In this document: piece after piece, positions 1-45,974 of the stretch
How the letters are laid out: the number at the start of each line of letters is the position of its first letter
How positions within the stretch are numbered: the stretch's first letter is position 1
NCBI GenBank assembly: GCA_003141795.1
Contig: PLNO01000300.1
Coordinates: forward strand, 53,755 to 99,728
Length of the DNA: 45,974 bases
DNA from: Spirochaetaceae bacterium
GTDB lineage: Bacteria > Spirochaetota > Spirochaetia > SZUA-6 > Fen-1364
Direction of reading: 5' to 3'
Translations under genes and position numbers: made by a program
Notes under the pieces: generated by a model
Told to the model about the DNA's origin: nothing
Seen by the model: only the letters and a program-made list of their open reading frames with translations
Database searches by the model: none

Positions 1-1876
1 CTACAGGCTCGCTGCGCCCGCGAAAGGTTCACGAGCAGGGCGGAGCTGTCAGGCGCGAGCTTCACGGCCTGCTGGTAGTAGCTCAGCGCTGCCGCGTTGT
101 CCGCCCTGAGGGCCGCGATGTTGCCCAGGTTCACGAGCGCCGGCGCGAACGGCTTTCCCTTTGTCGCGGCAAGGAACTCCTCCGCCGCCTCCGCGAGCCT
201 TCCGTAGCGGGCTTTCAGCACGCCGCGGGAGTTGAGGAGCTTCGGAGTCTGCGGCCCGGAACCGGCCCCCCCGAGTGCCGCAAGCCGGACGGCGAGCTCC
301 TGGTCCACGAATCCGCCTACCTCTTGGGAGTACATCACTGTCAGCGGCCGCGCGGGGACGTTCTCCGCGGAGCTTCCGTCCGCCGGCAGGCCGACGGGCG
401 CAAAGGACTTCCATGCCTCGTGCACCGGGTAGAAGTCGGCGGTCCCGACCGCAAGATTCTCCCGCCACTCGCCCGCTCCGTGTTTCCAGGCATCGGCGAG
501 GGACGAACCACGGAGGGTCACCTCGATGGGGAGCCAGACCTTTCCGTCCCGGACGATCAGGTCATCGGTCGCGGAGAACTGGGATCCCATGACCCTGGGG
601 TCGATGTCGAGATTGATCGCCATGAAGATGTGTCCGGGAACCGTGATGAACGCCGTTTCCACGCCGACGGACTCGAAGAACGACGCGTAGAGTACGCTCA
701 GATCCGAGCAGTCCCCGGCCTTGAACGCGAGCGTCTGGCGCGGGAACTTCACGAAGTCCACGATCTCGGGATTCGCCTGGGCCTGGGCAAAGGGGCTCTT
801 CGGGTTTACGACGTAGGACAGACCGTACTGCCGTAGCGCCGCGTGGAAGGCTATGGCGGTCTGGAGATTCCTGTTGATGGCCGCGTTGCACAGGTCCTTC
901 ACGGCGGAGGTGACGTTGTTCGATAGAACGAGAACCCAGGGATCCTTGCCTGAGACGAATGCGGCCGCCTTCTCGTTGTTGTCCCAGGTGAGCGCGTTAC
1001 GATCGTATATCACCATCGTGGCCGTCTTCGTCTGGGAAAGGGGGGCGACGCTGTCGCTGTAGTCGATGCGGACCTCGGCGGACACTTTCGTCATCTCGGT
1101 GACGTCCAGGATCGAGCCGTTGAAGAGCGCGAACACCGGCAGCTCGCGGCTCTCTCCGGGGGCAAGCTCGGCGATCGTCGCGCACTCCTTGGGCGCGTCC
1201 ATGTACTGACGGATGATCATGCTCACGCTGAAGTTGCGGGCAGTCTCCTTGCCCGTGTTGGAGACGACGATGCTGCCGATCGGGTGATCGTCGTAATATC
1301 CCTTCAAGACGGGAAAGACGCTGGCGAGCTTCAACCCGGTGATCGTGATGATGCCGGGCCGCACCTTCTCTGTCGGCGCACGCGCCGGGGACGGGGTCCA
1401 TGCGAGACTCAAAGAGGTGTTCAGTCCTCCGTAGAGCCCACCTTGTAAAGATATGATTCGTCGAGGCGGAGGCCCCACTGCGGGTCGAGCTGGAGCTGCA
1501 GCCCGGCCCCCGCCTCGGCAATCCCGTACGTATAGACCTGGCCATCCGAATTGCTGAGCCCGCCGACGACAAGGCCCCCGGAGGCGAATATCCGGCCTGT
1601 GAGCCCGCCCGTGATCGGCAACTGAAAGGCCGCCCCTCCCATAAGGAGGCCTTCCGACAGGACGCTCGTCGCCGTCTGCCCCGCATACGCCTGGAGACCG
1701 CCCCCGGAATAGGCGGCGTTGAGGCCGAAGGAGAGCGGAGTAAGGGCGGGCGGCGCATATTCAGCGCTACACTCGCCACCATAGCCGGGCGCGAAGCTCG
1801 TGGAGCCGAGGGGAATCGTGACAGACGGGGCTGCGGTGAACTTCCAGGGGCCGGCAGCATCGGGGAAGACGAACAC
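1..1876 (-). pseudogene. Barrel-like plus transglutaminase-like/TPR protein, frameshifted, cut by window edge
   Basis: Two adjoining frames on the minus strand look like one broken gene. The first (1876 to 1421, GTG start) is rich in Gly, Ser and alternating hydrophobic residues like an outer-membrane barrel, and ends in an early stop after YLYKVG. Shifting one base near 1430-1433 gives GLYGGLNTSLSLAW, a natural continuation. That second frame stays open to position 1. It contains a transglutaminase/protease-like core (KAGDCSDLSVLY with the Cys, then TVPGHIFMAINLD with the His and Asp) and tetratricopeptide-like helices near the edge (YYQQAVKLAPDSSALL). No signal peptide is found: upstream in the first frame there is a TGA only a few codons before the GTG. 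A sequencing error could explain the shift; the missing N-terminus argues for real decay. The substrate is unknown. The C-terminus lies outside the window. Confidence 0.6.
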
Positions 1877-2078
1877 GGATGTTGATTGACCTGTGTTCGC
1901 CGTGATTCAGGGATCAGGGGGGTACGCGAGGCACCCTGATCGAGAAGCGCGATTCTCACTCATACTTTTCGATGTACATTCTTCGGCTGAACTTCAGGTC
2001 GGATGATGATACGGGTCGAACGTAGCACGTGCGGGGGAAGAGGTCGTCCTGATTTGCGAATCAGGACTGTCGGGAAGC

Positions 2079-3167
2079 CTATTTTCGCGGTGCCTGTCCC
2101 CGGCGACGATACTCGCTCGGGCTGCGTCCTTGTGCCTTTTCGAACTGGGCGTGGAACACGGCCTTCGAGACGTAGCCCGCATCGGTGGCGATGTCGAGGA
2201 CCGTCCTGTCGGGCTCCCGTGTGAGGAGGTCGCACACGTACTGGATGCGCAGCTCGTTGAGCCACGCGGGGAAGGTCGTGCTCAAGTGCTGGCTGAAATG
2301 ACGGGAGAGCCTGTAGCCGGGCACCTTGATCAATCGGGCCAGCGAACCGACCGAAAGGCCGGGTGTCCGATAGACCTGATGATCGGTCACGAGCCGCCGC
2401 AGGCGCCGATCGATCTCCTGCGCCTCGTGGTCCCCGATGGAAAGCCTGCGCTTGTGCTCGACCCCGATCGCCTGGCGAGCCCGGGAAAAGAGATCGGGCA
2501 CGGCCATGAGGAGCCAGAACAGCCCGAGCAACCAGGCGGTGAGCAGAAGGTGGCCCGCACGGTAGAGGACCTGCATGTCGAGCAGGAGAGCCATCCCTAT
2601 GGTCGTGAGGATGAGCGTGAGAACGCCGCACCCGGCAAGGACCCCGCGGATGAGCGATGAGCCGAGCGGGATGTCGCGCACACGCCACCTGCCGCGAAAA
2701 AGCGCGACAACGGTGACCACCACGGGCCACGCGTAGGTCAGGGTGGCGGACACGGCGTGCAGCGGCCTCAGCGCTCGCGTGTCCTCCACGCTCGCATACA
2801 ACACCCGCCATCCTATCACGCTGTCGAGCCACGGGATGGCCCAGAGAGCCGCGGTCCAGGCGGCACCAACCCAGTACAAGCTCGATGTGCGCCGCGGGGC
2901 CCGCGCGCCGCCCAGGAGATAGAGCACGAGCTCGTAGAAGGACTGGCTCACGAGGTACACGAGGAGAAGGACGAGCCCATCCGACACCATGTCCGGCCAG
3001 GACGGGTTCATCGCGCTGAGGCTGAAGAGAAGACCGACGCTGAAGTAGAGGAGGCACAGGGGAAGGCGCAGATGGCCGCGCCTCGAATCGACGAGGAAGG
3101 CGATGCTTGCGACAATCAGCGCCAGACCTGCGCCGCCGCGGAGAAACTCGTAGATCGTGACGAACAT
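2079..3167 (-). CDS. Membrane-anchored AraC-type transcriptional regulator
   Basis: The first about 230 of 362 residues form seven hydrophobic segments with short loops, starting MFVTIYEFLRGGAG. The last about 100 residues are an AraC/XylS DNA-binding domain: LSVGSLARLIKVPGYRLSRHF is the first helix-turn-helix, and TVLDIATDAGYVSKAVFHAQF followed by GRSPSEYRR is the second helix-turn-helix and family signature. Seven-helix sensors joined to AraC domains are known in spirochaetes and some other bacteria and are thought to sense a ligand at the membrane. It is divergent from the phosphatidate-transferase-like gene at 3303, with about 135 bases between the starts. No clear ribosome site precedes the ATG. 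Its target is not known; the broken gene just downstream at 1-1876 is one possibility. Confidence 0.85.
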   Translation of the reverse strand: MFVTIYEFLRGGAGLALIVASIAFLVDSRRGHLRLPLCLLYFSVGLLFSLSAMNPSWPDMVSDGLVLLLVYLVSQSFYELVLYLLGGARAPRRTSSLYWVGAAWTAALWAIPWLDSVIGWRVLYASVEDTRALRPLHAVSATLTYAWPVVVTVVALFRGRWRVRDIPLGSSLIRGVLAGCGVLTLILTTIGMALLLDMQVLYRAGHLLLTAWLLGLFWLLMAVPDLFSRARQAIGVEHKRRLSIGDHEAQEIDRRLRRLVTDHQVYRTPGLSVGSLARLIKVPGYRLSRHFSQHLSTTFPAWLNELRIQYVCDLLTREPDRTVLDIATDAGYVSKAVFHAQFEKAQGRSPSEYRRRGQAPRK

Positions 3168-3302
3168 GGCGGATACTCTCGGCTTACGTGCTTGGACCTC
3201 AACCCTACCGAAAAACGAAGCGCTGTCAAGCGGAGCGCGGACAGGGCCTCTGCCGGGCAGGCGGGTAGCCGCTGCCGGCCCCTGGTCGCTATACTCACCG
3301 CG

Positions 3303-3989
3303 ATGTCCCCGTTCACTCGTGATGCGCTCGGTATCGTCGCTTCGTACGTGTTCGTCTTCGGCCTCATCGGGATCGCGACCCTGCTCATGCAGCGGGGCCG
3401 TCTCGCGCCTTCACTGACGCGCAAGATCATCCACATCGGCGTCGCCCACTGGTGGCTCATCGCCATGGCCACGATGGATGACCCATGGGTCGCCTCGGTG
3501 GGCCCGGCGAGCTTCATCGTCATCAACGCCGCGGCCATCCGCATGCGGCTCCTGCCCGCAATGGACGAGGGAACCGGGGGCCGCAACTGGGGCACCGTCT
3601 ATTTCCCCATCTCCTTGCTCGTCCTCGTGAACGTCTGCTGGCGCGGCATCGTGCCGCCCTGGGTGGGGGGAATCGGCGTCCTCACCCTCGGATGGGGGGA
3701 CGGGCTTGCCGCGGTAATCGGTGAGCTGAGCACGGGACCCGGGTGGCGGATCTGGGGCGGAAGAAAGAGCCTCGCCGGCACCGCGGTCATGTTCGGCGCA
3801 TCATTCGTGGTCGCCCTCGTCTTCACGCTCCTGTTCAGCGCGCGGTTCGGTGCCCTGCTCCCCGCCGCGGGGGTGGCGGCGGTCACGGCGGCAGCGGCAA
3901 CCGTTGTGGAGCTCGTGACACCGCTCGGCGTGGACAACGTCACCGTTCCCCTCGCCGTCGTCGCTCTGTACGCCGGGGTGTTCGCGTGA
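3303..3989 (+). CDS. Dolichol/phytol kinase-like integral membrane protein
   Basis: The protein has 228 residues and six to seven hydrophobic segments. An early segment carries LTRKIIHIGVAHWWL, the RK-x-x-H pattern of dolichol kinase, phytol kinase and CDP-diglyceride synthase-like proteins. A later loop has TLGWGDGLAAVIGE and WGGRKSLAGT, matching the family's nucleotide-binding D-G-x-A and G-x-K-[ST] motifs. It probably transfers a phosphate or CMP to a membrane polyprenol or lipid alcohol; the substrate cannot be told. The stop overlaps the GTG of the DUF92 gene (GTGA), so the two are translationally coupled. Related proteins are fused or paired with DUF92 elsewhere. The ATG at 3303 is chosen because it starts just before the first hydrophobic segment; longer frames upstream run through the divergent promoter region. 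Confidence 0.8.
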   Translation: MSPFTRDALGIVASYVFVFGLIGIATLLMQRGRLAPSLTRKIIHIGVAHWWLIAMATMDDPWVASVGPASFIVINAAAIRMRLLPAMDEGTGGRNWGTVYFPISLLVLVNVCWRGIVPPWVGGIGVLTLGWGDGLAAVIGELSTGPGWRIWGGRKSLAGTAVMFGASFVVALVFTLLFSARFGALLPAAGVAAVTAAAATVVELVTPLGVDNVTVPLAVVALYAGVFA

Positions 3990-4804
3990 GTCTCCTGCTG
4001 CTCTTCCTCCTTGGATTCCTCCTCAACGCCGCTGCCTCGGTCCTCGCCCTCTGGCGGGGCGCGATCGATCCGGGCGGCGCGGCGGCAGGCACGGTGGTCG
4101 GCACGTTGATCTTCGCCTGCGGCGGCCCCCTGTTTTGGCTCGTCCTCATGGCGTTCTTCGTCTCCTCCACCGCGCTAGGCATGGTGGGCCGGCGGCGCAA
4201 AGCGGGGCTTCACACCATCAACGAAAAGGGCGGCCGACGGGACGCGCTGCAGGTGCTGGCCAACGGCGGCATGGGCATGCTCACCGCCGTGCTCTACCGG
4301 CTTTCAGGCAATGCCGCCTGGGCCGCGGGGTTCGCCGTCTCCTTCGCCTCGTCGAACGCCGACACGTGGGCGAGTGAGCTCGGCGTGCTGTCCCGGTGGG
4401 AGCCGGTGTCCCTCCTCACCTTCCGCCGCGTTCCGCGCGGCATTTCGGGAGGGTTGAGCGGCCTGGGGAGCCTTGCCTCGCTGGGGGGAGCGGCCCTGAT
4501 CGCCGTGGTCTTCGCGCTGATCAACCTGCCGCTCGCCATCGTCCATGGAAGCTTTCTTCGCGTGGCAGGGGTGATCGCGGCCGGGGGGTTCGTCGGGTCT
4601 CTCGTCGACAGTCTTCTCGGAGCCACGCTGCAGGCCCAGTACGCCGGCCCCGGCAACGAAGTGACGGAGCATCGCAGCGCGGAGGACGGAACGCGCAACG
4701 CACTCGTGCGCGGCATCCCGTTCGTCGACAACGACGTTGTGAACTTTGCAAGTTGTGCCGCGGTGACCGTGGCTGCTGTACTGCTAGCACCGCTGCTGGG
4801 ATAG
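3986..4804 (+). CDS. DUF92 family membrane protein
   Basis: The protein has 272 residues from a GTG that overlaps the previous stop by four bases. It begins with a leucine-rich hydrophobic segment (MSLLLLFLLGFLLN) and has about six membrane segments. FASSNADTWASELGVLS, the PRGISGGLSGLGS loop and GSLVDSLLGATLQAQY are hallmarks of DUF92 (TMEM19-like) proteins, some of which act as phytyl-phosphate kinases in isoprenoid salvage. The C-terminal FVDNDVVNFAS is also typical. Together with the upstream kinase-like protein it suggests a two-step phosphorylation of an isoprenoid alcohol; that pathway is an inference from neighbour and family. It converges with the sugar kinase at 4815, ten bases away, with no obvious terminator between them. 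Confidence 0.85.
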   Translation: MSLLLLFLLGFLLNAAASVLALWRGAIDPGGAAAGTVVGTLIFACGGPLFWLVLMAFFVSSTALGMVGRRRKAGLHTINEKGGRRDALQVLANGGMGMLTAVLYRLSGNAAWAAGFAVSFASSNADTWASELGVLSRWEPVSLLTFRRVPRGISGGLSGLGSLASLGGAALIAVVFALINLPLAIVHGSFLRVAGVIAAGGFVGSLVDSLLGATLQAQYAGPGNEVTEHRSAEDGTRNALVRGIPFVDNDVVNFASCAAVTVAAVLLAPLLG

Positions 4805-4814
4805 TGGTCCGGCG

Positions 4815-5843
4815 CTACCGCTGGACGCGACCCGATCCCGATCCCGACATGAGCGCCTTCACCTCCGCAACCGACAGGAGGGGCAGATCGCCGGGAATCG
4901 AATGCTTGAGGCACGAGGCGGCCACGGCAAACTCGAGGGCGTCCTGTGCATTGCCGAGGCTGGAAAGCCCGTAGATCATCCCCGCGGCGAAGGAGTCCCC
5001 GGTGCCCACTCGGTCGACGATGTCGCGGATATCGTACCTCCGTGACACGTGGAAATCGCTACGCGTGTGGAGGATCCCCGACCACCCGTTCTCGTTGGCG
5101 GACCTGCTCTCCCGCAGCGTGATGGCGATCTCTTTCAACGAAGGAAACTCCGCGAGCACTTTCTCCGCGAGGCCGCGGTACTTCTCCGCTTCCAGCTTTC
5201 CCGATTCCACGTCCACCGCGACGCTGATGCCGAGGGATTTCTGGCAGTCTTCCTCGTTTGCGATTGCAACGTCGACGAATTTGACGATTTCCCGCATGAT
5301 TTCCGGAGCGCTCACCCCGTACTTCCACAGGTTCTTCCTGTAGTTCAGGTCACAGGAAACCGTGAGCCCTTTCTGCTTCGCCTTCTTCACGGCCTCCAGG
5401 GAGAGCTCAGCGGCGCTCGCCGACAACGCGGGAGTGATGCCCGTGATGTGAAACCAGGTCGCACCCGAGAGCGCATCGTCCCAGGCCACGTCGCCGGGCT
5501 TTGCCTCGGCGATGGCGCTGCCCCGCCTGTCGTAGATCACGACGGACGGCCGCTGGTTGGCTCCTGCCTCCAGGAAGTAGATGCCGAGCCTTTCGCCCGT
5601 GCGCATGATGCACGAGGTATCGATGCCGTGCCGCCGGAGCTCGCCGACGCAGGCGTCGCCGATGGCGTTCTGCGGGATGAACGAAACAAAGGACGTGTCG
5701 CATCCGAACCGCGAAAGTGCCGTTGCGACGTTCGCCTCCCCGCCCCCGAAGGTCGCTTCGAAGGACGGGCTCTGGAAGAACCGCTCGGAGCCGGGCGGCT
5801 TCAAACGCAGCATGATCTCCCCGAACGTGACGTAGCGTGCCAT
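4815..5843 (-). CDS. PfkB family sugar kinase, probably 2-keto-3-deoxygluconate kinase
   Basis: The protein has 342 residues, usual for PfkB/ribokinase enzymes. Near the N-terminus [12 protein letters not shown] and [16 protein letters not shown] form the sugar-binding Gly-Gly region. Near the C-terminus [16 protein letters not shown] is the second PfkB signature with the catalytic Asp of GTGD. The opening and the DLNYRKNLW segment resemble KdgK, which phosphorylates 2-keto-3-deoxygluconate with ATP; fructokinase or ribokinase activity cannot be ruled out. A strong GGGGGAG ribosome site lies five to six bases before the ATG. It is transcribed leftward just after the tRNA gene at 5860-5933 and may be co-transcribed with it. 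It sits outside the island in host-like DNA. Confidence 0.85.
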
Positions 5844-5859
5844 CTGCTCCCCCCGATAG

Positions 5860-5933
5860 TGGGCCCACAGGGACTTGAACCCCGGACCAACGGATTATGA
5901 GTCCGCCGCTCTAACCAACTGAGCTATGGGCCC
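5860..5933 (-). tRNA. tRNA with CAU anticodon (Ile2 or elongator Met)
   Basis: The minus strand gives a full 74-base cloverleaf: acceptor GGGCCCA pairing with TGGGCCC, D-arm AGCTCAGTTGGTTAGAGC, anticodon stem GCGGA/TCCGT around loop CTCATAA, and T-arm with GTTCAAGTC. The anticodon is CAT. The TTGGTC variable region resembles tRNA-Ile2 genes, whose C34 is changed to lysidine by TilS, but elongator Met cannot be excluded by eye. The 3' CCA is not encoded and must be added by the CCA enzyme. Confidence 0.9.
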
Positions 5934-5940
5934 TCATTGG

Positions 5941-6023
5941 GCGCGCAGACTCTGCCGACGTGCGAGGCCGGGCGCCCCTTTGGGGCGCGCAACCTTTGCC
6001 AACGTGCAAGACCGGGCGCCCCT
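5941..6023. repeat. Two imperfect tandem 40-base units with internal hairpin
   Basis: Two copies start with GCGCGCA at 5941 and 5985 and share TGCC-ACGTGC-AG-CCGGGCGCCCCT, with a period of 44 bases. Between them GCGCCCC and GGGGCGC (5972-5978 and 5982-5988) form a perfect 7-bp stem with a TTT loop. This lies just upstream of the leftward tRNA and before tRNA-Leu. It may be a repeat of the host intergenic type or a transcriptional element; no function is recognised. Confidence 0.55.
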
Positions 6024-6146
6024 AGAGGTTCTACCCTACCGAAATACCACCGTCTGTCAAGTCGAGCCGCCCGGCATTGCGACCAGGCCTGCGCCGCCCG
6101 CGGTTCGTTGACAGACTTCTCATCGGCCGGCTATCCTCTGAGCATA

Positions 6147-6231
6147 GCCGGCGTGATGAAATGGCAGACATGCCAGACTCAAAATCTGGTGAGGCGCAAG
6201 CCTCGTGTCGGTTCAAGTCCGACCGTCGGCA
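6147..6231 (+). tRNA. tRNA-Leu (CAA), island insertion site
   Basis: This is an 85-base type II tRNA. Acceptor GCCGGCG pairs with CGTCGGC, the anticodon stem CCAGA/TCTGG encloses CTCAAAA with anticodon CAA, a long variable arm GAGGC/GCCTC is present, and the T-arm carries GTTCAAGTC. CCA is not encoded. The tyrosine recombinase begins 195 bases downstream in the same direction, the classic layout of an island inserted at the 3' end of a tRNA. No second copy of the last 20 or so bases was seen to position 45974, so the other attachment site likely lies outside the window. Confidence 0.95.
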
Positions 6232-6425
6232 ACAAGCTCTTTCTGGCGTAAGGAATTGGAGCGCGCGTATCCTGCACTCACACAGGACGGCGCTCCTTTC
6301 CTCCTCACCAATACCTGTTTCCATACCTGTTGGTAGAGTCCTGTTCTTCGGCTTCTCCCTCGAAAGGGACGAGCTGCTCGCGTCCGCGAGCATAGTTCCT
6401 TCCGAGAGCTCGAAAGGAGCATGCC

Positions 6426-7613
6426 GTGGGAAGGACGAAAGAGGAGTTCGTGGTACTGCCGCCAAATGCGCACAGTCCGTTCTATAGAATACGCTGGGGC
6501 GACGATCCAAAGCGTTCCGCCGTTTCACTCCATACGAGCGACAAGCGGGAGGCGTACAAACGCGCCGAGCGGCAGCTTCTGGAACGACACACGAAAAGGC
6601 GAACTCTGGAAGACTACGTCAACGAGCGCGAGCTCTTCGTGTGGGGCAAGTGCAAGTACGTGATCAACCGTATCGCTGAGGGGCACTCCTTCCCAATCAA
6701 GACGGTCAAGCAGCACTGGGGCCATCTCCACAACTACATCCTTCCCCATTTCGGGCGACTGCCTCTCGATGCGATAAGGCCGACGGACTTCGAAGACTGG
6801 CGCCTAACCCTTTCGCTCGCGAATTCCACAAAAAACCACATAAGGAACGCATTCAGGATCGTCATGGAGCTTGCGCGGAAAGACGGCCTCATCACCTCCA
6901 ACCCGATCTCGTTGACCAGCCAAGTCGAAAAGAAGCAGTACAAGCACAGGGACATCTTCACTGAAGCCGAAATTCAGACCCTCTTCTTTGATGATGAGGT
7001 GAAGTTGCTGACGATCTGGAAACGGCTGGACTGGCTGGCCTTTTTCAGCGTCTACGGGACATCGGGAATGAGGATGGGAGAGGTCCGTGGCCTCTGCTGG
7101 GAACAGATCAACTGGACCTCCGCTACGATCTTCGTAGATCGGGCAATCAATTGCGATGGAAAAATGGGACCAACCAAGGATAGGAGGCCAAGGCTGGCCG
7201 AATTGGAGCCTGAGGTTCTCGGTAGACTGAGGGAGTGGCAAACGATGAGCACAACAACCGCTCCCCAGAACCTGGTATTCCCAGGTGCGATCAAGGGAAG
7301 GCCGTACTCAAAGGAGACAGTCATCGAGCACTTCCGCAGCGCGATCCGCGTATCGGGAATAGCGATCGCGGGCAGGAACTTGGTTTCTCACTCGTTCCGC
7401 CACACCTATTCGACCGAAACTGAGGACGGGACATCGGTCGAGGACCACGAGCCAACGCCGACGTCGGCACTACACTCGACGGCCGAGATGGCTCAGCGGT
7501 ACGACCATCCTACGCACGAGCACCTACTGCGTAGGACCAATAGGAAAAGAGCGGAGCGTCAAAGGGCTCCGCTCTCAGACCGTGGAAGAGCGACCTCTCA
7601 AAGGCAGGGATGA
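6426..7613 (+). CDS. Tyrosine recombinase (island integrase)
   Basis: The protein has 395 residues. The N-terminal half resembles an arm- and core-binding SAM-like domain (LHNYILPHFGRLPLDAIRP). The catalytic half shows GMRMGEVRGL (first Arg, about residue 215), HSFRH (His-x-x-Arg, about 322) and AEMAQRYDHP (nucleophilic Tyr, about 360), with a His in ALHSTAE just before it. The stretch between HSFRH and the Tyr (about 30 residues) is unusually acidic and lacks the expected LGH context, so it may be weakened or reflect small sequence errors. It presumably integrates the island at the adjacent tRNA-Leu. A perfect 10-bp inverted repeat (7548-7557 with 7566-7575) lies in the 3' end of the gene. 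Confidence 0.9.
   Translation: MGRTKEEFVVLPPNAHSPFYRIRWGDDPKRSAVSLHTSDKREAYKRAERQLLERHTKRRTLEDYVNERELFVWGKCKYVINRIAEGHSFPIKTVKQHWGHLHNYILPHFGRLPLDAIRPTDFEDWRLTLSLANSTKNHIRNAFRIVMELARKDGLITSNPISLTSQVEKKQYKHRDIFTEAEIQTLFFDDEVKLLTIWKRLDWLAFFSVYGTSGMRMGEVRGLCWEQINWTSATIFVDRAINCDGKMGPTKDRRPRLAELEPEVLGRLREWQTMSTTTAPQNLVFPGAIKGRPYSKETVIEHFRSAIRVSGIAIAGRNLVSHSFRHTYSTETEDGTSVEDHEPTPTSALHSTAEMAQRYDHPTHEHLLRRTNRKRAERQRAPLSDRGRATSQRQG
7548..7575. repeat. Perfect 10-bp inverted repeat in integrase 3' end
   Basis: AGAGCGGAGC and GCTCCGCTCT flank an 8-base loop. The hairpin sits 38 bases before the integrase stop and upstream of the overlapping small gene. It is GC-rich without a following T-run, so it is not a canonical terminator. 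It could affect mRNA stability or coupling with the next gene. Confidence 0.5.
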
Positions 7614-7942
7614 TGCAATCGAAAGCGATCTCAGAAGATGGTCTCTTCCAATACACCCGCCTCTGGCCGCACACCGCCGCTCTGCCCATGCGCATTTGGC
7701 TGCCCGACGAGGGCGCCGAGAACGGCAACATACGGGTCCAGACGACGCACGCCGCGGTGTCCCTCCCCAACGAGGTGGTGCTGGTCTCGATCTTTGAGCA
7801 ACCAGAACTGGTCGAGGGAACGTTGTCGCTCTCGGATTTGGCCGCGGTCATGGCTTTCGTCATGAAGAGGCTCGCCGCCCTCCGAGTACACAGCGACGGG
7901 GATTGCGACAGCGCGGATCTGATCGAGCGGCTGAGGCGATAG
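7610..7942 (+). CDS. Hypothetical protein, 110 residues
   Basis: The frame starts with tandem ATGs at 7610 and 7613, overlapping the integrase stop (ATGATG against TGA), and is preceded by an AAGGCAGGG ribosome-site-like sequence. The protein begins MMQSKAISEDGLFQYTRLW and ends SADLIERLRR. It has a mixed composition and no membrane segment or motif I recognise. The overlap suggests translation together with the integrase, so it may be part of the element's mobility or control module; that is only position-based. Confidence 0.55.
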   Translation: MMQSKAISEDGLFQYTRLWPHTAALPMRIWLPDEGAENGNIRVQTTHAAVSLPNEVVLVSIFEQPELVEGTLSLSDLAAVMAFVMKRLAALRVHSDGDCDSADLIERLRR

Positions 7943-8337
7943 GAGGTCTCGGGTAACAGCCGATTTAGCCAGCGGCGATCAAGAGTGCCTTGGTTCGAAC
8001 GTGCTCAGGCAGCGACGAGTTGGCCGCTACTGCTTGACGTGCCAGAAAAGATCAAACTCTGGGTTGTGTCGGGGTGGTTCAGCCGTGCCAATCATACCGC
8101 CGCCCCGAGGAGGATCCTCCCTTGGTTGGGGAGCAAGCGTGAGGGACGGCGAGAGAAGTAGAGAGCGTAACTGCCCGAAGGTGATCAAGGCCTCGGTCGG
8201 TCGCCTACGTCGCGGAGTCGGGAAGCCAAGCGGAACGGAGTTCAGAACGTACCTGGGAGAACACGACGGCATCCTCGATGGGGTTCTTCGCGCGAATCGA
8301 GTGGCGTGAGGCCTGTCGTTGCGGCTGCTCCTTCTCC
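7943..8337. other. Intergenic stretch without a convincing gene
   Basis: Short frames exist on both strands but none has a ribosome site, a good start and a protein-like composition together. A perfect 12-bp palindrome, GGAGGATCCTCC, lies at 8109-8120. No promoter or terminator is clear. Confidence 0.5.
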
Positions 8338-8820
8338 TCAGGCGCTGCCTGGACTCGGGAACTTGAAGGTGAACACAGGGTCGCCCTCTTCGTCGACGCC
8401 GTAGGAGAGGAGCGTGCCGAACATCGCCCCGAAGAGCAGCTCGTCGATGTGTTCAAAAGGCGTGAGGGCATCAGTCTCCCTCGTACCCCCAGCAACATTC
8501 GCGAGTTCCTCTCCGAGTTCAAGGGGAATCTGGACTTCCGCCCGCCTATGAACACCCGCGCGGGCGAGTGCACGGGTGATGCCTTGTCCAATCGCAGTCG
8601 CGACCTCCTCCGATTTGCATTTCACGTCTACCGCGCTTCCCCCGTCCCGCGTGAACTTACCCCGCACTGACAGAGTGTTCCCCTTCACACTCACTGTATC
8701 CGCCTGCTCGATGCGGAGATCCTCGCCTTCGGCATTGAGGTCCTCCACCACCACAATGCTCCTGAGGTCCTCGTCAAGGCCCGCTGTGACCTCCGACGCA
8801 CAATCCACTGAGATCTTCAT
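8338..8820 (-). CDS. Hypothetical acidic protein, 160 residues
   Basis: The ATG at 8820 follows a strong AGGGAGGA ribosome site, the best support for this gene. The protein is acidic (MKISVDCASEVTAGLDEDLRS; VVVEDLNAEGEDLRIE) with repeated short beta-strand-like segments (SVKGNTLSVRGKF) and a C-terminal HIDELLFGAMFGTLLSYG that looks helical. No catalytic motif is seen. It lies just downstream, in the transcription direction, of the CRISPR-like unit at 9051-9148. Its role is unknown. Confidence 0.65.
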   Translation of the reverse strand: MKISVDCASEVTAGLDEDLRSIVVVEDLNAEGEDLRIEQADTVSVKGNTLSVRGKFTRDGGSAVDVKCKSEEVATAIGQGITRALARAGVHRRAEVQIPLELGEELANVAGGTRETDALTPFEHIDELLFGAMFGTLLSYGVDEEGDPVFTFKFPSPGSA

Positions 8821-9050
8821 CTCTTCCTCCCTTGTTCCCGAGCCGCACGTATCAAGATCGGTCCCGCTCCATGGTCTGGGGAGATCGCGGCAGCCTTCAC
8901 CCTAGTCGGCTTCCAGATCCACAGTAGAGGCGCTTTCGCCGCCCCTCTGTGTCGGGAAACAGGAATCCCCTTACGAGCCTCCCTCTCCCTTGGAGAATCG
9001 CCCAGTCGACATTTGATTTCGCCGCCTTGGCCCGCAGCTTTAGCCCTTCT
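8821..9050. other. Intergenic stretch between acidic-protein start and CRISPR-like unit
   Basis: Apart from the ribosome site of the leftward gene at its left end, nothing is recognised here. A search for a further GTTTCAACTCAC unit one period (65 bases) to the left of 9051 was negative. Confidence 0.5.
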
Positions 9051-9148
9051 GTTTCAACTCACGCATCCCCGAAGGGGTGCGATGCCCTAGCACTGGCGAA
9101 ACCCAACCCACCCAAGTTTCAACTCACGTGCCATGCGGCACGACCGAC
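9051..9148 (-). CRISPR. CRISPR-like unit: two diverged repeats and one 32-base spacer
   Basis: Two units start with the same 12 bases, GTTTCAACTCAC, at 9051 and 9116, 65 bases apart. Read on the minus strand each is about 33 bases, carries a hairpin and ends in the same 13 bases CGTGAGTTGAAAC, like the 3' end and 5' tag of type I-C/III repeats. Repeat 9051-9083 has stem CGCACCCC against GGGGATGCG with one bulged base. Repeat 9116-9148 has stem CGTGCC against GGCACG around GCAT. The stems differ in sequence but both pair. The spacer is 9084-9115. There are no cas genes in the window. It may be a remnant, an orphan mini-array using host Cas proteins, or a structured RNA that only resembles CRISPR. 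Confidence 0.55.
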
Positions 9149-9156
9149 TCACTGAC

Positions 9157-9165
9157 GATATAGCA
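9157..9165 (-). promoter_or_regulatory. Possible extended -10 for the CRISPR-like unit
   Basis: On the minus strand TGCTATATC matches an extended -10 (TG-n-TATA-like hexamer) about eight bases before the first repeat in transcription order. There is no good -35 at 16-18 bases. If used, transcription would start almost at the repeat, as in short leader-driven arrays. Confidence 0.3.
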
Positions 9166-9272
9166 CAATAAAGACCGCTACTCTCTGATAACACGCGCTT
9201 TTCCAGAATTGTGCGTTATGCGACACACTGAAACTTCAGGTTCGAACCTTCGCCCTTGCTGTCAGTCTCCGC

Positions 9273-9710
9273 CTATCGCCCTGCCACCCACGACCACGCG
9301 ATCCCTCGCGCAAATGCTCCAATCCACTCGGGAGCGGGAACTGATTGGGATGAAAACCGCACCAAAACCGCCCATGGCCGAAGGGGCATCTTCAGTTGGC
9401 CCAAGGGGCTGCCAAACGTGCGGTGGCACAAACCGTCCATCTCGTTCCAGGCCCGTCTACCATCCTCGCTCCCGACGAAGATCGCAGCCACAGGGATCCT
9501 CGCCCGAAAGACGCCGAGTGAGAGGGCACCATCACTTGTGCCCCCTTGCAGGGTGAAGATCTCCTGTCCAGGCACCGTCACCGCGGAGCCACCGAAGCCC
9601 TGTGAAAGGACAGCCAAAATCGTCGGCATGAGCGAATCTTCTCCGTCGCGCGGAGCAATCTCGGTGAGATGGCATGTGTTGAAGTCAACGAAAACGATCG
9701 CATCGGTCAT
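9273..9710 (-). CDS. Hypothetical protein, 145 residues
   Basis: The start at 9710 (MTDAIVFVDFNTCHLTEIAP) is preferred over the longer frame from 9755 because GGAGAGGGAAG lies just upstream of it. The protein has hydrophobic strands (AIVFVDFN, ILAVLSQGFGGSAVTV, ARIPVAAIFVG) suggesting a small alpha/beta fold, and a tryptophan-rich C-terminus. I recognise no family or catalytic motif. It is divergent from the DnaB-like gene at 9848, about 137 bases away. Confidence 0.6.
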   Translation of the reverse strand: MTDAIVFVDFNTCHLTEIAPRDGEDSLMPTILAVLSQGFGGSAVTVPGQEIFTLQGGTSDGALSLGVFRARIPVAAIFVGSEDGRRAWNEMDGLCHRTFGSPLGQLKMPLRPWAVLVRFSSQSVPAPEWIGAFARGIAWSWVAGR

Positions 9711-9847
9711 TGCTATTCTTCCCTCTCCTTCCCGCTCGGTGAAGGTCCCAGACACCGCGATCGGCTATGGCCGTCGGGCGCGCAAGTATCTTGGGCAGTC
9801 TGGCAGAGGTTCGATCGTGACTTCAGCGGTCGCGTTCGTTTTGCGAG

Positions 9848-10684
9848 GTGCCGAGCAAGATACTCTCGATGAAAATCCAGAATTCGCGGGACTTGATCCT
9901 CGCCTACATGGAAGAACTCAGACCCTCGACCAGCACGCCCCGAAGGTTCTCTCCAGTCTACGGATTCTGCTCCTCAGGCGGCTTGGATCATGCAGTGGAC
10001 GTTGGCAAGCTGCTGCTCTTGCTTGGCAAGGACCCGCGCTGTCTCATAATCAACTACCTGGCCTCTGAGAGTTGCCTGTGGGAGCGGCCGTCCCTGTACG
10101 TCAGCCAGCGCGAGCGCCCCGAAACGGTGGTCGTTGAGCTGCTGTCTTCGATCTCGGGCGCCAGCTTGGAGGAGCTGGCAGCTCACCACGTCGATCCTCA
10201 CGCCTATGCCAGCGTCCACGCCGCCGCCCTGGATATGCTTTTTGCGCCTTTGTATTTTTCAGCGGTCAACGATGTGCCCTCCCTTGAGGGGATTGTCATG
10301 AAGGCAAAGAAACGCTTTGGCGTTCTGAACGTTTTTGTGGACGACATGTCTCTCCTTCGACTCGACCCGAGGAGGCAACCAGCGGAGAGCGACCTGCCTC
10401 ATGTCTGCAAGAAGCTGCAAGCACTCGCCCGCAGAGCTGAGGTTGCCATCTTCGGCGGTCTCACGTCGATGGACCTGCGAAACGCGAGTTCGATGGCCGA
10501 CACTGCCATGCGCCTTGAGAACCTGGGATGCGGCATGGCTCGATTGGGAATCCAGCGGCGAGGCGAGACGAAGCCTCGCTTCAGTCTGGCCTCGATCTGC
10601 CCAAATTGCGGCAGGATCGAAAGGCTCAGGCGCACACCATGGACCGAGGTCTCGAATAGGTTCGAGAAGATGCAGAGAGACTGA
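9848..10684 (+). CDS. RecA/DnaB-fold protein with degenerate Walker A
   Basis: The protein has 278 residues from GTG 9848; an in-frame ATG at 9869 is an alternative. The layout follows the C-terminal ATPase of replicative helicases: a Walker A position (GFCSSGGLDHAVD), then GKDPRCLIINYLASES where DnaB has its strand after the P-loop helix. Next come a Walker B-like strand (FGVLNVFVDDMSLLRLD) and HVCKKLQALARRAEVAIFGGLTSM, close to DnaB's 'ALARELNVPVIALSQL' region. The P-loop lacks the Lys-Ser/Thr pair, so ATP hydrolysis is doubtful. The tail has ICPNCGR, one Cys pair. It may bind DNA or a helicase without acting as a motor; that is inference. Upstream spacing gives no strong ribosome site. Confidence 0.6.
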   Translation: MPSKILSMKIQNSRDLILAYMEELRPSTSTPRRFSPVYGFCSSGGLDHAVDVGKLLLLLGKDPRCLIINYLASESCLWERPSLYVSQRERPETVVVELLSSISGASLEELAAHHVDPHAYASVHAAALDMLFAPLYFSAVNDVPSLEGIVMKAKKRFGVLNVFVDDMSLLRLDPRRQPAESDLPHVCKKLQALARRAEVAIFGGLTSMDLRNASSMADTAMRLENLGCGMARLGIQRRGETKPRFSLASICPNCGRIERLRRTPWTEVSNRFEKMQRD

Positions 10685-11486
10685 TTGCATAGCCGACCAT
10701 GTACCATCGTCGTGCGGTCGCGTTCAGAAGGATCACAAACCTCCTACGGATGAACACCCCGAAAGAAAAAATTTCCTTGATCATTCGTTCCTTTACCGAA
10801 AAATCGCTGCCGTGGTTCTCTTTCCAGGTGAAACTGAGTTTCGCCACGTGAAAGCGGCTCCACTTTCACGTGGTGAAAGGGCCCGTCTGCCCGCCCAAGG
10901 CTTCTGCCATAGGTCGAGCCCGAACCAACCCTTCCCCTCGGGTCTCTCTCCAGCACCAAATCCTGCTTGCCCCGTTCTACTATTCGTGGAGAACGTTGCC
11001 CGCCCGTTCGACCATCTATTGACCGAGGCGACTATCAACTGACCGATTTGACTTTGTCGATGGCAGACCTTCAGAGTGCGCTCGATGGCGTTGGTATCCA
11101 GCGACGCAAATCACGACTTTTCGCACTTTTCGTCGCGCATTGGGGGTAGGAAACACGCTCTGGGCGTCTCGGAAAATCTAGGATATTTCCAGACAAAATA
11201 GATCCCGTCGCAGGATTCGGCCAGGATTGGCTCCTGGCGACCTCGTGAGGCAGCTTGCGGTCGACGTTGAGAGGCCGCAACCCATCGGAGACAGACTGGT
11301 GCCCCCGAGGAGCAGGCATTCTGCCATTCCAGTCGGCTTGTGACCGCACTTCCTGTGGAGATCGTATCGCCCTCCAAAATGGTCGAAGCCCCTCCTTCGA
11401 AACGGAACTTCGATCGACCACGGCGGGTGGATGGGAGCGACGCGCCCTGTGCGGCCCCAATAGTAGGCGCGAACCCACGGAGTCGT
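10685..11486. other. Long intergenic region with palindromic elements
   Basis: About 800 bases show no supported gene. The left part (10750-10810) is AT-richer. A minus-strand frame from 10847 (GTG) to 10626 has an acceptable protein look but overlaps the end of the DnaB-like gene and begins inside the inverted repeat, so it was not called. The right part (11050-11480) has several short frames only. The region could hold a replication or transfer site or decayed genes. Confidence 0.45.
10844..10873. repeat. Perfect 11-bp inverted repeat with 8-base loop
   Basis: CCACGTGAAAG (10844-10854) and CTTTCACGTGG (10863-10873) are exact reverse complements. A weaker pair (GGTGAAAC and GTTTCGCC, near 10828-10845) sits directly to its left, and GTGAAAG recurs at 10873. 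The clustering of GTGAAA motifs in both orientations suggests a protein-binding array or a strong RNA hairpin. No T-run follows. Confidence 0.6.
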
Positions 11487-11855
11487 CTATCTGCGTCCTG
11501 ATGCCCCTCGGGTCGACGTCGGTTCTCCGTCGTAGGCGGATTGGCTGATCCACTCAATGAGCCTACCCTCGTCGAGTAGGATTCGGCTCCCGATTCGGTA
11601 GTGGGGAATGCGCTTTGTGGAAGTGAGCCGATAGAGCGCGCTCCTGCTGACCCGTAGGAACTCCGCGGCTTCACGCAGACTGAGTAGCCGCCTCCTCCTG
11701 GGCTTTTCTTCACCATCCGCGTTCGTGTTCTTGACAGGTGAGACCGCCTGTGGCTCTTTCGCAGGCTGCGCTCGGGACTCCAAGTCAGCGAGCTCTCTCT
11801 GAATGCCCTGAAGCGCGGGAATAAGGTGTCTCAGGATGATTGCCGCTGTACCCAC
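11487..11855 (-). CDS. MerR/excisionase-type helix-turn-helix protein
   Basis: The protein has 122 residues from a GTG with AAGGAGG seven bases upstream. A predicted helical N-terminus (residues 5-30) and a basic linker (KPRRRR) lead into a compact winged HTH at about 57-103. It reads LLSLREAAEFLRVSRSALYRLTSTKRIPHYRIGSRILLDEGRLIEWI in two pieces, with the helix pattern and the basic wing typical of HTH_17/excisionase proteins. Such proteins act as recombination directionality factors or small regulators in mobile elements. It probably binds DNA near the island's integrase or controls a neighbouring operon, but no target is seen. It is divergent from the nuclease pair at 12185. Confidence 0.8.
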   Translation of the reverse strand: MGTAAIILRHLIPALQGIQRELADLESRAQPAKEPQAVSPVKNTNADGEEKPRRRRLLSLREAAEFLRVSRSALYRLTSTKRIPHYRIGSRILLDEGRLIEWISQSAYDGEPTSTRGASGRR

Positions 11856-12184
11856 TGCTCAGCCTCCTTTCAGTTGCCCGTCCGAAGCCTTTCTGGCTCG
11901 ACTATCGCTGAGAGCAGAGTCTCGGTCCAGAGCAGACCGTAAGAGCGTGACCTGGCAAGCTGAGCCAATGGCCAGATCCCTGGACAGACACGAACCTCCG
12001 CGACGGCTACTCGCTTGGTCCCCCAAGACTGAACACCTTGAGGACCGACTTTGAACGGAGCATTATCACCAGCGTGTGGACCTTGGATCTGCCCCGCCTC
12101 GTTTGGTGATCCAGCGGGCCGCGTCCACAGTGAGCAGCACCAAGTTCGACTAATTGTGAGCAATCACAGGGATAGGGGGATGTC
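11856..12184. other. Divergent intergenic region between HTH gene and EEP/PLD operon
   Basis: No gene is supported. TGTGA and TCACA (12155-12159 and 12164-12168) form a short dyad 17 bases before the EEP start; with a 4-base gap it is too tight for a CRP site but could be an operator, possibly for the HTH protein. Confidence 0.4.
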
Positions 12185-13015
12185 TTGAGAGTGATCTCGT
12201 GGAACTGCAACAGAGCAGCCTCATCAAGAAGAAGCTGGGAATACCTGCTTGAGCTTGCCCCAGATGTCGCACTCCTCCAAGAGGTTGGTTCGATCCCAGA
12301 GTCCGTCAAGGCACTGTATTCAGTACAATCCCAGATCGCCAGAAAAGAGAATGGAGCCGAACAAAGCTTCATGACCGTCGTTCTTGCCAAGCCTGACATC
12401 CAGGCAAGCTTCCAACTGAGCAGCAGACTCACGTGGGTGCAGAGGGAACTCCAGTGGTTCTCGGGCAACTTCGTGTCATGCCTGCTCAGGGTCGATCCAG
12501 CGACACACCTTCGGGTGGTCTCGGTGTATAGCCCAGCGTGGCCAGTGGCGAAGGGACGATTGGTCGGCGAGGACGTTACCGAGGTGAAACTGACGCTGAA
12601 CAAGGACGTCTGGGCTGCCGACCTACTCTGGGCCGCACTTCGAGAGATTCTACCCAATAGAAAAGAGCCATGGATCATCGCAGGAGACTTCAACTGCTCC
12701 GAGACTTTCGATGCTTGGAAGGACGGGCCCCGCGGCAATAAGGAGTACCTCGATCGGATGAAGCACGTCGGGCTGACCGAATGCCTCAGGCACCATCAAG
12801 GCCGCCTTGTGCCTACTTACCTCAACAAGGACGGCAAGACCCACGAACATCAGATGGATCACCTGTTCGTCACGGGCGATCTTGCCTCAGTCCTGGTCGA
12901 CTGCAAGGTAGGAGACAATGAGGTCGTTTTCCAACAGAAGCTCAGCGACCATCTTCCTATTGTTGCGGACTTCAGCTTCGTGGGGCCTTCAACCCGATCA
13001 GGAGGCCAGACATGA
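12185..13015 (+). CDS. Endonuclease/exonuclease/phosphatase (EEP) family nuclease
   Basis: The protein has 276 residues from a TTG start with AGGGGGA five bases upstream. The EEP metal and catalytic motifs appear in order: SWNCNRAA (Asn, residue 7), ALLQEVG (Glu, about 33), YSPAWP, IIAGDFNCSE (Asp and Asn, about 168-170), QMDHLFVTGD (about 222) and LSDHLPIVADF (Asp-His, about 255). The fold is that of exonuclease III, DNase I and inositol phosphatases. It may cut DNA or RNA; without a targeting domain specificity may come from the neighbour. Its last four bases overlap the ATG of the PLD-type gene, so both are made together. The pair is a candidate two-nuclease module. Confidence 0.85.
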   Translation: MRVISWNCNRAASSRRSWEYLLELAPDVALLQEVGSIPESVKALYSVQSQIARKENGAEQSFMTVVLAKPDIQASFQLSSRLTWVQRELQWFSGNFVSCLLRVDPATHLRVVSVYSPAWPVAKGRLVGEDVTEVKLTLNKDVWAADLLWAALREILPNRKEPWIIAGDFNCSETFDAWKDGPRGNKEYLDRMKHVGLTECLRHHQGRLVPTYLNKDGKTHEHQMDHLFVTGDLASVLVDCKVGDNEVVFQQKLSDHLPIVADFSFVGPSTRSGGQT

Positions 13016-14154
13016 TTCGGCTGCTTTCGGAGAGCTTGCAGGAAGACTTCTATGAGCTCCTAGACGGCGTTTCTAGCATCATCCGCTTCATTTGTCCATT
13101 TGTCGGCCCCAACACGGCATCAAGGTTGGCGGACATCGTAGGTGTCAGGAGAATTCAGGCTTTTCTCATTACTCGATTTTCGCGAGCCGACTTCTTCAAG
13201 GGAGTCAGCAGCATTCATGGCTTGGAGAAGCTTGCGCTTGCGGGGGTGCGAATCAAGGCTGTCAAGAACTTGCACGCGAAGTTCTACCTGCTTGACTCCA
13301 GTGCCCTGATACTTGGATCGTCAAACTTCACCGACGGCGGGTTTCTCCATAACCTGGAAATCAACGTAATCGTGGAGGACGAGCCAGAGGTCATTGAACG
13401 GGCGGAGGCGTGCTTCACCGAAATAGATGGTGCGATCGACCCTCTATTCGAAGTATCCCTTGAGAAGATCATCAAGGAACGCGAGTTCCTCGACAATCTC
13501 CCGCTGAGTCCTCGCGGGGTTGAACGATCTTTCGCGAGGTCGTTTGACTTTGGCGCAGTCCTCACTTCCGCAAAGCTGACGGACGAAGTTGAAGAGTTCA
13601 TTCGTTTGCCCGCCGCTATAGATCTTGCGGGTGATGCTTGGCTGAAGTTCGAAGGCCTTGTTGAGAGACGCCACCCAGGAGAGGAGACAGCAACCAGACA
13701 GAGGACTGGCGGCGCCTACATCACCAGTTTTCCGAAGCGACCGCTTGGGATAAAACAGGACGACACAATCTTCCTGGCTATTTTGAGCTTCAACCGCAAC
13801 GGTCAGCCCATGCCCATGATCGTTGGGTACGGTCAAGCCGAGGGCTTCGACCCTGCCAACGTACACTTGCCAGAAGCGAAGACTGCGAATCCTCTTCTCG
13901 AAAGGTATCCGTACTACGTGAGGCTCACGGAACTACGACTCATCAACGCGCCTGCGTCTGAAGGGGTCCCGATGTCTGAGCTGTATTCACGGATAGGCAA
14001 CGCGGCGTTCCCCAGCACCCGAGCAATCCCCGTCAGTACTGTGAAGCTGCACCAGCTCCACCACCGCCGAGACAAGCTGCGGCTCACCAGCGAAGCAAAG
14101 GCCTTTCTCATCGAAGAGCTTGAAAAGACGATGGCCGCACATGGCGTGAAATAG
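13012..14154 (+). CDS. Phospholipase D-like nuclease
   Basis: The protein has 380 residues. The PLD signature is at residue 88: HAKFYLLD followed by LILGSSNFTDGG, giving His-x-Lys-(x)4-Asp with the Gly-Ser-x-Asn tail. Only one copy is visible, so the active enzyme is probably a dimer, as for BfiI-like restriction enzymes and Nuc. The C-terminal half (about 180-380) is unrelated and may bind DNA or sense a ligand; KQDDTIFLAILSFNRNGQPMPMIVGYG looks like a beta-rich domain. The start overlaps the EEP stop (ATGA). The tandem nucleases suggest a restriction or damage system; substrates are not known. Confidence 0.85.
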   Translation: MIRLLSESLQEDFYELLDGVSSIIRFICPFVGPNTASRLADIVGVRRIQAFLITRFSRADFFKGVSSIHGLEKLALAGVRIKAVKNLHAKFYLLDSSALILGSSNFTDGGFLHNLEINVIVEDEPEVIERAEACFTEIDGAIDPLFEVSLEKIIKEREFLDNLPLSPRGVERSFARSFDFGAVLTSAKLTDEVEEFIRLPAAIDLAGDAWLKFEGLVERRHPGEETATRQRTGGAYITSFPKRPLGIKQDDTIFLAILSFNRNGQPMPMIVGYGQAEGFDPANVHLPEAKTANPLLERYPYYVRLTELRLINAPASEGVPMSELYSRIGNAAFPSTRAIPVSTVKLHQLHHRRDKLRLTSEAKAFLIEELEKTMAAHGVK

Positions 14155-14171
14155 AAGGGTTTTCTGCCCGA

Positions 14172-14400
14172 CTACTCCGTCCCGTGCTTAGGGGCTTCTT
14201 CACTCCCAAGAGTCATGTGGCCGCAGTTCGTGCAGACCAAGCGTGACCCTTGGTTGCCCTCGCGGAACGCAGAGCAGTGCTATGCGATCTCATTTCGTGG
14301 CACAGCCTCTTGGGGGCGTTCTTGCTGTTCATCGTCACCACATTCCCCATGTTCGACACCGCCGTTCTGGGGGCGGATCCCTTCCCCAACTCCCAGTCAC
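14172..14400 (-). pseudogene. Possible broken small zinc-ribbon gene
   Basis: One minus-strand frame reads like protein on both sides of an amber codon at 14280-14282: ECGDDEQQERPQEAVPRNE, then after TAG HCSAFREGNQ and LVCTNCGHMTLGSEEAPKHG to the stop at 14172. The Cys-x-x-Cys-Gly-His pattern suggests a zinc ribbon. A CAG to TAG change would explain the stop. The frame is closed upstream by TGA near 14399, and no standard start is seen. Chance cannot be ruled out. Confidence 0.25.
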
Positions 14401-14606
14401 AGCAGCAAGTTCGATTGTGACCTCTGACTCTATCGTGATCAGTCAGGCCCCTTCATGAGGTGATCGAAGCACTTGACTGGCGTGCTACCATTTGCAAAGT
14501 AAGAAATTGTTGGGCCTTTTTTGCCAAAGCGATGAGTATTCTCTACCTCCTTTAGCCCATCGGGGAGTTGTACGCTTTCGGCAACGGCGGCCAAAAGGAG
14601 AAGCAC
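14401..14606. other. Non-coding region upstream of rmuC-like gene
   Basis: No gene is supported. TTGACT at 14473-14478 is a good -35 match, but no convincing -10 follows at 16-18 bases. The ribosome site AAGGAG for the next gene is at 14595-14600. Confidence 0.4.
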
Positions 14607-16061
14607 GTGATTGAGACTCTGCTTGTCTTGATGGTGATCGGGGTATGTATCATCATTGCTCTCGCGAGCGCTCTTCTTTTGCTGGTACTGAGGCAGAGGC
14701 CCGAATCCGCACAAGACTTCTTTCGAAACCTTGTCACGACTTCCGAAAAGGCACAGGACGAATCGCTTCGAGGCCAGTGCAAGGATATCCGAGAGGAGCT
14801 CAGCTCATCCCTCACTGTCACTAGAGCCGAACTCTCAGCGGGGATGGATCGAATGCGAACCGCCGCCTCTGAGACACAGCTTCAGTTTCAGAAGGGTGTT
14901 CAGGAACGTCTGGATGTGTTCGGCCAATCGCTGAATCAGAGCACCGATCGCGTCGCGGGAGTCCTGAGAGAGAATCGTGTGGAGCTCGTGAAGACTCTTC
15001 AGGAGAGGCTGGAGGCCCTCCAGAGAACGACCGCGGAGTCCGCAGCAACACAGGTAGCGACGATGGCGGAGATGAAAGAAAAGGTTTCGTCCTCAGTCTC
15101 CGACGGCTTGAAGGAAATCCAGGAGAAGAACGAGCAGAAGCTGGAGCAGATGCGCCTGACCGTCGACGAGAAGCTGCAGAAGACCCTGGACGAGCGACTC
15201 ACCCAAAGCTTTGAAGTGGTCAACAAGCAGCTCATCGAGGTCCAGAAGGGGCTGACTGAGATGCAGACCCTTGCTCAAGACGTGGGCGGCCTGAAGAGGG
15301 CACTCACCAACGTGAAAGTCAGAGGCATGCTGGGAGAGAGCCAACTCGGCGCGCTCCTTGAGCAGTTCCTGACGCGCGACCAGTACGATGAGAACGTGGC
15401 CGTCAAACCACGATCAGCAGAGCGGGTGGAGTTCGCCATCCGCCTTCCTGGTGGCGAAGACGGGGGACCGCTCTGGCTCCCAATCGACTCGAAGCTGCCG
15501 CTCGACGGCTACCAGCGTCTTCAGGACACCTACGAAAACGGAGAGAAAGCCGCTTGGACGCAGGCTGGAAAAGCCTTTGAGTCGCAGCTCTACACCCAAG
15601 CCGCGGCCATCTCCTCGAAGTACATCGACGTGCCACACACTACCGATTTTGCGCTCATGTACCTGCCGTTTGAGGGCCTCTATGCGGAAGCCATAAGGCG
15701 GCCAGGCGTGTTCCAGGACATTCAGAGAACGCACAGGGTGACCATCGTTGGGCCAACCACACTCGCCGCGTTTGTTTACAGCCTACAGGTTGGATTCAAG
15801 ACACTGGCGGTCAGCAAGCAATCGAGCGAAGTCTGGAGGCTGCTGGGCGCAATCAAGACCGAGTTCGGCAAATTTGGCGATGCCGTTTCGAGCGTTCAGA
15901 AGAACTTGGAGTCTGCATCGTCTAACCTGTCCAAGGTGTCAACCCGCGCTCGACAAATGGAGAAGAAGCTCGACGGAGTCCAAGCTCTGCCGCAGGAGGA
16001 GGCCCTCAAGTTGCTACCTGTCGGGAGCGAGAAGTTCGGAAATGGAGAGGACCAAGCCTGA
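14607..16061 (+). CDS. rmuC: RmuC family DNA recombination/anti-inversion protein
   Basis: The GTG at 14607 is chosen over the longer frame from 14568 because AAGGAG lies just upstream and the protein then starts directly with a membrane anchor (MIETLLVLMVIGVCIIIALAS). A long coiled-coil follows (about residues 40-230), then the RmuC domain: NVKVRGMLGESQLGALLEQ, LWLPIDSKLPLDGYQRL, ALMYLPFEGLYAEA, TLAAFVYSLQVGF. RmuC proteins carry a PD-(D/E)XK-like fold and limit inversions and foreign DNA events; homologues often sit in defence islands. Here it follows the EEP/PLD nucleases and precedes the giant helicase, all rightward. It probably acts at the membrane on incoming or replicating DNA; that is inference. 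Confidence 0.85.
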   Translation: MIETLLVLMVIGVCIIIALASALLLLVLRQRPESAQDFFRNLVTTSEKAQDESLRGQCKDIREELSSSLTVTRAELSAGMDRMRTAASETQLQFQKGVQERLDVFGQSLNQSTDRVAGVLRENRVELVKTLQERLEALQRTTAESAATQVATMAEMKEKVSSSVSDGLKEIQEKNEQKLEQMRLTVDEKLQKTLDERLTQSFEVVNKQLIEVQKGLTEMQTLAQDVGGLKRALTNVKVRGMLGESQLGALLEQFLTRDQYDENVAVKPRSAERVEFAIRLPGGEDGGPLWLPIDSKLPLDGYQRLQDTYENGEKAAWTQAGKAFESQLYTQAAAISSKYIDVPHTTDFALMYLPFEGLYAEAIRRPGVFQDIQRTHRVTIVGPTTLAAFVYSLQVGFKTLAVSKQSSEVWRLLGAIKTEFGKFGDAVSSVQKNLESASSNLSKVSTRARQMEKKLDGVQALPQEEALKLLPVGSEKFGNGEDQA

Positions 16062-16146
16062 ACAAATTTCGAGGCGGGCAGGTGCCATCGGAAACTCCTA
16101 CGCTGGTCACAACGTTTCGTCCCTCTTGAAGGTTTTGGAGCTTTTC

Positions 16147-16175
16147 TTGTCTTGGGCAGAGACATAGCGTAGAAT
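16147..16175 (+). promoter_or_regulatory. Sigma70-type promoter candidate for the giant helicase
   Basis: TTGTCT (16147-16152) and TAGAAT (16170-16175) are separated by exactly 17 bases. Transcription would start near 16182, leaving a leader of about 100 bases before the start at 16282. Confidence 0.5.
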
Positions 16176-16281
16176 CCAAAGGCATGGTCAGCAGAAGCCC
16201 ATTTGCGGCAGCCTACTCCTCCACGGCCGTCGCAAACTTCGGTTGCGGGCTCCGTTACCCGAGCCCTCTAAGGAAGATCAG

Positions 16282-19200
16282 ATGATAGTAGAATCTGATA
16301 AAGTCACGCGGCAAATTGCAGCTTGGCGAAAGGAGCTGATCAACCTGGATCGGCGCAATCGGCTTCTGTACTACAAGCCGACCCAGACCTCGACGGTCGA
16401 GATTGTCGCGCCTGCGCCCGCCACTATCGTCGACCGCCTGTTTTCCTCACATTCCCCAGGTCTCGCAATCGTTCCCACCCCTGAGGATGAGACAGAACTG
16501 TTCGAGCAGGGCGAACCTGGTCTGGGCAAGTACCAATTGCAGGCAGCCGAGACCAAACAAGACCAGCTATCCCGAACTTTGCTGAATCTGGAAAGAAAGG
16601 CTGTCCAGCAGTACCTCGACCGAGGCCTCTGGACCCTGTTCTTGGGCGTTGGGATGTTGGAGTGGAACGACACTCCATACGATAGCGGGGAACCGCCAGT
16701 CCAATCTCCACTCTTGATGGTTCCAGTTGAATTAGAACATGAAGCTGCCGCTGCGAGATTCTCGATCAAGCGATCCGACGAAGAGATCGCCTTGAACCCC
16801 GCGCTATGTGCGAAGCTTCTAAACGACTTCGAAATCAAACTTGAATTGCCCGAGGACCTTGAAGAGACTGATGTAGTAGCGGTCCTCGACTGGGTGAGAA
16901 GCGTCGTCGGCACTCAATCAGGATGGAAGGTTCTTGCGCAAGCGGTGCTTTCAACATTCTCGTTCCACAAGGAGGCGATTTACAAGGACCTCCTACAAAA
17001 TGAAAAGCAAATAGCCAAGAACCCTCTCGTCACGTCGGTGATCCTCGGGAACGAACATTTCGCCGACTTCCTCTTCGATCCCATTCCCGACGAACGCCTC
17101 GACCAGGACGCGAAACCCGAGGATATGGTTTCGATCCTTGATGCCGACTCAAGCCAACGGCGGGCAATTGTTGCTGCAACCCAAGGAAGGAGCTTTGTCC
17201 TCGACGGACCGCCTGGAACAGGCAAGAGCCAGACAATCGCAAACATCATCTGCGAGCAGTTGGCCAGGGGCAAAACGGTCCTGTTCGCTTCCGAAAAAGC
17301 TGCGGCTCTTGAGGTTGTCTCCAAGCGACTGGGGGCGGCGGGTCTGGGTGAGTTCATCTTGGAACTCCACAGCCACAAGGCCACAAGGAAGGAAGTTGCG
17401 CAGCGTTTGGGCGCCTCACTTCACTCCCGAGGCAAGGCTGGCACCCCTATGACGGAGGAAGAGCTCTACCGCGTGGAAGCGCAACGTCTGGAGCTCACGG
17501 GTTGGGCGGCGGCGATGAACGAGCTCCGACTACCCTTGAAGAAATCCTTGTTCGAAGTGGTTGGTATCGTGTCGCGCTATGACTCTCTTCCCGCGATGCC
17601 CCTGGCCGCCATTGATCCTGCGCTCCTGACCGACGGCGAGAGAGAAAGAAGGATGGAATATGCTCGGGCCCTTTCAAGGTCCTGGGGTCCCATTGATCGA
17701 GGCGAGGCGTTTCTGTGGGATGAACCGTCCATTGATCGCCTCAACACGGAGACGCGAAACGAAATCGACGCTTCGTGCTCCGCTGCCACCGATTCGTTCT
17801 CCAGCTTCGCAGATCTCGGAGCGCTGGTCGCCGAGGGACTGGCGTTCCCCATCCCCAAGTCACTGACAGATATCGAATCGCTCTTGGCCACAGAAGACCT
17901 CATGTCATCGAGGCCCAACATTCCGTTTGATTGGCTTCTTGAGAAAGACCTCAGCAAGGTCGAAGAAAAGATGGCGCAACTCTCTGCCTTGTCTGAGTCT
18001 CTGCATCTCTCCGACAAGAAACTCTTGGAGATGACGAGAGGCAAAGGGCGTTCAATTGCCCCAACGTTGCAACGAGACATGAGGATCAACCTGACTGCCA
18101 TCGAGCAGGTTGGGGAGCCCTGGAAGCCAATGATCTCTCTCGATGCCACAGCTCTCAGCAGGCACTTTGAGTTCTTCAAGCAATTCGGCCCACGGTTGAA
18201 AGGAATCGCGGTTATTGTCAACTCGATCGTCGCAAATTTCTCGCACGACGCGCCTCGGATCAAGGTCGCTGACTTGCCAGAACTTGTTGAACTTGCAAGA
18301 AACGTGGTGGCCGACCAAAGACCAGAACCTCACTGGCTGAGCCAAGACAATCTTGAGAAGGTCATTGATGCCTGCAAAGAACTCAGACCAATTCTCGTTG
18401 AGCACGCGAATCTCTGTAGGCATCTTGACCCCGTCTTCTCCCGATCAATCATGGCGCTTGATCTTGAGGCCGTAGCCCTCCGTTTTCAACGTGACTTCTC
18501 TACCCTGAGATGGTTCAAGAGCCAGTACTGGAAGGATAAGAAGGCGCTGCAACCCTACTGTCTTTCAGGCAAGGTGAGAAAGGTCGAGAGAGGTCTACTG
18601 AGCAAGGCCCGCGACTTGAAGTCGCTGGAACAGAGGATTGAGGCCAGGTCCCAAACGTGCGCCAGCCTGCTCGGAAGACATTGGCAACGCGAAAAGACCG
18701 ACGTCGACCACCTCGAAAGCGCAATTGCCGTTGCAGACAGAGCAATCCTCTGGTTTCACAGAGGCTTCGAGAAGAACCTCCTCAGGTCCTTTCTCTGTGA
18801 CAGCCCCGCGTCCGAAAGCAAGATAATCCTAGAGGCAGGAAACGACCTGCACGACGAGCTCGATCGGTTCAAACACCAAATCATCGAGGCTTGTCCTGGG
18901 CTTGCTGGCGCAGTTACTCATTTCGATGCAGCCGAGCTCTCCTCGATCCTGGAAAAGTTGTGGAAGCCCTATCAGGCTCTTTCAGAGGAAGTCGGCTCCC
19001 TGAACCAGCTCTGCACTTCTGTGTTTACTCTGGGCGACACCTTGACTGCCGCGGAGGAACGCGCCCGAGTTCACGAAGGAGAGGAACACTTCAGGGAGAA
19101 CGAAATTGGCTATCGAGCCATGTTTGGCCAAGACTATCGCTCAGACCACACTGACTGGCCACGAGTTCAGGCTTCGATCCGTTGGGCAGCACATGTTCGG

Positions 19201-21795
19201 CAAGTGCACCCGCAGGGACTCAGCGACCGCAGCGCCCAGATGATATTGTCCGTGCCAATTCGGCACGCCGAACTGGTGGCAGCCCGCGAGGCTTTCTCGA
19301 AAGCCACGATGCGGTTGCTTGACTATCTCCTGCCCATTTCACGGTCGAGACAGATCCTGGAAACCGTCTCGGACATCTCTACGATTCGATCGCTTCTCGA
19401 TGGGCTTTCATCAAGCATCGCCGATATTGCCGAGGCAATCGAGTACAGGCAGCAAGTCGCCCGCGCAGGCGCCTTTGGCCTTGGTCAAGTAGTCGACACT
19501 TGCATAAAGCAACGTATCAGAGCCGAAAGCGTTCCGTTCGCGGTAGACAAATCAATCCTCGAATGCTGGATCAAATACAGCATCGGGAAGGATGGACGAC
19601 TCAAGAATCTCCAGATAGATGAACGGCAGAGGATTCTCCAGGAATTCCGAAACCTGGATACGAAGCTGGTCCGCACTGCTGCCTCGCGCATCACGAATGC
19701 GTGCAACCAGCGGCGGCCGCGCAACAGCGGTGGAACAGCGTCGATTATCGCGCGAGAGGCAGAGAAGCAGAGGAGGCACATGCCTATTCGAGCGCTCATG
19801 GAGAAGGCTGGTCCCGTTATCCAGGACTTGAAGCCATGCTTCATGATGAGCCCTCTGTCGGTGAGCCAGTTCGTTCCTCCGCAAATGGGATTCGACACGG
19901 TCATCTTCGACGAAGCATCCCAAGTCAAACCCGAAGACGCAATCAACTGTATCTATAGGGGCAGGCAGCTCATAGTTGCAGGCGACGAAAACCAGTTGCC
20001 CCCTACCACCTTCTTTGAGCAGTCCCACGACGATGGCGGCGATGACTACGTCGAGGAAGCCCCCGAAAGCTACGAGTCAGTCCTCGGACTCTGCAAAGGT
20101 TCTGGGGCGTTCCAGAACCTCCCACTTCTCTGGCACTACCGAAGCCGACATGAACACCTCATCCTGTTTTCGAACTACTCGTTCTACAACGGGCGACTTG
20201 TTACCTTCCCAGGTTGTCAACATGAAGGTCGAGATTTGGGTGTTGAGTTCTACTACGTCCCCAACGCCGTCTACAGAAGGGGCACGGCCAGGGACAATCT
20301 CGCCGAAGCAAAGGTCGTTGCCGAGAGGGTGCTCTTCCACCTGGACAACCACAGGGACTCCACGATTGGCATTGTCGCTCTATCTGAACCTCAAGCCTTC
20401 GCAATCGAAAGAGAACTTGACCAAGCCCTGCAAGCGTTCCCCGAACTCCTGAGAACCGCGCGGGAAGACAGGTTGGGCGGGCTCTTCGTCAAGAACCTTG
20501 AGACTGTTCAGGGTGACGAGCGCGACATTATCATCATCAGCATCGGGTACGGGCGTGACGAAACGGGCAAGTTCATAGAGAACTTCGGGCCGCTGAATAG
20601 AAAAAACGGGTGGCGCCGTCTCAATGTTGCTATCACACGCGCTCGAAAGCGGGTTGAGGTCGTTTCTTCAATTCGGTCGGAAGAAATCAGTCGAGACGCA
20701 GGCGGCGCAGGACAACTCAAGAAATACCTTCTCTTCGCAGCGAACTCGGCGAACAGACTTTCCCTGATGCTGCCAGCGGAGCGGGCAAACACAGGAGACT
20801 TGGAAAGTCCGCTTGAGGAAGAGGTGGCCGAGACGATCCGAAAGTGGGGATACGACACGCTCCCCCAAGTGGGTTGTTCAGAGTATAGAATTGACCTCGC
20901 AGTCCTGCACCCAAAGGATCCGAGTCGCTTCGTACTCGGGATCGAATGCGATGGGGCGACGTATCATTCATCCAAGGTAGCGCGTGACCGCGACCGACTC
21001 CGCCAGCAAGTCCTGGAGGGATTGGGCTGGACGATCTATCGCGTGTGGGGTTTGGCTTGGCACAGCAACAGAAAGGATCAGGAGCGCAGACTTCGAGAAG
21101 CAATAGAACATGCCTTGCATAAGGCGGAGGATGGAACACCACAACAGCCGATTTCAACTCCAACCGTGCCAATCGAAGCTTCCGATGTTGTTACTTTCCA
21201 GGAGAGCGCCAACAGGCTCTGGACCGTCCCCTATCGGGTCAAGGTTCCCACCAGTCTTGCAGGCAGTCTATACGAGATACATGACCCACGGGCGAGGCGG
21301 GCGCTCAAGGAAGCGATACTCTCAGTTGTTGAAGTAGAGGGCCCAGTTTCGTCAGACACTGTGACGCAACGAGTTCGGGACGGGCGCGGTCTCGGCCGCG
21401 CTGGAAACCGCATCCGCGAAGCAGTCGAAAGCTGCCTCACGGAACTTGTTGCTTCGGGCAAGGTCTCTGAAGACGCTGGGTTTTTCCTCCTCGATGGCAA
21501 AGAGGTGCAAGTGAGAACTCCAATAAGAAGCAGACCTGAAACAGAGCGAGATATTGATGAAATATCGGACCTTGAGCTAATGCAAGCTATCGTCGGCATC
21601 GTCGCTGATTCGAGGGCGATCAACGCCGATTCGCTTGTGAGAGAGCTCTCGCGGCTCTACGGCTGGCAACGTTTTGGGGACCAGATTCGTGCACGAACTG
21701 TTCCGCTCATCCGCCAAATGAAGTGGCGCAAGCTGATCGGGGAGTTGAACGACTCACTCGTGCCAATTGAAAAGGTGAACGGCGACGGGGAATAG
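16282..21795 (+). CDS. DUF4011 / SF1 helicase / Vsr-like nuclease giant protein (Hhe-like)
   Basis: The protein has 1837 residues; ATG 16282 is preferred because AAGGAAGA precedes it at seven bases. The N-terminus (IAAWRKELINLDRRNRLLYYK) is a DUF4011-type start. The P-loop GPPGTGKSQT is at about residue 308. Walker B DEASQ is near 1209 and the last helicase motif AITRARKR near 1449. Between P-loop and Walker B lies an unusually long, helical insertion of roughly 850 residues. Residues about 1506-1610 form a Vsr/DUF559-like nuclease (SEYRIDLAVL, GIECDGATYH, GWTIYRVWGLAW), and a DUF3320-like tail follows. This order matches the Hhe defence proteins and large helicases near prokaryotic Argonautes. 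It likely senses and cuts invading DNA. It is preceded by its own promoter candidate. Confidence 0.85.
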   Translation: MIVESDKVTRQIAAWRKELINLDRRNRLLYYKPTQTSTVEIVAPAPATIVDRLFSSHSPGLAIVPTPEDETELFEQGEPGLGKYQLQAAETKQDQLSRTLLNLERKAVQQYLDRGLWTLFLGVGMLEWNDTPYDSGEPPVQSPLLMVPVELEHEAAAARFSIKRSDEEIALNPALCAKLLNDFEIKLELPEDLEETDVVAVLDWVRSVVGTQSGWKVLAQAVLSTFSFHKEAIYKDLLQNEKQIAKNPLVTSVILGNEHFADFLFDPIPDERLDQDAKPEDMVSILDADSSQRRAIVAATQGRSFVLDGPPGTGKSQTIANIICEQLARGKTVLFASEKAAALEVVSKRLGAAGLGEFILELHSHKATRKEVAQRLGASLHSRGKAGTPMTEEELYRVEAQRLELTGWAAAMNELRLPLKKSLFEVVGIVSRYDSLPAMPLAAIDPALLTDGERERRMEYARALSRSWGPIDRGEAFLWDEPSIDRLNTETRNEIDASCSAATDSFSSFADLGALVAEGLAFPIPKSLTDIESLLATEDLMSSRPNIPFDWLLEKDLSKVEEKMAQLSALSESLHLSDKKLLEMTRGKGRSIAPTLQRDMRINLTAIEQVGEPWKPMISLDATALSRHFEFFKQFGPRLKGIAVIVNSIVANFSHDAPRIKVADLPELVELARNVVADQRPEPHWLSQDNLEKVIDACKELRPILVEHANLCRHLDPVFSRSIMALDLEAVALRFQRDFSTLRWFKSQYWKDKKALQPYCLSGKVRKVERGLLSKARDLKSLEQRIEARSQTCASLLGRHWQREKTDVDHLESAIAVADRAILWFHRGFEKNLLRSFLCDSPASESKIILEAGNDLHDELDRFKHQIIEACPGLAGAVTHFDAAELSSILEKLWKPYQALSEEVGSLNQLCTSVFTLGDTLTAAEERARVHEGEEHFRENEIGYRAMFGQDYRSDHTDWPRVQASIRWAAHVRQVHPQGLSDRSAQMILSVPIRHAELVAAREAFSKATMRLLDYLLPISRSRQILETVSDISTIRSLLDGLSSSIADIAEAIEYRQQVARAGAFGLGQVVDTCIKQRIRAESVPFAVDKSILECWIKYSIGKDGRLKNLQIDERQRILQEFRNLDTKLVRTAASRITNACNQRRPRNSGGTASIIAREAEKQRRHMPIRALMEKAGPVIQDLKPCFMMSPLSVSQFVPPQMGFDTVIFDEASQVKPEDAINCIYRGRQLIVAGDENQLPPTTFFEQSHDDGGDDYVEEAPESYESVLGLCKGSGAFQNLPLLWHYRSRHEHLILFSNYSFYNGRLVTFPGCQHEGRDLGVEFYYVPNAVYRRGTARDNLAEAKVVAERVLFHLDNHRDSTIGIVALSEPQAFAIERELDQALQAFPELLRTAREDRLGGLFVKNLETVQGDERDIIIISIGYGRDETGKFIENFGPLNRKNGWRRLNVAITRARKRVEVVSSIRSEEISRDAGGAGQLKKYLLFAANSANRLSLMLPAERANTGDLESPLEEEVAETIRKWGYDTLPQVGCSEYRIDLAVLHPKDPSRFVLGIECDGATYHSSKVARDRDRLRQQVLEGLGWTIYRVWGLAWHSNRKDQERRLREAIEHALHKAEDGTPQQPISTPTVPIEASDVVTFQESANRLWTVPYRVKVPTSLAGSLYEIHDPRARRALKEAILSVVEVEGPVSSDTVTQRVRDGRGLGRAGNRIREAVESCLTELVASGKVSEDAGFFLLDGKEVQVRTPIRSRPETERDIDEISDLELMQAIVGIVADSRAINADSLVRELSRLYGWQRFGDQIRARTVPLIRQMKWRKLIGELNDSLVPIEKVNGDGE

Positions 21796-22059
21796 GCTCG
21801 CGTAGGCTGGCCTCCCTTTCCCGTGTTTTGTGGCGCCACCGCTGACCCATATGTATCTTCGAAAGCACCAGCTTACTCTGGACGACAGCCTCACGGAGAG
21901 ACCAGGCGTACTTCCTCCCCGTTGTTCAGTCAGAGGACCCGCTTGTCCCACAGTCTTCGCTACGCAGATTGCGTGAAGTCTGGAGGGAAGGAGGACGTTA
22001 TTCCGTACACGGGCGCCGATGGCCAAGCGCGGCCCGCCGCGCATCGCCGAATCCCGTCC

Positions 22060-22878
22060 TCATTTCCCTGTGTCACCGCTGAGGAGCGAGCTGTCGTTCG
22101 CAGCGCCCTGCCCGTCCTGGAAGGACCTCAGCATGAAGTCGGCAATAGTCTTGGCGGAATCGACCACAAGCTTGGCATGCCGTCTCTCCAGTCTGTACTT
22201 CCTCCTGGAGGATCGTCCGTGCGCGTCAGAAAGGGCATTCCGTGCTTCCGAAACGCCCTGTACGATTGAGAAGAATCCAGAGAGGACCTTTTTGAAACAG
22301 TCGTCCTCGTAGTCCGCAGGGTTCATCTTCAGGACTGTCGCTGCCTTGCGATAGAGCTTCAGCGCGTCTTCAGAATCCTCATAGCCCACGTCCCTCGTGT
22401 CCAGAATGTGCTTCAACACGGTTTCCAGCAAACTCTTGGCGTTCGTGAGGGCGCCATCGTAGTCTGCCTCCGCGAGTCTACCTTCGCACTTTTCTACCTG
22501 CTCGGCGATAAATGCCAAGTCCACCCCATCCAGCCCTATTTCGACGCCTCGTCCAGTCGGTATCGGCAGGTTGGGATCAATGAAGAACTCCATCCAGTTC
22601 AAATCTGGTGCACCTTCTTGAATCGGGTAGACAACATGGAAGGCCTTGAGGACGTCTTCCCGATCCCCTTCGTCGAGCCCAAGAAGGGCTTCGTGCGTCT
22701 GGATGTCTGAGTACACCTCAACTGAAGTTCGGAGCGAGTTGTATGCCCGCCCATAGGTTGAAGAAACGTTCAGTTCATAAGTGACGCCCTTGAGCAGACG
22801 CGCGAGATCGGGTCGTTTGTAGAATACCAGGGCCTCGATGATCTTTTGCTCGATCGGCTTCGCGGTGTCAGCACTCAT
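22060..22878 (-). CDS. Abortive infection protein with Abi_C (HEPN-like) domain
   Basis: The protein has 272 residues from ATG 22878 (MSADTAKPIEQKII); an ATG at 22899 would add seven. The N-terminal half has no clear family. The C-terminal part (residues about 130-245) resembles the abortive infection C-terminal domain: DYDGALTNAKSLLETVLKHIL, then FFSIVQGVSEARNALSDAHG, where Arg-Asn and the Asp-x-His match the 'RNxxGDAHG' motif at about 213-221. Such domains belong to the HEPN superfamily and are found in AbiA/AbiJ-type toxins that may cut RNA. It converges with the giant helicase gene (265 bases between stops) and is divergent from the gene at 23084. It probably acts alone as an abortive effector. 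Confidence 0.7.
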   Translation of the reverse strand: MSADTAKPIEQKIIEALVFYKRPDLARLLKGVTYELNVSSTYGRAYNSLRTSVEVYSDIQTHEALLGLDEGDREDVLKAFHVVYPIQEGAPDLNWMEFFIDPNLPIPTGRGVEIGLDGVDLAFIAEQVEKCEGRLAEADYDGALTNAKSLLETVLKHILDTRDVGYEDSEDALKLYRKAATVLKMNPADYEDDCFKKVLSGFFSIVQGVSEARNALSDAHGRSSRRKYRLERRHAKLVVDSAKTIADFMLRSFQDGQGAANDSSLLSGDTGK

Positions 22879-23083
22879 CACTGCACACTCCGACAACATC
22901 CTACCAGAGTCAGTCTGATTCCAGAAGTTGCTTTCGTCGCCTGAGAATCAGCGCTGCACGCTCGGAGTGAGCAGTTTGAGGAAGCCATCGGTGTCGAGTC
23001 CGTTGAGGCGGAACCAAACCCCTCAGCCTTTGCAGCGCTGTCCAAATGAGATAGCGTCTGAAGCAGAATCGGGAGGACGGATA

Positions 23084-23794
23084 GTGAGTGCACGGAAGTC
23101 AGGCGGCCTTGATCCGACAAGAGCTCACAGCCGAATTTCGGCGGCGGCAATCCCGAACTGGGTCGTTCGGGAGGCGACGGAGGCAGACCCCAGGAACGAC
23201 CGCGTCGTTCTGGAGAATCCAGCGGTGGTAGCCTCGTTGGACGAGCTCCTTCTCACGAAGTACCTCCCCGTCGTTCGAGCCGAGTTGGAGAAGACGGGCC
23301 ACGACTACCATCCGCGTGAAGCCGTCCCCACTATTGAATCCGCTACGATCAGTGGCCCGCAGCTCGCCCGCAAGCTGACCTTCTTGCTCCTTGACCAGCT
23401 CGGCTTTCTATTCCTGCGCTGCTCGGTGAGCTGCGACAGGACGGGATACATGGTCGAGAAGGAGTTCTACCTCGATCTTCCCGAGTCCACCGATCCCAAA
23501 TATCTGTGGCGCATTCTCGGTGATGAGCGCTTCGCTGGGAACCCGCCTTCTTTGATGGTTCAGCGTTCGGTGCTCCATCCAGAGATGGGCACCTACTTCT
23601 GGATCAAGTTCGAGGCAGGCACTGGATTTCAGTCGGGGCCCTGGGAAATGCACGGTGAGGGGCTCGCCGACATCACGCAAACGATCAGGAACGCCTGCGA
23701 GATGTATGAGCAGTCGATGGTCGAGGGATTCCAGTCTACGGATGATGTTGACCGCTTCCTTGAGATCGCCAAGCGGAGCTTCGAGGCGAGCTGA
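23084..23794 (+). CDS. Hypothetical protein, 236 residues
   Basis: GTG 23084 follows GGGAGGA at six to seven bases, so the longer frame from 22928 is unlikely. The protein is soluble and mixed alpha/beta; notable segments are PIESATI-like hydrophobics (ISGPQLARKLTFLLLDQLGFLFL), YMVEKEFYLDLPE and a C-terminal helix (RNACEMYEQSMVEG). No catalytic motif is recognised. It sits between the Abi_C gene (divergent) and the kinase gene (downstream, same strand, about 250 bases away). Confidence 0.6.
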   Translation: MSARKSGGLDPTRAHSRISAAAIPNWVVREATEADPRNDRVVLENPAVVASLDELLLTKYLPVVRAELEKTGHDYHPREAVPTIESATISGPQLARKLTFLLLDQLGFLFLRCSVSCDRTGYMVEKEFYLDLPESTDPKYLWRILGDERFAGNPPSLMVQRSVLHPEMGTYFWIKFEAGTGFQSGPWEMHGEGLADITQTIRNACEMYEQSMVEGFQSTDDVDRFLEIAKRSFEAS

Positions 23795-23981
23795 CTCGCG
23801 CGTGTCACCTTCTGGACAGCGCATGGATCGTGCTCGCCGCCGCGGTCTGGTTTCCGCTATCAGGCGTCATAGCGCGTTCTCTTCTTCAGGGTGCGGCGCC
23901 CAAGCATCCGCTGTATACACACGCCCCCTCTCTACCCAAGAGATGACTTCCCGATTTGAACGTTGACGACTCGTTTTGCCC

Positions 23982-24010
23982 TTGCGAGAAGCCAGAGGGC
24001 TTTGTACTAT
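23982..24010 (+). promoter_or_regulatory. Sigma70-type promoter candidate for the kinase gene
   Basis: TTGCGA (23982-23987) and TACTAT (24005-24010) have a 17-base spacer. The start would fall near 24017, giving a leader of about 30 bases to the GTG at 24048. Confidence 0.5.
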
Positions 24011-24047
24011 TCCACTCTGGCCTGCCGTGAAATAGAGAGGAAGTCCT

Positions 24048-25550
24048 GTGCCCGAGATGAAAGTCGGATCTATCATTACGCTGCCTGAGGTTGCGAACGA
24101 GTCCTTCATCATATCGAGGATTTCCACAGGGGGAATGGGGGTTGTTTATTTCTTGAGGCCGCTCAACCCCCTCAACCGCGAGTACGCCCTCAAGATGTAC
24201 AAACAGGTAGACGACAGGGCGCTATTCGAGAGAGAGGCTGAGCTTTGGAGCCAGCTCTCTTGGTCGCCCTACATCGCTGAGTTCATCTGCTATGGCTACC
24301 TAAAGGATCGCCCGTACATCCTTTCCGCCAAGTACGAGAGTGACCTGTCGGGCTACAGGTTCGAGCACCTCTCCGCCTCCGAGGCCCTCAGGATGGTGGC
24401 AGGGATCATTCTGGGTCTCAAGTTAGCGAACGAAAGGCTCGGGCTGATCCATAAAGACCTGAAGCCGCAGAACATCTTCGTCCAGCACGGGCTGCCCCGA
24501 GTTGGGGACTTCGGACTGGCGGGCTTTCATCGCCTTGTGGTAGCCGACAAGCTCCGCGGTTCAGGGATTGCAGAGCAGGCAACGATGGGCCCCATTTCGG
24601 GAACGCTGCCTTACATGGCTCCAGAGATCATTCACGAACGAGCAGTGCCCTCTATCCTTACTGACATCTACGGCCTCGGCGTCACTCTTTTCGCCTGGAT
24701 CACCAACCAGTTACCCCTTGATCCTTTGTCCTGCACCCCAAACGTGGGCGGCCTCAGGCTGCTGCAACAGTATCTACGCGACCTACAGGAACTTCGTTTG
24801 CTTGTCCTGCGCTGCATTCATCCTGACCCCTCCCAGCGTCTTCGCTCCTACTCGGAAGCCCTAAGCCTCCTGCCCATATCAGTTCAGTCCATACCGCCTG
24901 AGCAATCTGACAGGGAAGTCGCACGAATCGTCACATACGCGCAGACTCGTCGAAAAATGAACCAGCACCCATTCGTCCTTGAGTTCCTCAAGCAGTCCCT
25001 GCGGGTCCATCACGATCATCCCCTCCTCATCAACCAAGTGGCAATCGCGCTGAAGGAAATAGGGAAAGAGGCCGAGGCAGAGCGCACGCTCCGAGAGTTG
25101 TTCGTAGTACCCTTGAACTATGACAAGAAGGAGTACTTGGACCCGCTGTGCAACCTCGCCCAGTGTTACCTTTCCAGAGGGGATATTGACGGACTTGTCG
25201 CTGCCTTTGACAAGGCTGCGCCTTCGCTCGACATGCCAGTCGCGCTCGGGCAGTTCTTCGAGTTGGGGATCTATGCGTACTTCACAAGCCGCTTCGGTGA
25301 TGCCTTTCGCGCACTCGCTGTCTTCTTCCAGGCGGGCCATGATGACCTTCGTGCTGCACTTTGCCTATTTGCCGCGGCAATTAGGGAAGGTAGAACTGGG
25401 GAGGCGCTTGGCTTGCTCCAGGAGAGGAGCAAGAGCATCGCTGCGCTTCTGCCACTTTTCGAAGAGGCAACACGCAATCCCGCCGCAGAGGAGACTGTAC
25501 TCCAACAGATTGAGGAGAGGTTTCGATCGGGGTTCAGAAACAAGCAATGA
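24048..25550 (+). CDS. Serine/threonine protein kinase with helical-repeat tail
   Basis: The protein has 500 residues. GTG 24048 fits AGAGGAAG at about five bases. The kinase domain (about 15-285) is complete: glycine loop ISTGGMGVVYFL, the ATP-binding Lys in YALKMYK (49), catalytic loop HKDLKPQNIF (about 135, with Lys in the usual Arg place of HRD), GDFGLAGF (about 154) and YMAPEIIH (about 190). No membrane segment follows, so it is cytosolic. Residues about 300-500 look like tetratricopeptide repeats (FVLEFLKQSL, PLLINQVAIALKEIGKEAEAE). Kinases occur in defence systems where they relay infection to an effector. The gene at 25628 is 77 bases downstream and may be its partner or target. Confidence 0.9.
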   Translation: MPEMKVGSIITLPEVANESFIISRISTGGMGVVYFLRPLNPLNREYALKMYKQVDDRALFEREAELWSQLSWSPYIAEFICYGYLKDRPYILSAKYESDLSGYRFEHLSASEALRMVAGIILGLKLANERLGLIHKDLKPQNIFVQHGLPRVGDFGLAGFHRLVVADKLRGSGIAEQATMGPISGTLPYMAPEIIHERAVPSILTDIYGLGVTLFAWITNQLPLDPLSCTPNVGGLRLLQQYLRDLQELRLLVLRCIHPDPSQRLRSYSEALSLLPISVQSIPPEQSDREVARIVTYAQTRRKMNQHPFVLEFLKQSLRVHHDHPLLINQVAIALKEIGKEAEAERTLRELFVVPLNYDKKEYLDPLCNLAQCYLSRGDIDGLVAAFDKAAPSLDMPVALGQFFELGIYAYFTSRFGDAFRALAVFFQAGHDDLRAALCLFAAAIREGRTGEALGLLQERSKSIAALLPLFEEATRNPAAEETVLQQIEERFRSGFRNKQ

Positions 25551-25627
25551 AGCAGCGGCTCAGGCTTAGGTAGCACCTCGCACGCCAAGCCGCAGGAATT
25601 GGCCGATGTCTGAAGGAGGGTTGACTG

Positions 25628-26311
25628 ATGGGAATCTTCGAATCGTCGAAAGCAACGGCCTATTTCAAGAACCTTTCACCCGAGGATCAGGTGCGTTATG
25701 TCTATCTCCACACGTTTAGCGGATTCCTATTGCACATGCTTCAGACTGAGCTGATGGAAAAGATGACCGCCCTGTGCGAGGGGAAGCTCCCGTGGGAGAG
25801 GATCGTGGAGTTGACGCTCCCGCACATCTTGGTTCCCATGGAGATCCCCGATGCATCGACCGACCCCATGCTGTACCTGGTCCCCAACAGGGCATTCTGC
25901 GGTGACCAGTTCAAAGGAAGTGCCGAACTGCTTTGCCATCAAATGCTCCTCGGCGGGCATAGTTTGCACGCATCGGTGAGGATCCTTACTGACCCTGAGA
26001 TCTCGAAGACGCCTTATGAGTCGTTCCAGCAAATGATCGTCGTCTTGCTCGGCCAAGCCCAGATCAACCCAGACGGGAAGGTCCCCTCCGTGGAGAGCGA
26101 ACTGTTCAAGCGGTTCCACATGCTCATCGGCTTGAGTTACCAGACTTTCAAGAAGAAGTTCGGGGAGAACGTCGAGGAAGCAGCTCAGAGGGTCGGCCGT
26201 GAGCTGAGCAACGCAAACAAAGGAGTGGAGCAGTTCATGATTGGGTTTGGAGCATTCTGCACCATGCGGGACAATCCAGCGATGGTCCGTCAGGCGATGA
26301 AGCGCTCCTAA
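25628..26311 (+). CDS. Hypothetical protein downstream of kinase, 227 residues
   Basis: The ATG follows GGAGGG at eight bases. The protein is mostly helical with hydrophobic runs but no clear membrane segment: YLHTFSGFLLHMLQTEL, HILVPMEIPDAST, SHSLHASVR-like GGHSLHASVRIL, and a Lys/Glu-rich C-terminus. I recognise no family. Rightward and close to the kinase gene, it is the best candidate for a co-acting protein, such as a substrate. The next gene converges with it. Confidence 0.6.
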   Translation: MGIFESSKATAYFKNLSPEDQVRYVYLHTFSGFLLHMLQTELMEKMTALCEGKLPWERIVELTLPHILVPMEIPDASTDPMLYLVPNRAFCGDQFKGSAELLCHQMLLGGHSLHASVRILTDPEISKTPYESFQQMIVVLLGQAQINPDGKVPSVESELFKRFHMLIGLSYQTFKKKFGENVEEAAQRVGRELSNANKGVEQFMIGFGAFCTMRDNPAMVRQAMKRS

Positions 26312-26412
26312 GCTAGGTCCGAGGCGAATTCGACGACGGTTCTCCCGTCATCAGTATGCTCGGCGAGGCTATCTCCGACGTCTGCCTGCCGACCACCAAC
26401 GCACCCACAAAG

Positions 26413-27252
26413 CTAACGCCGAAATGGCACGTGTATCGTCGTCGCCGCCGCCGCCTGCGCCCGCTCCGACCTTCTGTCGTATCGGGCAGTCGTCTTCGGG
26501 TCAGAATGGCCAAGGGTTCGCTGAACGACCAGCACATCGACGCCCTTGTCCATGAGGTCACCCGTGAGAGTCCTGCGGAGGTCATGCGGTGAGATTTCGG
26601 TCAGACCCGCCTGTCTTGCCCTCTTGTCGACGATGCAGTAGACGCTCTGGTCGGTCATGCCCTGACCCGTGAGCTGTCCGTCCTTTCGAGCCGACCAGAA
26701 GAGCCGCCCTTCGGCCTGGCCACGAATTCCGAGGTAGGCGCGCAACCAGTTGGCTGCGCCGTTACTCAGAAAGACCTTCCGCGGCTTGTTCCTCTTTCCG
26801 TAGACGCTGAGGATGACTTCCTCATCCTTGTCTTCGAGGTCCGCGATCTTCAGGGCGGAGCACTCGCTTCGACGCAACCCGCCCGCATACAGACACGAGA
26901 GGATTGCGCAATCGCGAGTGCCTGCGGGAGTCTCATCCTTCATCGTCGCGCGGAACAGAGCGTCGATCTCCCCGATAGACAAGGCACGCCCCGCTTGAGC
27001 ACTTTCGCCCGTCACCCTCGCGACGTCCTTGATGCGCATGAAGGCGTCGATGTCCATCAGACCCATCCGCCAGCACTCGCGACTGACCCCTTTGATGGCG
27101 GCCAGGATCTTGTTCACCGTCGCTGGAGCCTTTCCGTTCTCAGTCAGCTTAGTCTTGATCAGGACGACCTGTTCGTAGCGGAGGGAGCCCCAGTCCATCG
27201 TCGTGATTGTGAGCCCGCCGATCTCCGCGACATGTTCGAGAACGCCCTGCAT
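26413..27252 (-). CDS. Second tyrosine recombinase (Xer/integrase type)
   Basis: From the ATG at 27252 there are 279 residues with all catalytic parts: GLRRSE (Arg 127/128), SPHDLRR (His 223, Arg 226), TLGHSDPKTTARYDRR (His 249, Tyr 258). The frame stays open upstream, and the extra 41 codons (QICSPQTASTPAAG, PAFAYLGALKLSGRRT) look like the N-terminus of related integrases. The only well-placed start there is an ATC at 27375, four bases after AGGAG. So the true start is uncertain. Just before it lies a dif-like inverted repeat (27388-27411). It probably moved a second element into the island or recombines at that site. Confidence 0.85.
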   Translation of the reverse strand: MQGVLEHVAEIGGLTITTMDWGSLRYEQVVLIKTKLTENGKAPATVNKILAAIKGVSRECWRMGLMDIDAFMRIKDVARVTGESAQAGRALSIGEIDALFRATMKDETPAGTRDCAILSCLYAGGLRRSECSALKIADLEDKDEEVILSVYGKRNKPRKVFLSNGAANWLRAYLGIRGQAEGRLFWSARKDGQLTGQGMTDQSVYCIVDKRARQAGLTEISPHDLRRTLTGDLMDKGVDVLVVQRTLGHSDPKTTARYDRRSERAQAAAATTIHVPFRR

Positions 27253-27387
27253 GGTCCGTCTTCCGCTCAGCTTCAGGGCGCCCAGGTAGGCGAAGGCGGG
27301 ATTGGAAAGGCCCGCGGCAGGGGTTGAAGCGGTCTGGGGCGAGCAGATCTGGACGATTTCAACTTCGTTCTTGATGGTTCTCCTAAC

Positions 27388-27411
27388 TTGTGGGAAACCC
27401 TATTCCCATAA
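27388..27411. other. dif-like inverted repeat, candidate recombination core site
   Basis: Arms TTGTGGGAA and TTCCCATAA (8 of 9 paired positions) flank the six-base centre ACCCTA, the spacing of tyrosine recombinase core sites. CCTAAC occurs directly repeated on both sides (27382-27387 and 27412-27417). It is placed immediately upstream of the recombinase coding region, where attachment sites are common. Confidence 0.5.
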
Positions 27412-27465
27412 CCTAACTGATAGCGATTTTACCAGATCCCCCCTCAGAATCTCAGAAGAATCGAG

Positions 27466-27609
27466 TTGAAACTGACTACCGAAGTACATGAGCCGAAACG
27501 AGAACTGGATATGGAGTTCAAGGCCAAGGAACGGTGGCTCGCGGCGCATCCTCCAATCGGGCGGGTTGCGCCAAGGGACAACTTCGGGGAGACCTACTCC
27601 CCAGTTTGA
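27466..27609 (+). CDS. Possible small protein, 47 residues
   Basis: A TTG-started frame reads MKLTTEVHEPKRELDMEF and then KAKERWLAAHPPIGRVAPRD to a TGA at 27607. The charge pattern looks protein-like, and it fills a region otherwise without genes. The ribosome site is weak (GAG only), and no family is recognised. Confidence 0.3.
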   Translation: MKLTTEVHEPKRELDMEFKAKERWLAAHPPIGRVAPRDNFGETYSPV

Positions 27610-27693
27610 GCCCTCACGCCAACTTCTCCATCGACATGACTGCTTCTTCTCGACCTGTAAGGGGTGACCAAGGCCTCGTAGACCGTTGGACTC

Positions 27694-28731
27694 CTACTGC
27701 CCACTGGCCCTGCCCGCCTCCAGGACGAGCCAGTTGATGAGAGAAATACGGAAGAACCTGGCCGCCTCCTTCCTGACGCGGGACTCACTCAGCGCCTCGA
27801 TGGAGTTCTCTATTGTCCATGGGTCAATCTCCCCGAAAGTAAGCTGTCCTCGGTGGAGAATCTTGGAACGTCTCTTGTAGACCTCGTTCGCGAACTTCCC
27901 AACTTCCTGAGGGCTGTTCTTGTTTACCCTTTCAATCAACTCGCGGAACCTGCGCGTAGCGTGGTATATCTCCTGCCTGCACTCTGGATTGTGGCACCGC
28001 ACGATCTCGTCTTCTCGATGGTCAAAGCTGCTCAACGTCTCGATGGCGGATACACAAGCTGCGAAGGCGAGGCTCGGCGCGCTTTGGTCCAGTTCGAGGC
28101 CTTTCTGCAAGAGGAAGCAGGACGACAAGAAAACTCTGCCAGCCTCTTCTCCCAGGGAGTAGAAGCAGTCAAACAAGGCACTGACGTTGTCGGGCATCGT
28201 GAGCACTTCGGGACTCTGACCCACGACGAAAACGCCTGGCAGGTCGAGACCAAAGTACCTGTTCTTCTCAAGGAGCGGGATTCCTGGGACGGACGCACTC
28301 GAAAAACCTTGCACTACTCGGTCGAGCCCCTGGATGTAGGTTTGCGCTCCCCAGTAGAGCTTTCCCAGGCCGTCCGTTCCTGGGCCCAGCGGCGCGAACC
28401 AACTCTGACTGCCTATCGCGCTTCGCGAGTACTGGAATACGCGGCTTGTGCAGAAAGTCGAGAGGAGCAGCAGCACCTCGCGCCTTCGTTTCTGCGAGTC
28501 GTCGTAGTCGATGGTGCTTTCAATGTGAGGCACCGACGGGTTCAGTCGCGTCTCCGCAACGTCACGGACCGCATAGCTGAACTCCAGCAAGCATGGATGA
28601 TGGCCAATGATGCTGTCCAGCGACGGTGCTTCTTTCGGAGCTGGAAGCAGTTGGAAGATGTCTCGGTATCTGAAGAACCCGCTTACCTTTGCTTCCGAAA
28701 GGGCATACTCCTGACGAATCCTTTCCATCAT
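27694..28731 (-). CDS. HEPN-type putative ribonuclease with Cys/His motif
   Basis: The protein has 345 residues and starts MMERIRQEYALSE. Near the C-terminus RSKILH (Arg 288 to His 293) is the R-x4-H motif of HEPN ribonucleases, in the context VYKRRSKILHRG as in ApeA-like families. Just before it CHNPEC (Cys 246, Cys 251) with a following His may bind zinc, and SLAFAACVSAIETLSS is the helix that usually opens such domains. The N-terminal part has no recognised family and may sense a phage or cell signal. It is most likely an RNA-cutting abortive infection effector; the trigger is unknown. It starts close to the divergent gene at 29025. Confidence 0.7.
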   Translation of the reverse strand: MMERIRQEYALSEAKVSGFFRYRDIFQLLPAPKEAPSLDSIIGHHPCLLEFSYAVRDVAETRLNPSVPHIESTIDYDDSQKRRREVLLLLSTFCTSRVFQYSRSAIGSQSWFAPLGPGTDGLGKLYWGAQTYIQGLDRVVQGFSSASVPGIPLLEKNRYFGLDLPGVFVVGQSPEVLTMPDNVSALFDCFYSLGEEAGRVFLSSCFLLQKGLELDQSAPSLAFAACVSAIETLSSFDHREDEIVRCHNPECRQEIYHATRRFRELIERVNKNSPQEVGKFANEVYKRRSKILHRGQLTFGEIDPWTIENSIEALSESRVRKEAARFFRISLINWLVLEAGRASGQ

Positions 28732-29024
28732 GATTCATTCCTATAGCACGAGTAGCAGATGAGCCCAAGAGAGAGTCAGCGAGGTCAGGGCGCCAATCGG
28801 GACAGGGCCACTGTCGCCCTATGGATCTGGTCGGAGACGATCGGCTCCAAAGCCAGCACTGCCGCGGCGAACGTTTATTGTCAGTCCAGTCGAGCAACTG
28901 ACCAGTCAGCTCGAATCAGGAAGGCAACAGGCAAAGCTTCCTTTGATTGTATGCGAAGAGGATAGCGGCCTATCAGGACGACCATCAACTTGAAAGCATA
29001 CGGCCGTCGGGGCACAATCAATCC

Positions 29025-29708
29025 GTGGAATCGAGACGCCTTCTGAAGCTACGTTCTCTTTTGGATCTGCACCTGACCGAGAAGCGCATCAAAACCTACC
29101 TCGATGAGGTCGCGAGCGAGTACCGATTCGGAGACGCGAGCTGGTACCTCTATCGCCTGATGGTCAGCACGCCCCAGGTAGACTTTTCCGACGACTACTT
29201 CGAGATGATGTATGCCGTCCTGAAGTCGTGGGGCATGAACAACAGGGGGGCCAGGATGGCAGCTTTCGAGCAAATGAAGACCTCGATCTTGCGTTCTCGA
29301 TCTACTATCAAGGAGCTCTCAACCCTGCGGTTGGAGAAGGCAAGGTCTCTGACAGAAGGCTCTGTCCACGACAAGCTAAAGGAACTCTTTGAAACCCTGG
29401 TACTGGTTCAAGAGGGCAAACCGAAGTTCGTCACATTCGCAAAGACAATGCACTTTCTCTGCCCACATCTCGTCGCACCAATGGACAGGCGCAACACGCT
29501 GGTCTTCTTCAGGAAGAACGAGGCCGCCTTGCCCAAGGGGAACCGTCAGTTTGACTTGTTCATCGAGATCATGGAGCAGTATAGGCAACTCAGCTCCACC
29601 TTCAACTTGAACAAGTTCAAGGATAGCAGGTGGAACCTGAGCGTACCCAAGATATGCGACAACATCGTCATTGGCTACCGTCGGCTCAACGGCGCGAACG
29701 GACTGTAG
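29025..29708 (+). CDS. Hypothetical protein with LHFL-type core, 227 residues
   Basis: GTG 29025 is the likely start; the frame could begin at TTG 28947. No strong ribosome site is visible. The protein is helical and basic (ESRRLLKLRSLLDLHL, RGARMAAFEQMKTSIL). A central segment, KFVTFAKTMHFLCPHLVAPMD followed by RR-NTLVFF, resembles a motif found in several uncharacterised defence-island proteins ('K-LHFL-P--F-PIDR'). Function is unknown. It converges with the Dph6-like gene, 35 bases away. Confidence 0.55.
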   Translation: MESRRLLKLRSLLDLHLTEKRIKTYLDEVASEYRFGDASWYLYRLMVSTPQVDFSDDYFEMMYAVLKSWGMNNRGARMAAFEQMKTSILRSRSTIKELSTLRLEKARSLTEGSVHDKLKELFETLVLVQEGKPKFVTFAKTMHFLCPHLVAPMDRRNTLVFFRKNEAALPKGNRQFDLFIEIMEQYRQLSSTFNLNKFKDSRWNLSVPKICDNIVIGYRRLNGANGL

Positions 29709-29743
29709 GTAAGGACCCGTGCTCGACCACTGAGACCTGATGA

Positions 29744-30430
29744 TCAGGACGGCTCGCCCTCTGGCACCAAGTCGCAGAAGTAGAATCTCTCGTCCCGCAG
29801 GACCTTCTCCCCGACCAAGAACCGCACCGCCCTGCTGAAGATCGGACCGTCGTAGACGAACGAGTGGAACTCTCCGTTCTCGCCGCACGGATCGACGGTC
29901 GCTGGCAACTCAGTGAGGAATTCCTCGTTGATCGTTCTGCCGACGAACTCCTGGCCGAGCACTTTGGTGTCAACGCAGGTCGTGACGGCTCTAAACCCAA
30001 GGGCCCCGAGCGAGCGCGCCAGTTCTGTTGTGTTGCTTTTCCACAGCGGGAAGACGGCCCTCATCCCCGCCAAGGCGAGTTTCTCCTCGCGATATTTTCT
30101 CAGGTCCTCCAGGAAGATGTCTCCGAAGACGACCGTCTCGACGCCTTGGTCCTTGTACTTCGCGAGAGCCCTGGCCATGTTCGCCTCGTAGACCTCGTTC
30201 GAGGCGTCTTTCGGGATGAGCACCTGCTCCAGCGGGAACCCCAGAGAGGCGGCCTGCTGCTCAAGCAGGACCCGCCGAACCCCGTGCATCGAGATGCGGT
30301 CATAGTCCTCGGTCACGGTAGTCAGAAGGGCGGCGACGCTGTAGGCCCCGCTCTTCAACACCTCATACAGGGCGAGGGCGCTGTCTTTACCGCCGCTCCA
30401 GGAGACCAGTACTGCTTCTTTGGGCTGCAT
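29744..30430 (-). CDS. Dph6-like N-type ATP pyrophosphatase
   Basis: The protein has 228 residues. SGGKDS at 12-17 is the PP-loop of N-type ATP pyrophosphatases, after VLVSW. RISMHGVRRVLLEQQAASLG and VVFGDIFLEDLRKYREE match the diphthine-ammonia ligase (Dph6/COG2102) family, and TTCVDTKVLGQEFVGR with DPCGENGEFHSFVYDG are its C-terminal signatures. Bacteria have no diphthamide, so bacterial members amidate or adenylate another acceptor, which is unknown. It is the last gene of the leftward cluster, six bases after the exonuclease, and may modify a nucleotide, protein or DNA in step with it. Confidence 0.85.
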   Translation of the reverse strand: MQPKEAVLVSWSGGKDSALALYEVLKSGAYSVAALLTTVTEDYDRISMHGVRRVLLEQQAASLGFPLEQVLIPKDASNEVYEANMARALAKYKDQGVETVVFGDIFLEDLRKYREEKLALAGMRAVFPLWKSNTTELARSLGALGFRAVTTCVDTKVLGQEFVGRTINEEFLTELPATVDPCGENGEFHSFVYDGPIFSRAVRFLVGEKVLRDERFYFCDLVPEGEPS

Positions 30431-30436
30431 CGAGCC

Positions 30437-30958
30437 CTACGCCTTCACGCCGAACTTGCTGATGATCGTGAGGAACGCCTCCGCATTCCCAGCGGCGTCT
30501 TCTACAGCCTTGTGGGAGTGTCTGGTCTGTCGTAGGCCTTTGAAATTCTTGGAGAAGCTGCGCTCGACGCCCTTATAGAACGAGCCGAGGTTCGTGGATG
30601 AGTGACCGAAGGGGTTTTTCCCCAGGAAATGGTGGAAGTACCAACATGTGAACATCCAGTCGTAGCCGTTGTTGTCGGAGATGAACATGGGCCGCTCAGG
30701 GCTCTCGCGCCTTATCCACTCGGCGAAGGCCGACATTACCTTCTCGGGATCGTCAAAGGCCAATGTCTGCTCGTGGGTGTAGCCTGAAACGGCGAGGGCC
30801 TCGGGAAGGAACTTCTCTGAGATCGGCCGCAGGTTGGCACTGAACCTCTTGTTCAGGTCCTGCTTGGCGATGTCGACCACGACTGCCCCGATCTCAATCA
30901 TCGAATAGTCGCCAGGTATTGGGCCGTCCGCTTCGATGTCGACCATGATCCACGACAC
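30437..30958 (-). CDS. DnaQ/RNase T-like 3'-5' exonuclease
   Basis: The protein has 173 residues. The DEDDh motifs are VDIEADG (Asp 7, Glu 9, Exo I), SDNNGYDWMF (Exo II) and HSHKAVEDA (His 149 to Asp 154, Exo III). This is a small free-standing nuclease of the RNase T/oligoribonuclease type that trims 3' ends of RNA or single-stranded DNA. The start at 30958 gives a protein beginning at the first strand (MSWIMVDIE). It overlaps nothing and is six bases before the Dph6-like gene, suggesting one mRNA. Confidence 0.85.
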   Translation of the reverse strand: MSWIMVDIEADGPIPGDYSMIEIGAVVVDIAKQDLNKRFSANLRPISEKFLPEALAVSGYTHEQTLAFDDPEKVMSAFAEWIRRESPERPMFISDNNGYDWMFTCWYFHHFLGKNPFGHSSTNLGSFYKGVERSFSKNFKGLRQTRHSHKAVEDAAGNAEAFLTIISKFGVKA

Positions 30959-31081
30959 TTCTTACCCTCCCGACCTGCCCTTGGGCACTCGTGATGCATC
31001 CTATCATATCCCCCAGGCTCACCTCCGCGTTCCAGGCTCGCGACGGCACTGCGCGGTTGGAGCGATCCTGCACGTGCCACT

Positions 31082-31342
31082 TCAGTCGAAGGTGGAGTCG
31101 AGTTCTTCTCCCCGACCCTCGCGTCCTCGATAGTCAAACCAAAGACTGTGGCCATCCACGACGAGCGCTACATCGTGGCGCGCCCAGTGTGGGTCGTCGA
31201 GCAGAGCCTCCCACGTGTCGAAGAGCGACAAGAGGTTATCAAACTCCACATGAAGCAGTTCAGGAGGGTCCGTGTGGAGGCGGGCTGACACTCCTGGATG
31301 AGCCGAGAGGAATCTCCGAATGTCCTCCTCGATCGCCTCCAT
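31082..31342 (-). CDS. Hypothetical protein, 86 residues
   Basis: It starts MEAIEEDIRRFLSAHPGVS and has regular acidic character. A possible ribosome site AGAGGCAG lies just upstream. It continues with LLSLFDTWEALLDDPHW and ends in GREGRGEELDSTFD. It could be a small antitoxin-like or accessory protein of the leftward cluster, but no family is recognised. Confidence 0.5.
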   Translation of the reverse strand: MEAIEEDIRRFLSAHPGVSARLHTDPPELLHVEFDNLLSLFDTWEALLDDPHWARHDVALVVDGHSLWFDYRGREGRGEELDSTFD

Positions 31343-31457
31343 GACTGCCTCTGGCGGAGTCCTCAGCGTGATCCGAGTCCTGCAAGGATCAGTGTTCTGT
31401 CCCGAGTCTCCGATGCGCTGGGTCAGTTGGTGCCTCCGTGCACAGCCGCTCTCGTCT

Positions 31458-32138
31458 CTACCAACTGTGCTTTGGTCCCTTGTCGTCCTCTGAGGCCCTT
31501 TCTGTTCGGGTCTTGATGCCTTGTGGCTCGCCTGCCTCCTGACCTAGTACAAGTGAAGTTGTCTTGGAGGAGTCTATGCCACTGTTCGTTTTCGCCCAGG
31601 TAGGCGTGATCGGGTTCAGGTAGACAGCGAGTGCTTCCTTTTGATCGGCTACATCATGAGCCTTGATCAGTTTGGCGAACAGAGTCCCTTCCAAGCGCAG
31701 CGAGCCTGCATGAGCAGACAGGCTCACCGCAGGTGTTCCCAACGCCTCTTCCGACCGAATGCCTCCCGCTCCGCTAATGATATGCGCGGCCAAGGCTGTC
31801 GAAGAGGCCGTCTGCTTTGCCAACTCCGATACGGCCTTGCCAGTCGTTTTCTCAACGTCGTGTGCCACGCCTTCGACCAAGAGTTCCGTTTGTTTTGCCT
31901 CTTCAGGGAACGCCTTCTCCACAATGGCAAGCAGCCTGGCGATTTGGCGCCCCTGGGCTTCGATGGTTGCTCGCTGGTCGCGGTTTTCCCGCGCCTGGCG
32001 TCTACCCCTGATGCCGCTTCTTATAGCAATGAAGACTGAGAAGGCAAAGGGAATGGAGAAGGCACCCCTGTTGAAAAGAAACGTGCCGACAGCACTCACA
32101 GAATTCGAAGCCGACGACCACAACTGTCCCCAGTCCAT
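31458..32138 (-). CDS. Hypothetical membrane-anchored protein, 226 residues
   Basis: The N-terminus has one hydrophobic segment (GTFLFNRGAFSIPFAFSVFIA) followed by a basic stretch (RSGIRGRRQAREN) typical of a cytoplasmic stop-transfer. A coiled-coil (about residues 50-85) and an Ala-rich segment follow. The rest is soluble with no recognised motif. It is within the leftward cluster; it may hold a neighbour at the membrane. Confidence 0.55.
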   Translation of the reverse strand: MDWGQLWSSASNSVSAVGTFLFNRGAFSIPFAFSVFIAIRSGIRGRRQARENRDQRATIEAQGRQIARLLAIVEKAFPEEAKQTELLVEGVAHDVEKTTGKAVSELAKQTASSTALAAHIISGAGGIRSEEALGTPAVSLSAHAGSLRLEGTLFAKLIKAHDVADQKEALAVYLNPITPTWAKTNSGIDSSKTTSLVLGQEAGEPQGIKTRTERASEDDKGPKHSW

Positions 32139-32255
32139 GGCTTACCCTAGGGTCGACCGTTCAACCTGTCAACACGGCGATGAACGACTCCGCAACAGGC
32201 AGGGCACCGAATTGCCATTGTCGTGATCGCCACACTTTTCGGACGGTATGCTGGT

Positions 32256-32576
32256 TCACACGCGAGAAAGCGCCTCCCAGATGAGATGGCCATAGGAAAG
32301 CGGGGCAGCGCGAACTGCGTCGCTGTCGATCTGGCGAACACCAGAGACGACCACGCGCGCACTTTCCTTCCTGAAGTAGAGCCTGACTGCTTGCGCGATG
32401 ACTTCGTCCCTGTCCATCCTGAACCTCGCGGCGAAGGCGCGAAGAAGGTTGTTGTGGTCGGTCACGTTGTTGCTGGACGCCAGCCCCCGCCCGCGGTGCA
32501 CGATGATACGCCCACACCCTTCAAGCTTGCCATCGTCTATCGCGCCTTCCTTGAAGAGCACCCGCATCACACCCAC
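32256..32576 (-). CDS. Hypothetical small protein, 106 residues
   Basis: The frame starts at GTG 32576 with AAGGA just upstream, or at ATG 32567. It contains LEGCGRIIVHRGRGLASSN, then ALLRAFAARFRMDRDEVIAQ-like helical residues (LLRAFAARFRMDRDEVIAQA) and VRLYFRKESARVVVSG, suggesting a compact alpha/beta protein. A short overlapping frame, 32637-32521, continues into it in another phase (see the 32521 entry). No family is recognised. Confidence 0.5.
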   Translation of the reverse strand: MGVMRVLFKEGAIDDGKLEGCGRIIVHRGRGLASSNNVTDHNNLLRAFAARFRMDRDEVIAQAVRLYFRKESARVVVSGVRQIDSDAVRAAPLSYGHLIWEALSRV

Positions 32577-32637
32577 TCAGTCCTTCTTCCAATTGATCCA
32601 CGTGTTTCTTTCTGATGCCAAAGATGCCTCCGATCAT
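32521..32637 (-). CDS. Possible tiny frame coupled to upstream ORF (38 residues)
   Basis: ATG 32637 overlaps the stop of the 60-residue frame at 32634 by four bases (ATGA), and its first 20 codons (MIGGIFGIRKKHVDQLEEGL) look protein-like. After that it runs out of phase with the gene starting at 32576. It may be the true N-terminus of that gene joined by a frameshift. Both possibilities are weak. Confidence 0.3.
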   Translation of the reverse strand: MIGGIFGIRKKHVDQLEEGLSGCDAGALQGRRDRRWQA

Positions 32638-32816
32638 CTCCGCAGCGCAAGCGGCGTCGCTTCAACCACCGCGGGCGACTTCGCAAGCAGATGGTCCGCC
32701 GAAACGGTACGGGCCGTCTCAAGTCCGCACCCCCGCCTGTGGAACATGACGTTGACCAAGGCCTTTTTCTTGACGAGTTCAGGAATGACACTCAACGATT
32801 CCGCAGACCTGTCCAA
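32634..32816 (-). CDS. Possible small protein, 60 residues
   Basis: A TTG-started frame (MDRSAESLSVIPELVKKKAL) has coding-like codon use and a four-base overlap with the next tiny frame at its end. There is no clear ribosome site. It lies 30 bases after the nuclease stop, in the same phase. Support is mainly from position. Confidence 0.3.
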   Translation of the reverse strand: MDRSAESLSVIPELVKKKALVNVMFHRRGCGLETARTVSADHLLAKSPAVVEATPLALRR

Positions 32817-32846
32817 GCGCTGATATGCGTCGTGTGCAGTTACCTG

Positions 32847-33311
32847 TTATCCCGTCTCCACGCTCTTGGTTGCGATCCGCAAGGGCCACTGCTTGGTGCT
32901 CACCTTTCCCTCAGCATTCACTCGACAAACCTCGAACCGTACCCTCCCCGTCTTGAACGCACCCGCGATTGCTTTCTGGTAGGGCGTCAGGGCCGACGCA
33001 CCCTGCTTCACCTCAAGAAGAACCACTTCGAGCTCATCGCCATCCCCCGCATTGTCGCGAAGGTTTGTGTAGCCGCTGAACACGACGTAGTCGACGGGAT
33101 CTCCGAGAAACCTGGCGTCGGATGCCTCGTATTCGAAGCCAGGCAGCAGAGGGGCCATCTGCTCTGTGATCCTACCCTTCAGAGTATGCCTGCTTTGGTC
33201 GACACTCCGCTTGCGCGCTTCAGCCACGTCGTGGGCATGCTCGGCGAGCATCTCTTCGATCCTCGTCCGCATCTCTGCCAGTCGCCTGCGAAAAACAAGA
33301 ACCAGAAACAC
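32847..33311 (-). CDS. COG4741-type Holliday junction resolvase-related nuclease
   Basis: From GTG 33311 there are 154 residues: FLVLVFRRRLAEM, a helical linker, SVDQSRHTLKGRITEQMAPL, then YEASDARFLGDPVDYVVF and VVLLEVKQGASALTPYQK, then GRVRFEVCRV. The Asp of GDPVDY and Glu-x-Lys of LEVKQG form a PD-(D/E)XK core, as in predicted endonucleases related to archaeal Holliday junction resolvases, which normally carry an N-terminal membrane helix. That helix (ILTTLSIILFALLVFL) is present in frame upstream, but the only start there is ATC 33359 after GGGGAGG. The upstream gene ends at 33364, so coupling is likely. It probably acts on branched or invading DNA at the membrane. Confidence 0.75.
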   Translation of the reverse strand: MFLVLVFRRRLAEMRTRIEEMLAEHAHDVAEARKRSVDQSRHTLKGRITEQMAPLLPGFEYEASDARFLGDPVDYVVFSGYTNLRDNAGDGDELEVVLLEVKQGASALTPYQKAIAGAFKTGRVRFEVCRVNAEGKVSTKQWPLRIATKSVETG

Positions 33312-33363
33312 CAGGAGTGCGAACAGGATGATCGAAAGCGTCGTGAGAATGGCAACGATGACT

Positions 33364-33939
33364 TCAACCTCCCCTTTCCGCTCGATGATGGTGCAGGTAG
33401 ACGAGCCTGCGGCTCTTCGGCTTCTCCGCGACTAGATGGAGTTCGTCCGCATGATCCTCAAGAAAGCGATAAGCGTCGCTGGCTACTGCTGCATCTTTGC
33501 ACACGAGAGCCAAGGTTCCGCGCGCCTCGTTCCCAACGACATCGACATCAGCCAGCGCCGAAGCCGCTCTTTCGGCCGCACGCACTGCCTCGGTCCAATC
33601 GACAAGATCTCCGACGGGGTCGGGTGGGGGCGTGACGTCGACTCCGCGGCCCTTTCCCACGTCGCCGTCGCTCAACTCCACCTCAGATGAACTGCTGCTC
33701 TCGACGATGTGGTACGCAATCAGGAGCGCCTCCCGCATGTAGTCCGACTCGCCCCTCTTTACCATCTTGAGGGCGACGGCCATCGGGAGCGTGTAGCGGT
33801 CACTCGGGTCGTCGCCGAAGCGGGCTGTCAGCAGATCATCAGAGGCCCCGCAGAAATAGAGGTCGTAGGGGCGCACTCCGACGACCGTCGAGCTCAGAAA
33901 TCTGCATCGAGAACAGTCGTGTGCAAATCTTGGCTTCAT
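33364..33939 (-). CDS. Hypothetical protein with Cys motif, 191 residues
   Basis: The first gene of the leftward cluster starts at ATG 33939 (MKPRFAHDCSRCRFLSS); a GTG at 33945 or the frame to 33978 is possible. CSRC (Cys 9 and 12) and YDLYFCG suggest a metal site near the N-terminus, followed by RFGDDPSDRYTLPMAVALK. The middle is acidic and Ser-rich (SSSSSEVELSDGD), the rest helical and Ala-rich, ending in basic LVYLHHHRAERGG. No known family is recognised. Its stop is five bases before the ATC codon of the next gene. Confidence 0.6.
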   Translation of the reverse strand: MKPRFAHDCSRCRFLSSTVVGVRPYDLYFCGASDDLLTARFGDDPSDRYTLPMAVALKMVKRGESDYMREALLIAYHIVESSSSSEVELSDGDVGKGRGVDVTPPPDPVGDLVDWTEAVRAAERAASALADVDVVGNEARGTLALVCKDAAVASDAYRFLEDHADELHLVAEKPKSRRLVYLHHHRAERGG

Positions 33940-34097
33940 ATTCACGAGACATTCTATCAAAAGGTCCCCCGAAATCAAAATCGAATGCCGCGCGACCGAG
34001 GCCTACTCCTGCCAGCCCCCCCGCTATCTATCCTCGCGAGTGGCGACGACTTGCTTCCGATCATCAGAACGGGGAAAATGAGATAAGGAGGCCTCGG

Positions 34098-34967
34098 GTG
34101 TCGTCCAACGTCATCGAAGATGCCGTCAACGTGTTCACGGACGGCTCCTCCATCAGTACGCCGCGGCGCCAGGGAGGGGCAGCCCTGAGGATCGTGGTAG
34201 TCAACGACGCGGGCAACGAAGAAGTCACAGACATTCCACTCATTGGGTTCAGAGGGGCGACAAACCAACAGATGGAGTTGTACGCCTGCATCGAGGCCGT
34301 GAAAGAGGCCCAGCGGCACCCAGCGCTCGACAGGATGCGGCGGATTGCGATCCACACTGACTCGATGTATGTAGTAGGCAACTACGACAGGGCACGATTC
34401 GACTGGTCGCGAAACGGGTGGCGAAACCGTTACGGAAAGGCAATGTCGAACGCACCTCAGTGGAAGGAGCTAGTCAAAGTCGGGATGAACGCCCCGAAAA
34501 AGGTTGAGTTCCACTGGACGAAAGGCCACGCGAAGGACGAACACAACAAGGCCGCTGACAAGATGGCTCAGGCTGCCGCGAAGGCCGCCTCGCGATCTCC
34601 GCTCTCTATCGTCAACGTTCGCAGGAAGACCACGGAGAAGTCCGTCGAACTCGGAAGCGTCGGAGTACACGGGCAGCGGTTCACGATCAGGGTGATCGTA
34701 GACGAGTACCTTCCCCTGCAGCGCCTCTACAAGTACAAGTACGAGGTCGTCTCACCGAAGAGCCCGTACCGCGGCAACGTAGACATCATCTTCTCGCTCG
34801 CACTGATGTCGGCGGGGCACACGTACTACGTCTTGGTGAACGACAACCCGAAGAACCCAACGGTATTGAAAGTGATTCGAGAAGTCAGCAGGCGGGGCGC
34901 CGCCACAGACGCTGAGCCCGCTCGTCTCGCCGAAGGCAAGACCGAGTATCATCATCGACCGCCATGA
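34098..34967 (+). CDS. RNase HI-like protein with C-terminal extension
   Basis: GTG 34098 lies seven bases after a strong AAGGAGG; the longer frame from 33921 overlaps the divergent gene and is rejected. The four carboxylates of RNase HI are visible: NVFTDGSS (Asp about 14), QQMELYACIEAV (Glu about 60), HTDSMYVV (Asp about 86), HNKAADKMA (Asp about 152), with HWTKGHAKD carrying the His loop. The enzyme cuts the RNA strand of RNA/DNA hybrids. The last about 120 residues (RFTIRVIVDEYLPLQRLYKYK) are not RNase H and may bind a partner. Its stop overlaps the ATG of the next gene (ATGA), so the two are coupled. Confidence 0.85.
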   Translation: MSSNVIEDAVNVFTDGSSISTPRRQGGAALRIVVVNDAGNEEVTDIPLIGFRGATNQQMELYACIEAVKEAQRHPALDRMRRIAIHTDSMYVVGNYDRARFDWSRNGWRNRYGKAMSNAPQWKELVKVGMNAPKKVEFHWTKGHAKDEHNKAADKMAQAAAKAASRSPLSIVNVRRKTTEKSVELGSVGVHGQRFTIRVIVDEYLPLQRLYKYKYEVVSPKSPYRGNVDIIFSLALMSAGHTYYVLVNDNPKNPTVLKVIREVSRRGAATDAEPARLAEGKTEYHHRPP

Positions 34968-36763
34968 AGAATAGGCGTCGAGGAGCCCAGCGCAGACCTC
35001 ATCTCGGGACGGGCACATTCAACCACGCTCGCGCAAGGGATGCAGGCTTGGCCACCTTCTTCCCAGCGTCGCGGGCCTTCCCGCACGTGTCTTCGCCCTT
35101 CGAGCTCGTATCGTCATCTCTCGGACGGCTGGATCAGTGGGAGACGCTGGTCATCCTTGCCAAGATCGCTTGGCAACTTGCGACATCGTGGGAGGCCGAC
35201 CTCTACGCGACACAACGCAAACTCGCGCCAGGGGTTCTAAGCGAGGAAACCATCGACCGCTTGAACGCATTCATGGCAGAAAGCGGCCCAGCGCGCGTCG
35301 CGGTGTTCTTCCCCCAACAGATCCTTGAGGCAATGAGGTGGACCATTGTTCTTGGCAAACGTCAGCCTCAGCGCGAGACCCCTCCACTGACGGATCGAAA
35401 ACGGGACACCTCAGCCCTCCTTCTGGGTGCCTCCGAAATCTGGGGCGACCGTCAGGAGGCCTTGTTCCACAAGGCCAGGGCTTTGGCCAGAACGCCCGAC
35501 CAGCTCAGGGCATACGTGACCCTGTTCACTCGAACGGTGATGTCAGCGATCCAGCCGTCCCGCGATCCCGCCCTGCCTTTGGCCCGCGCCTCGCATCTGT
35601 TCGGTGATCTCATGGAGCGCCATCAGCCGTCCTTTCCCCAGGTTTTCAAGTCAGAAACGGGACTGTCCTTCGGTGAGTACAACATTGGCCAAAACATGAT
35701 CTGGGCCCAGATCCTTCAGCGCACCGATCGGAACCCGTTGCTTTCCTTCGAGTCAAATGACCACTCCCGTAACATCGAACTGGGAAAGCATGTCTTGCGG
35801 CTCCAATCCCAGTCGCTTGATGATGCGCGCGCTGCTTTGTCGGCTCACTCCACAGACCCAGCGAGAGACTGGTCCCTCGACCCACTGCGGAAGCAACCCG
35901 TCGTGAGAAATCCCAATCGCGGAGATTCCTTCCTCGTCCTGGATCCAAAGCTCTTCTCAGACAGCATCACAAACGGCCCCCTGTTCATACCGACCGATTC
36001 ACGCCAACGCCAGGAGACGCTCTCCGCATTCGGTGCCGCGTTTGAGGACTACACCTCAGAGATCATGAGGGGCATTTGCCCTGAGAGATCCCTCGGCATG
36101 CGTTGCCGAACGAACGTCCCCGTCGAGGTCTCGGGCGCCCAAGTGGGGCAAGTTGATGCATACATCGACTACAACGTAGCCGTCGTTCTCATTGAAACGA
36201 AAGCAAGCTTCATCGCTGAGCGGAGCGCGGTGAGGGGCGACCCTGTCGGGTTCCTGTCTGACCTTGAGGACAAGTACGTGAAGTCGCCCGAAGACCACCC
36301 CAAAGGGGTCTCCCAATTGTCGTCAACAATACGCAGGCTGGCAGAGAGGGAGTGGTTGGGAGTCGGAGAAGAACTCGGCCGCGTCCAGACTGTTTTTCCC
36401 GCCCTGGTTGTGAATGACGAAAGGCTTGAAGACCCTCTCGCTGCCCGCTACCTTGCGAAGCGCTTACAAGAGCAACTGGGTTCTCCCCGACAGGAGGTCG
36501 TAGGCGTCACCCGCGTGGGCGCCCTCGCCGTCGCTGCACTCACCATCTTGCCCGTGGACCTGCTGGAGATCCTAGAAATGTCGACCACACGATTCTCCCT
36601 GCAAGACCTTCTCCGCGACTTCACCGACAGGCACCCCGACAGGCTCGTGTCGCTGAACAACTTCATCGCGGGTTCGAGATATGGGTCGCTGATGCTGAGC
36701 AATCCGCGCCTCGCGAGACTCCTGAACAAGCGAGTGGAGCGTTTCACAACGTCAGGAACCTAA
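34964..36763 (+). CDS. Large hypothetical protein with possible PD-(D/E)XK core, 599 residues
   Basis: The protein follows the RNase H gene with a four-base overlap. Most of it is helical with no known family (SLGRLDQWETLVILAKIAWQ; SFGEYNIGQNMIWAQIL). Around residues 395-415, GQVDAYIDYNVAVVLIETKAS has an Asp and an Glu-Thr-Lys spaced like a PD-(D/E)XK nuclease, in a strand-turn-strand setting. A basic N-terminus (MKNRRRGAQRR) may bind nucleic acid. It is the most likely effector or sensor partner of the RNase H, but the nuclease call rests on one motif. It ends 116 bases before the SNF2 gene. Confidence 0.6.
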   Translation: MKNRRRGAQRRPHLGTGTFNHARARDAGLATFFPASRAFPHVSSPFELVSSSLGRLDQWETLVILAKIAWQLATSWEADLYATQRKLAPGVLSEETIDRLNAFMAESGPARVAVFFPQQILEAMRWTIVLGKRQPQRETPPLTDRKRDTSALLLGASEIWGDRQEALFHKARALARTPDQLRAYVTLFTRTVMSAIQPSRDPALPLARASHLFGDLMERHQPSFPQVFKSETGLSFGEYNIGQNMIWAQILQRTDRNPLLSFESNDHSRNIELGKHVLRLQSQSLDDARAALSAHSTDPARDWSLDPLRKQPVVRNPNRGDSFLVLDPKLFSDSITNGPLFIPTDSRQRQETLSAFGAAFEDYTSEIMRGICPERSLGMRCRTNVPVEVSGAQVGQVDAYIDYNVAVVLIETKASFIAERSAVRGDPVGFLSDLEDKYVKSPEDHPKGVSQLSSTIRRLAEREWLGVGEELGRVQTVFPALVVNDERLEDPLAARYLAKRLQEQLGSPRQEVVGVTRVGALAVAALTILPVDLLEILEMSTTRFSLQDLLRDFTDRHPDRLVSLNNFIAGSRYGSLMLSNPRLARLLNKRVERFTTSGT

Positions 36764-36878
36764 GGCCCGCTCTCGTCGGCTTCACGCCTACGGCCTAGCG
36801 GCGCATGCGATCTGGTAAGCCGATCATTTCCTTCCAAAGAACTCCAGTTTGTCGTAGACTACGGCTCACGAGAATGCA

Positions 36879-39800
36879 ATGATCACCCTAGAATCCATCG
36901 CCACAGGACTATCCCTCGTCGGACTGGACCCAAGCGGAATCGGAACCGTCGTCGCCGTTGTCCCAATAGCCGAGGGCGCCGTCCAGGTCCTCTACAAGAC
37001 ACCCGAAGGCACGCTCAAGGAGCGACTTCTCAATAGGGGTGATGAGGCCAGCATATCTGTGGCCACGATGGAACGCCCGTGGTCATTCGATGGCGACGGC
37101 GAAGCCTTCAAGCTTACGGTCGAGGCAAAACGGATTGATCTGGCCTTCTTGTTCGACCCCATGATGGCCGTTCACACTTCCAATGTCGAACCTCTGCCGC
37201 ATCAGATTACCGCCGTGTACGAATCCATGCTGCCGCGGCAACCCCTGAGGTTTGTGCTCGCTGATGACCCTGGTGCAGGAAAGACCATCATGGCTGGCCT
37301 TTACATACGCGAGCTCATCATGCGCGCAGATGCACGGCGCATACTCATCGTCGCTCCAGGGAGCTTGGTTGAACAGTGGCGCGACGAAATGTTCGAGAAG
37401 TTCGGTCTGGAATTCAGTGTCTTCACAAGAGACCTCCAAATAGCGACCCCGAGCGGCAATCCATTTGAGGATGTTGACTTTCTCATCGTTCGTCTTGATC
37501 AGATGTCTCGCAACGAAGAGCTTCAGCACAAACTGTGCGCCGCAGGCTGGGACCTCGTTGTGTTCGACGAGGCTCACAAGCTTGCCGCCCACTTCTTCGG
37601 CAGCAAGCTTACGAAGACGGGCCGATTCGAGCTCGCGGAGAAGCTCGGCACTCAGACTCGGCATCTCCTTCTCATGACAGCAACCCCTCACAATGGCAAG
37701 GAGGAGGATTTCCAGCTTTTCCTCTCCCTCCTCGACTCTGACCGCTTCTATGGAAGGTTCCGCGACGGCGTCCACAAAGTTGATTCCTCTGACCTAATCC
37801 GCCGAATGGTGAAGGAAAAGCTCGTCAAGTTCGACGGTACACCTCTCTTTCCAGAACGACGCGCCTACACGGTCAACTACCAGCTCTCTGACTTCGAAGC
37901 TGCTCTCTATGAGGCAGTCACGGAGTACGTCAAAACGGAGATGGGCAAGGCCGATCAACTTGACGGCAAACGCAGGGGGTCAGTCGGATTCGCCCTCACG
38001 GGTCTCCAGCGGCGGCTTGCGTCAAGCCCTGAAGCCATCTTCCAGTCGCTGAAACGGCGGCGAGAGCGCCTTGAACGCAGGCTCCGCGAAGAAGATGCGG
38101 GAGTTCGGGGCCACCAAGCAACGGCGGAGACACTCGCCGATGTTCCTGAAGACGAGGATGACCTCAACGCTGAGGAACAGGAAACCTTGGAGGAAGCGCT
38201 TGTCGACCAGGCCACCGCCTCTCAAACGATCGCCGAACTTGAGACGGAAATCGGAAGCCTGCACGTCCTCGAAGAACAAGCCAAAGCACTTGTCGCTTCT
38301 GGAAAGGACAAAAAGTGGGACGAGCTTTCGCGCATTCTCCAAAACGAACCGCAGATGCACGATTCGAGCGGACGAATGCGCAAGCTGATCGTCTTCAGTG
38401 AGCACCGTGACACACTCAACTATCTACACGACAAAATCGCGGGTGTTCTTGGCTCCCATGACTCAATCGTGGTCATTCACGGTGGCGTACACCGCGATGA
38501 CCGCCGCAAAGCTCAGGAGCTGTTCCGATCCGACCCCGAGATCCGCGTGTTGGTCGCAACTGATGCGGCTGGTGAGGGCATCAACTTACAAAACGCGAAC
38601 TTGATGGTGAACTACGATCTGCCTTGGAACCCCAACAGGCTCGAACAGCGGTTCGGACGAATCCACCGCATCGGGCAGCAAGAAGTCTGCCACTTGTGGA
38701 ATCTCGTTGCCAAAGAAACCCGCGAGGGCGATGTCTACTTCCGCCTACTGGAAAAACTTCGCGTTGTCAGCGACGCCCTCAAGGGGCAGGTATTCAATGT
38801 CCTCGGCGAGGTCTTTGAAGGCAACAGTCTGAAAGAAATGCTGCTGGAAGCCATTCGCTACGGCGACCAGCCCGAAATTCGCGCCAAGCTGAGCCAGAAA
38901 ATCGACAGCGCACTCGACCACGACCACCTCGTGTCGGTCCTGAGTCGAGATGCGCTTGCCCAAGAGACACTCACGCCAGACCGTCTCTTCACGGTCAAGG
39001 AGGAGATGGAGAAGGCCGAGGCGCGGCGCCTTCAGCCCTTTTTTGTTCGCTCGTTTTTCATGAAGGGTTTCGAGTCCTTGGGCGGGGCCATCTATCCCCG
39101 CGAACATGACCGTTTTGAGATCACATTCGTACCCGCCGAACTCCGCGAACGCGACCGTCTCATCACAGGCCGAAATCGGAGGGACCCAGCGCCAGTGCTA
39201 CGGCGGTACGAGCGCGTCTGCTTCACAAAAGAAGCTGTACGCCCTGCGGACCGCCCTGGAATGGCTTTTGCAAGCCTCATTCATCCTGGGCACCCACTGA
39301 TGCTCGCTCTCAGCGACGTTTTGCTGGAGCAACATGCGAACCTGCTCCGCCAAGGATCCATCCTCGTTGACCCAGCAGACGATGGTGATCAACCTTCCCT
39401 GCTCTTCCTCCTTACGCACGAAGTGAAGTCTGGCGACGGCCAGGTGATCTCCAAGCGGCTTCAGTTCATCCGCGTCCTGCCCGACGGCAGCGCAAGCTTT
39501 GCGGGGTGGGCACCTCACCTGGACCTCGAACCACTTCCGTCCGCTGATCGCCCGTTGCTCGCCGATATGCTTACGGCGCCTTGGCTCACATCGGGACTAG
39601 AGCAACGCGCCCTCGCTTTGGCAGCCTCTACGCTTGTCCCCGAGCACTTCAGCGAAGTCGCTGGCCGCCGAATTGCTCACGTCGACAAGACTTTGGCCGC
39701 AGTCCACGAACGCCTAACAAAGGAGATAGACTATTGGTCCGACCGCTTTGTCAGACTGACAGAGGACAAAGCCGCGGGTAAAGACGTGCGCCTCAATCTC

Positions 39801-40388
39801 GAAAACGTTCGCCGCACTATCAGCGACCTGGAGGCTCGCTTGGAGAGCCGCAAGAAGGAACTCCAGTCCATGCGTCACGTTACTTCAGCCACCCCTGTGG
39901 CCCTCAGTGGCGCACTGGTGATTCCCTCAGGAATGCTTCGCACTTTGCGCGGCGAAACCGAACCCGTGGGCGCCCCTTTCTCTGCGGATCCCGACGCCCG
40001 CTCTCGGATCGAAAAACTCGCGATGAACGCCGTTCGCCTATCAGAGGAGGGCCGCGGCTGCCGTGTGGTTGATGTCTCCGCCCAGAAGTGCGGATGGGAC
40101 ATCACCTCCTATGGTCCACCCATGGAGGGAAGGCTCCCAGATGCGCGCCATATCGAAGTCAAAGGGCGCGCAAAAGCCGCGACAACAGTCACAATAACCA
40201 GGAACGAGATCTTTGAAAGCTGGAATCAGGGCGCAAAGTACAATCTGGCCATCGTCTTTGTTGGAGAAGATGACTCTATCGACGGACCGCACTACGTTCC
40301 CCATCCATTCAAGGAGGAGCCAGGCTGGGGCATAGCTTCCGTCAACTACGAGATAGGTGCGTTGCTCGAACGCGCCCGAGGGCGATAG
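36879..40388 (+). CDS. SNF2-family helicase with DUF3883 C-terminus
   Basis: The protein has 1169 residues. The two-part motor is complete: Walker A DDPGAGKT (129-136), DEAH in VVFDEAHKL (about 229), [11 protein letters not shown], and motif [13 protein letters not shown] (about 590). The segment between about 320 and 500 is coiled-coil-rich with Arg/Glu. The C-terminal about 130 residues carry DUF3883 ([36 protein letters not shown]), a predicted nuclease or binding domain with Glu-x-Lys. SNF2 helicases of this type move along double-stranded DNA in restriction-like systems. Its stop is four bases from the methyltransferase ATG, so they form one operon. The ATG at 36879 has only a weak ribosome site. 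Confidence 0.9.
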
Positions 40389-40391
40389 CTG

Positions 40392-43292
40392 ATGTCCAAT
40401 CCCATCAAGTCACCCCGCAAACTCATCGAAGTTGCCCTGCCGTTGGACGCCATCAATCGGGCATGCGCCTACGAAAAGATGCCTGGAATCGGGCCACATC
40501 CTCGTGGGATTCACCTTTGGTGGGCGCGACGGCCTCTAGCAGCAGCGCGGGCTGTTCTGTTTGCGCAGCTCGTCAACGACCCAGGCACGAACTCTGGCAG
40601 AGGCTTCAAGTACGGAATGAACAAGAGAGACGCCGCCGTGGAACGCGAGCGACTCTTTAGAATCATCGAAGACCTCGTAAAGTGGGAAAACAGCACCAAC
40701 GAAGAAGTTCTGGAACGCGCTCGTGCGGAGATTCGTCGGTCGTGGCGCGAAGTGTGTGAGCTGAACAAGGATCACCCCCAAGCGGCGCAGATGTTCAACC
40801 CCGACAGCCTACCTGCGTTTCACGATCCTTTTGCGGGCGGTGGTGCAATTCCCCTGGAGGCGCAACGTCTTGGATTGGAGTCCTACGCAACAGACCTAAA
40901 CCCAGTTGCCGTGCTTATCAACAAGGCGATGATTGAGGTGCCTCCAAAATTCGCAGGTCGTGCCCCTGTCGGACCGACGCTTACGACGCCCAGCGGGCTG
41001 GGCCTAACTTCGGATTGGCCTGGTGCAAGTGGGATAGCTGAAGACGTGAGGCGTTATGGCGCCTGGATGCATAGTGCTGCCACCAAGCGCATCGGACACC
41101 TCTATCCACAAATCGAGATCACGACCGATATGGTGATCGACCGTCCAGATCTGAACCAACTCGTCGGTGCCAGACTCGTTGTCGTCGCTTGGATCTGGGC
41201 ACGTACAGTCAAAAGTCCGAATCCAGCTTTTTCACACATCGAAGTGCCCTTGACGTCGACTTACGTCTTGGCAAACAAACAAGGTAAAGAAGTCTACGTG
41301 CATCCAGTCGTCGAAAGCGGCAACTACCGCTTCCAAGTGAGGCTCGGCCCGCCGCCAATTCAGGCAAGGGAAGGTACAAAGGTTAAGGGACATGGATCCA
41401 ATTTTCGCTGCCTTGTCTCTGAAGCAGCGATCAGCGCCGACTACATCAAGGCCGAGGCGCAAGCAGGACGGATCGGCACACGATTGATGGCACTTGTAGC
41501 GGAGGGTAAGAATGGACGCATTTACCTTAGTCCTCCTGATCAAGAAAAGAAGATCGCCGAGTTAATTCGACCCGCCTGGACGCCCGACCTAAGCATTACT
41601 GGATCGACGCGGTATGCCGCGTGCAAACCCTATGGAATGGGGAATTTCGCCGATCTCTTCACGCCAAGAGAGCTGATGGCGCTGACGACATTTGCTGATC
41701 TGGTTTGCGAGGCGAAGGAACTCGTCCAAAGAGACGCGGTAAAGGTCGGCGTTCAAGACGACGGCTTAGGGCTCGACTCTGGTGGTACTGGAGCCTCCGC
41801 CTACGCTGAGGCTGTAAGCATGTATCTCGCATTCGTCGTTGACCGTTGTGCGGACTTTTCGAATTCCCTTACCCGATGGATTCCAGGCAACCAGAAGGTG
41901 ATGAACCTTTTCGCAAAGCAAGCGATTTCGATGGCATGGGACTTTGCAGAGCCCAACATCCTCGCCAATGTCGTTGGCGGATTCGCCCCTGCATCCGAAT
42001 ACATCGCCAATTGTATAGAGAAGCTATCGCCCGCAGCGGGTGGTTTTGCCACTCAGGCTGATGCCAGAACTCAGCGTGTCTCATCTCTGAAAGTCATTTC
42101 AACCGATCCGCCATATTACGATAACGTTCCATACGCTGACATATCTGATTTCTTCTACGTTTGGCTCCGCCACTCTTTGCGTTCTGTATTTCCGACTGCG
42201 CTCGCTACCATAAGTGTCCCCAAGGCAGAAGAGCTTGTTGCATTTGCGGACAAGCACGGCAGCAAGGAGAACGCCGAGGCCTATTTCCTGACGGGCATGA
42301 CTCAGGTCATTAGTAACCTTGCTTCATTATCTCACCCAGAGGGGCCTGTCACGATCTATTATGCTTTCAAGCAATCGGACACGGACGAGGAAGGAGGCAC
42401 ATCTTCATCTGGATGGGAGACATTTCTCACCGCCGTGCTGCGAGGCGGCTTTGCGATCGTAGGAACTTGGCCCCTTCGTAGCGAGCAGGAGTTTCGCCAG
42501 CGAAGCATGGGCTCGAATGCCCTTGCTTCAAGCATTGTGCTCGTATGCCGCAAGAAACCCGCAGATGCCCCCACAGTCTCGCGTCGCGAGTTCATTCGTG
42601 AGTTGAATGGTGTCTTGCCCGAGGCACTCGACGAAATGACCCGAGGGGCCGAAGGCGAGCATTCACCTGTGGCGCCTGTGGACCTCTCGCAGGCCATCAT
42701 TGGCCCTGGAATGGGTGTCTTCTCCAAGTATTCAGCCGTACTGGAGGCCGATGGCTCACCTATGAGCGTCCGAACCGCACTCCAACTAATCAATCGCTTT
42801 CTCGCCGAAGACGATTTCGACGCCGACACGCAGTTCTGCCTGCATTGGTTCGAACAGCATGGTTGGGAAGGAGGACCGTTTGGCGATGCCGACATCCTCT
42901 CGCGTGGGAAAGGTACGAGTGTGGCTGGTATGAAGGAGGCGGGAGTCCTTCAGAGCGGCGGCGGCAAAGTCCGCCTCCTCAAGTGGGCAGAGCTTCCCAG
43001 CGACTGGAACCCGCAAACCGACAAGCGAACTCCCGTTTGGGAAGCTTTGCATCAGCTCATCCGCGCTTTGAAGGACGGTGGCGAATCATCGTCTGGCGCC
43101 CTACTCGCCATACTTGGCGGCAAGGCAGATGCAGTCCGCCAGCTTGCATACCGCCTCTACACTCTTTGCGAGCGCCTTGGCCAAGCGGAAGATGCGCGGG
43201 CATATAATGAGCTCATTACTAGCTGGACTGCAATCGAGTCCGCCGCCAACTTGGCGCCGAAGTCTTCTGACCAGCAAGGACAGTTATTCTGA
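40392..43292 (+). CDS. DUF1156 DNA methyltransferase, probably adenine-specific
   Basis: The protein has 966 residues. The N-terminus ([37 protein letters not shown]) is DUF1156. [19 protein letters not shown] (about 143) is the SAM-binding motif I, and [19 protein letters not shown] (about 571) is the catalytic DPPY motif IV, with about 430 residues between them that may recognise DNA. This is the modification enzyme that would mark host DNA. It is cotranscribed with the SNF2 helicase (four bases) and followed 13 bases later by the DUF499 ATPase. The set is a known defence combination; whether it restricts or only modifies here is not shown. Confidence 0.9.
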
Positions 43293-43305
43293 AAGGCAGA
43301 GGTTA

Positions 43306-45974
43306 ATGAACTCAAAACCTTGGCGAGAAGTGATTATCCCCCATCAGGACGTGCTCAACGGGACTTTCCAGCAGTCCGAGTTCGCGGCTGACCTGACGGC
43401 AGTTCGAACGGGCAGAGCGACTGCTGAATATGGTGACGCAAAGGCTTTCTTCGAGCGCACGTTCATCACCGAAGGCATGAGCATGTTGCTCACCCAAGTC
43501 TCACAACGACTAAATGGTAGGGGTGGTGAGCCAGTCATCCAGCTCCAAACGTCCTTCGGTGGTGGAAAGACGCACACCTTGCTAGCTGTCTACCACCTCG
43601 CCTCGCGATCATGTGCGCTGTCGGAGCTCGCAGGCATTCCAGCTTTGCTTGATCGGGCTCTGCTGATGGATGTGCCCAAAGCAAAGGTAGCAGTGTTGGA
43701 TGGGACCGCACACGCCCCTGGCCAGCCTTGGAGCCATGGGAGTCAGGCAATTCGAACTTTGTGGGGTGAATTGGCTTGGCAACTCGGCGAGGCCGAAGGG
43801 TTCGCTCTGGTCAAGCAAGCGGATTCAAGCGGAACGTCACCTGGGAAGGATGTTCTTTGCACCCTACTCTCTAGGTTCGCTCCTTGCGTCGTACTGCTGG
43901 ACGAGTTGGTCCTGTACATCCGCCAGTTCTCAGAGAGTCAGGCTCTGAGCGGGGGAACATACGACAGCAACCTCTCTTTCGTTCAGTCGCTGACTGAAGC
44001 GGCCAAGCTGGTGCCAAACGCAGCAGTACTGGCATCGCTGCCCGAGTCGGACAGCCAAGCGGGTGGGCCCCGAGGCAAAGCAGCTTTGAAGGCCTTGGAG
44101 GAAATCTTCAACAGAGTACAGTCGCTCTGGAAGACAGTCGCGCCCGAGGAAGCTTTCGAGATAGTGCGGCGTCGCTTGTTCGAGCAGATCCGCGACGCAA
44201 GAGCGCGCGACCAGGTATGCCGAGCCTTTGCCGACGCATATCTGGCAGAAGGCGCAAAGCTGCCCCAGGAAACTCAAGAGGTACGTTACACCGAGCGCAT
44301 GGCCAAGAGCTACCCGATCCATCCAGAGGTCTTTGCCCAGCTCTATGAGGAATGGTCGACGATTGATGGCTTCCAACGCACCCGAGGCGTCCTCAAACTG
44401 ATGGCCAAAGTCATCTATCGTTTGTGGCAAGATGACAACAAGGACTTGATGATCCTCCCCAGCAGTCTGCCCTTGTACGACGGAAATGCGCGTAATGAGC
44501 TGACCTATTACCTTGGGCCAGGATGGGATCCTGTGATTGACCGCGACATTGACGGAGAGCGGGCCGAGACCACGATGCTGGAAACCAAAGAGCCCCGCTT
44601 TGGTTCCGTCCAGGCCGCCCGCCGCGTCGCACGAACCTTGTTTCTCGCGACCGCTCCCTCCTCGGTGACTACCAAGCCTGGTATTCGCGGCATCGACCGC
44701 GCCAGAGTGCTACTTGGCTGCCTTCAGCCAGGCCAAACGTCATCTCTGTACTCTGATGCCCTGAATCGCCTGTCGGACCAACTTCACTATCTCAATCCTT
44801 CGGGGGATAAAGCGAAAGAGGAGACGCGCTACTGGTTCGACACCCGAGCAAATCTGCGGCGAGAGATGGAGGAACGAAAGAAGCGCTTCGACGACAAGAA
44901 GGAGGTCAGGGCGCGAATGGCTGAGGTACTCCACAAGCTCACCAACAGTGCGACCTTTTTCGATGGCGTGCACACATTCACTCCCCATAGTGACGTACCA
45001 GACGACGGTGCACTCCGCCTGGTTGTGCTTTCTCCAGAGCAGTCCTACTCGCGAACAGAATCGCATGCGGCATTCGACGGCGTGCTCGACCAGGTCAGGA
45101 ACCACGGGACCAAGCCTCGCTTTAGAGCGAATCGACTGCTCTTTCTCGCGCCAGATCAGGGCGCCCTTGCACGGTTGAGTGACTGTATCCGCGTTGCTCT
45201 GGCCTGGAGCTCGATCGTTGACGACGTCGGTGCGATGCGTCTGGTTCTTGACAACCTTCAGGCTCAACAGGCCAAGAAGGAGCTGCAAGGAGCAGAAGAT
45301 GTGCTCCCGCGCGTCGCACGGGAGTGCTACAAGTGGTTGCTCTGCCCAGTGCAGGATAGCCCCACGAATCCAAAGCCGACGGTAGAAGTGTTCCCTCTCA
45401 ACACGGGTGCGGCGACCTTAGGGCCCGAGATCGAGCGTGTTTGCCTGGACAACGTGCTTGTCGTCACCACTTGGTCGCCGATTCACCTGAGGGACGAGCT
45501 GAAGAGACTGTACTGGAAGAGCGACAAGCCAGCATTCGGCGGCGTGGCGTTCTGGGACGATACCACTCGCTACCTCTACCTGCCGAGGCTGAGAAGCCGC
45601 GGCGTGCTGGAGCAGGCCATAATCAAGGGCGCCACCAGTCGTGACTTCTTCGGAACAGCCTACGGTCGGCACGAGGGCAAATTCGACGGCTTCAAGTTCG
45701 GTGACTCAAACGTCCAACTTGATGACACTCTCCTTTTGATTGAACCCGAAGCGGCGAAGGCGTATGAAGCGGCGCATCCACCCGCTGTTCCACCTGGTGC
45801 GAAACCACCCGAGCCGATCCCTGGTGCGACACTTCCTGGACCCGTCCCTCTTGGTGCCCAGCCTGGCCCAAAGTTCCACGCTTTCCATGGCACCGTTGCG
45901 GTAAACGCTACGACCGCGAAGATTCATCTCGTCGAAGTGGCAGACGAGGTCATCGCCGTGCTTGCTGGAGATCC
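43306..45974 (+). CDS. DUF499 AAA-type ATPase, cut by window edge
   Basis: ATG 43306 follows GCAGAGG. At least 889 residues are visible and the frame runs off the right edge. [19 protein letters not shown] (about residue 83) is the P-loop and [12 protein letters not shown] (about 195) the Walker B with catalytic-like Asp-Glu. [18 protein letters not shown] and [19 protein letters not shown] are typical of DUF499. A Pro/Gly-rich segment lies near 840-870 ([20 protein letters not shown]). DUF499 ATPases accompany DUF1156 methyltransferases and are thought to power restriction or DNA handling. The downstream gene (often DUF3780 or a PLD-type nuclease) would lie beyond the window. Confidence 0.9.

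Follow-up and report, generated by a model that had tools for sequence, protein, structure and literature searches.

A two-repeat unit with type I-C CRISPR repeat anatomy on a putative island of a Spirochaetaceae bacterium

The locus and its genomic setting

The window, that is, the whole stretch of 45,974 nucleotides analysed here, contains a 13-nt direct repeat (GTTTCAACTCACG on the plus strand) at 9051–9063 and 9116–9128, with a start-to-start distance of 65 nt. On the minus strand, the two copies form the 3' ends of two repeat-like elements, R1 and R2, separated by a 32-nt spacer. The unit is located between two small minus-strand genes (9273–9755 and 8338–8820), and a gene for a tyrosine integrase lies 1.4 kb from it. 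The features are as follows:

6426..7613, plus strand: tyrosine integrase (Phage_integrase), beside tRNA-Leu at 6147–6231; probable left end of the island
8338..8820, minus strand: small gene, 160 aa, near-orphan, with no Pfam or PADLOC family and with NCBIfam matches (HisB) far below the cut-off
9051..9083, minus strand: R2, repeat-like element of 33 nt, consisting of AT, an 8-bp stem CGCACCCC/GGGG(A)TGCG with a bulged A, the loop TTC and the 11-nt tag of R1
9084..9115, minus strand: spacer of 32 nt, G-rich in its first half, with only chance-level matches in the collections searched
9116..9144, minus strand: R1, repeat-like element of 29 nt, consisting of GT, a 6-bp stem CGTGCC/GGCACG, the loop GCAT and the 11-nt tag TGAGTTGAAAC; recognised from sequence, model matches and fold
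9062..9126, minus strand: predicted crRNA-like RNA with an 11-nt 5' handle, a 32-nt guide and a 22-nt 3' hairpin part, deduced from the anatomy and from the type I-C crRNA in the available part of PMC5965380
9273..9710, minus strand: small gene with a database prediction of 145 aa (the ORF starts from 9755) and two relatives on short contigs

The tRNA-Leu gene together with the integrase suggests a defence-bearing island. At 12185–43292, between two integrases and past them, genes were observed for a DrmC-like phospholipase, RmuC, a PDC-S37-like helicase/nuclease of 1850 aa, an AbiJ-like protein, a kinase and HmaA/HmaB. The PfkB gene at 4815–5843 was 80% and 78% identical to its counterparts in the MAGs L001 (Spirochaetaceae) and L002 (Spirochaetes), and the DUF92 gene at 3743–4804 had a 60% match in G001, the genome of L001, and none in 11 other genomes, including that of L002.

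Each gene flanking the unit is known from two contigs, with one further relative for 8338–8820 and two for 9273–9710; a search of viral contigs yielded no relatives of either gene. Nor did 26 genomes of the order yield any for the 145-aa protein, although an empty answer carries no weight in that search. The predicted model of the 145-aa protein had a mean pLDDT of 70 and no PDB match at E ≤ 0.001, and that of the 160-aa protein was too poor for use. Both genes were also considered as candidate anti-CRISPRs and rejected, as no family was found in Pfam, PADLOC (defence library) or NCBIfam except for the HisB matches noted above.

The earlier note on this DNA had described the unit as lacking cas genes, and this held for the scanned ORFs of the window: no Cas family was detected in 30 ORFs with Pfam, and cas3-cas5d-csd1-cas7 genes, as found beside the array in a type I-C locus, were absent from the ORFs scanned. 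In 20 ORFs (19 of them among the 30) compared with PADLOC, the one Cas-labelled row among the families listed concerned the 1850-aa protein, which weakly matched type-IV RecD (E 0.004); the listing covered the best 25 of 31 families for one ORF and the best 25 of 61 for another. A CRISPR-associated transposon (CAST) was rejected as well, since the 30 ORFs had no Tn7-like transposase family in Pfam. A consensus scan gave no promoter for the unit, and no leader was recognised at it.

Repeat anatomy, folding and type I-C assignment

Both elements have the anatomy of a type I-C repeat: (G/A)T, a hairpin closing on C-G and then an 11-nt tag. The earlier note had reported two 33-base units that share their last 13 bases and recur with a period of 65, leaving a gap of 32 nt at 9084–9115. 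The sequence bore out the shared end, the period and the gap, and the length held for R2 but not for R1, which has only 29 nt. The stems of both elements end at the same base of the tag and are fully paired except for one bulge. The R2 stem is two pairs longer than that of R1; its eight pairs are interrupted by one bulged A. With pairs numbered from the stem base, numbers 3 and 4 are changed on both sides from R1 to R2 (T-A to C-G and G-C to A-T), which agrees with the earlier claim of unlike stems that both still pair. When four random substitutions were introduced into the R1 stem, all six pairs were kept in 1.2% of trials. A perfect stem of at least six pairs (G-U allowed) ends at 2.1% of the window positions, and R1 has such a stem. 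The near-identical repeats of an ordinary CRISPR array were not found here: both copies have an unaltered 11-nt tag, but upstream of it the elements differ in 10 of 22 aligned columns (Fisher p 0.013 for one alignment).

The single-element fold energies were −10.0 kcal/mol for R1 and −11.5 kcal/mol for R2, and the 141-nt piece 9030–9170 folded no better than its shuffles (z +0.64). In the minimum-energy fold of this piece the tag of R1 pairs with the spacer, and the same pairing appears in the predicted 65-nt crRNA; GTTTC in the minus-strand spacer can pair with GAAAC of the tag. The spacer also contains four GGG runs on this strand, a possible G-quadruplex.

A short repeat pair within 200 bp is, by itself, not rare in the window, because three pairs of 12-mers at such distances occur there. 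We scored sequence and structure jointly, hairpin and 11-nt tag together, with two covariance models of type I-C repeats. Model R1 was built from 12 type I-C repeats from viral contigs and Spirochaetota, none of them from the window; one row (L234x) was off by a base and another (L093) carried the window's own tag. Model R2, the stricter one, consisted of 10 exact repeats, with the L093 and L234x rows left out. With model R1, the 46-kb window gave only two matches at E ≤ 10, namely element R1 (28.6 bits, E 7.3e-5) and element R2 (23.6 bits, E 1.3e-3); with model R2, the same elements were still the top two (25.2 bits, E 4.5e-4, and 16.4 bits, E 0.078), and with filters off the next-best matches had E 4.1 and 8.9, the E-values of both models being rough. 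The stricter model thus lowered the score of element R2 and left the ranking unchanged. Element R1 stands alone as a match; element R2 is weak alone, but it lies 65 nt away on the same strand and has the same tag. The two-repeat observation was confirmed through the stems and the repeat-model matches rather than through the repeat pair alone.

The tag pair GTGAGTTGAAAC was found in one stretch of IMG/VR, an array with 11 matches on a 392-kb viral contig (array repeat ...GCGTGAGTTGAAAC). This array adjoins Pfam matches for Cas7, Csd1, Cas5d and Cas3, so that the tag is that of a type I-C system. The locus, L093:7790–14924 (cas3, cas5d, csd1, cas7), had no adaptation gene among the nine ORFs compared with Pfam. 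The repeat-model matches and the Cas genes beside the same tag elsewhere allowed the CRISPR-like two-repeat observation to be upheld and narrowed to subtype I-C.

A search for arrays with the same repeat 3' end had been suggested as a check. The exact tag pair GTGAGTTGAAAC was absent from all 26 genomes of the order, 392 of the phylum and 247 of the phylum of genome G003. Related repeats, another point raised earlier, do exist in relatives. Matches of model R1 (which has one row off by a base) were present in 7 of the 26 order genomes, with at most 150 candidates scored per genome; among these seven, G018 had two matches in a seemingly decaying array and G023 a single match. A Csd1 match was found in 36 of 296 Spirochaetota genomes, from which 33 Csd1 stretches were taken after two with split genes and one below the cut-off had been left out. 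An array was present in 26 of the 33, with repeats mostly ending in GTGGATTGAAAC or GTGAATTGAAAC, and none of the repeats printed from these arrays ended in GTGAGTTGAAAC. Judged from these sequence matches, type I-C systems occur in the phylum of the host and, by the repeat model, in its order. The two nearest MAGs had neither a Cas5 match nor a type I-C repeat-model match.

The spacer, which the earlier note had proposed to compare with phage and plasmid sequences, gave only chance-level matches (E 2 or worse). The best match was 17 nt (E 7) among 50,697 phage records and 22 nt at 95.5% (E 2) among 72,556 plasmid records, collections which in our judgement cover the source habitat poorly. With R2 as a 35-nt query, neither set contained a match of 80% coverage. 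In the opposite direction, 1838 spacers (1375 unique) of other arrays were compared with the window; the best match was 16 nt, judged to be at chance level given the number of queries, and none fell in the unit. A regulatory guide against the island itself was also considered and rejected: the best in-window match of the spacer was 20/32, and the third-best score of 19 was reached by 69 of 100 shuffled spacers.

Stem-divergent units on viral contigs

Viral contigs were scanned for paired type I-C tags, which yielded 48, 5 and 33 stretches. We considered 61 clusters with 2–4 tags (60 viral and that of the window) and set aside 31 because of a nearby contig end or additional repeat-like tags next to them. 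Identical stems were seen in 14 of the 30 isolated clusters and different stems in 12 (window included), and the remaining 4 were without a perfect stem. Among the 11 viral clusters with different stems, we discounted L210, which is an artefact, L174, in which the repeats are identical within each of two pairs, and L212, where a single base differs; L169 and L208 showed little difference. The difference was clear in L181, L194, L203, L204, L209 and L213, with the caveats that L203 overlaps possible genes, the first stem of L213 is doubtful and L209 has a further repeat-like match downstream (model R1).

Short viral units with unlike, still pairing stems were represented by L181, L194, L204 and the related viral contigs L216 and L237. 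The last two were excluded from the isolated set by the cluster rule and contain three to four consecutive repeats, each with another stem: CAGTCTC/GAGACTG, CAGCTTC/GAAGCTG (L237 only), CAGCCCC/GGGGCTG and CAGATTC/GAATCTG. The spacers of these units (the units lie at L216:3147–3300, plus strand, and L237:4128–4347, minus strand) start with TAAG, and the two shared spacers are 97% alike. By eye, the L216 unit is followed by a terminator-like hairpin, and the TGCTATACT stretch upstream of the L216/L237 unit resembles the TGCTATATC stretch upstream of R1 in the window. The L237 unit lies between the terminase and portal genes, the L194 unit just before a minor head gene, and the L204 unit has a weak tail-sheath match on one side and a tail-tube gene on the other.

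In L194, the stem-divergent pair (5128–5220) is followed about 1 kb on by a solitary type I-C repeat (6177–6208), with the minor head gene between them. This solitary repeat, found with model R1, is directly 5' of a terminator-like hairpin (by eye), an arrangement much like that of a published RNA anti-CRISPR. A 6-kb viral contig (L158:4562–5606) carries eleven type I-C tags in two groups, with ten different stem readings.

Common-tag pairs in viral contigs were concentrated at guide spacing, with 48 stretches at a gap of 46–62 compared with 5 at 75–105 and 5 at 16–45. This excess bears only weakly on the stem-divergent class, because the 48 stretches include ordinary arrays. Decoy-like pairs also exist: of five new loci at other spacings (L277–L281), at least L278 and L280 have unlike stems. 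The hairpin-and-tag pairs of these two (L278:2216–2332 and L280:267–330) have a decoy-like layout, and the viral contigs that carry them are 485 kb and 147 kb long.

The window unit and its viral counterparts could represent a class of type I-C mini-units, as yet without a name, that occurs on phages and islands and keeps the tag, the pairing and the guide spacing while each repeat has its own stem; we put this forward as a possibility held with considerable doubt. Such an architecture would stop recombination between repeats, and possibly spacer insertion, while feeding a crRNA or a decoy to the host Cas5d. In the open-licence literature searched, we found no account of type I-C mini-units with repeats set apart by compensated stem changes.

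Possible roles of the unit

Several known systems resemble the unit in part. With type I-C arrays, which are processed by Cas5d, it shares the repeat anatomy, an 11-nt tag ending in TTGAAAC, a stem closing on C-G, the 65-nt period and the 32-nt spacer; it departs from them in having only two repeats, whose stems differ, and the rare tag GTGAGTTGAAAC, and the ORFs scanned contained no cas genes. Virus-borne mini-arrays, as presented in the portions at hand of Medvedeva et al. (2019; PMC6858448) and PMC11656645, similarly combine one spacer, the absence of cas genes, a mobile element and an intergenic position; however, they have host-like repeats, some leaders and spacers against related viruses, whereas the repeats in the window differ from each other and its spacer gave no target. 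RNA anti-CRISPRs and solitary repeat units, including RacrIC1 (available text of PMC10651486), likewise involve a type I-C repeat mimic on a mobile element, in an intergenic position without cas genes and beside small genes of unassigned function, but the window has two elements at guide spacing. Finally, the atypical crRNAs of type I-F3b CASTs also contain a guide flanked by highly diverged repeats, according to the excerpt of PMC11406308, while the repeats of the window are of type I-C rather than I-F and its 30 ORFs lack the Tn7-like transposase mentioned above.

What is observed at the locus is two elements of type I-C anatomy on the same strand, a spacer of guide length (32 nt), as in mini-arrays of mobile elements, and an integrase nearby. 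We tentatively favour, at somewhat less than even confidence, the reading that an integrated mobile island here carries a miniature type I-C CRISPR array made up of one spacer between two repeats, which would yield one crRNA with the type I-C proteins of the host. The unit would be transcribed on the minus strand, and resident Cas5d may cut at the base of each hairpin. In the product, an 11-nt handle from R1 would precede the 32-nt guide and the hairpin of R2 would follow it, and this RNA might be loaded into the host Cas5d-Cas7-Cas8c complex and directed against a competing element. The stem sequences would have drifted apart with pairing and tag kept, presumably because both are required by Cas5d; a difference between the stems would also lower recombination between the repeats.

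Type I-C arrays have the same 65-nt period as the unit, and the predicted 11/32/22 layout, compared with the 11-nt handle, 33-nt spacer and 21-nt 3' handle of the type I-C crRNA in the part of PMC5965380 consulted, favours a guide. Further points in favour of a mini-array are the top rank of both elements in models built without the window, the tag in common with the L093 locus, the excess of viral tag pairs at guide spacing, the short viral units with unlike stems and the type I-C systems in the phylum of the host and, by the repeat model, in its order. The missing target and the burial of the handle in the predicted fold count against one. Also against a mini-array, the ORFs scanned contained no cas genes, the two nearest MAGs gave no Cas5 or type I-C repeat, the consensus scan found no promoter, and R2 was weak in the stricter model. 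In addition, the mini-arrays in the sections available of PMC11656645, PMC6858448 and PMC10848311 carry host-like repeats, whereas the two repeats of the window differ from each other.

In a rival reading, the two tagged hairpins would be tandem decoys of the Racr type, binding the host type I-C Cas5d/Cas7 in dead-end complexes, with the spacer a mere linker. The missing target and the buried handle speak for it. Type I-C Racrs exist on mobile elements (RacrIC1; available text of PMC10651486), L194 has both a stem-divergent pair and a solitary repeat with its terminator-like hairpin (by eye), the shared 5' start of the L216/L237 spacers is odd for independent guides, and unlike-stem pairs at non-guide spacing occur in L278 and L280. 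A decoy, however, needs no guide-length linker, yet one of 32 nt is present here, and the published units were single and matched to known repeats, as far as that text goes. No anti-CRISPR match was obtained with Pfam or NCBIfam in the scanned neighbouring ORFs, a weak argument, since such proteins are often without families. As outlined in the same text, the published search started from known repeats with a 90% identity limit and kept hits without other (partial) repeats beside them; the window has two repeats 65 nt apart, and a unit such as this would probably escape that search. We consider the decoy explanation rather unlikely.

Alternatively, the unit may be what is left of an old, heterogeneous type I-C array, namely its final two repeats, with the cas genes and other repeats gone and with no present function. 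End repeats of ordinary arrays do diverge, some with other still-pairing stems (L199), odd but still-paired stems are seen in the old arrays L199 and L158, and no cas genes, recognised leader or target were found at the unit. Decay in the array L250, on the other hand, breaks stems and changes tags, and a rough count over 64 arrays (1355 repeats, 47 of them variants with stem changes), which was ungapped and included overlapping loci more than once, gave 112 broken pairs, 47 changed pairs still pairing without a double change and 9 compensated pairs. The window pair, with its tag intact in both copies, its divergence confined to the upstream columns and its stems paired apart from one bulge, is unlike the decay of the control arrays; a recent remnant is nevertheless possible, and we regard the remnant explanation as unlikely. 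Chance, or a pair of RNA or DNA hairpins unrelated to CRISPR (for example, protein-binding sites), would be in line with the short repeat pairs that arise by chance in the window, with a joint fold that is not unusually stable and with the weak match of element R2 alone in the stricter model. It seems highly improbable, as the top two type I-C model matches in 46 kb are adjacent, guide-spaced and on the same strand, and the next-best match has E 4.1.

If mobile elements commonly disguise their repeats by two-sided stem changes, units of this kind currently go unnoticed and would be found by screening viral genomes with covariance models. Two questions would then become testable, namely how much stem sequence change Cas5d tolerates and whether one-guide arrays are protected from recombination loss by unlike stems.
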